Assembly: GCA_026120035.1 (NCBI GenBank)
Contig: JALRME010000048.1
Location: 1-64,000, forward strand
Origin: Coleophoma eucalyptorum
Taxonomy: Eukaryota > Ascomycota > Leotiomycetes > Helotiales > Dermateaceae
Direction: 5' to 3'
DNA: 64,000 bases
The notes below the pieces were generated by a model. That model did not search any database and was not told where the DNA came from. It saw nothing but the letters and a program-made list of their open reading frames with translations. Below, in pieces: positions 1 through 64,000 of this stretch (its first letter is position 1; each line of letters opens with the position of its first letter). Position numbers and translations under genes: made by a program.

Positions 1-1462
1 TTCAAGGCTTACTTCCTAAGAAGAGCTAGCTATTATACAATATATTCTCGACTTAGATACTCGTGGATTTCCTCCTCGACCTCAAGCTGTTCAAGAAATA
101 GTAGATCTTCTTCTTGCCGAACGCGACGCGCCTCCTGTAGGAAAGAATTAGACCTCTAATTTCATCAAACGTCGTACAGAGATTAAGACGAAATTTAGTC
201 GCAAATACGACTATAAGAGAGCTCTCTACGAAGATCTAGTTATTATTAGGGACTGGTTTAAGCTCGTACGAAATATAATTACAAAATATGGAATAGTAGA
301 GAAGGATATATATAACTTCGATGAAGCTGGATTTCTTATGAGAGTTATTACTACTGCCAAAGTGGTTATAAGCTTAGAATCAAGGAGTCGGCCTAAGACT
401 ATACAACCAGGGAATCGAGAATAGGTCTCTATTATACAAGGTATCAATTCGTACGGCTGGGCACTACCTCCCTTTATTATTTTCAAAGGCCAAAACCACC
501 TCTCAGCTTAGTACGAAGACTCTAGTCTCCCACAAGATTGGGTAATAACACTAAGTGAGAATGGGTGGACTACGAACGAAATTGGATTCCAATGGATTTA
601 GCACTTTGATAGGCATACAAAGAGTCGTACAACTGGGAAATACCGACTTCTTATTCTAGACGGGCACGAGTCCCACCTATCAGCTTAATTCCAGCAATTC
701 TATATAGAAAATAACATTATTACACTTTGTATACCTCCGCATTCCTCTTATTTACTTCAGCCTTTGGACGTTGGTTGTTTTGGCCTATTAAAGGCGTCCT
801 ATAGCAAGTAAGTCGAGAATCTCGTTCGAGTCCGTATTCACCATATTACTAAGCTTGAGTTCCTCTCTATATTTAAGGAGGCATTTAAAGCTACCTTTAT
901 AAAGCAGAATATCAAAAGTGGATTCCGTGCTACTGGCTTAGTTCCATACGATCCAGAGAATGTCCTCTCTTATCTCGATCTTCAGTTAAATACACTACCG
1001 CCACTACCTCCTACCCAAGAGCCGGATTGGACCTCAAAGATACCACAGAATATAGCAGAGCTTGAATTCCAGACCTCACATATTAAAGACCGTATTATAT
1101 AACACCAGAATAGTTCTCCAACTCCAATCAATAAGGCCTTTGACCAGCTTGTTAAAGGAGCTCAAATTATGATCCATTCGGCTACGCTTCTTAAGGCCGA
1201 GGTTAAAGCCTTACAAGAGGCAAACCAAGCTAAAAAAAGAAGGGAAAGAAAGCGAAAGAGGCGTATATACTAAGGTGGAAGTCTTACAGTCGAAGAAGGT
1301 CAAGAGCTTATTCAAAGCACTCAAAATCAAAAGGATAAAGGAGATAGTACTATTTAGGCTGAAGGCTCAAAAGGACGATAGCGACGATGTAGACTATGTA
1401 ACGAAACTAGACATAATGCTCGTACATATAAACAAGCTTAGGATTCGATTGATATAGAATAA
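1..1462 (+). pseudogene. Fot1/pogo-type (Tc1-mariner superfamily) transposase relic, RIP-damaged, 5' end outside the window
   Basis: One reading frame (codons starting at position 2) runs through the whole stretch without frameshifts and reads as a pogo-family DDE transposase. It has a YNFDEAGF-type first catalytic Asp region, a LILDGHESH second Asp region, the [16 protein letters not shown] block, and a C-terminal zinc-knuckle-like CRLCNETRHNA segment. The frame is broken by about twelve in-frame stops (at 17, 149, 422, 509, 599, 686, 809, 1100, 1271, 1355, 1379 and 1439) before a terminal TAA at 1460. The stops fall where family members have Gln or Trp, so each is explained by CpA to TpA on one strand or the other, the signature of repeat-induced point mutation. 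The element cannot encode a working transposase. The N-terminus and left terminal repeat lie off the window. Confidence 0.88.
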
Positions 1463-1523
1463 GTAGTGTTTTATAACTATATTATAGTTATAATCAAGGG
1501 TAATACATAGATAGTATATTTTA

Positions 1524-1555
1524 GTGTTCAACTCGCTTAGGTGTTCAACTCGCTT
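1524..1555. repeat. 15-bp tandem direct repeat near the right end of the transposon relic
   Basis: GTGTTCAACTCGCTT occurs at 1524-1538 and again at 1541-1555, separated by AG. It lies about 60 bp after the transposase frame ends, where a pogo element's right terminal inverted repeat would be expected. The matching left end is outside the window, so its terminal-repeat status is inferred. Confidence 0.6.
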
Positions 1556-2586
1556 GGGAAATACGTTATCGCATTACACTTTTATTATCTTTACCTTACC
1601 GCGCTCAGAAAGTCAATTACGCAGGCAATCTAGCCAGCCTCAAAAAAGGAGCTCGTGACAGCTTCTCGAAGTCAATTAGTTTCTTTACAGGTAGGCGAAG
1701 TAGATCGTATTGTGTCAATTTGAACTGCGCCCTTACCTTCTTAAATATATTCGTTTGTTGGCATGTGGGTACATGTAGTGAGAAGGTGTTACTTTAAATA
1801 GAATTAACCCTAACCCATAAGCCTTAATATAGTAAGTACTAGTGCTACCGAGCCCAAGGGAGAGGTAGTAAAGAGTAAGGGTGGTTGAGAGGACTTTTGG
1901 GAGTTTAGTCCTCCTCGGCTTACGTGAGATGACATGATATTGTGCACATCGCTAGGACTTTCAAGTGTATTCCACGCAAGATGCGGCTGGTTAAGTAACG
2001 ACATATACTATGGTTTGAATTTCGCATAAACGTTCATAAAAGCGGAACGAGCATAACACGAGGGTAGAAAAGCCCAGTGTCTTTAGCATAAGAAGCAAAT
2101 TCAGTGCACAAAAGGTGAAATCAGTATGAAGTAGACTACAATCTAGAGGCAGGGGTGTTTGGAAGGAATAGGGAACAAAATGTAAGCCAGACTGGTGGTG
2201 GTAGGTACTCTCTGTTATCAATAGAAGCATGTGCATCGTGAAGGATGGGCTTAGGTGGGCTGAGCTAGGCTAAGTACGAGGTAGGCTGCATTCCTGCCCC
2301 CAAGTGCCCCCACCCCCCAAGCATTCTAGCAAAAAGGTGTCAGATGTGCCAATAAGAACTTTGAATGCAAATTTAATAGTCGCATTGCAAGCAGATGCGA
2401 AGGGGGGCGCGGTTACTGAGGGGGGTACGCCTTGTAGATAAGTTATTTGCTCAAAATAGTGGATGCGGCTAATGACGCTGACGGTTTGGAGGACACTCAA
2501 CAGTTATTAGACCAGTTTTAACCCGGTCTTGACCTCTTATTTGTTTCATATTGATATTATCTTGAAACAAGCGCTTAACATTCAAA
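1556..2586. other. Intergenic; no gene recognised
   Basis: AT-rich sequence between the transposon relic and the surface-protein gene. Only short incidental reading frames occur on either strand. A two-copy telomere-like AACCCTAACCC string lies at 1806-1816. The last few hundred bases presumably hold the promoter of the gene starting at 2587. Confidence 0.5.
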
Positions 2587-3609
2587 ATGGTACAATATGA
2601 AGATGGGCTCGAAGTGGTGACCGTGCGTGACGATGGGCCCTGCGTGCAGTCCATCGAGGATGCTTGGGTTGGTCACCATCCTGCTCGCGATACAAACTAC
2701 GAAACCGAGAAAGAAGTCAAAGACAGCAAATATTTAAGTATCAGCAGCGGCCAGACCCAGACAACTTATGATGGATTAAAGGAACAACCGGAAGCGTCCA
2801 ATCCTCAGAAGAGAAGAATATGTGGACTTTCGCGGCCGTGTTTTTGGATTACGCTTGTCGTTGCAGCATCAATTATCATCGGGGCTGCGGTTGGAGGCGG
2901 TCTGGGAGCTGGTTTATCAAAGAAACAATCAAATTTCTCCAGGTATGCCATACTATGCGTGGTGAAATTGAAGTAGGATTAAACTTCCAGAATGAGTTTT
3001 CAGGAACTATCAACAGTTTGATTTTGGACGTTAATTTCATTAGGCATCTTGTTCATCATAGTTTCTACTCTGGTGAAACAAATGCTTCTGTTATTTACGT
3101 TTCTACATGAACCTAGCTAACAATATTCGATTTACAGTCCTGCACCTCAGTCGACTATTACTGCGTTTCTCTCGTCAGGTCTAACGCCAACTGCAACATC
3201 CTCCGGTGCAGGCTCAAGTACTGGCACTGGCACTACCAGCTCTGCTACACCCTACGGCACAGATATAGCTGGATGCCCTGGTGCCAACGGCACATATTAT
3301 AGCCCTTCTGGCAGCAGTAGCGGGAAGTTTTTGAAGCTTTGCAACACTGACTATCATGACAATGGATACACAATCAATATCGCAACGAATCCAAATCCGA
3401 CGAGTGCAACCTCGCTGAACTCGTGTATCGATCTCTGCGTCAATTATAACAAAAATAACAACGCTGTGCCCGGCAGTGGCGGTTGTGTAGCGGCTGTACT
3501 TGTTATGTCGGATAGTGAATGTTGGCTAAAGAATTCAACTGGGGTGCATATTGATACTTCGAATGAATCATATGATATAGCAGCCTCTTGTTTGTCTGGA
3601 TTTTGCTAG
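2587..3609 (+). CDS. Single-pass membrane protein with Ser/Thr-rich linker and Cys-rich extracellular domain
   Basis: Two exons, 2587-2942 and 3138-3609, around a 195-nt GT...AG intron, give about 275 residues. Residues 1-78 are hydrophilic and presumably cytosolic. A basic stretch (QKRRICGL) precedes one strong membrane segment (about 82-107, ending in AAVGGGLGAGL). A Ser/Thr/Gly-rich linker follows the intron. The last ~110 residues carry paired cysteines (CPGANG, LCNTDYHD, SCIDLCVNYN, GGCVAA, ECWLKN, SCLSGFC) and N-glycosylation sites. This layout (basic-TM-GGG, Ser/Thr stalk, apple/WSC-like Cys domain) is common in uncharacterised Pezizomycotina surface proteins. Function is unknown; a role as a cell-wall or environmental sensor would be inference. 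The splice is supported by frame and by the conserved layout on both sides. Confidence 0.8.
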
Positions 3610-4037
3610 TACGGTCGGAGATATACACAATGTTATATTTATTGTCTTCTTTGTACATTTGTTTATTTAGCCATTAGTTAATATTAAGTCCTAGTAGATA
3701 GATTTATTTTGCTTCATAGTATAACGCCTGCCTCTACGTCCCGAGACGCACCCTGTAAGGAGATAAACTATAGGTACTTCGAGTTTAAGGGATTATATAT
3801 CTGTGGATGTACTAGAATTTCTATGTATTTTTATTTCAGCTGTATTATTGTCGGACTACAATAACATGTACCAAGCATGTGATTGATCACGTGGATACAT
3901 TCATTGATGAGATATAACCCTATTTACGATACGTGTACATAGAGAATCAACAACCACCTACAACACCGCATACCCTGTAATTGAAGCCTATGATGCTATT
4001 ACGAGGTCTGTATATTGTTATCGCATACCAACAATTA
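3610..4037. other. Intergenic; nothing recognised
   Basis: AT-rich 3' flank of the surface-protein gene. I see no coding signal here. Confidence 0.5.
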
Positions 4038-4233
4038 TTGTCGGAATGTTATTTACAGGTCAATCACGGGATCTAGTCACATGTTACATGTTACAGTATT
4101 CTTAGCGAGAGAGGTACTAATACCTACCTCTCTGCTGCGCACTTGCTTCAATCAACATCTTTCTATTCCTTCTGAATCAAATCACCTGTTTAACCTACCA
4201 GTCTAATCTTACATTGCTTGATGTAAACCAACA
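4038..4233. mobile_element. Probable solo LTR (Copia-like), 196 bp
   Basis: The segment begins TGTCGGAATG and ends ACCAACA, the TG...CA ends of an LTR. It is flanked by the near-matching pentamers ATTAT and ATTTT, which could be a degraded target-site duplication. Internally it has a hairpin with 9-bp arms (AGAGAGGTA at 4108-4116, TACCTCTCT at 4125-4133). The right half resembles a second element ending near 12082. No internal retrotransposon coding sequence is nearby, hence solo LTR. Confidence 0.45.
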
Positions 4234-4334
4234 ATTTTATACTTCTCCCGAATACTCCTGACCTACTAATTCTCAAATTTATTATTGCGTCGTCGCCGCC
4301 GCCCTCTTGAATTTACAAAGGGCGTACTTTTACA

Positions 4335-5060
4335 CTACAATAGACCCCGACTTGCGACACCAGGGTTCTTGATATTGTATATATCCTTTCGCAGGGTCTG
4401 GGAGAGCGCGGCAAGGGAATGGGAGAACATATGGTAGTGAATAAGCCCAGGGCCATCAGGAAATATTTCGGCGGATGCGTTGGTGGTGAGATAGTCTTTG
4501 GCTGACTGATGAATGATGTAGACATTATTATCTCGGACTGTAAGGAACGAGCCACATAGGTTGATAATTCTTTCCTGGTCTATATCAGAGATATTATTGT
4601 TGAGGCCAACTAGAGTTCGGAGTTCAAGCAAATGGAGCGGACAATATGCCAAGGTAGCTGTCGAAAGTACAAGGCGGCAGAAATCAGAATCCTGCCGCCT
4701 CAGCTGACGAGTGTGCAACATCATTCGGTTATAAAGTGGAGTTAGCTCCTTTGGCACCTCTTCAAGGATATCCAAGATGCTATATTTCTGCGCTTGCTGA
4801 AGCTCCATAAAGACTAGAGAAACCCAGAGGAAGTTCCGTCGGCTTTGTGACGCATTATATTCCGAACTTTATCTCGTATCGCTTGATCATGCTTTATTGA
4901 TGCAAGCTGATTGACCTTAATGTCAATATAAAAACCAATGGCGTGAGACACAAGACCTGCGTTCACCTCCAGACTTAGTCTCACATCAGCATCATGCTGT
5001 GCCAATCGAGTCTCTATATCATGTTTATTTCGACTGGTTACAATCCATTTTACTAAGAAT
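4335..5060 (-). pseudogene. Fragment of a fungal NACHT NLR protein, frameshifted
   Basis: Read on the minus strand, this encodes the end of a NACHT domain (VKWIVTSRNKHDIETRL) and then the winged-helix region typical of fungal STAND proteins (LAYCPLHLLELRTLVGL, INLCGSFLTVRDNNVYIIHQ, SAKDYL). The two halves are in different frames. Around 4835 one base is missing within the codons for the Gly-Thr-Phe-Leu-Trp stretch that normally joins them. Upstream of about 5060 the frame meets a stop, with no P-loop visible, and downstream it ends at 4335 with no repeat domain. It is therefore a broken piece of an incompatibility-type receptor gene. Two more NLR loci lie at 39-41 kb and 48-52 kb. Confidence 0.75.
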
Positions 5061-5910
5061 ACTGTATGTCACATGTGACTAGGTCTCGTGATATTGACCT
5101 GTTGCAAATAGCATTCCGACAGTAGACAAGAATATCAATAGAACTCACGTTATAATGCTTAGCTACTTGGAGGTGGTTATTTAAGCTCTTCAAATCCATG
5201 CACATCTGGAAATAATAAATACTACGACAATTGCTTGTGAAGGGAAGCAGCCCATCTATACGGCATAGCGTCTCCACCCTTTCAGACTTCCTTACAATGT
5301 TGTCCCGACAATTATAGCGCGAGCCAGTACATGGTGCAATATATAGCGCTATTTAGGTAGAAATATTCATTGAACTAAAACACAGGCTGTAGAGGACTAG
5401 ATTGTTACAAGTAAAATAGAATTTTGGCAAATTGTTGCCTAAGTCTTAATGATAGCTGCCTAAGATCACAATAACATCTAACCACTTCTGCATATCAACC
5501 TTACCTGAGTGTTAGCTTTTATGATACGATAGGGCTAAAAGCTGACATTTTATACTACAAGAATAGGCAACAAAAACACGCTCTTCTAAAGATTCCTTAG
5601 AGTAGCAACCAATTGTTGGGTTTAAGTGGAGCCCGAATCCGTGTAGCTGCTACCTAGTAGTATTGCCGGCTGAAATCCCTTCCCTGCTGGCTTATCTCTA
5701 ATCTAGACAGTGGGGTACTTAGCGTCTTAGTGGTCCATGAGACTTCCCTGTAACCTCATCAAAATAAGAGTAAACAAACCCCCAGATTATTGTAAACAAT
5801 CGAGTTAATATTCGATAACCCATTAATTCAAGTGCCTCGGACTTATCAATCCAACCCTGCTCTCCCTATCTCATTCTATTCCAAACAAGAACTTAGAAAA
5901 ATTAAAAACC
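5061..5910. other. Intergenic
   Basis: AT-rich sequence with no recognisable gene. The last part is the promoter side of the GNAT gene at 5911. Confidence 0.45.
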
Positions 5911-6564
5911 ATGGCCCCTTTCCAAAGAGACGACAGATTCTTCACCAAGGATTGGACCATTACCCTTCCCAGTCGCCCAGAGCCAAATCTTAAATTCATC
6001 CGCTTGACACCCGCCGAGACAGCTGCATTTGTACACTTCGCTGCAGGAGCCGTCATCCCACCGACCCCGAAGAGCACTGAAGTCCCTCCTGCCGAGTCTC
6101 AAGCTCCACCAGCGCCCATCCCCGGAGAGAGAATGCGGAGGATGTACGCCGAGTCCCGGACCCGACACCACGCTCTCGACGTATTCATCTCCTTAGAGGG
6201 CAAGTTCGTAGGTTGGGGAGGGGTATTTGAGATCACGGCCCCCGACGAGAAGCCGAGTGTCGCGAATATAGGTATCAGACTAAGCCCCGAAGTCCGAGGG
6301 AGAGGACTAGGAAAGATACTTATGCAGCTCTTGCTGCGATTAAGTAATGAAGTGGATGTAGATATTATTGAAGCGGGTACCATGAAGCATAATACCTCGA
6401 TGAGAGCACTAGCGAAGAGCGTCGGCTTAGTTGAGACGGATGAGATTAAGGAGATCCCTGGGCAGGGCGTCGTGGCTGAATTACTGTTTAAGAACATTGA
6501 GAGGGAGAAGTGGAGAGATCTCGATATGGTGGTTGAGTTTAAGGATCAGGTTGCAAGTGAGTGA
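5911..6564 (+). CDS. GNAT-family N-acetyltransferase
   Basis: Intronless 217-residue protein. The ATG at 5911 sits in a good fungal context (ACCATGG). The GNAT acetyl-CoA-binding motif A is clear: IGIRLSPEVRGRGLGKILMQ, with the Arg-x-x-Gly-x-Gly/Ala signature (RGRGLGK) at about 129-135. Before it is a beta-strand region (LDVFISLEGKFVGWGGVFEI), and after it the motif-B region around NTSMRALAKSVGLVE, which fits the usual 'x-N-x-x-A-x-x-x-Y/x-x-x-G-F/L' layout. A Pro-rich insert at 50-72 is likely disordered. Such proteins acetylate small molecules or amino-terminal and side-chain amines. The substrate cannot be read from the sequence. A second, unrelated GNAT is at 12145. Confidence 0.85.
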   Translation: MAPFQRDDRFFTKDWTITLPSRPEPNLKFIRLTPAETAAFVHFAAGAVIPPTPKSTEVPPAESQAPPAPIPGERMRRMYAESRTRHHALDVFISLEGKFVGWGGVFEITAPDEKPSVANIGIRLSPEVRGRGLGKILMQLLLRLSNEVDVDIIEAGTMKHNTSMRALAKSVGLVETDEIKEIPGQGVVAELLFKNIEREKWRDLDMVVEFKDQVASE

Positions 6565-7666
6565 ATGGGCATACAATTAGCAGGTTGTAAAAGGCACTAT
6601 ACTTTTTTTTTTCTAAGACTGGATGCACACTGCGGGTATACCTCTTATAAAAACATAGGAGACATCGAGGTGTGGAAAGAATTTGAGATGCTTGAAATCA
6701 AAGTACCCATCATTTTTTTTCGGCACGTAGAGTTTTTCGGCCACGAAGGGACGGACGTTACTAGAGATTCCCACACGCCCTCTTATGGAAAATAAAAGGC
6801 TAGAGAGTGTATCAAGTGCGAGCCCCGCTTTGATGTCTATCTCCTAATCCTATGAACCAAACGTATGCACACGATATCACGCATTTACATTGGCCGGCGA
6901 GACTTGGCAGGCATATTTCTATTCTCTTGGCCATCATGCAGACCTTAAATGTTTGCTGCACGGGTATAGAACCTAATTGATTATCTGAGTGACACCTAGG
7001 TTGTTGTACTTTTACTGTGCCAAGCTGCGATCGAGCCTTTGTAATGGGACTACAAATTCTTTCTGCCGGTAGGAAGACGCATTTTTGATTGGAATTTCTG
7101 CGATGATTATTTTGGGCTCCTTCTGACAGATGATATCGCGGATGCTTTCACGAGCCTTAGGGAATAGGAGCCTTCGTAAAGTTTCTTCCAGTTCCCAGAA
7201 TGCAGAACTCTTTGTTAAAAATGGGACCATCGAATCCAGGGGTGACTGCCTTGGTGGAAAGCCTTGGTCCCAATTTAGCAGTAGGAATTCCACTAATCGT
7301 ACTCTCCGTAAACCCATGGAGCGTTCTGCTGTACAAGCTTCGTGTATAGTGATCTTGTCTTGTACCATATAAGCAATATGCCTTGCCCTGCTCCGGATCA
7401 ACTGAACAGTAGCTTTCTCCATACTCGTGCTGGCATTTTGTTTCAAATTTGGACAGTATCGTTGAAGGATCCTCTTTCTTCACCGATTTTTGAGATTTTA
7501 ACTCCGCACAGCTCTTGGGCAAAAGGATCTTTGGCTAATAAATCGACAACTAAAATTGTCGCGTCGTTCAAAACGGAGGCAGTATGTGAAGCCGTAGTTT
7601 ACTGTCATGAAGGCTCCGAGGAGAAGCAACATTCGTCACTTGACCACACGCCCAGCAATCATATGC
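6565..7666. other. Intergenic, about 1.1 kb; no supported gene
   Basis: Between the GNAT gene and the 3' end of the transcription-factor-like gene. Overlapping reading frames of 120-145 codons exist on the minus strand between 7012 and 7522. They change frame repeatedly, and I could match them to no family with confidence; they may be remains of a dead gene. Confidence 0.35.
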
Positions 7667-9453
7667 TCAGCAATTTTGGGAGGATACTTCTTCCCAGAGC
7701 GCCTTGACCTGTGACGTGAAGGCTCTTTCTGACCATGTAAATTGCTTCAAGATTTCGAGCAGTTCTGGCCACGAACTGTACAAGTTCCTGAATCTGGCAG
7801 CGTTCGAGCGCAGTAGAGCGACATAGCTGGAGCGCACCGTTCCAACAGGAGCGAATGCCCCGCCGATGTATAGGAGCCAGAGTAGCAAATCCGGGTGATC
7901 ATCCCACATGGGATCTTCATTAGCCTGTTGTAATTCGCGGAGTAATTGTGAGAAAACGTGTGGCTGTGAAATCCAGAGTCAGTACATTTCGGAATCAGAC
8001 TAGCAGCAAAGTTCGGCATCTTGTCAAGTCCATCTGCACCAAGGCATATTGACAGGACCAGAACTAACTAGACAGAAAGTAACATTTGTGGTTCACCTAC
8101 GGGAATTACTAAAGCGCACCAGACCGTGCAGCATAGCATAACTGAGCATAGATATGCCGCAAGACGACAACACTCCAAGACAGGTGAAAGCTTCGGCAAG
8201 CTCACAAGCCTGGACTGAATAGATGCTGTATGATTATTGATATTTGTCATTAGCATTATATCGCGCCTAGTGAAAGGTGTGACATCCCGAAGACATTGCA
8301 GTGCATTTAAGTCTTCAAGAACTTCAATGAACTTTTTGGTGAGTAAGTGGGACCGTGTTTGAAATCCTGGTGGCAGCTGGAAGAAGTTTGGGGAGAATGG
8401 ATCTCTGGTCCATTGAAGCTCGGAAAAGGTTGTGTGATCAACTATGCGACTAGACCCTGTTAAAACTGCGGAATTCAGATCTTGCCTGTCGACTAATGTA
8501 AGAGTAGGTCACAAAAATGTTGCATCCTTGCTTACCAAAATATAGCCCGTTTGATCCCGCCAGTGAGATAAATGCCCCCCGTTTGACGACAGATCTCCAG
8601 CAGCTGCTTTACTGCGCCCATGTGAAGTTGAACTTGGGACTTCATCCCCAGGCAGGCCTGGATAGTCAAATATTAGCTTAACGCTACTCGAGACGGCGGG
8701 AACAATCAACAGAGCAAGGTTTGCAAACCTCTACTCCAGCCAGCAACAGAATGGCTCCAATGGTTGACTCAGTAGTAGCCTCATCGAGTGAACCCATTTT
8801 CTCCCGAATATAACTGATTGCCTGACCCTGATACCCAAGACACTCTTGGTTAATACTGCCTCCAGTTACCGCGAACGTAAAAGAGAGCATGACGGCGTTC
8901 ACAAGAGCCGGATCAACGAAACCGGTTCGAAAAACGGAGCGAAAGTTCTGGAATGCAAGCTCTTCCACAATGCTGAAGACTGGCTCAGGAGCTCGCCTAG
9001 CTGTGTCTGAAGCACTTCTTGTAAGCTTGTCCGAGGTAGTTTTTAGCAACCAAGTAGTGCTTACAGTGACCAAGTAGTGCTTGCAATCTCGACGAATCCA
9101 CCGCGAGTGTCTCGAACGGGTCGATCGTGCCGGCAGATAGGGAGAATAATGATGTGGCTAGAGTACCAGTGCGCGCTCTCTTGCTTACCAGCTGCCGGGG
9201 TTTATCTTCTAAGGTAGTTACACGAAAATTGTCCCTCGACTCCTGCTGAAGCTTTCGTTTATTCCCGAGTGCTTGCTTCACAGCATGTGACCGGGCCAGA
9301 CGCCTCGTGATCTTATCTTTCGTGTCACCGGGAACTTGCATCGAGATGAACTGGAAAGGTCCAGCTGCCAAGGGTTAGTATTGAGATAACAAGCGGCGGC
9401 TGTGCTGCTTCACCTACTGGGGATAGGTCCGCTTTCGGCTCCGACAAAACCAT
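7667..9453 (-). CDS. Fungal-specific transcription-factor-like protein lacking a zinc cluster
   Basis: Six exons on the minus strand (9418-9453, 9065-9350, 8729-9006, 8536-8657, 8101-8485, 7667-7963) join in frame to about 467 residues. All junctions are GT...AG and introns are 49-137 nt. Diagnostic blocks of this widespread Pezizomycotina family are all present and unbroken: ARSHAVKQALGNKRK near the N-terminus, FSLSAGTIDPFETLAVDSSR, APEPVFSIVEELAFQNFRSVF, the QLHMGAVKQLL and TGGIKRAIFW stretch, and the C-terminal HPDLLLWLLYIGGAFAP. These proteins resemble the middle-homology domain of Zn2Cys6 regulators but have no DNA-binding cysteine cluster, so direct DNA binding is doubtful. The first exon (12 codons) and start are the least certain parts; upstream in-frame ATGs exist. 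The gene is divergent from the OYE gene at 10141. Confidence 0.75.
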
Positions 9454-10140
9454 GGTTTGTTGACACCATTGTGCAAGGCTACTCATGTAAAGACTGACAA
9501 TCAGATTATGACATTGGCCCGTAATGGTATGGTATGGTGTGGTATGGAACATATCTTGAGGATGCTGGGGCTATTGTGGCTGTCATCGATGGAGCGGATT
9601 AACAAAACGGCCGGGTTGCTCACATGGATTTCAAATCGTGGGGCTAGTGCATTTGTGGAGGCTAAAACGTGCTTGCTTATAAATCCGAGTTAGGACTCGC
9701 CCGCTTTTACTTTATCAAGTGCTGATAGGACGACGTAGTAAACATCTAGTCTCTTTTTGGCAGTATGTTCTTACTCTAATTGGAAGTACCTTGTTTCCTT
9801 ATTCGGAAGTATCTATTTACCCTAAATGGACATTTTCTAAATTCTTAATTGGAAGTATCTCTGTTCCTTGATAGGAAGTACCTCTGTTTCTTATGTGCAA
9901 TTCTCTTCGTTCCTCAGTATTCATAGTTCCATTTATAGCTTTCAATTTGTAAGGTCTTTAGCCATTAGGTTATTTTGCCATGGCGAGTTTGTCATCGAAC
10001 CACGAGGTCAAGGAGTATAAAAGCTCAACGCCGAAGAGTTGAGAGCTTGGTCTGCCAGATATTCAGAATACAGCTAGACAGCACTTCAATTCTCCAAACA
10101 GTGCCAAGTCGCCTCCTGCTACATCTTAAATCCTTTACTC
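9454..10140. promoter_or_regulatory. Shared divergent intergenic region with a 23-bp tandem array
   Basis: A 687-bp region separates the minus-strand transcription-factor-like gene from the plus-strand OYE gene, so it should hold both promoters. It contains a 23-bp tandem repeat (listed separately). Promoter function is inferred from gene orientation only. Confidence 0.45.
9759..9919. repeat. Minisatellite: seven degenerate 23-bp units
   Basis: Units start at 9759, 9782, 9805, 9828, 9851, 9874 and 9897, exactly 23 bp apart. Five begin GGAAGTA or a close variant (GGAAGTAYCT at 9782, 9805, 9851 and 9874; GGCAGTAT at 9759), followed by a T/C-rich half (TGTTTCCTTA-like). Units at 9828 and 9897 are more diverged, but the period is kept without indels. 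Confidence 0.75.
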
Positions 10141-11244
10141 ATGGCAGAATCACGCCTTTTCAAGCCGTTGCAAATCGGCACTGTGGAAGTGAAGCATCGG
10201 ATCGGGATGGCCCCCCTCACTCGATTCCGGGCTACTGACGACCGCATACCGGTGCCTTTGATGAAAGAATACTATAGCCAACGAGCCTCCGTGCCTGGCA
10301 CCATGATTATTACCGAAGGGACCTTCGTATCACCATCGGCCTGCGGCGGATTTGCGAACGCACCGGGGATTTGGAGCCAAGCCCAGGTGGCTGCCTGGAA
10401 ACCTATTACCGATGAAGTCCACCGCAAAGGCTGCTTCATATACTGTCAGATCTGTGCAATGGGCCGTGCTGGGGATGTTGAGGTGGCTAAAAGAGAGGGA
10501 ATCAGCATTATAGGGCCTAGCGCCATTCCGATCAAAGAAGGCGCACCGGTACCACGGCCCATGACCATCGACGAGATCCAGCAAATGGTTCAAGACTTCG
10601 CCACAGCTGCCGTAAATGCAATCAATGCCGGTTTTGATGGTGTCGAGTGCCACGGTGCCAACGGCTACCTCACCGATCAATTCATTCAAGACGTTAGTAA
10701 CCAGCGCGATGACGAGTACGGTGGGAGTGTGGAAAATAGGTCTCGCTTCATGAATGAAATCATGCAGGCTGTCGTCGACGCTATCGGCCCCGAACGGGTT
10801 GGGCTTCGTCTCAGCCCGTGGAGTCCGTTCCAGGGCATGAAAATGGAGAATCCAATCCCACAATTTTCGTATATCATTGACAAAGCCAGCCAGTTAAAGC
10901 TGGCTTATCTCCACATGGTCGAGTCGCGGGTGTCTGGCAGCGACGATTACAAAGGTAGTGAGCGGCTAGATTTTGCATACAAGCTTTGGGATGGCCCTCT
11001 GCTCGTAGCCGGGGGGTATGAGCTGGCAGATGCACAGAAGCTTGTTGATGAAGAGTATCCAGACAAGGACATTGTGGTCATGTATGGAAGATACTTCATT
11101 GCCAATCCAGATCTGGTATATCGAATAAAGAAGGGGCTAGGGCTTAATGCGTACGAACGCAAAACTTTCTACGTTAACAAATCACCTGTGGGCTACATAG
11201 ATTATCCATTCAGCGCGGAATATCTGGCGAGTGTTGAGGTTTAG
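10141..11244 (+). CDS. Old Yellow Enzyme family NADH:flavin oxidoreductase
   Basis: Intronless 367-residue protein of normal OYE length. It is an FMN-containing TIM barrel that reduces activated C=C bonds using NAD(P)H. Visible signatures: the N-terminal LFKPLQIGTVEVKHRIGMAPLTRFRA, the Gln and Gly-Arg of CQICAMGRA (about 102-110), and the active-site block ECHGANGYLTDQF with His171, Asn174 and Tyr176 (His/Asn substrate pair plus Tyr proton donor). DEYGGSVENRSRF follows, then the C-terminal FMN-phosphate segment LVAGGY and VMYGRYFIANPDL. The start at 10141 matches the usual N-terminus. OYE genes of this fungal subgroup occur both in detoxification and in secondary-metabolite clusters. It lies 2 kb upstream of the UstYa/peptide locus, so a tailoring role is possible but unproven. 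Confidence 0.93.
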   Translation: MAESRLFKPLQIGTVEVKHRIGMAPLTRFRATDDRIPVPLMKEYYSQRASVPGTMIITEGTFVSPSACGGFANAPGIWSQAQVAAWKPITDEVHRKGCFIYCQICAMGRAGDVEVAKREGISIIGPSAIPIKEGAPVPRPMTIDEIQQMVQDFATAAVNAINAGFDGVECHGANGYLTDQFIQDVSNQRDDEYGGSVENRSRFMNEIMQAVVDAIGPERVGLRLSPWSPFQGMKMENPIPQFSYIIDKASQLKLAYLHMVESRVSGSDDYKGSERLDFAYKLWDGPLLVAGGYELADAQKLVDEEYPDKDIVVMYGRYFIANPDLVYRIKKGLGLNAYERKTFYVNKSPVGYIDYPFSAEYLASVEV

Positions 11245-12144
11245 ATTGGTTCGGCTCAAGACACACAAGTTAGACAGAATTTAGTATTATATAAATATTA
11301 TTGAGCCAACAGAAACCTTTATACGTTGGATCTTTGTTTCGAATTAGCAGAGGCCGATTAATGCTCTTAGTAGCAGTTAGCGGAGCTAGCAAAAAGATTT
11401 CTGTACGGTTACATGTACTCACTGGACATAAGTATCAGCTAAATAACTGTAACCACCCGCAAACTGCTACAGTCGACCAATAAAAGCCGCGGATACAATG
11501 GTCAATTCTTTCCCTCTTTTGTTTTGTATTCGGCTGGTGAGGGTATTACCCATACTTAGTCACTAGAGCAGCCAGGGGTAACCTGAGCATGATACAAGTT
11601 TTTGTCAAGTTTAAACCGTCATTGATGCCCAAGGAGCCTGAACAAGCTTCCAGAAATCCCAAACTGAATATTAGCATTCATAATATACCTTATTTTTAGT
11701 TTACTGCTTTGCTTTCATTTCTATATTTCACCATGTCTATGAGATTTGCTGCTCCTGTTATCATTTTTTTAACATAATATTGTCATAGCTCTGCTGCTGG
11801 TAACACTGGAGATAATTAATTTGTTGGGTCGCTAATGCATACGCTACTAATATGCCTAGAACTCGCTATGAGTCTATATTTACACCGGAGCGTGCTCATA
11901 GCTATTTTTCCAATTCCATTAGAGGACTTTTAGTGTAGTTATATGATTTTTAGGTCATCATCAGACCTAGTCACATTCACACAGAGTATTATTAGCGAGG
12001 GAAGTATATATGCCTCTCTTCCTCACGATCTCTTCTCAGCATCATCTATAAAGCAATCTACTAAAACAGCTCTTGACCTACAAATTGATTCTTGTTATCC
12101 AAGTGTTTAAAAATCAATAGAAAAAGTCAGTCTAACACTGTAGC
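11245..12144. other. Intergenic with LTR-like element
   Basis: No gene recognised. AT-rich; holds the LTR-like sequence at 11822-12082. Confidence 0.5.
11822..12082. mobile_element. Probable second LTR-like element
   Basis: Starts TGTTGGGTCG and ends GACCTACA, flanked on both sides by AATT. Its right part shares with the element at 4038-4233 the order CTAGTCACAT, AGTATT-TTAGCGAG, a GAGG/CCTC hairpin, then a CTTGA...CTACA-type end. Divergence is high, so boundaries are tentative. Confidence 0.35.
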
Positions 12145-13035
12145 TCAAGCGGCAACCTTGGGCAACCTAATCATATGATACAACTTCCAGACACCCCAGC
12201 CTAGATCCCCTCTATCTGCTCCCTCCATCCACTCCATCATATCCACTACAATCTGATCAACCTCCTTCCAACCTAAATTTGCGTACAAGTAACGTCCTGC
12301 CGGACTCCCCAGCAAGAAACTGACTTGGCCTTCTGCATCCGTCCTCTCGTGTCCCCAGTTAAGCAAGGCAGTCGCATACCCCCTACGCTGAAATCGTGGG
12401 GAGGTTGCGAGTGCTTGCAGTTCAACGTAGTTCATGTCTTTCGCCCAGGACTCCATGAATTTAGCATTTTCAGCACCGACAAATGCCCCTATGGTCTTTT
12501 CCTTCCCAAGCTCATACCGAGATGTCAACGACATTAGGTGGAGGTTCATTCCTCCATCCCATTGCCGTTGTAGCGCTTGATCCTCTTTTCCTGAACTAGG
12601 TTTAGAGCGCACCACACGTTCCCAAACGGCATAAGAAGCTACCTCGCCAGTTTCACGGTCGACGGCTTTCATCAACGTGAAAGCGTCGTTGTTTAAGGTG
12701 GCTAAGAGTACGTCCTCCAGGGATTTGACGGCGGCTGCCCGATCAGAAGGTGAGGGGTAAAAGTAGGAATGCATGGGACTAGCAGCTGTCGCTTCGAAAG
12801 CGAAAATTGATATTGGATGGGCATCCTCCTTCGTGATGGGAAGGATAATGGGGGGTGGGTAGCGATGCCCTGGCTCACCATATTGTGTGGGTTTTGTGCG
12901 CATTTTGAACGGTTTATGGGGTTGTTGGGAAACAAGTTCTATGGAGGAAAGGGATGTGGATTTTGGAGGTTGGAGTTGTGGAATTCTTGAGGAAGTGCTG
13001 GTTTTATTTGGAGGTCGTGCCGTTTGGCGGGGCAT
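12145..13035 (-). CDS. GNAT-family N-acetyltransferase (fungal)
   Basis: Intronless, 296 residues from the ATG at 13035. The first ~50 residues are Pro/Ser/Thr-rich and look disordered. A later ATG (Met45, MRTKPTQYGEPG) could be the true start. The acetyl-CoA-binding core is clear: VELQALATSPRFQRRGYATALLNW, with Gln/Arg-x-x-Gly-x-Ala (QRRGYAT), then a strand and SPAGRYLYANLGWKEVDQI, the usual 'Y-x-x-x-G-F' end of the fold. Similar fungal proteins carry the preceding DRETGEVASYAVWERV strand pair. Substrate unknown. It is only distantly related to the GNAT at 5911. It lies between the OYE gene and the first UstYa gene on the same strand as the latter, but nothing links them functionally. Confidence 0.85.
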   Translation of the reverse strand: MPRQTARPPNKTSTSSRIPQLQPPKSTSLSSIELVSQQPHKPFKMRTKPTQYGEPGHRYPPPIILPITKEDAHPISIFAFEATAASPMHSYFYPSPSDRAAAVKSLEDVLLATLNNDAFTLMKAVDRETGEVASYAVWERVVRSKPSSGKEDQALQRQWDGGMNLHLMSLTSRYELGKEKTIGAFVGAENAKFMESWAKDMNYVELQALATSPRFQRRGYATALLNWGHERTDAEGQVSFLLGSPAGRYLYANLGWKEVDQIVVDMMEWMEGADRGDLGWGVWKLYHMIRLPKVAA

Positions 13036-13378
13036 GCTGACAGTGTTTCATGCACCATTTAGAAAGACTGAGACCAATCGGGTAGATCATAGTAGGATGA
13101 CATAGGCCAGTTAACGATGTTATCCTTTTGGATAAGTAGTACCATGCAAGGCGCACTTCAAGGGATGGCCTGGTAAAACGAAAATCATGGTAAGAGTTCT
13201 CTTTGGACATCAGTCAATTCATCAAGAACAGACATGTTTCGTTAAGGTAATTTGGTCTCACTTATCATCTACAGCAGGGCCTAGGAACTGATTTTCCTCA
13301 GCTCGCCTATCTAGAGGTTTTAAATATCTGTGATAAGGCATCCAGCTATGTCTTTAACACATAGAAGCCGGATTATTA
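13036..13378. other. Intergenic, 343 bp
   Basis: Spacer between the GNAT start (minus strand) and the 3' end of UstYa-like gene 1. Nothing recognised. Confidence 0.4.
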
Positions 13379-14196
13379 TCAGATGTGGTTATGAGAAGGT
13401 TTACTATTAACAGGCCCATGATTCGCTTCAACCCATGCTAGTATAGCCTCTGGGTCCTTACACTGGTGTGGAATTCCCCATCCGTCCACCTGAAACCTTG
13501 AGCCATCACTTTCTACTCGGGCCCATTCAATTGTGAGATCTCCAGCGCACAAAATGCTCTGCGAAAGAAAGTCAAAACAATGCTGGGTGTGGTATTCCTC
13601 GGGATGACTGTGACTTTCTTCTTGCTGAACAACATTTTCTTCGGTTTCGTTAAGAAAAGATTGATACTTCTGGCGGATCATATTCTGCCTATTAGCAAAG
13701 TACGGGGTTACTGAGACAAACCCATAGCTTACTAGACAGTGTAACTGGTGGAACATGGACACTGAAAAGCTGTCAACACCCGTGGAACTGGGAATACCTG
13801 GCTGTAGACCAAATCTCTCCGGGTCGGAAATATTGACGAAACCATTGCCGATCGGCGAAATGGTATTCCAAGCCTTATCTTTATGGTCCTCATTCTTCGT
13901 GAAGATTATTTTTTTCATAGGTACTGTTGCAAATGTCTTAGCGATGTTCCTCCAGTCAAAGTAGGCAAACTGTACTCACTTGTTGGTGCAAATTGTTTGG
14001 GTCTATTGTCAGTCCATTCTATTACCCTCGAATGCCTGGCATAAGTCAAGCCAAGCACCGAAAAACTAACGCCGAGGAGGAAGCCAGTAGCTAGGAGAAA
14101 TAGATATACAAAGTACTGTCGCCTCGTTGACAATACAGTACAGGTATCTTTATGTGTGGGTTTGTCACTATAAAGAGTCAACACTGTACTTTTCAT
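13379..14196 (-). CDS. UstYa-family (DUF3328) oxidase-like protein 1
   Basis: Two exons, 13980-14196 and 13379-13923 (56-nt intron), give about 253 residues. One N-terminal membrane anchor (YFVYLFLLATGFLLGVSFSV, about 29-50) is followed by a lumenal domain. Both HxxHC motifs that define the family are present: HQLHC at about 131-135 and HTQHC at about 184-188, the second followed by the typical FDFLSQSILC. In ustiloxin, phomopsin and cyclochlorotine biosynthesis, UstYa-type proteins oxidatively cyclise or otherwise modify peptide precursors. Neighbours matter here: a tiny secreted-peptide gene lies 1.4 kb upstream on the same strand, and a second UstYa gene beyond it. The start is the first ATG before the membrane anchor. 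Confidence 0.9.
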
Positions 14197-15588
14197 TCCG
14201 CCTTTCAGCTCCTAGTCATACCTTATTCCAGGAATTCTTGAGTATTTTGGCATTGAGGGGGTGGACATCAAGTGTGAGAACATTGTGGAGGTTTGACTGT
14301 TAGAAAACACATGTGTGGGGGGTCACGTTGAACAACTTCACTGGGTGCTTTTTTGCCGTAGAGAGATTTCATCAAGGTGACCAAAAAGTTTGACCTGAGA
14401 GCCTAAACTCAAAACTCTTGGTAATCTACTCGGCAACGTCATAGTAGGAAGCGATTAATATTCTCAGATAGCTGTCTGTGCTCAGAATATTGCCTATGTA
14501 CGTAAACCAATACCATCTGAACTTATACAGGATTTGCCTCCTTGGCTGCATAGATTATAGTCAAGCCAGCCGTCTGGTGCCATTATCGCCTGCCGTTTTG
14601 AACAAGCGGCGATAAGATTATGTACCCTTCGTGCAACCTTCTATTCAGCTGCTGGTAATGATCTACCCCTATGGTTATAGTCGACAGTCGGTGAACTTGA
14701 TCAACTGCAGTGCTGACAGCGGGTGGAGCTACGAGCTGTTCGAAATCAACTTTCGCACCCTACTGCATTGCATGTACATGCCTCCCTCGATATAGATTCA
14801 ACCCGCTGACTCGATGATCGCAAATGCAAGTTAATGGCAATATGTAAGTGCGGGTCACCACGATTATTAACTGCCAGGTTGAAAAATACCTTATCATGTC
14901 CCCCTAACCTTCAGCCATGGAATTATGCCGCCGGTACATCCGGTACTATATCTAAGATCAGTTAGAGTTTTGGAGACGATCACAACGCTGCACGAAGTAG
15001 AATACGAAGAGTAGATTGAACCAATCGGTAAACGGGCCGAGCCGCCTTTCTCCAAAGCAAGATGTTATACGAAGACGCCGAGAAAGCATTTAACGCTAAA
15101 TGCAATCTAGAAGGTGGTTAGTTTCTTACTTTCTTATTTTCTGACGATCATGCCAAACTGACCAACCGGGGAATTTACAGCTTCAGTACCGTCAATCCCG
15201 CTTTACAATGTACCCCTCATAGTTACCTGCCATTAGCGTCATTTCAAAGTATGGCTTATCAGCCCTTCACGTAATTTAACCTGCATCAAATAAATAGGAG
15301 AAAGCTTGTCCTCGGCTCCAAAGTAGATTTCAATTGGTAAAAGATAGTGTAAACGAACCCCCCTCGATACTGGTTGACATCACAACTAAAAGAAAATAAC
15401 ACTACTACCCAAGTCCCTCCATCCCTGGTAACTAATGACAACATAGCTAGCTATACCATGCTAAAGCCTGCTATTTTCACTGACCCCAAATCAGTATCAT
15501 CAAGACAAACGAGAAGATTTAGTATAAACATGTTTGATGACAAGCATTCATAGGGATAAGGGTCAGACAGAACTGCTTACAAGCTTCA
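14197..15588. other. Intergenic, 1.4 kb
   Basis: No reading frame worth calling on either strand. It holds the promoter of UstYa-like gene 1 and the 3' flank of the small peptide gene. Confidence 0.5.
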
Positions 15589-15889
15589 TTAGGAAGAGGC
15601 CTCGTCAACCCCATCGACTCCAACGCCCAAACTCCAGTAAAGTTCCACGGGTTCGCGTTTCTCAACGTTTTCGTTTGCAGCTACTGCTTCTGGGCCTGCT
15701 AAAGTCGTTAGATTTTGGTTCCATGCATAGAATGCTCTAAAAAAAAAAAGGATACAGAGGCCCAGGTCACGTAGCTCAGACTTGGCCACTTTCTTGAGTT
15801 GATGGCTAGCAGATCTTACCAGGCAATGGAACTGCCATCGCAGTCACGAAGACCATAGTCATAGCAACAAGGACAGATTGAAACTTCAT
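15589..15889 (-). CDS. Small secreted peptide precursor with one Kex2 site; candidate RiPP precursor
   Basis: Two exons on the minus strand, 15820-15889 and 15589-15695, around a 124-nt intron (donor GTAAGAT, branch CTAAC, acceptor TAGCAG), encode 58 residues. Residues 1-19 form a strong signal peptide (MKFQSVLVAMTMVFVTAMA). A short pro-region (VPLPGPEAVAANENVE) ends in Lys-Arg at 36-37, and a 21-residue C-terminal peptide begins EPVELYWSLGVG and ends in DEASS. The Kex2-type site would release that peptide, which carries adjacent Tyr and Trp. It lies between two UstYa-family genes and shares an 868-bp divergent promoter with one of them, so I infer a modified-peptide (RiPP) precursor. Unlike UstA-type precursors it has only one core copy. 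An alternative acceptor 3 nt upstream adds one Ala. A plain secreted signalling or effector peptide is the main alternative. Confidence 0.7.
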
Positions 15890-16757
15890 GTTGAGCGAGA
15901 GTTTGCTGGCTGACGCTGTCGATTGAGGATGTATTAGGTGGTGGAATGAACAGTTTGAGAAGGTTGAAGTCTTTGTTCAGCGATGGATGTAGGCTGTTAT
16001 TATATATATGTACATGTGTAAGTGTTAATGTGTGTGCCTAAATGTTCAAAGCTCCTACCACTTTTGGTTAGGCGTTGGTTTTCCTTCCAAGCAGTAAATG
16101 TACAATCAGCATCTCTCCAATAATCCAACCGCCAGTGACGATCTCACTCTCCAAGAAACAAAATATACTTAGCCTAATTCTTCAGAAACAACAGTAGGCT
16201 ATGTAAGACCAGTTCTTCGTTGCTTTTACTGCACTTAGTAAGCCCTAGATGGAGCATTGCTTGACATAAAAAACGAAGTTTATCTGATCCTCCTTTTTTC
16301 TATTTCTTTGCGGTCATCACTTGGAGAAGGTGTTTGGTTGAGATAAGAAGTAATTCTCGTGTTTCATATCTCTGCATTCTACTTTTGCTGTCACACGACT
16401 TGCATATAGATAGTCTTTTCAAAGTTATTGGCTATTTAAGCAGCGGTAACCTTTTATTAATCACACTGCCTGCATAAACATAACTATTCCCAAATTATTA
16501 ACCATTTGAGCTACTGCAGTCAGCTCTTGTCGATCAGTCCAGCTGCATAACTGTTGGGCAAACCCTTGAATAGGCGGCTATCCGGGCTACGGTATGATAT
16601 TCTGTTTTACCGTGTGGAAGCATGAGTGAAGGAAGGCGATAAAGGATCTTTCTATCTCACCCTGCCCCCTCTACATACAATATCTGTTTCATTGTATTGA
16701 TTATTGCTCTTCCTTATCCAAAGGTTCTAGTAATACGCCTTTCAGCACATCTACAAA
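15890..16757. promoter_or_regulatory. Divergent promoter region between the small peptide gene and UstYa-like gene 2
   Basis: An 868-bp region between two oppositely transcribed genes. On the minus side it has a TATA-like run and then a CA/CT-rich leader before the peptide ATG. The shared promoter suggests co-regulation, which is inference. Confidence 0.45.
15999..16009 (-). promoter_or_regulatory. TATA-like element upstream of the small peptide gene
   Basis: TATTATATATA on the plus strand (TATATATAATA on the coding strand) lies about 110 nt upstream of the ATG at 15889. It is followed by a pyrimidine/A-rich leader typical of highly expressed fungal genes. Confidence 0.4.
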
Positions 16758-18041
16758 ATGAAATCAAAGATCATGTCTCTCTTGCCAGACTGGAAGCACA
16801 GAAAGTCATGGACGCCTCTTTCAACTGCCCAAGATGATGAGTCGGACACTGAAAAGAAGCTCCTTGATGATTCTGGTATTGAGTCTTCCAGTCGGTCTAC
16901 ATCCGAAGACGGGGAGATGAGATGGCCGCCAAAGCGAAACTCATTTAGGAGTCACAGAAATTCACTGATTCTCTTGGTTGCCAATATACTACTCCTCGGT
17001 GCTTCTTTATTTATCAACAGTGGCCTTCTATGGGATGAGAATTATTGTATAAGAAAAACATCGTACTACTGTACCATTTCCCACAGTCCTCTCAGGTACA
17101 TGTAAACTAATTTTGAAAGCCCCTCTCATCGAAGCAATGCCAATTCCGTTGAAAGACACGACATTCAACGGCACAGTATGGCCAACCAGTGTCATGGGCT
17201 GGACACGGCTAGAGAAAGGTAATCCCATTGCGGAAGAACTTTGGGAATCGTTCGAAAATATCACTGTCTTTCCTATCACCCGTAAGGACGTCTTGAAACT
17301 TGGAAAGGATCCAGAGCTTGTAGCTAAGTTTGAGGATGACTTTTGGGGCATGGGTGATGATGCTTACATTGCAACCACCGATGCAACGCACAAAATGCAC
17401 TGTCTTAACGAACTCCGGAAGACAGCATTTATTACCTACGGTGATGAAACTCCAAGAGTGCACCCACAGCATAGCCAACTTTGGTGGCTACATCAACGAC
17501 ACTGTCTGGATATGATTGCACAGGTAAAGATAGACATCACTCTCCCACTACACAGCAAAATAGTCCTAATCGCCTAGTAGGATGTACTGTGTCATGCTGA
17601 TGCTGAAGTTTTTACGTTCAACTGGATGGATACACAAAGAAAACCATTTCCCGACTTTAGCATTAACAGGAAGTGTCGGAATATTCACGATGTGTTTACT
17701 TATAGAGAGAAGCATGGCGTAGATATGGACAAGTATCTACAAATGAAGAAGCCAAAAAATGCTCACCAAGTTCCTAATGAGCCAGGTTATTACGCGATGG
17801 TATGTTACTCATTTTCTTTGTTAGGTGGGGGCTGGGAGGAACTTAAGCAAGCACTCATACCAACCTTTCAAATCTCCTAACTATTATATAGTTTGGCTTT
17901 GAGGACAGCGACTTGTTCCCGAATGGCGTGGGTTACACCACTCCATTACCAGACCTGAGGGAGTGGTATGGGAATGTCTCCATCAACGCCAACAGAAAGC
18001 CGGACCCAACAACAACCCATGACCACGCTGATCAAAAGTGA
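16758..18041 (+). CDS. UstYa-family (DUF3328) oxidase-like protein 2
   Basis: Four exons (16758-17070, 17120-17523, 17581-17799, 17892-18041) join in frame to about 361 residues, with introns of 49, 57 and 92 nt. After an acidic, Ser-rich cytosolic tail there is one membrane segment (SLILLVANILLLGASLFI, about 72-89). The lumenal domain has the family's entry block KTSYYSPL..., FNGTVWP, and both HxxHC motifs: HKMHC at about 195-199 and HQRHC at about 229-233, followed by LDMIAQDVLCHAD. It is longer than UstYa-like gene 1 because of an N-terminal extension and a C-terminal tail (REWYGNVS...). It is divergent from the small peptide gene, so the three genes form a unit. Likely role: lumenal oxidation or cyclisation of a peptide; substrate unproven. 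Confidence 0.88.
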
Positions 18042-19240
18042 GAAAATGAGGTCCATAATTTACACTTCCGTGTTAAGACTCTTGAAACTTTACCTATTTA
18101 AAGCTACATTACCCCCTCCATTTCGCGAGTTCTGTTTGCACAAGAGAATGTCACATTTCCAACGATGTTTATCATTCTTTATATACATACTCCTAAAGCC
18201 ATAAGAACGATTGAACTGGCGTTTCAAATCATTCGGCTTTAACTTGGGGGGAAATACTTTTGGTGTGTTTTCTAGATGATAACTACTATCAGCTTGCCAC
18301 CACAGAACTCATTTACAGGTTAAATTCCTAAGTTATATTGTGCCCATCACAGTCTATGTCACATGTGCAAATATCTGCTTTCTCCTAGTTCAGCCAAAAG
18401 TCTGTAATGATATCTACCTGAGGACTAATTCTATTATACTGCTGTTATTTACCTACGTTTATTCTAAGCCTGGAACCTATCACACGTGCCCAACGGGTAT
18501 GTGGTGCTACTGGCCGCGGGGGGAAGGGCGACTAGCTGCCCAGCATCTTCAGATCTCCGCTTGATGCGTCCTCTAATCTCGTCGAGGTTGCAAGCAGTGC
18601 ACGAAAGTAGTAGAACATCGACTACACTCTTCATGTAATCTTTTAGTTTTTATACTCAACAAATGACCCCGCAGCATAATCCAGCAGCATAATCTTTTGA
18701 CATTGATCAGGCGTAGGTAGGGTAGGTTTGTTACATAAGAGTTCCAAAAGTTGATTTGATTACCTTTATCTCTTTCTTTTGTTTCTTTTCTGCCTTTAAG
18801 CCGTAACGCTAGATTCACAAAGCTTTTAATTCTGTTCCAAATTACTATCTACTTATATACTTTAGCTATACTTCCTTTCTTTCTTTACGGAAGTGTTATG
18901 TTTTTCCCCTTCAGTGTTACTTTTGCTATTATTTTACCCGCGGACCAGAAGACCTTTTTGTTAGTTGCGCCCTTTACTTCTAGCTTTGCACCTATATAAT
19001 ATGCTGATTAACCTTCCTTATTATTATAGAGGCCTAAGAAATGAGAGGTAATTGTCTGAGGATTAGAACAACTAGCAAAAACCTATATGTTCTTAAGACG
19101 TCTACCCCTAGCTAATTTTCGTTGAGCTCTAGCTGTAAGCGTATCTTCAATGTGTAAGTTTGTTACACAAGATTGTAAATGAATAAATTATATTTTTTAA
19201 AATACTTCATATTGTCTAGTTCTTTGGAAACGCTGGTGAT
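18042..19240. other. Intergenic, 1.2 kb
   Basis: 3'-3' spacer between UstYa-like gene 2 and the flavin monooxygenase. AT-rich, no gene recognised. Confidence 0.5.
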
Positions 19241-20648
19241 TTAAACTGCTAGTGATTTGAGGGTATTAGCGCGACTCTTCATTAATGGCTGGATTTTTGT
19301 TCCAAAATCTTCAACACCCTTAACGAAATCGTCAAATGTGAGCATAATGCCCTTGATTGGTTGTGCGGCTACTTCGTCGAGCATGCTTGCCACAGTAGAA
19401 TATGACCCAATCAATGTGCTCATGCTGCCATTGCAATTTGTCGACATATTAACCATTCTTTTGGCCGTCGAAAAGTCGTCAGCCTTAACATCCTTGCCAC
19501 TTTGATTTCTCATCCATGCTAGAGCCTCCATATCCGTTCCCTGGTTGTACAGCTCAAATTTTGAATGTGCAGCCTCATCTGTCTCATCGGCTATGATCAT
19601 GAATAGCACAAGTGCTCCTACGTCCCGGTCCTCGGCTTTAGCTGCCTCCACCAGTCTGGAGTTTGCTTCTTGGAAAGCGGTCGGCTGATTGATACCTGTG
19701 CCGCTGGTAAAATTGTAATCACAATACTTGGCCGCGAACGTTGTGCCTTGCTATGTTGTTAGTATAGGATTTAGGTTTATATATGGACTGCTGTACAGAA
19801 AAATAATTCTATGAGATACAAAACATCACTTTGACATACCTGGTCCGCTCTGGCCGGCTGCAATAATCTTGATCTCAGCGGAAGGCATTGGTGACATCTT
19901 GCAATCATTCATGGTGAAGTGTTTTCCCTTGAAATCTGAGACGCCATGGCTCCATAAATCTTTCATTACTTGCACATATTCTGTTGCATACTCGTAACGG
20001 TAGCTATTCAGGACAATCTATTAGTAACTGGTTTGCTTTCGTGGAGAACAGTTTTGGACGTGGCGAACCCAAAATAGTCACTACCAGGCCATAGCCCCAT
20101 CTGATCATATTCGGCTGTCTGCCACCCGGTTACAATGTTGACACCAAAACGTCCTGGGGCAATTGAATCAATGGTTGTTGCCATGCGCGCCACAACCGCG
20201 GGAGGAAGCACAAGGACAGGGGTTGAAGCAAATAACTTGATCTTTTTTGTCACTGCAGCTAGGCCAGCCATCAATGTAAAGGACTCCAGATTGTAATCCC
20301 AGTGCTTTGTTACACCGCCATATCCACGCATCTTTATCATGGACAAAGCAAAATCGAACCCATAATTCTCGGCTTTGACGACGATCTCTTTGTTTAGTTC
20401 AAATGTTGGCAGGTATGTGGGGGAGGTCTCTGATAGAATCCATCCTGGTGCGAATCTTAATGTCAGTACTTGCGTTCTGGAGACAAAGAATTACTAGGAC
20501 AAGTGGAGGATAAAGTAAATAGTAGATGTAGGGAATGGGGAAGAGTCGAGATCAGATTTTTCGATAAGAATTTCAAGCTTTAGATTTCCATACCATTGTT
20601 TCCGATTGGGATAAATACCCCAATCTGAATTTCTTTTGCCTCCGACAT
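19241..20648 (-). CDS. Luciferase-like FMN-dependent monooxygenase, RutA type
   Basis: Four exons (20594-20648, 20069-20444, 19840-20003, 19241-19746) join in frame to about 366 residues, the normal length for the RutA/pyrimidine-oxygenase group. Conserved blocks appear in order: [92 protein letters not shown], the Tyr/Glu-rich segment around [34 protein letters not shown], and ADETDEAA...[21 protein letters not shown]. RutA opens uracil by flavin-peroxide oxygenation. In fungi, homologues occur in nitrogen salvage and in some secondary-metabolite clusters. Intron 2 has a weak donor (GTTCGC), but only that choice keeps the conserved frame. Its position beside the UstYa/peptide genes makes it a candidate cluster member. 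Confidence 0.87.
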
Positions 20649-21900
20649 AATAATGTAATTTAATATGTAAATAGGGTATTTTCGGCGCAAAATATAGTTA
20701 GGAGTCACACAACGAGAGAGTAAGGCTGTAAGGAACAGGAAACTATACTTATAGATATTGAACACACTAGAGCAAACTAACTTCTCCTCCCGCTGAACCT
20801 CAGCTGATTTTATAGACCTTATCTCTTGCCCGCTTATAAAATGCGGAGTTCCAATGGAATTTTAGTTCTTATCAGAACCATGTTCGGTTCATTTCTCTCC
20901 GACGGTGTTGGGATGCCGAAATGTGTGTTGGAGGTACTGGACTGCCAAATCAAACTTGTGCGAGAGTGGGGTTCGAAGGTACTCGTTCCCAGTCTTGAAA
21001 CTCAAATACATCTTCTCTTATCTCAGACCAGCTGCGAGTCTTGTATACTAGCAAGAGCCAACCGGCAAGTTTGAAATAATGATCGAAGTGACAGAATATT
21101 TGACCCTATTTGACCACCAGTTTTAAAATCTGATAAATAAAATGCTAGGCATAAGCTAGATAAGATAGCTATGTATAACTTTCTCGTCTCTCAAGAAGTT
21201 CATGAGATAAGGAGCTGCAAGAAGCTAGGCAATGTAAGCACGGCCAAACAGCCGATAAGAAGCAGGGCAGGGAAGGATTAAGGTATTATTTCGAGCTTCA
21301 ATCAGAAACCCTATCAGTTTATATCCTAAGTTCATATATGCGAAACGTGACGACAGGTACCCACTATTAATCGAAGACTATACACGTCCTGATTTGAACT
21401 AATATTAGAAATTTTATGTATAACATACTACAAGTTACAGTGGGAGACACAAAAAAGCCTCAATCTAAGCTAGAAGCTTCTAGGACCATTTAAAGAGAAG
21501 CAACAAGGAGCAGAACTTAATCATCCTACAAAAAGTAAGTTAGAACAAGTAGATCAAGTTTCCCGTAGCATTGTGTAGTTTAATAATTTATTAGTTATAC
21601 TATCTATTGATACTTTATGTCATAAGCAAGAGTTTCTAATTCTATCTAAAATCAAGTCGAATACCAAAAGCATTATATAACTTAATTACTTCTAATATTT
21701 TACTGCTGCATACTTAATTTCTCCTTTAACTTACGCTTAAAGTCTATATCTTTACCTAATCATTATGTCAAAACTATAATCATTAAAGTTATTATTCAAA
21801 TATTACCGTCTAGGCTTGTTTTGATTATAGTAATATATTAGGAGACCGAACTAGGACTTTGAGTTGGTGGCCTAAGTGCCATCTAAGTTACTGATTATAT
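20649..21900. other. Intergenic, 1.25 kb, strongly AT-rich
   Basis: No gene recognised. From about 21100 to 21860 the sequence is very AT-rich and looks like eroded, possibly RIP-affected repeat DNA, but I cannot name an element. Confidence 0.4.
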
Positions 21901-24111
21901 CTACCTCAGATTACTCCAAATATTAAGCCTACTCAACCATCCTGCACCCTCTGCCCTCTTTGCTTTAGCTGTGCAAGCCCCCGAATAACAGTTTCCCGCT
22001 CCACAAAAAGAGCTTGAGTTCCCACAATACCCATACTGAGAACAACAAACCCCAAACTGCGTTCCTGTGCACGTCTTATTACCTGCAAATAACGGCCCGC
22101 AAGTTCCATCTGTACTCAGGCCTCCCTTGTCTGGATCACACGCGCCACTGTAACAATTTCCAGCTCCACAGTAAGCCGTTGTATTGCCACAATACCCTGA
22201 TGTGCTGCAACAGTAGCCTGCGGCACAGTCGTAGTAATTGTGTGCTGGCCCGCAGGAGCCGTCTGGAGAGATGGCATTTTGACATGCCCCAGAGTAGCAG
22301 TTGTTGTGCCCACAGTAACTTGAATTGGAGCCACAGTGGCCGTTATTGCTGCAGCAGGTACCAAAATTGGAGCCGGTACAAGTCGCGAACTGAGAGTTGC
22401 CTGGTCCGCAGGTTCCATCTGTCGAGATTGGCACAGCTGTTACATTAGCTATGCAGTATGCATACCCAGTCCATAAGTTGGTGCAATTACTGTAGAGCTG
22501 GAAGGAAATTGTCAGATGAGCTAAGGCGGTATGAGAATTACAAAGAAATACCTGAGTGTTCAATGCTTTGAATTGTGCGAAAGAGATACCATTGTTCAAA
22601 CACACAACATTACAATTATCGCCTGCGGCGACATTGTAGTATTTTCCACAGGACTTTGTAGTCCCACTTGAAGTTGGTTGAGAAGCAGATGCTGTGGTAT
22701 AATATGCTGATGTGGCAGTAGGAGCAACTATTTTGCTAGTAGGTGGTGTGTAAGTTCCCCCCGGAGCACTTTTGCAGATATACTGATTCCCTGCCACGCG
22801 ATCACAAAACCCGATTATATTTGGGTTCCAACTCAAAAACATCGAATTCGTGATATTGATCCCAGATGCAGTGGAATACTGTGTACGAAGAGTGTCACAT
22901 GTCTGACCAAATGGAATATAATCCACAGAACAGTTAGATGGAACACAAATTGGCGCTGTAAACCCACAATCCCAGTCTCCTGTAGCAACATTCAAGTCAC
23001 CTGTTGTGATACCGTACTTCTTAGATAACTGATCACAAGAAAGTATGGGGTTCGCTGGTTGAATCACTTGACCTACGCATGTAGCTGTTGCCGTTGAGCT
23101 GGTGGTTGTAGTTGGAACCGTTGTAGCGTTTGCATATGTTGGTAAGGCACGTGTTGTAAGTGCCATACTCGTGGTGCAAAAACTCTGCATATCTGAAAAT
23201 TGGCCGACTAGGTAGTCGGAATGGTCTGAATCTGGCAAGTAAGGAGAAGACAGCCTCTGGTGCATCATGCGGACGAAACAGTCGCTGCATAGCTATTATA
23301 GTCTCAGTAAGAGATTAAGAGATTATATCTTTTAAGGAGTTATGATGCCTTACCATGCTCCGGTTATAAAGATTGGCTAAGCGTTCCTGGGCAGGAAGTA
23401 CTTCCATTAAACTGAAGTTCGCCTGAAAGCAAGCAGGATTGTCATACTTTGTGCTTCCGGTATTACATGAGTCTGGGTTCCACCGTATGACATCGGAACC
23501 TTGCCAATTCTGTGACTCGATCATACAGGATGAGCCAGTCCTGACAGAATAGCATTAGTAGCTATCCTTCGTCTTGAGGACCAAAGTATTGGATTTGAGA
23601 ACTTACGTGGATTTCAAGCACGCTACATTATAACTATCTTTGTAGATTCCCGCAATGTTATTGGCAGGTACAGACTTGCCAGTTTGTGGTAGGGTATCTT
23701 TACTACATGAGGTGCCTACTTTAGTAATCCAGGAGCTCAAAGAGTTGGAACAAGTCGTTGTACACAAGGCTGATATGTCTGAAGGTTGCCATTGATATGA
23801 GTCTACAGCTGCTAGCCACCCGAACTTAGTTGAATCACATGCTACGGTTGTGTTTCTGTAAATCAGGACGATGATCAGCATATATCCTTAGGCGTATGTA
23901 AGTATGAAGGTATAAATCTAGAGAAAACGGATTTCCGATGTAGTTTTGATGGAAGATTTAATGTGCCTCGGAAAACCCACAGTGCAGCCACACATCCCGT
24001 ACTTATACCTAGAAATTGAGAGAATAGTGTGGCATTACCCGGTGGAAGCAGGTTGAAGGCAGCGTTGGCAAGTGATGCAGAACAAACCAACTTTAGAATA
24101 AGAGGAACCAT
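21901..24111 (-). CDS. Secreted LysM and hevein-type chitin-binding protein
   Basis: Five exons (23981-24111, 23607-23855, 23354-23540, 22552-23292, 21901-22497) join in frame to about 634 residues. A signal peptide (MVPLILKLVCSASLANA) is followed by a Cys-rich region typical of fungal LysM proteins that accompany killer-toxin-like chitinases (CTTTCSNSLSSW, CLKSTTGSSCMIESQNW, CSDCFVRMMHQRLSSPYLPDSDHSDYL, each read separately). LysM-like modules follow (around GQVIQPANPILSCDQLSKKY, IPFGQTCDTLRTQY, YNVAAGDNCNVVCLNNG). Three ChtBD1/hevein domains then begin STDGTCGP, SPDGSCGP and STDGTCGP, each ending CYSGAC. It should bind chitin or its fragments outside the cell. It is divergent from the GH18 chitinase at 24843, the arrangement known for subgroup-C chitinases and LysM partners. 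The intron at 22498-22551 is in frame and could be retained. Confidence 0.88.
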
Positions 24112-24842
24112 TGTGAATTGGCGAGAAATCTTATGCAAACAAACGAAAGTCGTATTGGAAATTAAGTATCTGATATAATTGACATAGACCTTCAGGTTCT
24201 GTGGATCGGTGCTAGCTATTGTATCACGATACTCCTGAGCTCTGAGACAGATTTCATAGCTGGCAGCAATAAGCCTCTCGTTTCCGTAGCCCTTGAAAGA
24301 ATCTAGCCAGTAGATGGTGGATACTGGGTAGTAGTGATTTGATGAAGGGGCCAAAAAAGTAATCCCTTGCATGTGTGATGTAAGGAAATATGAACTAAAA
24401 TCAGTGACTTTAGCGGTCTTACAGATGGCAGGATGAAAATGGACCTCGCAGAGATAATAACAAGGGGATACGGAATAGTGCAACTGATTTGAAACTTAGT
24501 AGGATCCTAAATGACTTGATCGGTAATCAATTACAACTAAATTTCACGTAAATTCTGAACCACGGCTTAATGATTTGAGACCCAGGCACATTTCACTTCG
24601 TTGTATGCAAGGAACAAAATTTAGGTATAGATCAGCTGTCGATCCGACGATCGTTAACTCTTTTGCCTTGATAGAGAAACTTGATCGTCCCATTGTATCG
24701 TAGTAGAATAATTCTGCGGTAAGTCTCGACTTCCACTTATTTAACGGGTCTGTAGAGTTTAAGTGCTGTCTAGTTCAAAGGCCTCACTAGTCGCATAAGT
24801 AATAGGACGCTCCATTACAAACCAATTCTTCTCTACGCAATC
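24112..24842. promoter_or_regulatory. Divergent promoter region between LysM protein and chitinase
   Basis: A 731-bp spacer between two head-to-head genes that belong together functionally, so co-regulation is likely. No specific operator was identified. Confidence 0.45.
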
Positions 24843-27800
24843 ATGGAGGTTCATTTCTACCTCAGTCGAAGATTCACGTATTCTATTCTGTTGTTTTGCT
24901 TAGCAACAGCGAGCTTTGTTCGATGCCTATCTACGAATGACACAGGCCAGAATGGCTCCCAGAACTCATCCCGCAACATATCAATTTATAAACCTCTTTT
25001 CACAAAACATTCATACTTGACTCCAGTTTTCCTCGATATTGAGCAGTTAAATGTGAATTCTTCTCGGAATTCTAGCTCTAATCTGCTCAAACGAGCCTCG
25101 ACTGCTCTTCCTGTGGGCTCTTGTGCACCTGGAACACCATGCGTCAACGGTGCTTGTTGTGCTAAGGTATGAAATCTTTTCTTTTTGAATTCCAACCAAA
25201 TTTTCCTTTCTAGGTTACACTGGTTATCTCTCTGATCTTAGTTCAAGTTTAAGTTTTTGTATTGAATATCTGTCGCATTCAAAGACATTCGCACCATCTA
25301 ACATGCCCTAGACAGGATTCTGCGGTTTGTTCTACTGCATTATTTTGGAGTAGCCTTTATTGATGTCTCTTCTAGGTTATGGACCTAACTTTTGTAATAC
25401 AACGAACTGTATCTCAAACTGCAATGCTACTGCCGAATGTGGAAAATACGGTACCACCGGTAAACAGAACTGTCCATTGAATGTATGCTGTTCTCAGTAT
25501 GGTTTCTGTGGGACAACTACCGAATTTTGTGGTACGGGATGTCAGAGTGCCTTTGGAGGGTGCGGCTCTGCACCCGTACCTCCTGCATCTCATGGTGCAA
25601 GCACTTTGCAACGCACAATTGGCTATTACGAGTCGTGGTCTCTTACTCGACCGTGCGATGGGGTCTCTCCAGAAGCACTAGATGTTGCTGGATTCACTCA
25701 TTTGAATTTTGGTAATTTACCAGACCCAATACGTTAATTAACACCCAGTGATTGGCTAATATCACCTGTAATTCTAGCCTTTGCCTTTTTCCATCCTACC
25801 ACCTTCCAAGTCTCAGCAATGGATTCAAATGCACAATCCCTGTTAACACGATTCACAGACATTAAATATCGCGCCAATGGTCTACAGACTTGGATTTCTG
25901 TAGGTGGCTGGTCGTTCAACGATGCTGGCAATTCGCCAGATACGCGACAGGCTTTCAGCAAAATGGCTTCAACCTCAGCAAACCGGATGACGTTTATACA
26001 TTCACTAATTGCATTCATGACAACTTATGGATTTGATGGAGCAGATATTGACTGGGAATATCCCGGAGCAGATGACCGTGGCGGCATCCCAGCAGATACT
26101 GCTAATTTTGTCTCTCTTGTCAAGGATCTGAAAACTGCGTTTGGCACAAAATTTGGGCTGTCTGTGACTTTGCCAACATCTTTCTGGTACCTTCGTCATT
26201 TCGATGTCAAATCTATGCAAGCATCGGTGGACTGGTTCAACTTTATGACATATGATCTTCACGGCACTTGGGACTCCACGGATGTTTATACCGGACCCTA
26301 TATTCTACCACACACGAACCTGACAGAGATCGATCAAGGTATGTACATTTGCCAGCAAAGCTGGATACCAAATTAACTGAGATAGGTATGCAGCTACTGT
26401 GGAGGGCGGGGGTCTCACCCAGTAAAGTTGTGATGGGGATGGGTTGGTATGGTCGTTCATTTACATTATCAAATCCCAGTTGCAATAAACCTAATGGCAT
26501 CTGCCAGTTCTCTGCGGGAGCAAATGCAGGCAAGTGCTCTGGAACTTCTGGTATACTTATGAATATCGAGATTCAAGCCATCATCAAACAGTATAATCTG
26601 CAAGTTACAACGGACAAAGTTGCAGCAGTCAATTGGATCACCTGGAATTCCGATCAATGGGTTAGCTATGATAACAACGTTACGTACCAACTCAAACGAA
26701 ACTATGCAAATAAGCTCGGCTTGGGTGGCCTTATGGTCTGGGCTATTGACCAGCAATCGCAAGATGCAGCCGGTCTCACCAACTTTATGCCATATGGGAC
26801 GCCACTAACTGCAAATCAAACTTCAGCTGCGAATGGACTGACAACGAACGTTGACGGCCAAAGGAGTTGCTATGTTACTGATTGCAATAATAATTCACAG
26901 TGTTACCCAGGATATACAGCCATGACTCAGATGAATGGACAAATTGGGATTCTAGGCACTCAACCTCGTTGCGGCACTGGGTACGTTCGGACTATCTGCT
27001 GTGCTGAAGGCTCAGTATCTGGCAAATGCACATGGAGAGGATGGAGAGGGCAAGGGCTCAGTTGCGTTGGAGGCTGCAATACGGGCGAAACATCCGTTGC
27101 CCAAGGGACTAACTCCTACCAATACCTCCCCACCGAGAATCTACTCAAAGATTTGTCATGCAATGGTGGCATACAAAACTTTTGCTGTTCAGGTTATAAA
27201 CCACAAACGAATCAATTTTCTCAGAATGCTGCAGTAAAGGCTCCTGCTGTCGTCAAAAATAACAAGCCTGGTGTCTCTGGGGGAGGTATTGCCGCCGCGA
27301 CAGTCATCTGTACGGCCGCTGTAACAGCTTTTTTTGCACCTCTCATGGCAGCTGAATTATTGATTCCAATCATAGGGTGGATTGCAGATGGAATTGAAGC
27401 TGCACTGATTCCAGGAATCATCACAGCGTGTGCAATCGCCGTTGCCGCTGGCCTAATCGCTCAATTTGGGTGGAATGGACACACAACTACCCTTACTAAA
27501 ACTACGGGAGGCCCAACTAGCACATCAACAGGAAGTTCATCAATGATCGGCCCATACACATCTGCAGTGTACCCACCAGGGGCTAAGACCTGTCGAGTCA
27601 CATATACCTGCCTCTATGGTAAAAGTTTCGACCAAGTAAGTGACATTTGGACAGCTATGGATAATGTTGTTTTCTGACAGCGAATCAGGTCTGTGATAAC
27701 CAACGCTATGGTCTTGAACAACAATTGAATGGGGCAACAACTGTCTTCCACTATCCCGCTGCACCTCCTCGCACTGGGCGTATGAAGGCTCAATGGCCTG

Positions 27801-28815
27801 GCTGGCACCATCCAAACTATCGACCTTGGCCGGCCAACCAGTACGGTGGACGTACATGGTGTGAGGCAGAAGAGTTTCCAATGGACAGCCTAGAAGAGGC
27901 ATCAGGACCCCAGGTCATCCGCCAAGTAGATGGCATAGAAAATGGGAATCAAGGTAATGCACCACTCTAATGCTCGTATTTTTGATCCAGACAATCTGAT
28001 TCCAAACAGGAAGAGACTGGGGTTATTTCATTCGAGCATCAATCAACCCTTGCAAGGCACTTCTGGGACTGAAAACGACGGATCCTTTACCAGTGACTTG
28101 GCGCATCGGCCCTCTTCCTGCCGGTGGCTCCCGTGGAAATGTAAATGGCTTCATTCAGAAGTATGGAGTAAGTCCCCTCGCCTTATTCTTCCAGTTTTCA
28201 TATAGTAACGAAATCTAGTTTGACTCCACGAATAACCACCAATGTTTCGCAACCATGACCCGCCTGGGTGTTGTAACTACAATATCTGATCAGGGTTTCC
28301 GTCTTCACTCAGCTGATCCCCTATTCACTAGGCAAGGCTTTCCTTTGCAGAATTGTAAGTAGATCCAGTTTCTTACAACCTTTAAACCCCACGAACGAAA
28401 TTGTTCGTGTCTGCTTCAATTTCAACTATCATCAGACCGGCTAACAAAAGCTCAAACAGACTCTCCTGACCCAAACGCTCGGAAATCCGGCTTCCCAACG
28501 AGCGTGAACAGCGCAAACTTCCTCAAACGCGATGACTTCGTACTAGCTGACCAATCGACTGACGATTTTGACTTCTACGTCTGCTACAATGGCAAGGAAT
28601 ACTATGATTGCACAGGCAAAGAATATTATGATGAGAGTTTATGGATTGTTCCCATAGAGCCAATGCCGATCGTCGCGGTGCAGACCTTGGAGGCAACAGT
28701 AACTGGAAGTGGTGGAGAAGGAAATTTTGCGAAACCAGCGACGGGGGTTACAGCTACTATGTTGCCGGCGCAAACTTCGCCGTTGCTACTACCGAAGCAA
28801 AGCTCCCCATTATGA
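24843..28815 (+). CDS. GH18 chitinase, subgroup-C (killer-toxin-like) type, with chitin-binding domains; C-terminal frame uncertain
   Basis: Nine exons: 24843-25166, 25312-25324, 25376-25711, 25778-26338, 26386-27635, 27689-27953, 28010-28167, 28219-28354, 28436-28815. They encode about 1140 residues. A signal sequence and pro-region end in LLKR. Two chitin-binding type-1 segments follow (PCVNGACCAKTGFCGYGPNFC and CPLNVCCSQYGFCG), then the GH18 barrel with SVGGWSF, the catalytic DGADIDWE (Glu near residue 318) and MTYDLHGTWD. A Cys-rich region, a hydrophobic stretch (about 27270-27460) and a conserved C-terminal domain come last. Exon 2 is only 13 nt but is needed to complete TGFCG. Near 28640-28650 the homologous C-terminus continues in another frame (GADLGGNSNWKWW..., to 28829), which suggests a one-base deletion or assembly error; as written, the frame ends at 28815. 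Role: hydrolysis of chitin, in its own wall or a competitor's. Confidence 0.85.
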
Positions 28816-29054
28816 TCAGCTCTACCTAGATTTTGCGAATCTTGACCCTTTAAAGGGTATATCTTAGGGTAGGAGTTAGTTGGTCCTCGAGTGTCAGACA
28901 GTGATGTTTTATAATATACTCATAATCCTCAATTCTTAAAAAAGGATGGAAACCAAGCACAATAGATTGGTTCATTACAAACAGCTTTGTCAGGTTGTCC
29001 TGCTCTTAATCTATACTATTATCAATAATTATCTCGGCCCACAAACACAACGGC
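28816..29054. other. Short 3'-3' spacer
   Basis: Contains the out-of-frame homologous end of the chitinase (to 28829) and then AT-rich terminator-side sequence of two convergent genes. Confidence 0.5.
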
Positions 29055-30487
29055 TCATTCATGATCTAAATCTAAATCAAAACATGCCCCAAGTCGATAC
29101 CAATCCGCATGCTCTGGTGTATCAGCATCATTAAAGATATCCACTCCACCTTGCACTCCATCCTCTCCAATCTGCCACTTCCCATTCCTGACCATTTTCT
29201 TCCAGTTGTTCAAGATAGTGAACAATCTCGGCGAATGACTCAATCCAAATGGGCAGTTCCCGTGTTGGTATAAGGCATTATTCGTGATGATGGAGTCGGG
29301 GACATGTTGCCTATATGCTTCATGATTCCAGCCAGGATTACCAAATTCGATGTAGCCCTTGGTGTTCATCGGATATGGCATCACGAATATAGCGTAGTCT
29401 TCCGACACCGGAACTTCTGGCCAGAGGTAGATGCCGCTTGTATCGCCGACCATGTACTCCCCACGCCCATGCGTATAGGAGATTCCACGTCCATTCTCGA
29501 ATGCGTGCGAACGGGACACAATTTGCGGACCTGGGAATAATGGAAGTGGCTCACCAATATAATCATCCAGATTGACATCCTCATCGCCATCTTTGGGCAC
29601 AAGATTATCTTCATCACGGACGAGATTGTATCTGTCGCTTCCACGATCACGAGTGAGAAGTTCCTCGAGCCAGGCCGAAGTAGGCACATGGATGCCCGGC
29701 GCGATAAAGGTAAAGCTCGGCTTTCTCGCCTGTAGCAGGAAACTTCGCATGAAGCCGTGGATATGGAAACGATCCAGGATCTCTACATTAACCAGTCCTG
29801 GTTCCCCAATAGTACTGCCGGGAGCTCGAGCTTGGATCTCGGTAAGAAGGCTATGATAGGCTTTGAGATTCACTGTGAGGTCAGATGGGGTAAAGCGCAT
29901 GTTGGCATCTTTGCTGAGGGAAGAGTCGAAGGTGCTAGGCTGAAATTTACCAAGCTCATATTGCCTGAGCCACAGATGGAGAGCGCGTTCCAGAGGGAAC
30001 CACTTCAGAGGCCAGGTTATTAACTCAGTGTGCCATGTACATAGATTTGAGTCCAGGTCAAAATATATGCCTTGCTCAGACATCGTTCCTATTACCATCA
30101 GACTTGAAAAATGAGTATTGGAGATAGACACCTCAGCTTACCCCCATACAGGACTACGAAATTTTCGTGATCATCTCCACCAGGGTCATTGGGAAAGCCA
30201 GGATTGAGCTGGTCAAACATCCATGGACTAGGCCAACTTAGATGCGGGGCAAAGTTGATTTGAATCCCACCCTCAGGAGCAACAGGGACATCAATATTTT
30301 CAAGAAAAGTTGTTATTGGCTCCGGCAACCTCTCCCGTATTGCTTCAGCTGGTTCTCCATATGCTGCAAAGAAGTTGCGAGTAATTTCGTTGTTATATTG
30401 ATCCCGAGCCACTGGGGAGATAATCTTAACGATGCGGTTGTGAAGTGCCGCGCAGGCGTGAGGATCAAACGTAGTTGGCGACGTCAT
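29055..30487 (-). CDS. Conserved fungal hypothetical protein
   Basis: Two exons, 30142-30487 and 29055-30088 (53-nt intron), join in frame to about 459 residues. There is no signal peptide, membrane segment or motif I can name. The sequence looks like a soluble, compact protein rich in aromatic residues, with an acidic patch (about NLDDYIGEPLPLFPGP) and a Trp-rich region (CTWHTELITWPLKWFPLERALHLWLRQYE, read in parts). Codon use and the clean splice indicate a real gene. The exon 1 end (NFVVLYGG) joins MSEQGIYFDLDSN after the intron. It is convergent with the chitinase. Function unknown. Confidence 0.72.
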
Positions 30488-31289
30488 AGTTACGGAAGTT
30501 GATGCTAGTAAAAAGAGTATAGTAAGTAGGTTGCTGAATTGTAGAGCAAGCTGAAGTTCTATTTCTATCCCTAACCGCTATCCCTTGGAAGAATTTTCAA
30601 AAGATCAACTGTCAGGTGACCACCTATGACTTAATTGTCTTATATACTACAATCGAGTTGGAAGGCTTGTTTCATGGGCCCTTATAGACTTAAGGTTTAC
30701 GATATTTTGTACAAAATAAACTAAAATAAAGTGGAACTATAGCTTCGGAATGCTTGCTTTCTTAACATTTGGGAGCCGCTGCACCGGACGATCCTCCTCC
30801 AATTACCTAGTTTTATCAAAGGAGGGGATCAAACTTCTCGAAAGGTTTGGAGCGGGGCTTGAATCGCTGTTTTGCAGATCTTAGCCATTTAAACTTTTTC
30901 TGTGCTTGCTGCAGTGGTATTCATGAGTTGCGAAATACGAAGTCGGCTGTTTTCCAGCGTAGCAATTGGATGGGATCACTGGCCCCAAGGATTTGTTACC
31001 TCCCAAGCCGATGCATAATGTACGTACCACTTACTTGTTTCGAGCTGATTGGTCGCTCTTTGCTTGTTCTCTCGTTGGTATTCTAAGAAATAGGGCAGAG
31101 TGAGTCGAGAAAGTAAGACAACGCGTGATAACATGCAATATTAAATTAATAGCCTTGCGAGGCAAAGTTAGGTTGTTAGCCGCATCTGTGCCAAGAGATA
31201 GTACAGTATATATCAGCTGTCAGCTTTCTCTTGAGGGGTAAACGTGCCAAGTTAACCTCGCCGTTTAATAAATACCCAAGTTAAGACGG
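30488..31289. other. Intergenic, 0.8 kb
   Basis: Divergent spacer between the hypothetical gene and the FAD monooxygenase. No motif recognised. Confidence 0.45.
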
Positions 31290-32929
31290 ATGCCGGTTCA
31301 CATAGACGTTTCGACATTGAGTGAATACTACCAGATTCAAAGTATGCTTTCTGAGACTCAGAAATGTTTGGTCCCGTTCCGGGTTATAGTGATTGGGTAT
31401 GTGGGTTTATTTGGCAAATACTGGGAAATATTTCTAATGGACACAGAGCCGGTACCATACCGAAGCACAAATAAATATGTCGTAATACTCTAATAGCTCA
31501 TCTAGGTCTCGGAGGTCTTTCGGCAGCTATCTCGCTCGCTAGACATGGGCATCAAATTGTAGTGCTGGAGTCTACTGTGGAGGTGCGATCCATATGCGCT
31601 ATTAAGTTTCACTCTGAACTAAACAATTCAGCTTCTTTCTGTTGGTGCTGGAGTCGCATTGCCACCAACAACACGGCGCTGGTTAGAATGTATGTGCGCT
31701 AGCCAGACCAAATTGGGAACTTCCTCGATACGTGACTGACATCGCGGGCGATAGCTCAAGGAGTGCTTAAGTTTGACGACTCCGCGTGTGTCACTTTGGA
31801 TGGAATTGAAATTGCGCAGTGGGATAGTGGTGAGCTGGTGGTTCGAACAGCGGCGAATCCGGTGGGAAAGCAGAATTGCATTCATCATGGAGATCTGCAA
31901 TTGGCGCTACTGTCTCGAGCTCAACAGTTGGGGAATATCGAGATCAAGTTTGGAGCACGGGCTGTGGACATTAACCTAGAAGAGAATATAGTTCTTCTTG
32001 CAACAGGAGACAATGTGGTTGGCGATATAATTATCGTTGCTGATGGGGTTAAGTCTACCATCAAGCAGAAGATCTGTCCCCCAGAGACATCCCAGGCGCA
32101 GCCCACAGGAGAGGCTGCGTTCCGATTTACTATTCCCCGACAACTCCTCGAAAGTGACGACAACCTTCTAGATTTGGTACAACGTCCATGGGCGAGGCGA
32201 TGGGATGGACCTGCCAGTCATGTGATGGCTTATCCAGTACGCAACCATGAGCTCCTCAATGTTGTACTTATCCATCCCGATGATGATAATGCAGAGGAAT
32301 CTTGGACAACGGTGACAGACAAGAGCAATGTAGTTGCAGCTTTCAATACCTGGAACTCGACGATTCACCAGCTGATCGATCTTGCACCTTCCCAAGTGCC
32401 TAACTTCCGAATGTTTCTCCATCCTCCATCGCCAGTATGGTCCAAAGCTTCCACAATCCTTCTTGGGGATGCCTGTCATGCAATGCTGTCAGTCAACCTG
32501 CCTCTCATTCTTATAAATTGAATTTGTAGTCCGTCCATGTGCTAACTTTATAGTCCTTATCTTGGCCAAGGAGTAACTCAAGCCGTTGAAGATGCGATTG
32601 CCATCACCACCGTCCTATCCATGATCGAAGATAAAAAGCAGCTTCCATTGGCGATACGAGCATATGAAGTGTCTCGAAAAGAACGAGTCGAGCAAATTCA
32701 AGCTGCTACCAATCAAGCACGACAGCATTTGCATGCCCAAGACAAGAAAGTACAAGAATCTCGTAATATTGAACGAGTAGCTGCGGCAGGGATCAAACAA
32801 AACAGTGATGTAGTGAAGATAGCGCACTCGTTTTGGGTGTGGGATGCTGCGGCGGTTGCTCGAAGTGCTTTGTCAGATCTCATTCTGACTGCCAATGCTT
32901 CCGGACAGCAAGCAGTGGGAGTAATCTGA
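31290..32929 (+). CDS. FAD-dependent monooxygenase (salicylate-hydroxylase-like), N-terminus irregular
   Basis: Class A flavin monooxygenase. Well-supported exons are 31506-31582, 31632-31689, 31755-32487 and 32554-32929, with an uncertain first exon from 31290 to about 31396-31404. Visible blocks: LGGLSAAISLARHGHQIVVLES (end of the Rossmann dinucleotide fold), VGAGVALPPTTRRWLE, the ADG motif (IIIVADGVKSTIK), and the second FAD block ILLGDACHAML joined to PYLGQGVTQAVEDA after a 66-nt intron. These enzymes hydroxylate aromatic rings such as salicylate-type phenolic acids with NAD(P)H and O2. The first GxGxxG is split by an intron for which no standard splice restores the usual IGAGLGG. Either the exact splice is unusual or the motif is damaged. 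It is convergent with the carotenoid-oxygenase-like gene. Confidence 0.78.
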
Positions 32930-33138
32930 TCGTTATTATGGTCTGGTAAGTACTATATTATATTATTTTATTAACAAGAATGTATTCTTGCTTTCTGAAA
33001 TGCCGTAAAATATTATCTTATAATGGCTAACTAAAACTCAGCTATAAAAAGGAATTTATTTTCAGCAGAGAATCAGCTCTAGAAAAGGCCACTATTACCT
33101 CCTGAACGACTGATTTAAAGGATGCTGCCAAAATGCAA

Positions 33139-34779
33139 TCAAATAATTGGCTCCAGTGCTCCCCTTCCACTGATCTTAATGTCACTTATTTCTCTAACAA
33201 TGCTTTTTGCCCCTCCGTCCTGCATCGCCGCATCAACCCAATTTCCATGAATTTGTGCCTTGATATGGAATGGTAACTGTATAATAGCAATTGGCCTTTC
33301 AAACTGCTTTGTATCAATGACAACAAGATCACATCGACTGGCTGCCTTCCTTTCCACTAACGCAATAACCCACCCATCACCTTCTGGTGCGTGCTTATTT
33401 CGTGGGACAAAAGCTGGTTCCTGTACCAACGAGTCATCGCCAGCATAGAAATATCGTGTCTCTCCCGTCTTATTGCTATGCATAGCCAGCGCGTTTAACC
33501 CATGGAAGATATTCTTGCTGCCGTCTGACATCTGTGGCAAGAACACATCTAGGAAAATCCACTCGTACTTATGCGTCATAAAGCGTTCATCGATGCGCGG
33601 AAACTCGCATGGGATATCAAGGATCACTTGAGGATCCGGAATCGAGCTTCCGCTGGCTTTGATAAGATCAAATTCCCAGCGCACGAAATCGGCCTTTGCG
33701 TTAGGTTCCGGCATACGTCCGTCGGGGGGTGGGAAGAAAGGGAAGGCATTATCATGTACTCGCGATGACTCCATATACAAGTTCCCGTCCGCGCTTTCCC
33801 ATGCGCCGGCTGTGTGAATAGGCATGCAGTTCTTCCACTCATAGTGTCGGTATTCGCCTTCCTTCCACCCTGTTGGCAAGGGCGTTGTTTTACGCCTTGG
33901 CACTACGATGAATGTCGCTTTCAAATCGTAGTTCCATGCCCAATGTTGCTCCTTAGCCTTCAAGCGAGCCATGTCCGCTTCAAATGGCCAGAGCACCAAG
34001 ATTAACCAGTTTGGTGTAATGGCACAATCATGAATAAATGAACACCAGGGAGCTCTGACCCAAAGCTCGTCTAGCTTCTTCCCATCCTTGTCAAGTGTAT
34101 AAGTTGCGACATCTAGCGTGGCCAGGCCTTTAGCTTCGTACCCAAATACCACAAGTTCATCTGTATACGGGTCGACTTTCGGATGTGCCGTGAAGGTCTT
34201 GCTCTTGACCTGGGGACCAAATGGATCATACTCTAATGTCTCTAGTGTGTCTGCGTCAACGGCATAGGGAAGCGCAACTTCCTTTAATGCAAGCAGGCGA
34301 TTAGCCCACATGACGACATTTGTATTGGCGGTCGAATCCACAGCTGCCCTCACACATGGGTGGTGTGTAAATGGATTCCGGTATAATCCAAATAGAGCTT
34401 TGTTCGCTTTCCGCTCAAGCTTATATCGTTCCGTCTCAACATACCGCATTTTCATATCTACGCGGCCGTTGTGAAATCTGAAAGCAGAGATGTTTCCATC
34501 GCCGTCAATGGGGATATTATCTGGATGTGGTGGTATGAATGGATCACACATTACGCGGTAGAAAGTCCCATTGATCTCGTCAGGGATATAACCTAGTACC
34601 ACTAAGTCTCCGATCTCTCCTTCTAGCCGGCATGGCAGGCCTGAGCCAGCTAAGTCAAGAGCGACAGGCCATTTTGATATAAGGCCGTAGATACCATTGT
34701 CATATAGAGAGCTTTTCGAAGGTGGCAAATTATCTGAGGCGTGGGGAGCATCGCTTGTCTCGATTCTTGAATGTGTCAT
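33139..34779 (-). CDS. Carotenoid/stilbene-cleaving dioxygenase (RPE65-like, lignostilbene dioxygenase type)
   Basis: Intronless, 546 residues from the ATG at 34779. An in-frame upstream ATG-type extension to 34830 adds 17 hydrophobic residues and seems less likely. It is a seven-bladed propeller dioxygenase with four iron-binding histidines, all visible in context: FTAHPKVD, SFIHDCAIT, PIHTAGAW and AQIHGNWVD. Family-typical stretches include NGTFYRVMCDPFIPP, FRFHNGRVDM, GRMPEPNAKADFVRWEFDL and EPAFVPRNKHAPEGDGWV. Fungal members cleave stilbenes such as resveratrol, or carotenoids. The HAPEGDGW and YRVM features favour the lignostilbene type, but I cannot fix the substrate. The neighbouring FAD monooxygenase, SDR and hydrolase would suit stepwise breakdown of a phenolic. 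Confidence 0.9.
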   Translation of the reverse strand: MTHSRIETSDAPHASDNLPPSKSSLYDNGIYGLISKWPVALDLAGSGLPCRLEGEIGDLVVLGYIPDEINGTFYRVMCDPFIPPHPDNIPIDGDGNISAFRFHNGRVDMKMRYVETERYKLERKANKALFGLYRNPFTHHPCVRAAVDSTANTNVVMWANRLLALKEVALPYAVDADTLETLEYDPFGPQVKSKTFTAHPKVDPYTDELVVFGYEAKGLATLDVATYTLDKDGKKLDELWVRAPWCSFIHDCAITPNWLILVLWPFEADMARLKAKEQHWAWNYDLKATFIVVPRRKTTPLPTGWKEGEYRHYEWKNCMPIHTAGAWESADGNLYMESSRVHDNAFPFFPPPDGRMPEPNAKADFVRWEFDLIKASGSSIPDPQVILDIPCEFPRIDERFMTHKYEWIFLDVFLPQMSDGSKNIFHGLNALAMHSNKTGETRYFYAGDDSLVQEPAFVPRNKHAPEGDGWVIALVERKAASRCDLVVIDTKQFERPIAIIQLPFHIKAQIHGNWVDAAMQDGGAKSIVREISDIKISGRGALEPII

Positions 34780-35570
34780 GATGATTATAGCGGCAACTAA
34801 ATGATATTTGTGATGGCATAGGATTAACACAAGATAGCAGTCTCCTTTATAAATGTTATCGGTGATAGTTCATGCATTAACTGTAACTGCCGCTTTGCAA
34901 TGCCGCGCTCCTTCTGCTACGTCAGCGTCACTTGGAGCAAACAAACTTAATATCGATGGGACTGTGACTATAGATATTCAGTGTTTCTATATCTGTAGTC
35001 TTTTGTCAATTCTATAAATTAATACTAGATTTGTCCACTTAGTCGGATTCAACCCACATGTTACGAGTTAGAGTTCGGGGTGGGTAACTCCCACCAAATA
35101 GGATCATGCGGTAGGAATCGAGTTCCAAACACCCCGCAAATCGGTAATTGCAAAAAGACAGGACCGGACAAGACAAAGCCAGTTCAACCTGTGCCGGTCG
35201 GGAGATTGCCCACTTAGTCGGGTATGAATCAAAGCTCAATGTGGGCAATTCCCACCAAATAGGATACCAGTAGAACACGAGGAATGACTACCCCGCAATT
35301 AATCCATCAGCACTTCGGATAGTGAAGACAAAGTTGGTTCAATCTTACAAATGAACTCGTTTGAGAGCCAGTCGTCTTGATCTGGTGCAGTCTATATCTT
35401 ACAGATCATGAAGGCAGGAATTTGAAGTGGGAAACTTGCGACAAGTACAACATAAGCTAAGAATCACTCGTCGCAGCTAACTCAAGTGACAGGTTCTGAC
35501 TCAGCGTAAGTAAAAGCCAAGATTAGTATGACTAGTCTTTATTTATGTGTCTACTGCAATCACAGCACCA
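34780..35570. other. Intergenic with an imperfect tandem duplication
   Basis: No gene. Holds the promoter of the dioxygenase gene and the duplicated segment at 35035-35350. Confidence 0.5.
35035..35350. repeat. Imperfect tandem duplication with internal inverted repeat
   Basis: Two diverged copies share, in the same order, CCACTTAGTCGG (35035 and 35219), a GTGGG...CCCAC hairpin followed by CCACCAAATAGGAT (near 35090 and 35251), CCCCGCAA, and GACAAAG followed by a GTTCAA-like end (near 35172 and 35337). Spacing differs by some 20 bp through indels. It may derive from a mobile-element fragment. Confidence 0.6.
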
Positions 35571-36590
35571 CTAATCTACATCCACAGATAGGCCAATTGC
35601 TCTTGTAGCCTCCAAGTCTGCATGCAACTGCCCAATTTTCTGATCCAATGCATTTACACAGTCCGCTCCTAGGATCATACGAAGATAATTATGTCCATCA
35701 TCTACAGCCTTCAGGATTTCTTTCGCGGCCTTGTCTGTGTCTCCCTTGACCGCATCCGGAATGGACGTAATACCTCGGGACATTTTAATCATGTCCTCTA
35801 GTGCTGTGCCCTTATACCCCTCGCTCAAACCATTGCTATCCTCAAACTCTGCTGGAAAGATGAGACGGGAGGAGAAAGGAGTGCGAAAAGCACCTGGCTC
35901 AACAATAAGGACTTTGATACCCAAGGTTTTGACCTCATGGGAAAGGGATTCATGGATAGCTTCGATGGCGTATTTGCTGGCAGAATAAGTGGCTCGTCCA
36001 GGGCGGGCGATGAATCTATTCCATGCAACGTATCTCGTTAGCGGAATTACAAGAGCATGTACAGATCGAGGTTAGAAAGCTTTGCTGAGATTAGCTTACC
36101 CGGCGCCGCTACTGATAAGGACGATGTTCCCAGAACGCTTCTCACGCATAGCTGGTAGACAGGCCCGAACTGCACGGAGAGGCCCGTAAAAGTTAACTTC
36201 CATCTGATCACGGACTTCCTGCTCGCTACGCATGTCTTTAGGTCAGCAACTTCTTGGCAATTCAATAGGAAGGCAGTAAGAGTAAGTCACCAACCTCGTG
36301 TCTTCGACACCACCAATGAATGCATAGCCTGCATTGTTCACAAGCACGTCAACGTCGTGTTCTCTGGAGACCTTCGCAAAGTGTTCATAGGAATCTTTGT
36401 GACTAGGATCCAATTGCAACCAGATACCACCTTTGGCAAAGAAGTCGGGAAATGCTTTTTCTGCATTTGCGACATTGCGGGTAGCTCCAATGACTTTGTG
36501 GCCAGCATCGAGAGCTGCGACCGCAATTGACTTGCCAAAGCCTGAAGAGGCACCTGTGACTAACCAGGTGGAGGGATGTGCTGCTGCCAT
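35571..36590 (-). CDS. Short-chain dehydrogenase/reductase (classical SDR)
   Basis: Three exons (36295-36590, 36100-36225, 35571-36015; introns 69 and 84 nt) join in frame to about 288 residues. The NAD(P)-binding TGASSGFGKSIA motif is at 13-24. NNAG lies near residue 88, GNIVLISSGAG carries the catalytic Ser region, and YSASK gives the Tyr and Lys. IVEPGAFRTPF follows, where such enzymes close over the cofactor. An Arg after the second strand (GATRN) suggests NADP(H) preference. The splice acceptor chosen at 36226 is the one that restores GVEDTSEQEVRDQ, as in homologues. Substrate unknown; it sits between the stilbene-type dioxygenase and the alpha/beta hydrolase on the same strand. Confidence 0.88.
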
Positions 36591-37342
36591 AGTGCGTGTA
36601 GAGCGATTGATGAGGAATGAGATACCTCAATTGTGCATGCGAAGGTGGCCAGAAGAGAGAATTTAGGAGCGGGGGCCTCAGTAGCTCAAGTAAGGGCTGT
36701 AATTTAATATACAATGTAGATTGATACGATGAGGCATTTATTGACCGTTTTTGGTTACTATAAGAACGAGTAATTATTTCAACGGAGTTAATATTTTAAT
36801 TCCGCTTTCGCCCGATGTTACAGGGAACCTCTCTTAACCTCTAGCTTCCTAACCATAGTCTTAGATATCGATATAATAGATATATATATATATATATATA
36901 TTCATTGGAGTTGAGCGGTTGCAGTAGATATTTAAGCTCGAGTCTCTCATCTAAGTACTTCCCGTGAAACACTGGCAGCGATAGTACTCTCTCAATATTG
37001 ATGCAATATTGAGCAGAGGCATTTGCAATCTCTAGTGAAAGCCACCTAAAATCCTTTAATTTAGTCAATAGCGACAATTCTTTAACTGTTAAGTGGCTTT
37101 TTATTCATTACACCCAATCGTGGTACACCCAATCGTGGGCTGTTGGTTATTCTTGTAAATTAGTTACAGGTTTTCTCCTACCAATGCAAGTGACTATTTC
37201 ATTACAGTATCTCGCACTGCCTGTGTTAGCTTAGCTTCTAATCCATCAATTCAGTAAAATTGACGGGCAGGCCATAAAGCCGACAGATACAGTTACAACC
37301 AGCCCATATCCCAACAAAATCTCCGCTCCATGATCATTGTCT
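36591..37342. other. Intergenic
   Basis: No gene recognised; includes a TA microsatellite at 36881-36900. Confidence 0.5.
36881..36900. repeat. (TA)10 microsatellite
   Basis: Uninterrupted TA dinucleotide run in an intergenic region. Confidence 0.9.
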
Positions 37343-38140
37343 TCACACAACTGGGACAAATTTATCTGGCATGTCTTTTTGCTGGACCCAAGAAGTAATG
37401 CCTTCGGCAAACAATTTTGGATCTTGCAAGCTCCAAGCATGCTCCATACTTTCAACTCTCCATCCTCTTGTTTCAGAATTACCATGCTGCAGTCGTCTTG
37501 TTCTATCATCCACTTGCTCGGACTTTGATTCACGTGCTCCAACGACCATAGACGTCCTTGAGGTTACTTTGTCGTAAATCTCCAACGGGAAGTCACTCAT
37601 AAGTGATCTCACAACAGCAAGCTTTGTCCCAAAGCTCGTTCCTTCCACAACATCCATATATAACTCCTCTGACACGTGAAGTCCATTCCTCTTACAGAAG
37701 AACAAGAACCAGCTCTTCGGTAACAGGCGCAGGACCACAGTTGATACCACAAGACCGACGACCATTGTTAAGTACCACCTTCCTGACCAAGACTGGTGAC
37801 ACCCAGTCGCAAATATATTATCCACAAGATTCGGATACTTTGAAGACATATACAGCGCTATGTAACCGCCTAGACTCATGCCGACGACCGAAGCATGACC
37901 ACCGTGGGCATGCTTTTCGATTAAGTCTGCAACTAATGCAGCGGCATCTGGGATTGAAAATGGGATCTCTGTTGAAAGTCCGCGGCCATGGCCTGGAAGA
38001 TCGAGGATCAGTAAATGATAAGATTTCAAATATTCCGAGACGAGGCTCCACTCATTGCGCGACGTCCCGGCCCCATGAATTAGGATGAGAGTCTCAGGAG
38101 CGGACTCGTTGAGGGAGATAAAGTTCAGGGCGGGCATCAT
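37343..38140 (-). CDS. Alpha/beta-hydrolase fold protein
   Basis: Intronless, 265 residues. The oxyanion-hole HGAG is at about 22-25, LDLPGHGRG follows, and the nucleophile elbow GMSLGG places the catalytic Ser near residue 89. SMEHAWSLQDPKLFAEGITSW at the C-terminus holds the likely catalytic His. The cap region contains a hydrophobic segment (YLTMVVGLVVSTVVLRLL) that may lie in the membrane or the substrate pocket. The group includes esterases, epoxide hydrolases and C-C bond hydrolases, and the sequence does not decide between them. Same strand as the SDR and dioxygenase genes. Confidence 0.85.
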   Translation of the reverse strand: MMPALNFISLNESAPETLILIHGAGTSRNEWSLVSEYLKSYHLLILDLPGHGRGLSTEIPFSIPDAAALVADLIEKHAHGGHASVVGMSLGGYIALYMSSKYPNLVDNIFATGCHQSWSGRWYLTMVVGLVVSTVVLRLLPKSWFLFFCKRNGLHVSEELYMDVVEGTSFGTKLAVVRSLMSDFPLEIYDKVTSRTSMVVGARESKSEQVDDRTRRLQHGNSETRGWRVESMEHAWSLQDPKLFAEGITSWVQQKDMPDKFVPVV

Positions 38141-38947
38141 TTGTCGTTAAGATGCTTTCATTTGTACACAAACTTCTTAACTGTAAGACACGGTGCGACC
38201 AAATGCAGTATGGTAAATAAAAGGCCAGATACTATCATATAAGATGATCTAAAAAATTCAATAAGTTAGTTGCCGTAGTAGCTTGATAATGTCCTGAATT
38301 GGTGGTGTATTGACAGGGTGGCCTTTTCGATTCTATACAATTGCCCTATTGTGCCGACTCGGAGTAGTTTCAACGAGTAGGCGTGAGGGACTGCAGCCTT
38401 TGCCTGACTTATCCTGGACCAGGCTCAGCTGCAGCCTGAAATCCTGGTCCGAAGCCAGGATCCATGCTGTATGGGGACCCATCTGGTGCACACCTGTATT
38501 CGTTCCTTAAAGGTCGTCTCTAGCGCCTTACAGGACCCCTCTAGCACAAATCCATTTGTATGCGTCATTATAACACTTCATCCTTGCTTTCAACCTGAAG
38601 ATTGACTCAACTGTTGGAAGATTCTTATTGCTATGTTATCATGTGATGTTGTCACATGACGACTATATGTGACTCGGTAGTAAAGGCTACATATCCATAT
38701 TTAATAGGTAGGTAACAAGTGAAGATACAATAAGAAAAAATTAGCAAGGTGTTTCTATAGTAGAAAGGAGTTTGTATCGTGATAAAACTGAACCAGATCC
38801 TTACTAATTCATACCGAGTTACAGATATGAAACTAAGAGTAAAATAATTATCTTAATTCTAGTCTGTTACAAAGTTTGTGAGCACTAGCACGTATATGTA
38901 GAATTTGGCCCTTTACAATACGCTGCATTAAACCTAACTAGGAACAT
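38141..38947. other. Intergenic
   Basis: No gene recognised. Contains TGTTGGAAGATT at 38612 followed by alternating CACATG/CATGTG strings, as at the start of some fungal LTRs, but no matching end was found. Confidence 0.4.
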
Positions 38948-41045
38948 TTACATATCTTCCTCAACCCCTTCAAAGTCCTTGATTTCACTAGATGTCTCCT
39001 TTTTACTAGACATACCACTTCGTAGTTTCTCCCAAACCTCTTCATGGCCTTCAAATTTCAATATAGCCCTATAACGAACAATATCTTCAAGTCTTGCGTC
39101 TTCAACAGGAACCAGTGCGCATTGGATGTATGCTCAAGTACTGGAGTAATATCCTCGCCATTTTTCAATTCTATATCTTTAGGTAAAGGGTATAACTTCG
39201 ATCTCAAGAAGTCGTAAGTAGTAGCGTGGATGAGGTTGACAGTTTGATTGTCTTTGGAAACCGACACAAGGCCAATGCAAACCGGGAGAATTGTCTTGAC
39301 GTCTTCGATATTTTCCGAGTCAAACTCTGTGGTTCCTTCTTCAACAGCGAGTGCATGTTGTAGCTCAGCAATCGTTAGTGGTCGTCGAGCGAATACCACC
39401 CAGCTAAGGATTTCTCTGGCTAAATCCCTTCTTTCCCCTTGAGACTGATCAAAAATTCGATCCAGAGTGCTTTGGTATGCCTGCGTGAGATCTGCCGGTA
39501 TCACTTTAAGGGCTTGTCACATTTTCTTTACGGTTGTAATGTTTTCCAAATGATCCATAACAAGTCTTGCAAGCAGGAAGCCATTAAAATCAGTGGACGA
39601 AAAAGGTATGGAACCATAGTGATTAGATATTCTTACATTCCATTTACATGTTGGAGCACCCGATTAACAACCACCTCACCAAGGCCACTATTTCTGAGAC
39701 TTTCATAGATAGAAAATTCTTTGATTCTGCTTAAGATGTACATAGAAAGATCGTTTTGTGTAGCTTTGATTTCAATGGATAAGTTCTCCTGTAGTGCATC
39801 TCTGATATCTGAGATGTCTCTGCTTGTAAGAAATAGCTTTATGTTTGGTTTAGATAGCTGTTGGAAAAGCTTCAGAACCTTTGATCTGTCGAGGAGTTCA
39901 TCCAATCCATCAATCACAATTGAGATTGATGGCAAGCGGTTAAAAATCAAAGTTGCACACTTGTACAACTCTGTCCACGTTGGGAAATGAGTCCCTTTAA
40001 CCCTGTTCTGAAGCTCTACTAATTCTGCCAGGGCAATCTTCAAAATCTTAGGTACTTTCACAAGCAAGTTCTGGAGGAGATCACGGGCCGAAGGCTTTTC
40101 TTTTGCTGAGCTTGTAAAGAAATGAGAAACAACGAGCTTGTGGTTAGACTCCAGAATTTTCAGGTCGTCGGCGACTAACGAGCTGCAAAAGGTTAGCAAT
40201 TATGAGAATAGAAGTCCTCATAATACTAACGCAAGAGTTGTTTTCCCTACCCCAGCTATCATTTGCACCCATTAGCTATTTTTAAACGCTCGGTTACTTG
40301 AATTCACTGACGGTCACCATAGGCCCAAAGCAAAGATTGATTGCCATGCTTCCACCTCCTATACTCTGAGCTATCAAGAAGCCCACCTCCGGTACCAGGG
40401 TATAGGTGCTCTAGGATATGAGAGAAGCTTGTAGGGGTTATTTCGGGAGATAACCAAGTGATGAGAGCTTGAGAAGCAGCATCTGAAAAAAGAGTCAGTT
40501 TGGAAAGACACTATGGTGCGACGAGTATCATCTTCCCTTGTTGTAATTCTTTGACGTTTCGATAGCTTTCAAGTGATATGGTGCTATGACAAGTTAGTGA
40601 TGTTTATGCCGCGGCGAACCAGCAAGCCGTACAAGGTATCCACAGCTAAGGTAGACATGAAGACATCGCGGTATCTATGCAGCGACTCAATTCTTTTACT
40701 CAAATGGCCAAGTGACGAGCTTTAACTTTGATACCAGTCTGTCATGAGCTGCATGTTTCTCCAGCCTTGCCTAAAGTTCCTTGAGTTGTTTCAAACAACC
40801 TTGAACCGCACTTGACGAGATGTTCCGAGGACGAGTAGTCAGCACGTCCCCGAAATGGACGATATCATTAGCTTGTGCAGTCGGAGCAGCACTGACATCA
40901 AAGCAGAAAGTTCTTGTAGGTACAACGAGAAACTTTGGTTCGCGTTCTTGATCGCAGCCGCATACTGAAAACTGACCTGGGTTACTTGTATCGCGAGGCT
41001 AGCTAGGCCTGCTACAGATGCTGCTCAACCAAGAGCTTCAGCCAT
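38948..41045 (-). pseudogene. NACHT NLR (STAND) pseudogene
   Basis: A complete but broken NLR gene on the minus strand. The N-terminus (MAEALG, then a stop, then AASVAGLASLAIQVTQV) matches the helical N-terminal domain of many fungal NLRs. Further on, KQLKEL-stop-ARLEKHAAHD shows another stop, and a frameshift precedes RIESLHRYRDVF. The NACHT core itself is still open: a 25-nt exon (40231-40255) carries most of the P-loop, GVGKTTL, between introns of 56 and 48 nt. ISIVIDGLDELLD is Walker B, and LFLTSRDISDIRD follows. The link to the winged-helix region has no valid acceptor. A TGA lies where MRQALKVIPADL is expected, and the tail (to 38948) is in yet another frame. No ankyrin or WD repeats follow. 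Confidence 0.8.
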
Positions 41046-41630
41046 AGCGGCAATGAATCCGGAAAATAAGTAGAGGTTTTTAAATTAAATCAATGAAAAA
41101 GCCTTTGAAGATAGACATGAGTTGGGTTTAATAATTCCTAGTCAGGAGGTGATTCTGAGCTGGTTACTGTTAAGCTGGCTGTACCGGATAATTGTGGCTT
41201 TGACTTGATCTAGATAATCCCCCGCAGAAGTGGTGTTCAAAACCTAGCCAAAGTCTGTCATGGGCGTCCATAGCCACGGTAAAGTGTACGAGGCTTGCTA
41301 GTAAGTAGCACACGTGAACGCGGCTTCTCAGCTTCAGAACCTCCTTTTCCAATGTTTGATCGTTTAGCCTAAAGAACAAAACACGGCAAAGAAGAAACTC
41401 TGGTTGTCTGTCGGTATATTTGCAAGAGTATCTGGTTGAATAACTGATTGGTTGGCTGGTTGCCCTCCTGTGATGAAGGTAAGTTATCTATTGTAGTCAA
41501 ATAGTCATGTGACCATGCAACGGGCACCACTTTCGCTTCTACATAGTCAACACAACCTCCATAGCTCCTACGAACCGTTTATTACAACAAAGCATAATCT
41601 TGCTTAAATTAAAACTTCGAGTATATATCG

Positions 41631-41650
41631 CTTTGCTTTGCTTTGCTTTG
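41631..41650. repeat. (CTTTG)4 microsatellite
   Basis: Four perfect CTTTG units in tandem. Confidence 0.9.
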
Positions 41651-43469
41651 CTCTACTTAGGCACAGTTTACGTATTACTAGCAGACTTTACCTTAGATTG
41701 AACGCCTTACATGAAGGGGAGCTTTTCGAGGCTTCGTTATTTACAGATACTGCCACCTCTGACCGCATCTTAATCATATCAGGTGACTGAATGGCATGTG
41801 GGCTTTTGTTATTCCATGATACCGTAGTAGCAGCAAAAGTAGTAGTGTAAGCATTGATACTAGAAGAAAACCAAATATAGATTATACCCTATGGAGTACA
41901 TGATTAGCAAATAGCTAGGAAATGTATATATTGCCTAATTATAGTATTACGACCTTTTGCAGTTTTCATCGCGGAGCTGTAAGGCCTCTTCTAGGCGTAC
42001 GGCATTGAAGTCAATTCCGTTCCGGACCACCGCTGTCTGTGTATGTAGTTCAGTTTAAACAGCGATCGCTTAGGCTACTACGAGGGCAACAGTTGAAAAG
42101 TGGTTGTTTTTACACGGAAGAGGAAGCCTCAGGCCATTACGGATCGGACGGGTACTGTCTGTACTACACATCAGGTGTTTTGCGCCAAGATGACCGTCCG
42201 AGAGTTTGCAAAGAAGGGAAATGTCGCGAACAATAGCTCTCTGACAGAACCTAAAATTAAATCCGGCCTGACAAGATCAGGTCGGGGATTTACCCAGGCC
42301 AAAAAAGCTCCTAGCGACAAAACAAATATGACGCGATATCGAGGGGGGATTGGAGCTGGGTAGAGCGGACATCCAGTCAGCTTCGCGTGGTGACATGCGC
42401 TGGTCGCTTGTTTTCAATTGAAGCGACGATTTGAAACGGGTGACATTCGTTCGAGCTGGCTTTAGACGACGAGATAGGATGAATTCGGGACCAGCAGGGT
42501 CCGGCGATTTACTCCAGACCCTCCTCTGTATATATTTATTTATAGAAGTCCTTTATGAATACACGTAATATTTATGAATGTTCACTTGCCCACGCCAACC
42601 GCATGTGGACTTGGCACCAATCACCATCACAGGTATGGTGAGGTCGCACCACAGCGCCATCCTGTCGAGATTCGATATACAAGCTATATTGAGAGCACTG
42701 AGCTATACTCCTATCCGTATACCAACTCTAAATATTGTAGATGCCCAGACCTGTCACAAACTTACCCTACCCGTTAGCTGCCATCCAGGAACAGGATCAA
42801 CCGTGGATCTGACATCAATGAGATACTAGATCTGACACAAGGCCGACTTGGCATTGCCTTAGACCCGTCCCAAACATGGGTCACCAATATTTGGAAGTTT
42901 CGCGTCTCGACTTGCAATTCCTATCACACTGGTAGTTGTTCGTGATTCTACTGTGGAGTTTTCCAATGAACGCTTTGAGATCTATCACTTAGAGAATGTC
43001 TCCGCGTCGGTTTCATCTTGGTTGATTATATGTCACTCACCATTGCTTAGTGGGTCTGGAAGAGGCATTTTGGCTCGCGTTCGAGAAGTCTAGAGTTGAC
43101 GGAGTGGTTGATCTACCTATGCAAAACTAGTGGACTGATAGTTACTCGAAGAAAGGGATGATGGTTTCAAGGAATGAAGCGGCCCGGTACAGTCTTGGTA
43201 TCTGCGAGAAACGTTAAGTCTGCCCTAGCTTTCCGAGACCATCCTCATATAAGACCACCGATGCTCTTCTTCTAGGACGGCCACTCTTCTTCTACGACAG
43301 CAAATTGTTCTTACTATTCTAGGCTGGTCCTTACGCAAAGCTAGAGACAAACATCTGTGTAAAGGTTGTTACATCCTCACTTTTTGGTCAAATCTTCACT
43401 AAATCTAAATCTTTTGTAGAAGTGCTCATTCTATTCTAACACATACCCCGCTGGCTCGACGGACACCCT

Positions 43470-43476
43470 TTATAAC
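43470..43476 (+). promoter_or_regulatory. TATA-like element of the repeat-peptide precursor
   Basis: TTATAAC (CCCTTTATAACC context) lies about 40 nt upstream of the ATG at 43512, followed by a CA/TC-rich leader. This implies a very short 5' untranslated region or a TATA further upstream; tentative. Confidence 0.3.
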
Positions 43477-43511
43477 CTTTTACAAATCCATTTCGACCTC
43501 AATCCTTCAAA

Positions 43512-45036
43512 ATGAAGAACTTTGGCTCTGTTCTAGCAGTAGCTATGCTCTCTGCTAGCGCTGCTTCAGGATTTGTCCTCCCTAGGAACTTCTTGACTAC
43601 CGCGCTCGAGGCTCGCTCGCCACTCCCAGGAAGTAAGTAATCCTTCTGTCATTAGATCACTATGTATCGAAGCTAAACGAATTCAATCAGATAAATTCAT
43701 CCCTGGTGTTACTGGTGTTACCACTCGTCAAAACACTGGCGCAACCGGCGACAACATTGACCAAACTGGGGACAACAAGAAGCGTCAAGCCAATGCAAGC
43801 GAGCCATGTGTTGGCACTGGAGCTGACCAGACTGGCGACTGCCAAAACAAACGATCAGTCGATCTCTCTGAACGTCAATCAACTGGTGATAACATTGACC
43901 AAACTGGCGAGAACAAGAAGCGTCAAACAAACGGAACCGACACTGGCGCAACTGGTGACAACGTTGACCAGACCGGAGACAACAAGAAGCGTCAAGCCAA
44001 TGCCACCGAGCCTTGTGTTGGCACTGGTGCTGATCAGACTGGCGACTGCCAAAACAAGCGATCAGTAGACCTCTCTGAGCGCCAATCTACTGGTGACAAC
44101 ATTGACCAGACTGGTGAGAACAAGAAGCGTCAATCTACTGGTGACAACATTGACCAAACTGGAGACAACAAGAAGCGTCAAGCTAATGCCACCGAGCCAT
44201 GTGTTGGCACTGGAGCTGACCAGACTGGTGACTGCCAAAACAAGCGATCAGTCGATCTCTCTGAACGTCAATCAACTGGTGATAACATTGACCAAACTGG
44301 CGAGAACAAGAAGCGTCAAACCAACGGAACTGACACTGGTGCAACCGGCGATAACGTTGACCAGACTGGAGAAAACAAGAAGCGTCAATCAACCGGTGAC
44401 AACATTGATCAAACTGGCGAGAACAAGAAGCGTCAATCAACCGGTGACAACATTGATCAAACTGGCGAGAACAAGAAGCGTCAGGCCAATGCCACCGAGC
44501 CATGTGTTGGCACTGGAGCTGACCAGACTGGCGACTGCCAAAACAAGCGATCAGTCGATCTCTCTGAGCGTCAATCAACTGGCGACAACATTGACCAAAC
44601 TGGAGACAACAAGAAGCGTCAAGCTAATGCCACTGAGCCATGTGTTGGCACTGGAGCTGACCAGACTGGTGACTGCCAAAACAAGCGATCAGTCGATCTT
44701 TCTGAGCGTCAAACCAACGGAACTGACACTGGTGCAACTGGCGATAACGTTGACCAGACTGGAGACAACAAGAAGCGTCAATCAACTGGTGACAACATTG
44801 ATCAAACTGGTGAGAACAAGAAGCGTCAATCAACCGGTGATAACATTGATCAAACTGGCGAGAACAAGAAGCGTCAGACCAACGGAACTGATACTGGCGC
44901 AACCGGCGACAACGTTGACCAGACTGGGGACAATAAGCGATCAGTCCATCTCTTTCAACGCCAAACTAACGCAACCGATACTGGAGCAGCGGAGCCCTGT
45001 GTTGGCACCGGAGCTGATCAGACTGGTGACTGTTAA
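43512..45036 (+). CDS. Secreted Kex2-processed repeat protein (KEP-type multi-peptide precursor)
   Basis: Two exons, 43512-43632 and 43691-45036 (58-nt intron, GTAAGT donor, GCTAAAC branch, TCAG acceptor), encode 488 residues with no internal stop. Exon 1 gives a signal peptide (MKNFGSVLAVAMLSASAASG) and a short pro-region. Exon 2 is built almost wholly of 13-23-residue units ending in Lys-Lys-Arg or Lys-Arg, 19 dibasic sites in all. Three peptide types alternate: QSTGDNIDQTGEN; QTNGTDTGATGDNVDQTGDN; and a two-Cys type containing PCVGTGADQTGDC. A SVDLSER spacer follows every Lys-Arg-terminated two-Cys unit. Nearly every predicted peptide starts with Gln after Arg. Exon 2 has no Met, Tyr or Trp. 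Golgi Kex2 cleavage should release about 20 peptides. Role unknown: signalling, surface-active or antimicrobial peptides are possible. The missing aromatics argue against UstYa-type cyclisation. Confidence 0.88.
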
Positions 45037-48000
45037 GATAATCTCTTAGCCTTTACAGAGTGCTAGATTTAGGATGGTAATAAAAAGCGCTTATGTTACT
45101 CAGCTTGTCCATTTTGCAGTTGTCCGGACGAAGCTGCTACATGTACTGCAATATATAGAGCAGAATAAAAAGCGATTTGTTATTCATGGCTAGCAAATTA
45201 AGAACTGTGTGTGGCATGGTTATACTCAAATCTTGACTTGAGAAGCAACAATATTTCTAAGAGTTGCCTTGAATTATGTAGGATTGCGTGGGTAATGGCG
45301 AAAAGTGTACAGAGGAATCGTGTAATTTCATTGCTAAGGTAGAAAACTTGCTAATAGATTTCTGTAATCATCAATTTAGACTGGTTTGAACTTGAAAACG
45401 AGATAAACTTTATCTATCATCCCACTTCTAGGCCTCTAAATCATGAGTTCACATCCTCCCACGCAAAGAGAACAATGTCGGCGCTGAGTCTATAGTTATT
45501 GCAGCTCCTAGATCATCAAAAGTTCTGCTACTCTATCAGAAACACACCTAAAAACGGCCATAATGATCAACTATAAAGATCTTAGTAAGTCTCCAAATGG
45601 AAAATCTATTAACTTTCAAAAATAAGGAAATTTTCACTTAAATTAGGTACACCTCACCTCATCAGCTTAGCAACTGCAAACGGGACATTGCCCCGACTTC
45701 TAGTCTTGGCTCTTGTTTGGGTTAAAGTAATGGGGACGATTCCCATAAAGTACCTAATCCGATCACTTTCTCATTGAGTATGGGGGGCTACATCATGTAA
45801 CAATAACTCCTTGTCCAGCTTATAGCTATAGCGTGGCGACAAAATAGTTAAATGCACAACGGGGCAACCCGTATCGCCGGCCCGCTCATTCTCTCCTAAT
45901 CCTTCTACTTACAGACTCCGGTAATGTTAAACATCGTTTTAGAATGCTTTTTACTATTTATAAGGTACCAGTCAAGGTCATAGCGGTTGTTCACTGTCTT
46001 TCCGGAGCCGTACGGAGATTCATATTATTGGCAAGTTTGGTCTGTTCGACTGCAAATGGAGGAAGTCCCTACTTGAACTGCATCAACTCGGATACACAAA
46101 ACCTCAGTAGCGACCATGAAGGACCGAGGGTCTTTTTATGCGTAGAGCTTAGAATTCCACAACGAGGGTTTTCTTAACGAATCATCTGCTCTCGCTAGTG
46201 TGGCAGCAAAGGCCCAAGTACCAGTCTCTCGTCATAATGCCTTGACACTTTTATAAAACAGCACAGTATTGAGATGTGATATTGCGGCAAATCGTGGCAA
46301 CTCACCAAAAAGTATAAATAACTGTGAGATGGTTGTCGATTTGCATTTGGAATCCGTCGCTAGGTAGACTGGCCGAGTTTAGAGATCCGAGTCATGCTGA
46401 TTCGGAACCGGGAAGATGCCCAAGCGCTGTATTACCGTCAAGTGTAGCCGATACTGACTTCGCAAAGCAGAAAAGATCGCCCAAGCACGTGTTTTAATGG
46501 CTAGCCATCTTCGTGAGAATAAAAATACATGAAAATCGTCCGGTATACAGACATTGTGTGTGATTGGATTTAGAGCAACAATCCTCCTTTCGAGAACGAC
46601 TTTGCATAATTTATTGAATATATTAACTTATGCCTGTCAACTACGGCGACAATTTCGACTAGTATTCAACCTTAAGTAGGGGCTTGTACGAAGTCTCAAT
46701 CCTTCTTCCCCCTACTAGGAATCTGTGGACTGAATAGAGCCATGGAGCTCAATGGGTATTACACCGGCAGCGCAGTGCACCGGCTTCCAGACCTACATGA
46801 ACATGTTGTATGCTTACAGTCTGGCGAGAATTGTGAGGGTCTTGCCTGCGATAGGGATCAGCTCGCGGCTCAGAATGCCAAATTCGTACGGAAATAATCG
46901 TGACAGCCATTCAGGCTCACTATTTCCATGGTCTCATCCTTACAGATGGTCAAGGTAGCCAGGCCTGGGCAAACCTTCGCGGGGCTGTAACAGGTGATAG
47001 AGCACGTACCATTCTGAATAAATGCCTCACGTCGAAAAGATTCATCTCGACTTCTGTCTCTGCCTCATTTTATACTGTCTGAGCACTCTCAGGAGCAGGA
47101 GGAAGCCTCTGTCATGATCATTTCCATGCGTACTGGGAATCCTAGAGAGTACAACTATCACACGGGCTCAAGCCCTGTGAGATTCTGCTTCCAACCGGTC
47201 CGACTGTCACACACGGAAAGAGCGCTCTGATCTACAAGTTCCTGCCAAGGTGTCTGGCATCCTACCAGAGTGGCCTGACTGGGCAGCAATGGTTTTCCAT
47301 CCTCGCACTAGCCTGCTTTGCGAGAATAATGCTAGGGTCACATTCGGGTACGGGGCACACAAAAAGTATTGCCCATGTCAGGTGGACACAAACACGAGTG
47401 GATAATTCCTTCCGGGCTACGTTGCTGTCAAGACGGGATCTGGGAGAGACCTCCTGCTTGCCAGTCCACATGGGAAAGAGGCAACTTTCGATGGCTCGAG
47501 TGAAATCGCTTTAGAGATAAAGCTGTAACAGTTAAAAGTATCACTTCATAGTTATAGATGAAAAGAACATAGTTAATTATGTTGAAATGAACAATTCTAG
47601 AAGTATTAGAAAGGATGTGCTTGCCTATATACCGACTATGTGGAATAAATGTGAGGACTGCCTGAAAGATTTATTTACATTTTCTTTCAATAAATAATAT
47701 ATCACGTGATACAAGACCCATCGATACCCCTATTTCTAAATTCTCGTGTAGTGGCAGGGAGCTTAATTTGAATTCAGCACGAATCTCTATAAACAAGAGA
47801 ATGTTATCTACTTTGATAAATCTTCGTGTTGCTTAGACTCTTTAGATTCTGATTCTGATTCTGATTCCTGTGTCAAGATTAACCCTAAGAGAGATCATGA
47901 AGTGGATGACAGAATCAAGAACCATGGAACCCCCCCCCCCCCCACTAATCATGAAGAAGCGGTGATGGCGAGCAGGATACTTTAATGAGAGTCAGATGAG

Positions 48001-48105
48001 GATAAGAAACATTTTATCAAAGAATCAAAAAAGATATTAAAACATCTGGGTTTAAATAAGTATGGTTCCTTACTACTCGACATCTGTTCTTTTATTTAAT
48101 TTTCT
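45037..48105. other. Long intergenic region, 3.1 kb, with possible gene debris
   Basis: No intact gene. Between about 46740 and 47520 several overlapping plus-strand frames (for example 46752-46958, 46900-47082, 47329-47514) look weakly coding but change frame and match nothing I recognise. A GATTCT run lies near 47845-47868 and a C homopolymer at 47930-47943. Confidence 0.35.
47930..47943. repeat. Poly-C run (14 nt)
   Basis: Homopolymer of cytosines; its length may be unreliable in the assembly. Confidence 0.85.
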
Positions 48106-51100
48106 CTATTCAGACGCACCATGTTCAATAAGCAGCTTCACTAATTCTTGCTGTCCGCTTTCCCTTGCCGCCTCTAGAGCACTACCATATTTGCCAACTT
48201 GAAGCTGGGCATTTGCATCCGCACCCGACTGGATCAAAAGTTCCACTTTGTCCCTGTAGCCTCCAACCACAGCAGCTGCAAGTGCACTTCCGTAGTCACC
48301 AGTCTCGAGCTGGGCATTGACGTCCGCTCCCGATCTGATCAGAAGCTCCAATATATCTTTAGTGCCACCAAATGCAGCTGCAGCAAGAGCACTGCCGAAC
48401 CAACCGCCTGGTAATCGGGCATTTACTTCTGCCCCGGACTGAATCAGGTACTTTACCAGTTCTTCTTCGCCTCTATATGCCGCTCCTGCAAGTGCACTGC
48501 GGAAGTTTCCAATGTGAAGCGGAGCGTTTAGTTCTGCCCCCGATTTGAGCAGAAACTCTACTTGGTCTGAATTACCTCTAACTGCTGCTGCTAGAAGAGC
48601 ATTGCCGTATTCTCCGTTTTGAAGCCGGGCATTGACATCTGCACCTGACCTAATTAAAAGTTCTAGTACTTCGATATTTTCTCCCCCATATGCCGCTGCT
48701 GCTAGTGCGCTACCGAAGTTGCCGGTATGGAGCTGGGTATTGACATTTGCTCCAGATCGGATAAGAAGCTCTACTCCTTCGGTGTAGCCTGAATATGCTG
48801 CCGCCACAAGCGCATTACCAAATCGTCCAACTGTGAGTTGGGAATTCACATCTGCGTTCGACTTTATCAAAAGCTCCATGACGTCCTCGCCAATTCCTCC
48901 ATATGCCGCCGCTGCAAGCGCACTTCCGAATGATCCACCGTTGGGGGAGGCATTCACATTTGCCCCTGAAGCAATTAAGAGCTCTACCATTTCTTTGTCA
49001 CTGGCAGCCGCGGCTGCTATGAGTGTGTTGCCGTAATATCCAGCCTCGGGTTGTATTGTAACGTCGGCTCCTGACTTGAGCAGAAGCTTCACCATTTTCA
49101 AGTCACTCCCACTAATAGCCTGTATAAGTGCATTGGCACTGAAACCATCAAAATCGTCCAAGGGTTCGCCATTCACGTTTGCTCCCGACCTAAGAAGTAG
49201 CCCTACAACTTCACTGTCATGTGTAGATACAGCTGCTGCAAGGACATTGCTATAGTTTCCATCGTCGAATCTTTGGTCAACATCGGCACCCCACTCAATA
49301 AGATGTGCGCAAAGAGGGACAGACATTCCTAATGCCGCAAGCTGCAGAAATGACCGGTCTGTGTCATAGTTAACTTTACCCTGTGATAGAGCTTTATGCC
49401 ACCATTGTGGTAATATCGGATAAAGGCCAAATGCACACATTGCGTAGATAGCTGTGGAAGCTAGCTCAAGATATTCGGAGCTGATTCTATACTTGTTCAC
49501 GCCCGAGGTCTCCGGGACGTTATATGGCTCATATGCGAGCAATCTTTGCCACATCCGGTATGAAATACTACTATCTCCGGGGTCTCCGATGAATCTTTCG
49601 AGAAGAACCGAATGTCGAGCCTGGTTGGCTTCGTGGTCACTTTCGCGGACATGGATCATCCAATGATGTAGGGCATAAATCTCGGTCTCGCTGAAGCCAC
49701 TTTTAAACGACTCAATCCGCTCATCATCTAACGGAGGGCTTCCTTCCATAAAATATTGCTTTAACTCAGCATTTAGCTCGTAATTGCTCCCAATATTGTT
49801 GAGTAGCAAGAGACAAACACTAGATACTAGGCAGTTGGCCTGTTGCTGAGTCCAGTGTTGATTCTCAAAATACTCTATAACCGAGAGATGAGAGGGAACC
49901 CACACATTCCGCTCGGAATCAATCACTAGGAGGTTCCGACAGTACTCAAGTAGAAGGTCCTCGTCGAGATCGTCAACCTCCCTGATCTCATCCTCATTTT
50001 CATCTTGGGAAACGGCCTGAAGAAGTTCATCCGTTGACAGAGGCTTGCAGGCACACATAACCCACTGAAAGGCACGATCCGCAATTTGTCGTTGAGTTTC
50101 ACTGATTCCATTGTATATCTCGTTATATGCGTCTTCAAGGTCCTTAGGAAGCTTTCCCAGGCGCCCTTCGATTTCCTTCCTTTGCTTCAAATCTAGTAGT
50201 TGTTTGATTTGGAGGAAAGCCCATTGAAACCTGTACTTGGTTAAATTAAACCGAATATAAATTATACACCAATCCAACTTACATTCCTTGGCTTTGGTCC
50301 TGCAATTCCTGGACAACTCGATTCTGGAGATTTGGGGGCATTTTGTTCCATCTTTCATGCTTTATAATCTCACTCTCGATATACCTAGAGATGTCATCAT
50401 TATTATCGGTGGCGTGGATTTGTATGTTCGTTTTGCTTCCGAATCTTTCTTTGATATCACTATCTGGCCGACTCGAAATGAAGATTTTTACTGGCTTTGT
50501 AGCATGGACTTGGAAATGATCGAATATTTCTATGAGCTCGCGGCGTTTGTGCCGCTCACACTCGTCCAACGCATCTAAGATGAAGGTTGTCTGAGGATAG
50601 AGGTTAATATATTCGAGAAGGAGTTCCTTGCAATCTGCGATGGTAAGTTCGGAACCGTCTTTCCGATGCTGCAAATATGATCGCTTGAGGGTCTTTTGTA
50701 TGGAGTTATCATTATTAGAAATGGTTGACAATTGACGAACGAAGCTGCGTAAGATATTTAAAGGTTCTCGACGGTCGACTTCGTTGCGATTGCAATAGAA
50801 AAATGCGAAGCCTTCATGATTCGTGTTGCATTCTAGAACATCTCGACGCTCATCAATGACTTTAGATGTTAAATAAGTCTTTCCTGTGCCGGCTGTAAAC
50901 CAGAATTAGCATGAATGATACGCGGTACTTTTGTGTCTAGTACGGACCTGTTCCGTGCAGCCATAAAATCATTGACGAGCTTGCATTTTCCCACTCTAGG
51001 TACCCAGGTTGCAGTAGAAGCCATTTGCACGTGTTTTGAGTTCGTGCTTCTTTAACTGTACTATGGTGTTTTCCATATAAAACTGGTGATGTCCAATCGA

Positions 51101-52167
51101 GGATAGTAAGCTGTTCTTCGCTCTGTACGGTCTCCAAAAGAGAAGAGACCCTTTCATCAATACGTGTGACAGGCGCCTGAAATGAATTGAGCAGTTTCTG
51201 AATCCTCTCATCCCTTTCTCGGTTGTCGACACGCTCACAATTTTGAGCTTCAATTTCTACCCGAGTTTCTAACGACGGAAATGCGGCAAGAAGATCAGTT
51301 ATCTCACCAGGATTTACGATAGCGTTTAGGGTCCGGAGGGCTGTGCTGGTAGCGAAGAGTCGATGGGCGAGAGCTGTCAATCGTAGTATTGTGGCGTAAA
51401 GCTCAATTAATGCCGAGTTTAGATTCTCCAAAGCCTGTCCCGAAACAGTTCCGGGCCCATACAGACTCTCATATACCCTACAGCGGCAAGTTAAGTAGGT
51501 AATTTTTTCGACACTCATGAGCAGAGCACCCATCTGTTCCTGTCCTACGACGGCTACCTTTACGAAAAGAATTCAGCAACTACTTCATGCAAGGGGGATT
51601 CGGTAATACCTGAAGGAAAAGCCTGATACAAGACCAAGGTAGACCGGCATGTACTGGCTCAAAGCTTGCTACTATATCGCCTAGGGATATAAACTTCTTC
51701 ATCCAGAACATTGCCTTCTCAGCAACATCCCGTAGAATTATCTCCTTCCCCTGCCAATGAAATTTAATAGCTTTTGTCTCACACTCATTTTGTTTTGTCT
51801 TGGTCAGGGTAATCAATTCGTCAATCTTTTCAGTTGTAGCCGGCTGAGTGACGCCTGTTCGCTGAACTGCCTGGATTGCCTGGATGGTTGCCCGATCTTC
51901 CTCTGAGAGCTTTTGTACTGCACCAAGCCAAAGATCTTGAACAGGAGGTATTTTGGGCGATGATAAAGACAAGGCTTCTTGCTCGGGTACTAGGATTGTT
52001 GGGCTTGTGTCTTTGGACGACGAAGGCAGAGTAACAGATGGTGTAGAGGCAGTGCCAATGCTTGGGATACTTGGGGCCGGTGACTTGGCAGGAGGTGTTG
52101 TGCGACCAAATTTGAATTTACTTATGAGTTTATCTCGCTTCCTAGAAGGAACTGGCGATTGCGACAT
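48106..52167 (-). CDS. NACHT-ankyrin NLR protein
   Basis: Four exons (51610-52167, 50948-51557, 50283-50892, 48106-50230; introns 52-55 nt) join in frame to about 1300 residues. A basic, Ser/Pro-rich start (MSQSPVPSRKRDKLISKFKFG) leads into the helical N-terminal domain of fungal NACHT proteins (DLWLGAVQKLSEEDR..., GLPWSCIRLFLQ, YESLYGPG). The NACHT ATPase follows, with P-loop GTAGTGKTYL and Walker B TTFILDALDEC, then FISSRPDSDI. After a winged-helix region come about twelve 33-36-residue ankyrin repeats, several nearly identical (FGSALAAAAYGG... ELLIRSGADVNAQL). All three splice junctions preserve conserved blocks, so the gene appears intact. NLRs of this type act in non-self recognition and regulated cell death; the N-terminal effector type is uncertain. 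An earlier in-frame start up to 52341 is possible but unlikely. Confidence 0.9.
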
Positions 52168-52963
52168 GTTTCCTATCTTCCTACTGGATTGGACCAAAGC
52201 CCAGTAAAGACAACAAGGTAGGGTTATTCCTCTGCCAGAGTTTGGAGCATCGTAATGTTGGCAGCTTTGGACAGCGAATGAGGCAGAGTAAGCGCTACAA
52301 TGTCTGGCCCCACTCGCAGTTATTTGAAGGATTTTCCGCAAGCTTTCTGACGGCGGGTGTTCTAGGAAATAAAGTAGGGACTTATGCTAGTACAATATAT
52401 TGAAAGAAAATAATATGGGCATGAAGTGCATTTATGAGCTGAAAAGCACTTGACCGAGCCAGGTTGTAAGAGTCCTCCCGCCTTAAGGACTTGACTGGTG
52501 CCCGGAGTGCAACAAAGGCGATCACATGACTGATACTTGTCACATGTCTATTTGACTTTCAACATGATTTTCAAGTCATGGAGTAAGGACTAAGCTTTCC
52601 CCCCAGACCTGAGGTTAAAAATGATAAAGCTTTGTGCTAGAAGTCTATGGCATGGCCTTGAAATTAACATCTTACTGCTAAACAGAATAGTAATAGAGGG
52701 CAGCGTGGTTCATATACCCGCCAAAACGATGTTCTGCGGGCCGATGCGCGCGACCTACCTAATATAGCACCGCAATTCCCGTAAGGGGCTTACTATGTAT
52801 TACAGTATTCTCTTATCACCATTGTCTTATCCTCTATCTTCCGAGCAATTTATACGACCGGTAAATAATCACGCGCTATTGCCCCATCATGCTCACCGCA
52901 TCTATAGCATCATTCTTCTGCTATTGACTCCTTTCAAGCATAGCCGGCTGATTTCATCACATA
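52168..52963. promoter_or_regulatory. Divergent intergenic region
   Basis: Spacer of 796 bp between the NLR gene (minus) and the secreted hypothetical (plus). No specific site recognised. Confidence 0.4.
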
Positions 52964-54556
52964 ATGTTTTCATTTTCATCTGGCCCACCTTGGTACAAGA
53001 TCCTCTTGGTCTTAGCCACCCTTCGCTTCGCAACAACAACTCAAGTAGTGTTATTGCCGAGTCACGATCAGTTTGCGCCCAGTGTAGAGAGCGCGCAGAA
53101 CAATGCCAAACTCATATTCCATGCCATCCAATCTGCTGCTCGTCAATGGGGCTCCTCTGTGCATCACAATGGATTGTCTCTCTTTCCCGCCATAGTCCCC
53201 GAGGGTACTTTGCTGTATCATGGAGACCGCAAAGCAGAGAGACCAAATACCCCGGAATGGCTAGCTTTCGAAGTTGAACATGGTGAATACTTCGCTATGG
53301 ATCCTATTGGATCAAAGAGTCCTAGTAGAGTACTTCGAGACAACTTCCTGCATGATTTGAGCCTGGAGGGTGACGATGGCGATCCTCGCATCCCGCCCTT
53401 TGAGCCAGGCTATCTCCACGTATACCAAGCGAATCGACCACTGCGGCTTTTGTATTTCGACGGAATGTCAGCAGCCACTCTATCTGATTTGGGACCATCT
53501 GATATGCAGGAATTCATGTTTCTTAACCGCACCTGTGGTGAATGTTACCACGGGATCATACACTATGCACAAACAATGTGCAACGCGTCTGCTGGATGGG
53601 GTGTCGATGGGTTTATCAGGATGGAAGCGGGCTTTGAAATCATTATGTGCAATTTCTTCGACGGACTTGACCTTATTTCTGCCAAACAAAGACCTGAGCG
53701 TACAACCCCAGAAGGTCATGAAGAACACCATATATTTCGATGGATGCATGCAATGTCAACACGATATAATGGTATTGATGCTTCGAGGATCAAAGTGGAC
53801 TTCTCTTCCATGATTCATGCGGGATTCTATCCAACGAATTTAACCAATTCAAGACCAGAACACGCACACTTACCAAGACTAATATGTTCCGATCGGATAC
53901 AACTAGAACGGATTAAATCCGATTTCAAAAATCTATGGATGGAAAAGAGGTTCGAAACCGGCAAATTTCACCCTGGTGCTAATTGGCAAGGGGTAGTCGA
54001 TATGATTGAGAAACGTTACTCTGACCGTCTACAAAACTTAGCTACAGAGCCGCCTTACGTATCGTTTCTGGGAGAAATTAACATTCTTCTTAACACATAC
54101 ATCGACTACAAATCCTTCTCCCTAAGAGAATCGATCACGTCATGTGCTTCGTACTACCTACAGCCTGTCAAAATCTCAACGGAGCAAGATAGGTTCATTT
54201 ATGCAGCTATTGAAGCCGTAATGTTAAAAATCTGCACGACTTTATTCGAAGTGAGGACGGATTTACTTGCTCAAGACAACGCTGATGAGCCCAAATCTAC
54301 CTCTGAAAGTCTAAAATCAATCCAGGAATTGGTCAAATGGCTAGATTGGAGCAACCCGAAGATTTGCAGGCCGGCATGCCCATATGATGAAGTATGCTAT
54401 ATATCGGCTTCTCCATGGGGCACATTAGATCTCCATGAAAATCCTCGTTGTTTGAATAGCAGCGAAATTGAGGATCTCAGATATAAAATAACAGAAAACT
54501 ATTGGTATCCTAATACAACGCGCTTTTGCAGTTGCGATGGAGCCGGTAGTTGTTGA
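52964..54556 (+). CDS. Conserved fungal secreted protein of unknown function
   Basis: Intronless, 530 residues. A hydrophobic N-terminus (YKILLVLATLRFATTTQ, about 11-27) looks like a signal peptide. The body contains blocks I recognise from a widespread uncharacterised Pezizomycotina family: AARQWGSSVHHNGLSLFPA, PEGTLLYHG, EWLAFEVEHGEYFA, LRLLYFDGMSAATL and GWGVDGFIRMEAGFEIIMCNF. The order and spacing are normal. Twelve or more Cys residues, N-glycosylation sites and a Cys-rich tail (CRPACPYDEVCY, FCSCDGAGSC) suit an extracellular or ER-lumenal protein. No catalytic motif can be named. The GTLLYHG stretch superficially resembles the 'GTxLYHG' of mono-ADP-ribosyltransferase-like folds, but I do not claim that activity. 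Confidence 0.85.
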   Translation: MFSFSSGPPWYKILLVLATLRFATTTQVVLLPSHDQFAPSVESAQNNAKLIFHAIQSAARQWGSSVHHNGLSLFPAIVPEGTLLYHGDRKAERPNTPEWLAFEVEHGEYFAMDPIGSKSPSRVLRDNFLHDLSLEGDDGDPRIPPFEPGYLHVYQANRPLRLLYFDGMSAATLSDLGPSDMQEFMFLNRTCGECYHGIIHYAQTMCNASAGWGVDGFIRMEAGFEIIMCNFFDGLDLISAKQRPERTTPEGHEEHHIFRWMHAMSTRYNGIDASRIKVDFSSMIHAGFYPTNLTNSRPEHAHLPRLICSDRIQLERIKSDFKNLWMEKRFETGKFHPGANWQGVVDMIEKRYSDRLQNLATEPPYVSFLGEINILLNTYIDYKSFSLRESITSCASYYLQPVKISTEQDRFIYAAIEAVMLKICTTLFEVRTDLLAQDNADEPKSTSESLKSIQELVKWLDWSNPKICRPACPYDEVCYISASPWGTLDLHENPRCLNSSEIEDLRYKITENYWYPNTTRFCSCDGAGSC

Positions 54557-55569
54557 CATGCTTGGCGATGGTTGGGAGGGGGAGGTAGTGCAGGACAGAT
54601 TCTGCATCCTCAGGCTTGTTGTTGATGTTAGATAAGAGGATAATGCGGATCGTGAAAGATAAAATGGAAGCTGGTCGTCTTAGGAAAGTATGGCGCGAGG
54701 AATGATGAAGGAATAAAAACTGCAGTAACTAGAAAGAGCAGAGTACGAAGCAGCGAGAAGGAAAAGCAGTGACGATGATTTGCTCAATTATTTTGGTGCT
54801 TCAGCAATAGAACGACATAATTCTCATCGCTATGGTGCGATCAACATTTCCATCAGCTTAAGCCCAAAGCCGAGATCCATATACGTACCGTCTGCTGGGT
54901 CTCCCTATGACAGCTATTCGCCTTCTGGGATAGATTTCGCATTCCTCTGCTCACTAGACTGCTGCACATTAGACTCTGGCTTCTCTACCTCCCGTCCGCT
55001 TGGTTCCTTTTCAATAGGCTGCTCCTCGAACCTCGGATCAATGATAGCCGCCGCAGTTCCAATTACGATCATTTGCCTCTTGGAGTCGGAATAATCAGGA
55101 TCAAGGTTCTCAATATCAGAGCAGACAAGAAAAGCAGTAAAGTAGTCGCCGAAGCCTTCGAAAATGCAAAGGCAGTGGTGTGCCGTAATCCTGGTAGATA
55201 TCCTGTCTTGCAATTTCAGATCCGCAAATCACAGACATGTGGTAGGAGCGCACTGTCACAACACGTATGCCACCTTGCATTTACCTGCGGAGAGCTGAGG
55301 GGAGCTGTACGAGGCTCAATGCTCGGGACTGACTTCACAGATATGCAGAAGATATTTGCAGAAGTTTATAAATTGGCACTAATGGCTTTAATGACAGTGG
55401 GCACGAAGCTATAGAACTTTGCAGATTTAATTCTGAGCCATTGCGGCAGAAGGTGGATTTATAGACGTAGGATCGAAATTTGATGTGAAAGATCTTTCTC
55501 GCAAAATCTAGAGAAATGGCCTAGTAGTTGAAGAATTGGTATAGCTCTCGGACATTGTTATCCCACTGT
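54557..55569. other. Intergenic with one unconfirmed minus-strand exon-like frame
   Basis: A minus-strand frame at 54914-55213 reads as plausible protein, with a hydrophobic start (GDYFTAFLVCSDIENLDPDY, MIVIGTAAAII) and an acidic end (EKEPSGREVEKPES). It begins without an ATG; the first Met is about 48 codons in. It could be the last exon of a small gene, but I could not find upstream exons. Confidence 0.3.
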
Positions 55570-56341
55570 TCAATCCATCTTCGTGATGGTATCAGAGGTG
55601 CTCCTTCTAAGACCTTCGACACCGTTGAGACGTCCATGAACCCACTTCAGAGCCATAGTAATTACAGTCATCAGGCCAGCTGAACCAAGACAAAAAAAGA
55701 ACTTCTGCCCCATGGAATTATTCACAAGGTTCGGGTAAGGATACCTAAGCAGACGGTTAATTAGTACAAACAACTATATTTCTGAGGATATCTCACCATC
55801 CATTAAACGAGAAACAGTATTCAAGCCAACCCCAGTAGGAGAAGAAAAATGCCAAATCCAGCATCATCGCATTCAAAGCCTTGATTGACCATAGAGGACT
55901 CGCGAGCATATCCAATGTCAACATTATGGCTGGTATAGCATGGAGACCCAAGTTTGGAATAAGGGGAAGCGGATGGCCGGGAGGTACGACTAATTTTGTA
56001 TCAATAGCATAAAGAGTCCAGTATAGGGTCCCCACAAGCACCTCTAATGGTGCTGCGAGGACCGACAGGATATTCTTCAGGGCCAAAATGGATTCGACAT
56101 GAAAGGTATCGCCAAGTAAACCAGTTGCGAATGTTATTGTAGTTATTGTGAGGGCGATAATAGTCAAGAACTGATATGAGCCACCAACGCCATTGTGGAG
56201 AGGGTTTGTGATGTTAGGCAGCCACGCAAATGAAGCTATACAAAAAAGGAGCCCGGCCACATGGACGCTGGTAGAGATGCCCAGGTTTCTAGGCAAAGAT
56301 GTAGACCTCTGCTGAGGGGGACGGTTTATCGCTGATGTCAT
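55570..56341 (-). CDS. FAR-17a/AIG1-like integral membrane protein
   Basis: Two exons, 55797-56341 and 55570-55744 (52-nt intron), join in frame to about 239 residues. Five to six membrane segments are visible. Family blocks: PLHNGVGGSYQFLTIIAL, the central PLEVLVGTLYWTLYAID, HAIPAIMLTLDML (the His is conserved in the AIG1/ADTRP family) and the C-terminal EYCFSFNGWYPYPNLVN, which is split by the intron and only reads through with this splice. Human AIG1 and ADTRP are threonine-dependent hydrolases of fatty-acid esters of hydroxy fatty acids. A similar lipid-hydrolase role in fungi is inference. Confidence 0.85.
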
Positions 56342-57497
56342 GGCGGGATACCAGAAGTTGGAGGTCTTGGTGTTCGGACTTCAAGGCGTGGCTTGGTGAA
56401 GAAGGAAAGGGGTTGTGTAAGATTTTGATGAGCTGGCGGAAATGGTGTTAGCGTTGGAGATGTAAGGCAGTGATGAGGCACAGGTGGATCGTTCGGCAGT
56501 AGAGTGATTGAGCAACGGTAAACAGCGTCGAATTTATGGAATATGCCGCTAGAAATACAGGGCCAAAGAACCCTTGCTACCCCCTGGATGCCCGTCAGCG
56601 CACTATTTGTTCGTTGCTATTTCGCTGTATTTATATTGTGCTCGATCATAGGACTAATTCCAGTGGGATTAACTTAGGCTTAAAGCATAATTACTGTAGA
56701 CGTCAGGAACCAAATTTCAAGTTATTCAGACTGAAAACAATTATATAGTAACTCCCCCTGGTAAATTGAATATGATGATGACTGAGAAGATGGCTAAATC
56801 TCTCCAGAGTTTGACAGAACCGATAGCCTCATTAGTGGATGTTAGTGTACTTTACTGCCCATGGCTACACACTACCACTAGTAAATCAAGCAGACTAGCA
56901 CATGAAAGTTCCTAATCAAGCGAACCAAATGGTTTTAATCCTGGGAATAGACTGGGCCTGGTTCGCTGGCGGATCAGCCATGCTAATTATATGAATCACG
57001 ATAGATTTGGGTGCAATGCGAGTTTACCCTCCCGCAAGCGTAAAATTTCGGCTACCGTGAGATTGTAAGGTTAAGGTTTTCAGGGTATCGTACGGCCCGT
57101 AGCGTTGTAATGGTCACTTCTATCAAGAACATTAGACCATCATTAAATTGCGCAGGCAGCTTAATAAAATATATTTAATTATTTCCCAGTTCGTACAAGC
57201 ATGCTGCACTCTAACTGTCAGACGATGGGTCTCTCCTACAACGTAAGTGGTAGACCTAATAGGTATTCCTTCTTTCATAATTCTAGTATGATCCAAATAG
57301 AGTTCTAACAGCTCAACCCGCAAGTCTGGATATGTCAGCAGTAACTGATCATGATTGTCCTTATCCTTTAACTGGAATGGAACATAATCCCGGGTATCTT
57401 TCAACTATTAAACATCCCGAACCTCATGTGAAGTCGGTCTCAAGATATGAGTGAATGAGTATTACCAGTCAGGGCTGTGCTCATTTAGACTGCTTGC
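56342..57497. other. Intergenic, with a small protein-like fragment
   Basis: A minus-strand frame at 57132-57404 (about 90 codons, starting without ATG) has the look of real protein (ELLELYLDHTRIMKEG, STTYVVGETHRLTVRVQ) but no partner exons, so it may be a gene remnant. The rest shows nothing. Confidence 0.3.
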
Positions 57498-58357
57498 TCA
57501 TTGCACAGTCTGAGTCGAATTCGTTGTTGTAATGCCCACAAACACCACTAAAACTGCTGCATAAGTAGCAGTGGAAACCATTGTCTCATTGTTGCCCGAA
57601 TTGAGCCCCAAAGAAATAGCACACGAAAATAAAAGCGTGCCCACAGATGCTGTGACAAGGCTTTTCGTCTGGCTGGGATTGATGGCCATGATAAGCATGG
57701 GAACGATCAGGAAAGTACCACCTGTAAGTGCAACTACGAGCCGAGATAGCCTATCCACAACGATACTGATTTCGTGTGGGGCTTCTCCTTGCTCAAATTC
57801 TCGTGGCCGCCTCAAACGCTCGCCATGAGAGTAGGTGAGGTGCCGTGGTAGGAGGTGGCGGAGAGTCTTGCGAAGATTGTCTACACTGGCTTTGTTGTCA
57901 TTCAGAGCGTAGTAATGGGATTCGAAGGGTTTGGTCCATCGGGATTTGCTTGTGAGGGACGGAAATGAAGTCATCAATAGCGCTTTCCGCTCTTCAGTCC
58001 TCTCTTGATTCAGTGGCTTCAGGTCGCGAAAGAGATTGTAGTTTCTGATTGCTTGGCCTACGAGTATCAGTACGGAAATTATGACAAGTATTGAATGAAG
58101 AATGAAGACAACTTACAGTATTCATCCAAAGTATCACTTAGGTTCTTCTCACAGTGGCCTTCCCCTAGGTCTGCATGTATACCTTCCCGTATCTGGGCTA
58201 GTTTGTTCTGTATTCGAACGAGATTGTAACGGTGCAAGAATTCAAATCCAAGGACATGAAAGATCTCCTCCTGATCTAGCGACGCTGCAACGTAGCGAAA
58301 GAGTTCAACGTCGATACTCTCGTTGTTCTTCAATTGTGGTATCTCACCATCCCCCAT
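57498..58357 (-). CDS. DUF6594 family membrane protein
   Basis: Two exons, 58117-58357 and 57498-58057 (59-nt intron), join in frame to about 266 residues. The N-terminal helical part (ELFRYVAASLDQEEIFHVLG, FEFLHRYNLVRIQNKLAQI) and the C-terminal pair or trio of membrane helices (LVVALTGGTFLIVPMLIMAI, SLVTASVGTLLFSCAISL, ATYAAVLVVFVGIT) are typical of this very common fungal family. Its genes are expanded in many Leotiomycetes and often lie near NLR or HET genes. Function is unknown. The protein is at the short end for the family. Confidence 0.83.
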
Positions 58358-58859
58358 ATCGGCAGTGGTATTCTGAGCTATGCGGAGATCGGGAAGTCAA
58401 GTCAACTGAGCTGTACCCTGCGATGCTCGCAAGTCATAATCATAATGATGAACGATGACATGGAAATGCCGCAGCTGATCAAGCAATGAGTAGGGTCTGA
58501 GGACACTGTTGGCTGGCGGCTGCATGTTAAGGTGGCTACGCATTTTATCGTGGCTATGCTTCAACTCCCCCCTTGCCCCTGCAGAAGACAGTGGCGGAGT
58601 AAGCACTTAACTCGTGAGGTGCGCATCTGTTGACCAACATCCGACACACCGCTGAGTTGGGATTTTAATTCCACGACCACCACCACCATCACGGCCACTA
58701 CCACTATCACTACCAACAACAGAAGAAAGAACAGAGAAGTGTGTCTACTCCTTTACTATCGTAGCTTCAACCGGCGCCTTTAAACTTACCAGTCCACGCC
58801 ACAACAGCCAAACCACCACCTCCGTCACGTGTTTGTTCAGAAGGCAGTGACATCAAACA
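58358..58859. promoter_or_regulatory. Divergent intergenic region
   Basis: A 502-bp spacer between the DUF6594 gene and the C2H2 zinc-finger gene; includes CAC/ACC trinucleotide-rich stretches (about 58671-58720). Presumed promoters of both. Confidence 0.4.
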
Positions 58860-61372
58860 ATGCCTGAAGATTGCTCGGTGCCGCCTCCTTTGCCACCACC
58901 TAGATATATGACATCTGGTAGAGACGATGAAGGCCATAAATCAACAGATATTGCCTGGAATTGGGCCAAACGGAGCAATGCTCCCTATGGTGCTACTGCA
59001 CTTGATTTGAGGTATGAAATCTAGCGGAGAAATGACTGCTGTGGACTCCACTAGATTCTTTTTTTAACGGAGAAATCTGTCTAAAATTGTGCAAACGACA
59101 TAATAATTTCAGCTATCGTTGGCTTACTGTGCTAAGCTCTTTAGATTCTCTACATTCTACAACCCCAGGCTCAAGATCTAGCTATGATGTCTCCCTTTTA
59201 GATAAATTCAACTCATATGAAAGAAATCCGGCCAGCATAACCAACGCCAAGAGCAGGAATACTATCGACACATCTTCCAAAGGCCATAAGACACAGTCAG
59301 GGCCACGTGAAGCACGCCAACTCACGCCTCTATCTTTGCCAGTCAGGGGGAATTCCAGATCAGGATCATCTGCCACTTCCATGCTGCCAGGGGGTACTAG
59401 AAGCATGACAATTTATCAACGTGAAAATGAAGATTTTCCCATGGACGAGGCATCCGGTCTACGAAGGCTTTACATCGATGATAGCATGGGTCAAAAGGGC
59501 GAAGGCCCTGAATCACTACATAAAATTGGCGGTGATATCAACCTATCCAAAAGGCGAGACTCCGTATCCAGATGGTCGTCAGTCTTGCGTCCAAAGTCAA
59601 GTTATGCCGGCTCCAACCATAGCTCTTTAAGTATCCATAGTGCCGACAGCTATACCAGCTCCGTCCGTTCAGCACGTGGATTTCCAAACCCAAATACTGG
59701 CATGGAAAAGAAACTTGGTGGCTGGAAACGAAAAAGACGTACAAGTTCTAACCAAGGAAACCAACAGAAGAAGGATCGGTCTAGTGTCTCTCGATCTTTG
59801 GGAGAAAGCCATCAAACATGGGATGAGTTTTGCGATTTGCAGCTTATTGCTTTCCTTCAAGTTTGTACTTTGGACGATGTAGATGCTCTTACAAAGTCTC
59901 CAGCATTACTGCAAGAACGTTTCAAACTCTATCTCAAGCGTATGATTAGTCGAGGTGGAAGTGCGGACTTTCTAGCATACGAAGCTTCCCCACGTCCTGG
60001 TCAGCCAGAAGCTCAACTGCAATTGCTTCGTCATCACAATAGCATACTATCGACATCTAAGTCTTCAATACGCTCTATCAGTTCTCGCACTTCACATAGC
60101 TCGACTTCAACCGCGAATTCTTTCTCGTCCCAGATATCTGATGGCACGATGCTAAATCACGTTCAGTTGGAGGCCAAAGCACTCAAAGACTGCATTTCCA
60201 AAGTTCAAAGGAAACTGAAATATCTCCAGAAAGAGCCACCAAACCAGGAAGGCTCTTCCATCGAACAGATGTTATTCGGGAAACTCCTAGAAGCCAATGA
60301 GTCAGCCATTCAGCTGCTACAATCTCAAGAAGATCATCTTGGTATCTTGGGATTTTGTGAGTCAAGATGCCTCACTAATATGTGAATTTGCTGATCCTTG
60401 ACTAGCGAATATGTCGCTGCTCTTTGCCGAATACAAGGTTGAGTTAGCGACTATCTACAAAGATTTGAAAGATGAGAAACGTCAAAGCAAATTTCAAAAA
60501 GTTTTCAGGCCGGGGCGATCAAAGCAGGTGGCCAGCGAACGAAATGAGAAATATAGTCGAATTGAAAGTGTGGTGAGGAAGATGATTGAGAGAAGTCTAG
60601 CTGCGTTGGAGACAGCTGAGGCTCAAAAAGACGCCTTTATTTTTGCAGGAAGGCCAGATGCAGATGCTTCAATCATTGAATCAGCTACTGAGCTAGGTTA
60701 TTATCCTGAAGACGAGTATGAAGAATCATCTGAGAAACGCCTACTTACAAGACAGTTCCTCAAGCTCCAAAACCCCATCGTCAAATCTGGTTATATCTGC
60801 GAGTGCTGCCCGAAAAAGCCTAAGAAATTTGATACCAAAAGAGACTTGGTGTAAGTATTTTTAGTATATATTTCTATTTATGTTAAGCTTTTCTAACACG
60901 AACTTTTGATTTCTGTAGCGCTCATAAAATGGAGAAACCGTATTTATGCAAATACTGTCCAAATCGATTCAAAATTAAGAACGAAGCGGAGCGCCATCAG
61001 TACTCTCTTCATATGCGACGCCACTCGTGGTCTTGTGCAGCCCTTATAAGCTACAAGGATGCATTCTATCCGTCTTCGACAGATCCGAATGAGGCCGATG
61101 CTTGCGGGTATTGCGGGGATCAATTTTTCCACACAGGATCGACTGATGGGCGAGGCATAAAATCTTTATCTCACGATGACTGGAATCTGCGTATCCAGCA
61201 CTTGACTGAGGTGCACAGATATCTCGAGTGCAATATCGCAAAGAAATTTTTTCGCGCGGACCATTTCAGGCAGCATCTGAAGCACAGTCATTCAGGAACT
61301 AGTGGGAAATGGACAAACATGTTAGAAAATACATGTATGAGAGACGAGCCGCCACCTGAACCCATTCGTTAG
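58860..61372 (+). CDS. C2H2-type zinc-finger protein (fungal)
   Basis: Four exons (58860-59011, 59113-60356, 60406-60850, 60919-61372; introns 101, 49 and 68 nt) join in frame to about 764 residues. The first half is Ser-rich and low-complexity with basic patches (GGWKRKRRTSSN), likely disordered and nuclear. The middle has a helical region (WDEFCDLQLIAFLQVC..., VQRKLKYLQKEPP) typical of this fungal protein family. The last exon region carries zinc-binding pairs: YICECCPKKPKKFDTKRDL, PYLCKYCPNRFKIKNEAERHQ with HMRRH, ACGYCGDQF with HLTEVHRYLEC, and FRADHFRQHLKHSH. It is likely a DNA- or RNA-binding regulator; no target is known. Confidence 0.85.
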
Positions 61373-62244
61373 TGTGATTAATGTTTTTATGCCAATATAA
61401 AATATTGATACTTTCCATCATTATTTGATTGAATTGGTACATGAAGTTTAATGCAGCTCAAACAACTTGACACTGTGTTACGATGATGTTTCGAGTTGTG
61501 CGGACAATTAACTGGTATAGACAAGAATCTAATGAAATAGATTGCAGGGTGGAGTCTATGAGGTTGTTCACAGATGTCATTTATATATTATCTAGAGAAT
61601 TACTAACACTAACCAAAACCTACTGTTTAGCAAAAGGCTATGCAGCCTAGATATTACCTAGATATGGTATTTCTTTAACCCTAACCCTTAACTAGAACAG
61701 ATAATAAATAACGTTAAATTGTGCAGAGAAAGTCGCTTCCTAAAGTCCCCTCATATTGTTTTACTGATTACCAATGTATCCGTAGCCAAAGTGACCCGAA
61801 ATATGGTCTTGCAAGCAGACAGTGCATATCAAAGACTTCACCTTCAAGACCGGTTGCTCCTCGTCGCCTTTCTACCGGTGAAGTCACATCCGAAGATCAT
61901 CTTGACACTTCTTGAGGCGAGGACCACTGCAGTGGGAGAGGTACAACGTTTTACGATGCCTTGATAAAACAGATTACAATGATATCAGAGATATTCAGTT
62001 GAATTCTCAAAATCCATAGTAGATGGGCGCGGTACGTGGATCTGAGCAGCATCGAAGACAATGCAAGTCTTGATGACCCACAATATCTCAACATTATGAA
62101 CTTTTCTTCTTTTGTGCTTTGGTATCATCAAGGAGTTTGGGAAGAAAATAATTCTTAGTTAAATTGAGCAAGCACCAAGGGCTGAAAATTAGAGTTCTAC
62201 ATAGATAATAGGCTTGGGATCACGACTTGTCAAGTTTCAACCTC
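61373..62244. other. Intergenic
   Basis: 3'-3' spacer. Contains a short telomere-like AACCCTAACCC string near 61677-61687. A frame at 61719-61964 has no recognisable features. Confidence 0.45.
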
Positions 62245-64000
62245 TTATATGACAAATCGATCAATATCGCTGCGGCGGAGGAGCTCCATCATATCTATCC
62301 GCCTTTCGTGCATGCGCTGCTGCGAGAAAGCCACCCGGAGCATCTCGCGTGCCTTACGAAAGTTTTCGCCTTGCTTCATGAGGACGTCGTAGCGGTCTAA
62401 AATCCAAGATCGGTGGACCATATCGTCAGTTTCTAATGCAGCAACAAACAATGGCCACCCTATTCGCGTAATAGCTTCCTCTCCTTCGTCGCTGAATGTC
62501 TTGAAGGCTGAGCTCATTATATCCGCCAAGGCAGTTCGTTGCTTTTGATTCAGCGGGGCGGCCCCTTTGGTAATGCGGAAAAAACAGAGTACGACGGCGT
62601 GGAAGAAAGGCACAATGAAACGCATGTTTATCACAAATCTCCTTTGAGACTCCTCAGTAGGGAGGTCAAGCAGGTCTGATATTGATAGGAACTCGCTGTA
62701 TCGCATTTCCACATCTCGAATAGCGCAATAGACAAGAGCCGTGTCGCGCTCCGGGTCAGGATTGTTGTTTAACTCGGGGTCTACTAGCTTGCTCAGCATA
62801 AAGCGTAATTGACCAGTCTCTGCATAAAATGCAAACAGCTGGGCGTTTTGCAAATCTTCAATCAACTGGTTTTGCGGATAATATGGACCCCATATTTCTC
62901 GATTGACAAGATTCGAATACTTATGAAGAGCAGAAAATCCTCGCAAGCGTGATAAAGCCGCATCTCCAGCCAAGTCATCCATCGCTACGCCAAGAAGGTT
63001 GTTAAACGTACCGCCAATTCCATTGAGTGCTGCCCCTCCATCTATCAAGGCAATCCATACAACCATACGGATCGCGGCCGAGGAGAGATTCTCAATCTCT
63101 TCATTTTCATCATGCTCCGTCTCGGTCGTACTTTGATTGGGAAGATATGACCAGCTTCGGTCCATCAACCTCCGAATATTTCTCAGTCGTCCCTCTATCA
63201 GCGAGGCAGCTCCTTTAAGGTGTGCAATGAGGCCCACTCCACATCCATCGCCGTATTTTTGCTCATATTCTATCATAAGCCAGAGCGTAGCGAGAATATA
63301 TGTGAAGTTGGATATGTCAATCCCATTCTGAGTTGTTGCAACTAGCAGCCGAAGTCCAGCTCCATAGTGCTCCACAGCTTCGGACTGGCGTTTCTGGACT
63401 TCTGGCGTGAGGAGTTGAGCATCGTAGTAAAGCCTTAAACCACCAAGGGCACACACCATGTGCAAGACCATAGGACTTTTCTGCGCCAGTGTCCATACGA
63501 TCGCCGCCCCGCTATGCTCAGGGTCGTTGGTGTGCACAGCAAATGGAAAAATAGTACGAAAACATCGAATGCTGGGATAATCGGAGGACGACAAGATTTG
63601 GGTGCACTCGGGAGACAGTGAGAACTCGGGAACTGAAGCAGGCAGAGATGGGGTCTTCCGCGTATAAGCCGAACCTTGTCCCATCGCATCCATAGTTCTA
63701 TCCAGTGAATCAGATCCATCATGCGGCTGGCCGGAACTCGAGCTCGGGCTCGGGCCCTCGACATCGGTCGACCTCCCATAGCTGCCTCCTCCGCCAAGTA
63801 GTGGAGAAGCTGGTGGCTTTCGTCGAGTGTACTTTTTCCGGGGCTGAAGTGTGTAGTCACATTCTCGATCGAGGCGGATACACCTCTGACACCGCGGGCG
63901 AGCTTCGTCGCACTTGACCTTCTTGTCGCGGCAGATCCGACACCCGGCACGTGAGCGCGAGCTCAGCACACTCGAGTCGGGACCGCTCGCCTGCGACCCA
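62245..64000 (-). CDS. Zn2Cys6 (Gal4-type) transcription factor, 5' end beyond the window
   Basis: Open from the stop at 62245 to the window edge (about 585 codons), with no ATG inside, so the start lies beyond position 64000. The binuclear zinc cluster is complete: CRICRDKKVKCDEARPRC then QRCIRLDREC, spacing C-x2-C-x6-C-x6-C-x2-C-x6-C. A basic linker follows (QPRKKYTRRKPP), then a low-complexity Ser/Gly region. The Fungal_trans_2-type regulatory domain includes IRCFRTIFPFAVH, SPMVLHMVCALGGL, the EHYGAGLRLL helix and the C-terminal RRIDMMELLRRSDIDRFVI. It binds DNA through the cluster, usually at CGG-type half sites. Target genes are unknown; the adjacent window should show whether it controls a cluster further right. 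Confidence 0.9.
   Translation of the reverse strand, partial: GSQASGPDSSVLSSRSRAGCRICRDKKVKCDEARPRCQRCIRLDRECDYTLQPRKKYTRRKPPASPLLGGGGSYGRSTDVEGPSPSSSSGQPHDGSDSLDRTMDAMGQGSAYTRKTPSLPASVPEFSLSPECTQILSSSDYPSIRCFRTIFPFAVHTNDPEHSGAAIVWTLAQKSPMVLHMVCALGGLRLYYDAQLLTPEVQKRQSEAVEHYGAGLRLLVATTQNGIDISNFTYILATLWLMIEYEQKYGDGCGVGLIAHLKGAASLIEGRLRNIRRLMDRSWSYLPNQSTTETEHDENEEIENLSSAAIRMVVWIALIDGGAALNGIGGTFNNLLGVAMDDLAGDAALSRLRGFSALHKYSNLVNREIWGPYYPQNQLIEDLQNAQLFAFYAETGQLRFMLSKLVDPELNNNPDPERDTALVYCAIRDVEMRYSEFLSISDLLDLPTEESQRRFVINMRFIVPFFHAVVLCFFRITKGAAPLNQKQRTALADIMSSAFKTFSDEGEEAITRIGWPLFVAALETDDMVHRSWILDRYDVLMKQGENFRKAREMLRVAFSQQRMHERRIDMMELLRRSDIDRFVI

Follow-up and report, generated by a model that had tools for sequence, protein, structure and literature searches.

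In the genome of Coleophoma eucalyptorum, a run of short repeats ending in Lys-Arg follows a short exon with a hydrophobic start, which raises the question whether this locus is a gene at all and, if so, what kind of secreted product it would release. The locus lies in a window of 64 kb, the whole stretch of DNA that was analysed, which forms the first part of a 198,639-base contig (C44). Searches covered the whole genome, consisting of 45,259,943 bases in 101 contigs. A first-pass annotation, made from the letters only, had proposed an overlooked multi-peptide precursor. The analysis described here indicates that the locus very probably encodes an orphan Kex2-processed repeat protein (KEP), i.e. 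a secreted precursor that would be cut by Kex2 into acidic, signal- or effector-like peptides. It also adds a further class of candidate cleavage site ([LV]xxR), sequons at residue 3 of the predicted peptides, a paralogue, and a relative in Coleophoma crateriformis, none of which were part of the first-pass annotation.

KEPs are common, and their functions are reported to be largely unknown (PMC9769878). One survey counted 7878 KEPs in 1345 of 1461 strains (PMC7329392), and kep gene knockouts in Coprinopsis are reported to have no detectable phenotype (PMC9769878). Few precursors contain more than one peptide type: of 1193 KEPs in another survey, two types were recorded for 77 and three for 2 (PMC6339444). 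The precursor described here offers exact, testable peptide masses and can be compared with a relative and a paralogue. Three features could cause its products to be overlooked, namely the short exon 1, the lack of Met in exon 2, and the possible glycans.

Gene model and reading frame

The gene lies on the forward strand. Exon 1 (43512-43632, 121 nt) encodes a putative signal peptide and the start of a propeptide (FVLPR..LEAR..PG). A predicted intron of 58 nt (43633-43690, phase 1, GTAAGT...CAG) separates it from exon 2 (43691-45036, 1346 nt), which encodes the end of the propeptide, followed by 26 units with boundaries at KR or between R and Q, and closes with a TAA stop codon at 45034-45036. 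Joined in frame, the two exons translate into 488 aa with 19 KR and 0 RR sites, and exon 2 contains 0 Met codons. The first-pass annotation had described the same arrangement, and its signal-peptide exon, 58-nt intron, second exon, 19 Lys-Arg sites and absence of Met from exon 2 were all recovered. Hydrophobic windows cover residues 4-17, as judged by hydropathy only, and this start is conserved in the paralogue and in the C. crateriformis protein BP5796_13175. The signal peptide would comprise approximately residues 1-20, with the cleavage point being a guess.

A frame-blind self-alignment of exon 2 at a threshold of 75% placed 6992 of 6992 aligned positions at offsets divisible by three. The 1494 mismatches were distributed as 381/282/831 over codon positions 1/2/3; since the aligned pairs are not independent, no p-value is given. 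The gene had been described as hidden by longer frames, which holds for ORFs started by ATG, the longest in the region being 287 aa out of frame and 106 aa antisense. Counted from stop to stop, however, the KEP frame is the longest in the region, with 479 codons. At the level of sequence, the homologue, the paralogous prepro exon and the codon-phase self-alignment confirm that the predicted gene and its frame are real and not due to chance.

Exon 2 produced a single sub-threshold Pfam match, to tRNA_SAD (16.4 bits, cut-off 24), which was rejected as a chance match below the cut-off. Pfam gave no match for BP5796_13175 or for the paralogue. Over the whole window, no Rfam family was found at gathering scores, and a tRNA search found none.

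Repeat units

When the chain is split at KR and between R and Q, a propeptide ending in VTTR is followed by one first unit, five internal copies of type A and one terminal variant, nine copies of type B, four of type C, and six spacers, in total 26 units. The first unit, QNTGATGDNIDQTGDN-KKR, is encoded at 43729-43785. The first type A unit, QANA(S/T)EPCVGTGADQTGDCQN-KR, follows at 43786-43854 and displays a Cys pair and a sequon at residue 3; the terminal variant is found at 44962-45033. The first 7-residue spacer, SVDLSER, is situated between KR and Q at 43855-43875. This spacer sequence is present five times, and the remaining spacer, SVHLFQR, is found at 44941-44961. Type B units consist of 16 codons and read QSTGDNIDQTG(E/D)N-KKR, the first at 43876-43923. 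Type C units read QTNGTDTGATGDNVDQTG(D/E)N-K(K)R, the first at 43924-43992, and carry a sequon at residue 3. All of these features are on the forward strand.

The repeat region is dominated by T (13.8%), G (12.9%), D (12.9%), Q (10.6%) and N (10.1%), and a net charge of -3 to -4 is calculated for the predicted peptides of types A, B and C. It contains neither Tyr nor Trp, its only Phe is in a spacer, and the 488-aa protein as a whole lacks Trp. Lys is restricted to KR or KKR, except at residues 2 and 42, and the C-terminus has no hydrophobic anchor. An AlphaFold model of exon 2, built on a two-sequence alignment with BP5796_13175, is structureless (mean pLDDT 36.3). The lack of a predicted fold fits a protease-accessible precursor, while an alignment of so few sequences could leave other proteins without a predicted fold as well.

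Predicted cleavage sites

In the wide sense, all 28 Arg of the predicted secreted chain (after residue 20) are placed for Kex2, 19 of them in KR and nine in [LV]xxR. The P4 residue is L or V at all nine non-KR Arg and is I, L or V at none of the 19 KR sites, with a background of 8.5% for I/L/V after residue 20. The distinct [LV]xxR sites are VLPR, LEAR, VTTR, LSER and LFQR; since five of the nine are LSER copies, the nine sites are not independent. The extended Kex2 motif, as reported, has Leu or another aliphatic residue at P4, and Lys at P2 is best replaced by Arg, Thr, Pro, Glu or Ile (PMC8528282). Three of the five distinct sites fit this motif, with Pro, Thr or Glu at P2, and LEAR (Ala) and LFQR (Gln) do not. 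Cutting at [LV]xxR is thus uncertain, both because of the LSER copies and because the P2 residues of LEAR and LFQR are unlisted. The same pattern is found in BP5796_13175, where P4 is I, L or V at 9 of 10 non-KR Arg and at 0 of 14 KR sites, and the one non-KR Arg outside the pattern opens an RR pair. In the paralogue, the corresponding numbers are 4 of 6 and 1 of 2.

Coprinopsis KEPs expressed in Pichia gave products apparently cleaved after single Arg, according to mass spectrometry, and Coprinopsis KEP peptides with pyro-Glu have also been detected by this method (PMC9769878). A profile search of the present genome identified a Kex2-type protease gene on contig C23, with Peptidase_S8 and P_proprotein frames. 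Among glutaminyl cyclases, the search covered the family PF05096, as distinct from the M28-type cyclases, and gave 0 matches in the genome. A signature of STE13 trimming was rejected; type A begins with QA-NA in the present protein and with QE or QD in C. crateriformis, and is thus not conserved at this point.

A relative in C. crateriformis and a paralogue

A protein database search with 7994 scored candidates returned a sole match at E<=10, the hypothetical protein BP5796_13175 of C. crateriformis (Helotiales, 414 aa), with 60% identity over 72% of the query (E 3.1e-127). The description of the locus as overlooked is therefore only partly apt, since this relative was already present in databases as a hypothetical protein. 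The two proteins share EPCVGTG..QTGDCQNKR, spacers of the form S(V/I)xxxxR, QSTGDNIDQQGENKKR, a Cys-pair peptide, the peptide QSTGDNIDQxGENKKR, and a C-terminus ending in Cys, and 20 of 40 residues are identical in the prepro segment. BP5796_13175, known here as protein only, differs in the longer head of its type A (QENATDTGAAEPC), in having 14 KR sites and no fused type C, and in the number and order of its units. Phe in its repeat region is confined to spacers. Type C of the present protein looks like the head of the long C. crateriformis type A fused to a type B tail. Judged by these comparisons, the KEP design is already known, and this relative is the only match found for the peptides.

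Further searches gave no additional relatives. A 141-aa query for shorter relatives returned none at E<=10 among 775 candidates, in a search with no positive control, BP5796_13175 being outside its length limits. BP5796_13175 had no match at E<=1 among PDB sequences. Four 7-letter peptide strings were absent from the PMC papers searched, and a literature search for KEPs or repeat peptides of Helotiales found none.

Genome searches identified at least one further gene with this prepro, at C57:521699. Its prepro is identical to that of the present gene at 22 of 40 residues, with a score of 110 compared to a maximum of 29 in 2000 shuffles. Exon 1 is again 121 nt long, and a predicted intron of 50 nt interrupts the gene at the same point (the codon after Pro-Gly) and in the same phase, which backs the splice prediction made above. 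The payload differs from that of the present gene. Joined to an unrelated payload, the common prepro exon would be a direct case for how peptide families renew themselves. Four candidates were scored in a search for relatives of the paralogue prepro, none at E<=10; this was a weak search, in which the true relative BP5796_13175, although of a length that the search admitted, was missed too.

The paralogue (C57:521699-522754) encodes 240 aa in 7 predicted exons, and its exons and introns are co-duplicated as a 109-nt tandem repeat. Its units are NAT-bearing and Ala/Thr-rich, and are placed between KK sites; the segments after them are not repeated and contain Trp and Phe. Within about 4 kb of the paralogue there are two further genes, one for ETF-QO and one with a GDS1 domain. 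The prepro of the C. crateriformis protein is nearer to that of the paralogue (26 of 40 residues) than to that of the present gene (20 of 40), though its repeats match the latter. This mismatch would reflect either an exon swap or a faster change of exon 1 in the present gene.

Comparison with KEPs and rival explanations

Besides an ER signal peptide, published surveys define KEPs by at least three tandem repeats of at least 8 aa between KR, KK, RK or RR, none exceeding 100 aa, or alternatively by at least four KR/RR fragments of which at least three are alike, with repeats covering at least 15% of the protein (PMC7329392, PMC6339444). By our own count, the present protein has 20 KR fragments after residue 20, with lengths from 16 to 52, and all 20 contain the motif DQTG. 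Without the first, the fragments with DQTG add up to 85% of the protein, as a summed span and not by the formula of the surveys (smallest motif times copies). With these repeats, a protease gene of the Kex2 type in the same genome and a homologue, the secreted precursor proposed in the first-pass annotation remains the best reading. A signal-like start, many KR-divided repeats and a repeat-filled protein are shared with the KEPs of Le Marquer 2019 and Umemura 2020; several peptide types, the second site class [LV]xxR and sequons at a fixed position set the present protein apart from usual KEPs. The three peptide types (A, B and C) and the spacer were distinguished by eye, and the FIMO grouping used in the survey might merge B and C.

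The absence of a gene, with a minisatellite carrying an accidentally open frame or translated in another frame, was considered. The second forward frame of exon 2 is interrupted by one stop only, and one antisense frame is nearly as synonymous as the KEP frame (638 vs 712 of the 1494 changes). The three antisense frames contain 8 to 26 stops, however, and the third-position excess, the offsets divisible by three, a database homologue in the same frame, and a paralogue sharing the prepro exon and intron point make this explanation highly improbable. A structural or adhesive secreted glycoprotein of cell wall or mucilage, left whole or partly cut and with KR incidental to its repeats, would agree with the low-complexity, T/G/D/Q/N-rich composition, the sequons and the homogeneous repeats. 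We nevertheless regard it as unlikely, given that 28 of 28 Arg fall into two strict cut-site classes, that Lys is almost confined to these sites, that an anchor is missing from the C-terminus, and that the site pattern is kept in BP5796_13175.

The first-pass annotation had also likened the locus to ustiloxin, repellent and alpha-pheromone precursors. The likeness is borne out for the architecture, but not for aromatic cores, a nearby UstYa gene, hydrophobic repeats or Trp. Dikaritin cores carry an aromatic residue for cyclisation, though not as a strict rule. A precursor of this ustiloxin type, i.e. a RiPP with cores oxidatively cyclised by UstYa (DUF3328) proteins, would share the putative signal peptide, the secreted repeats and the KR sites; two UstYa genes are present in the window (13.4-13.9 kb and 17.05-17.7 kb), a UstYa match is this near for no more than about 3% of the genome (a post hoc figure), and one KR-bounded stretch of the paralogue contains Trp and Phe. 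The closest UstYa gene is nevertheless about 26 kb and, by our own count, about 11 frames away, compared with an average of 3.09 genes reported for the 22% of KEP genes accompanied by DUF3328 genes (PMC7329392). Moreover, neither Tyr nor Trp is available in the repeat region, and Phe is confined to spacers here as well as in BP5796_13175, which makes this alternative very unlikely. The nearness of UstYa genes is mildly unusual and, because aromatic core residues are lacking, is not read as a cluster. The ascomycete alpha-pheromone motif is W-C-x-x-x-G-Q-x-C, and in the absence of Trp no such peptide is present among the units. The locus is thus extremely unlikely to be the sexual alpha-pheromone precursor of this species, which would contain one peptide type and not several, despite the same architecture and the two conserved Cys reported for Leotiomycete alpha-pheromones (PMC6339444). 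A strict pattern for the true pheromone gene had 0 matches in the genome; a loose pattern had 5, compared to 3 for a reversed control, of which two read without a stop and neither of these within a listed frame of >=60 aa. As the true gene was not located, this rejection draws on the sequence of the units.

Ustilago maydis Rep1 has Kex2-cut repeats in common with the present protein (PMC8528282). The peptides predicted here are hydrophilic and acidic, in contrast to the water-repelling, amyloid-like peptides of Rep1, and with its T/G/D/Q/N-rich acidic repeats the protein is not recognisable as a hydrophobic repellent of this type.

Sequons and proposed processing

Each of the 10 N-glycosylation sequons is found at residue 3 of a predicted peptide starting with Q. 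N3 and T/S5 are constant, while variation is seen at residue 2 (A, T, E, D) and residue 4 (A, G). Of the 10 sequons in BP5796_13175, 8 occupy residue 3 of a Q-headed unit, one occupies the third residue of a spacer, and one is found at residue 19 in the last unit. The repeat region of the present protein has no more sequons than expected from its composition (10 vs a shuffle mean of 8.12, with 28% of shuffles reaching this number). There is an excess in BP5796_13175 (number reached in 0.5% of shuffles) and in the paralogue (0.2%), in counts of a kind that repeats inflate. Since the number of sequons in the present gene is not above composition, the case for glycosylation builds on position and on the relatives, and we regard N-glycosylation at residue 3 as a lead and not a result. 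A literature search on Kex2-released fungal glycopeptides from repeat precursors found nothing. The variable modifications listed in a passage on KEP peptidomics do not include glycosylation (PMC9769878), and glycosylated KEP peptides could for this reason escape such peptidomics.

Taken as an orphan KEP, the protein suggests the following route. The signal peptide would direct the unstructured precursor into the secretory pathway. There, N-glycans may be attached to Asn 3 of the longer peptides, and a small loop could form in each type A peptide through its Cys pair. Kex2 would cleave the chain in the Golgi, after KR and, helped by the aliphatic P4, after [LV]xxR. A Kex1-type carboxypeptidase would then remove the leftover Lys and Arg, and Gln residues freed at the N-termini would turn into pyro-Glu. 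Processing would yield many copies of a 13-mer (B), a 20-mer (C), a 21-mer (A) and a hexapeptide spacer, all of them acidic, which may act outside the cell as signal or effector-like peptides. With pyro-Glu, the calculated monoisotopic masses are 1360.538 (E form) and 1346.522 (D form) for type B, 2059.785 for type A (NAT form, one disulfide) and 1962.767 for type C. A broader idea, which we consider possible but rather doubtful, is a small, fast-changing gene family that keeps one prepro exon, swaps payload exons, and releases ribosomal N-glycopeptides with a glycan at residue 3, a pyro-Glu cap and, in some cases, a disulfide loop; the two site classes, KR and [LV]xxR, would then set the order of peptide release.

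Neighbourhood of the gene

The flanks of the gene, roughly 3 kb on each side, contain no ATG frame longer than 83 aa, a search that could overlook genes built of short exons. The reverse strand carries, at 39058-40199, 48106-52386 and 4335-4868, NLR-like frames with NACHT/NPHP3_N, winged-helix (GPIID_WHD) and ankyrin domains, which are spread over several frames, through either introns or breaks. The two UstYa (PF11807) genes, at 13379-13975 (-) and 17053-17715 (+), have an OYE-type oxidoreductase (10.1-11.2 kb) and a luciferase-like monooxygenase (19.2-20.5 kb) nearby, and this group is possibly a separate biosynthetic cluster. A tandem-repeat scan found no array between 9.9 and 37.1 kb, and thus no repeat-type precursor beside the UstYa genes. 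A chitin-binding protein (21901-23292, -) and a GH18 chitinase (25738-27677, +) are encoded on opposite strands, in what looks like a chitinase/chitin-binding gene pair. A long frame at 33139-34869 (-) matches an RPE65-type carotenoid/stilbene oxygenase over nearly the whole profile.
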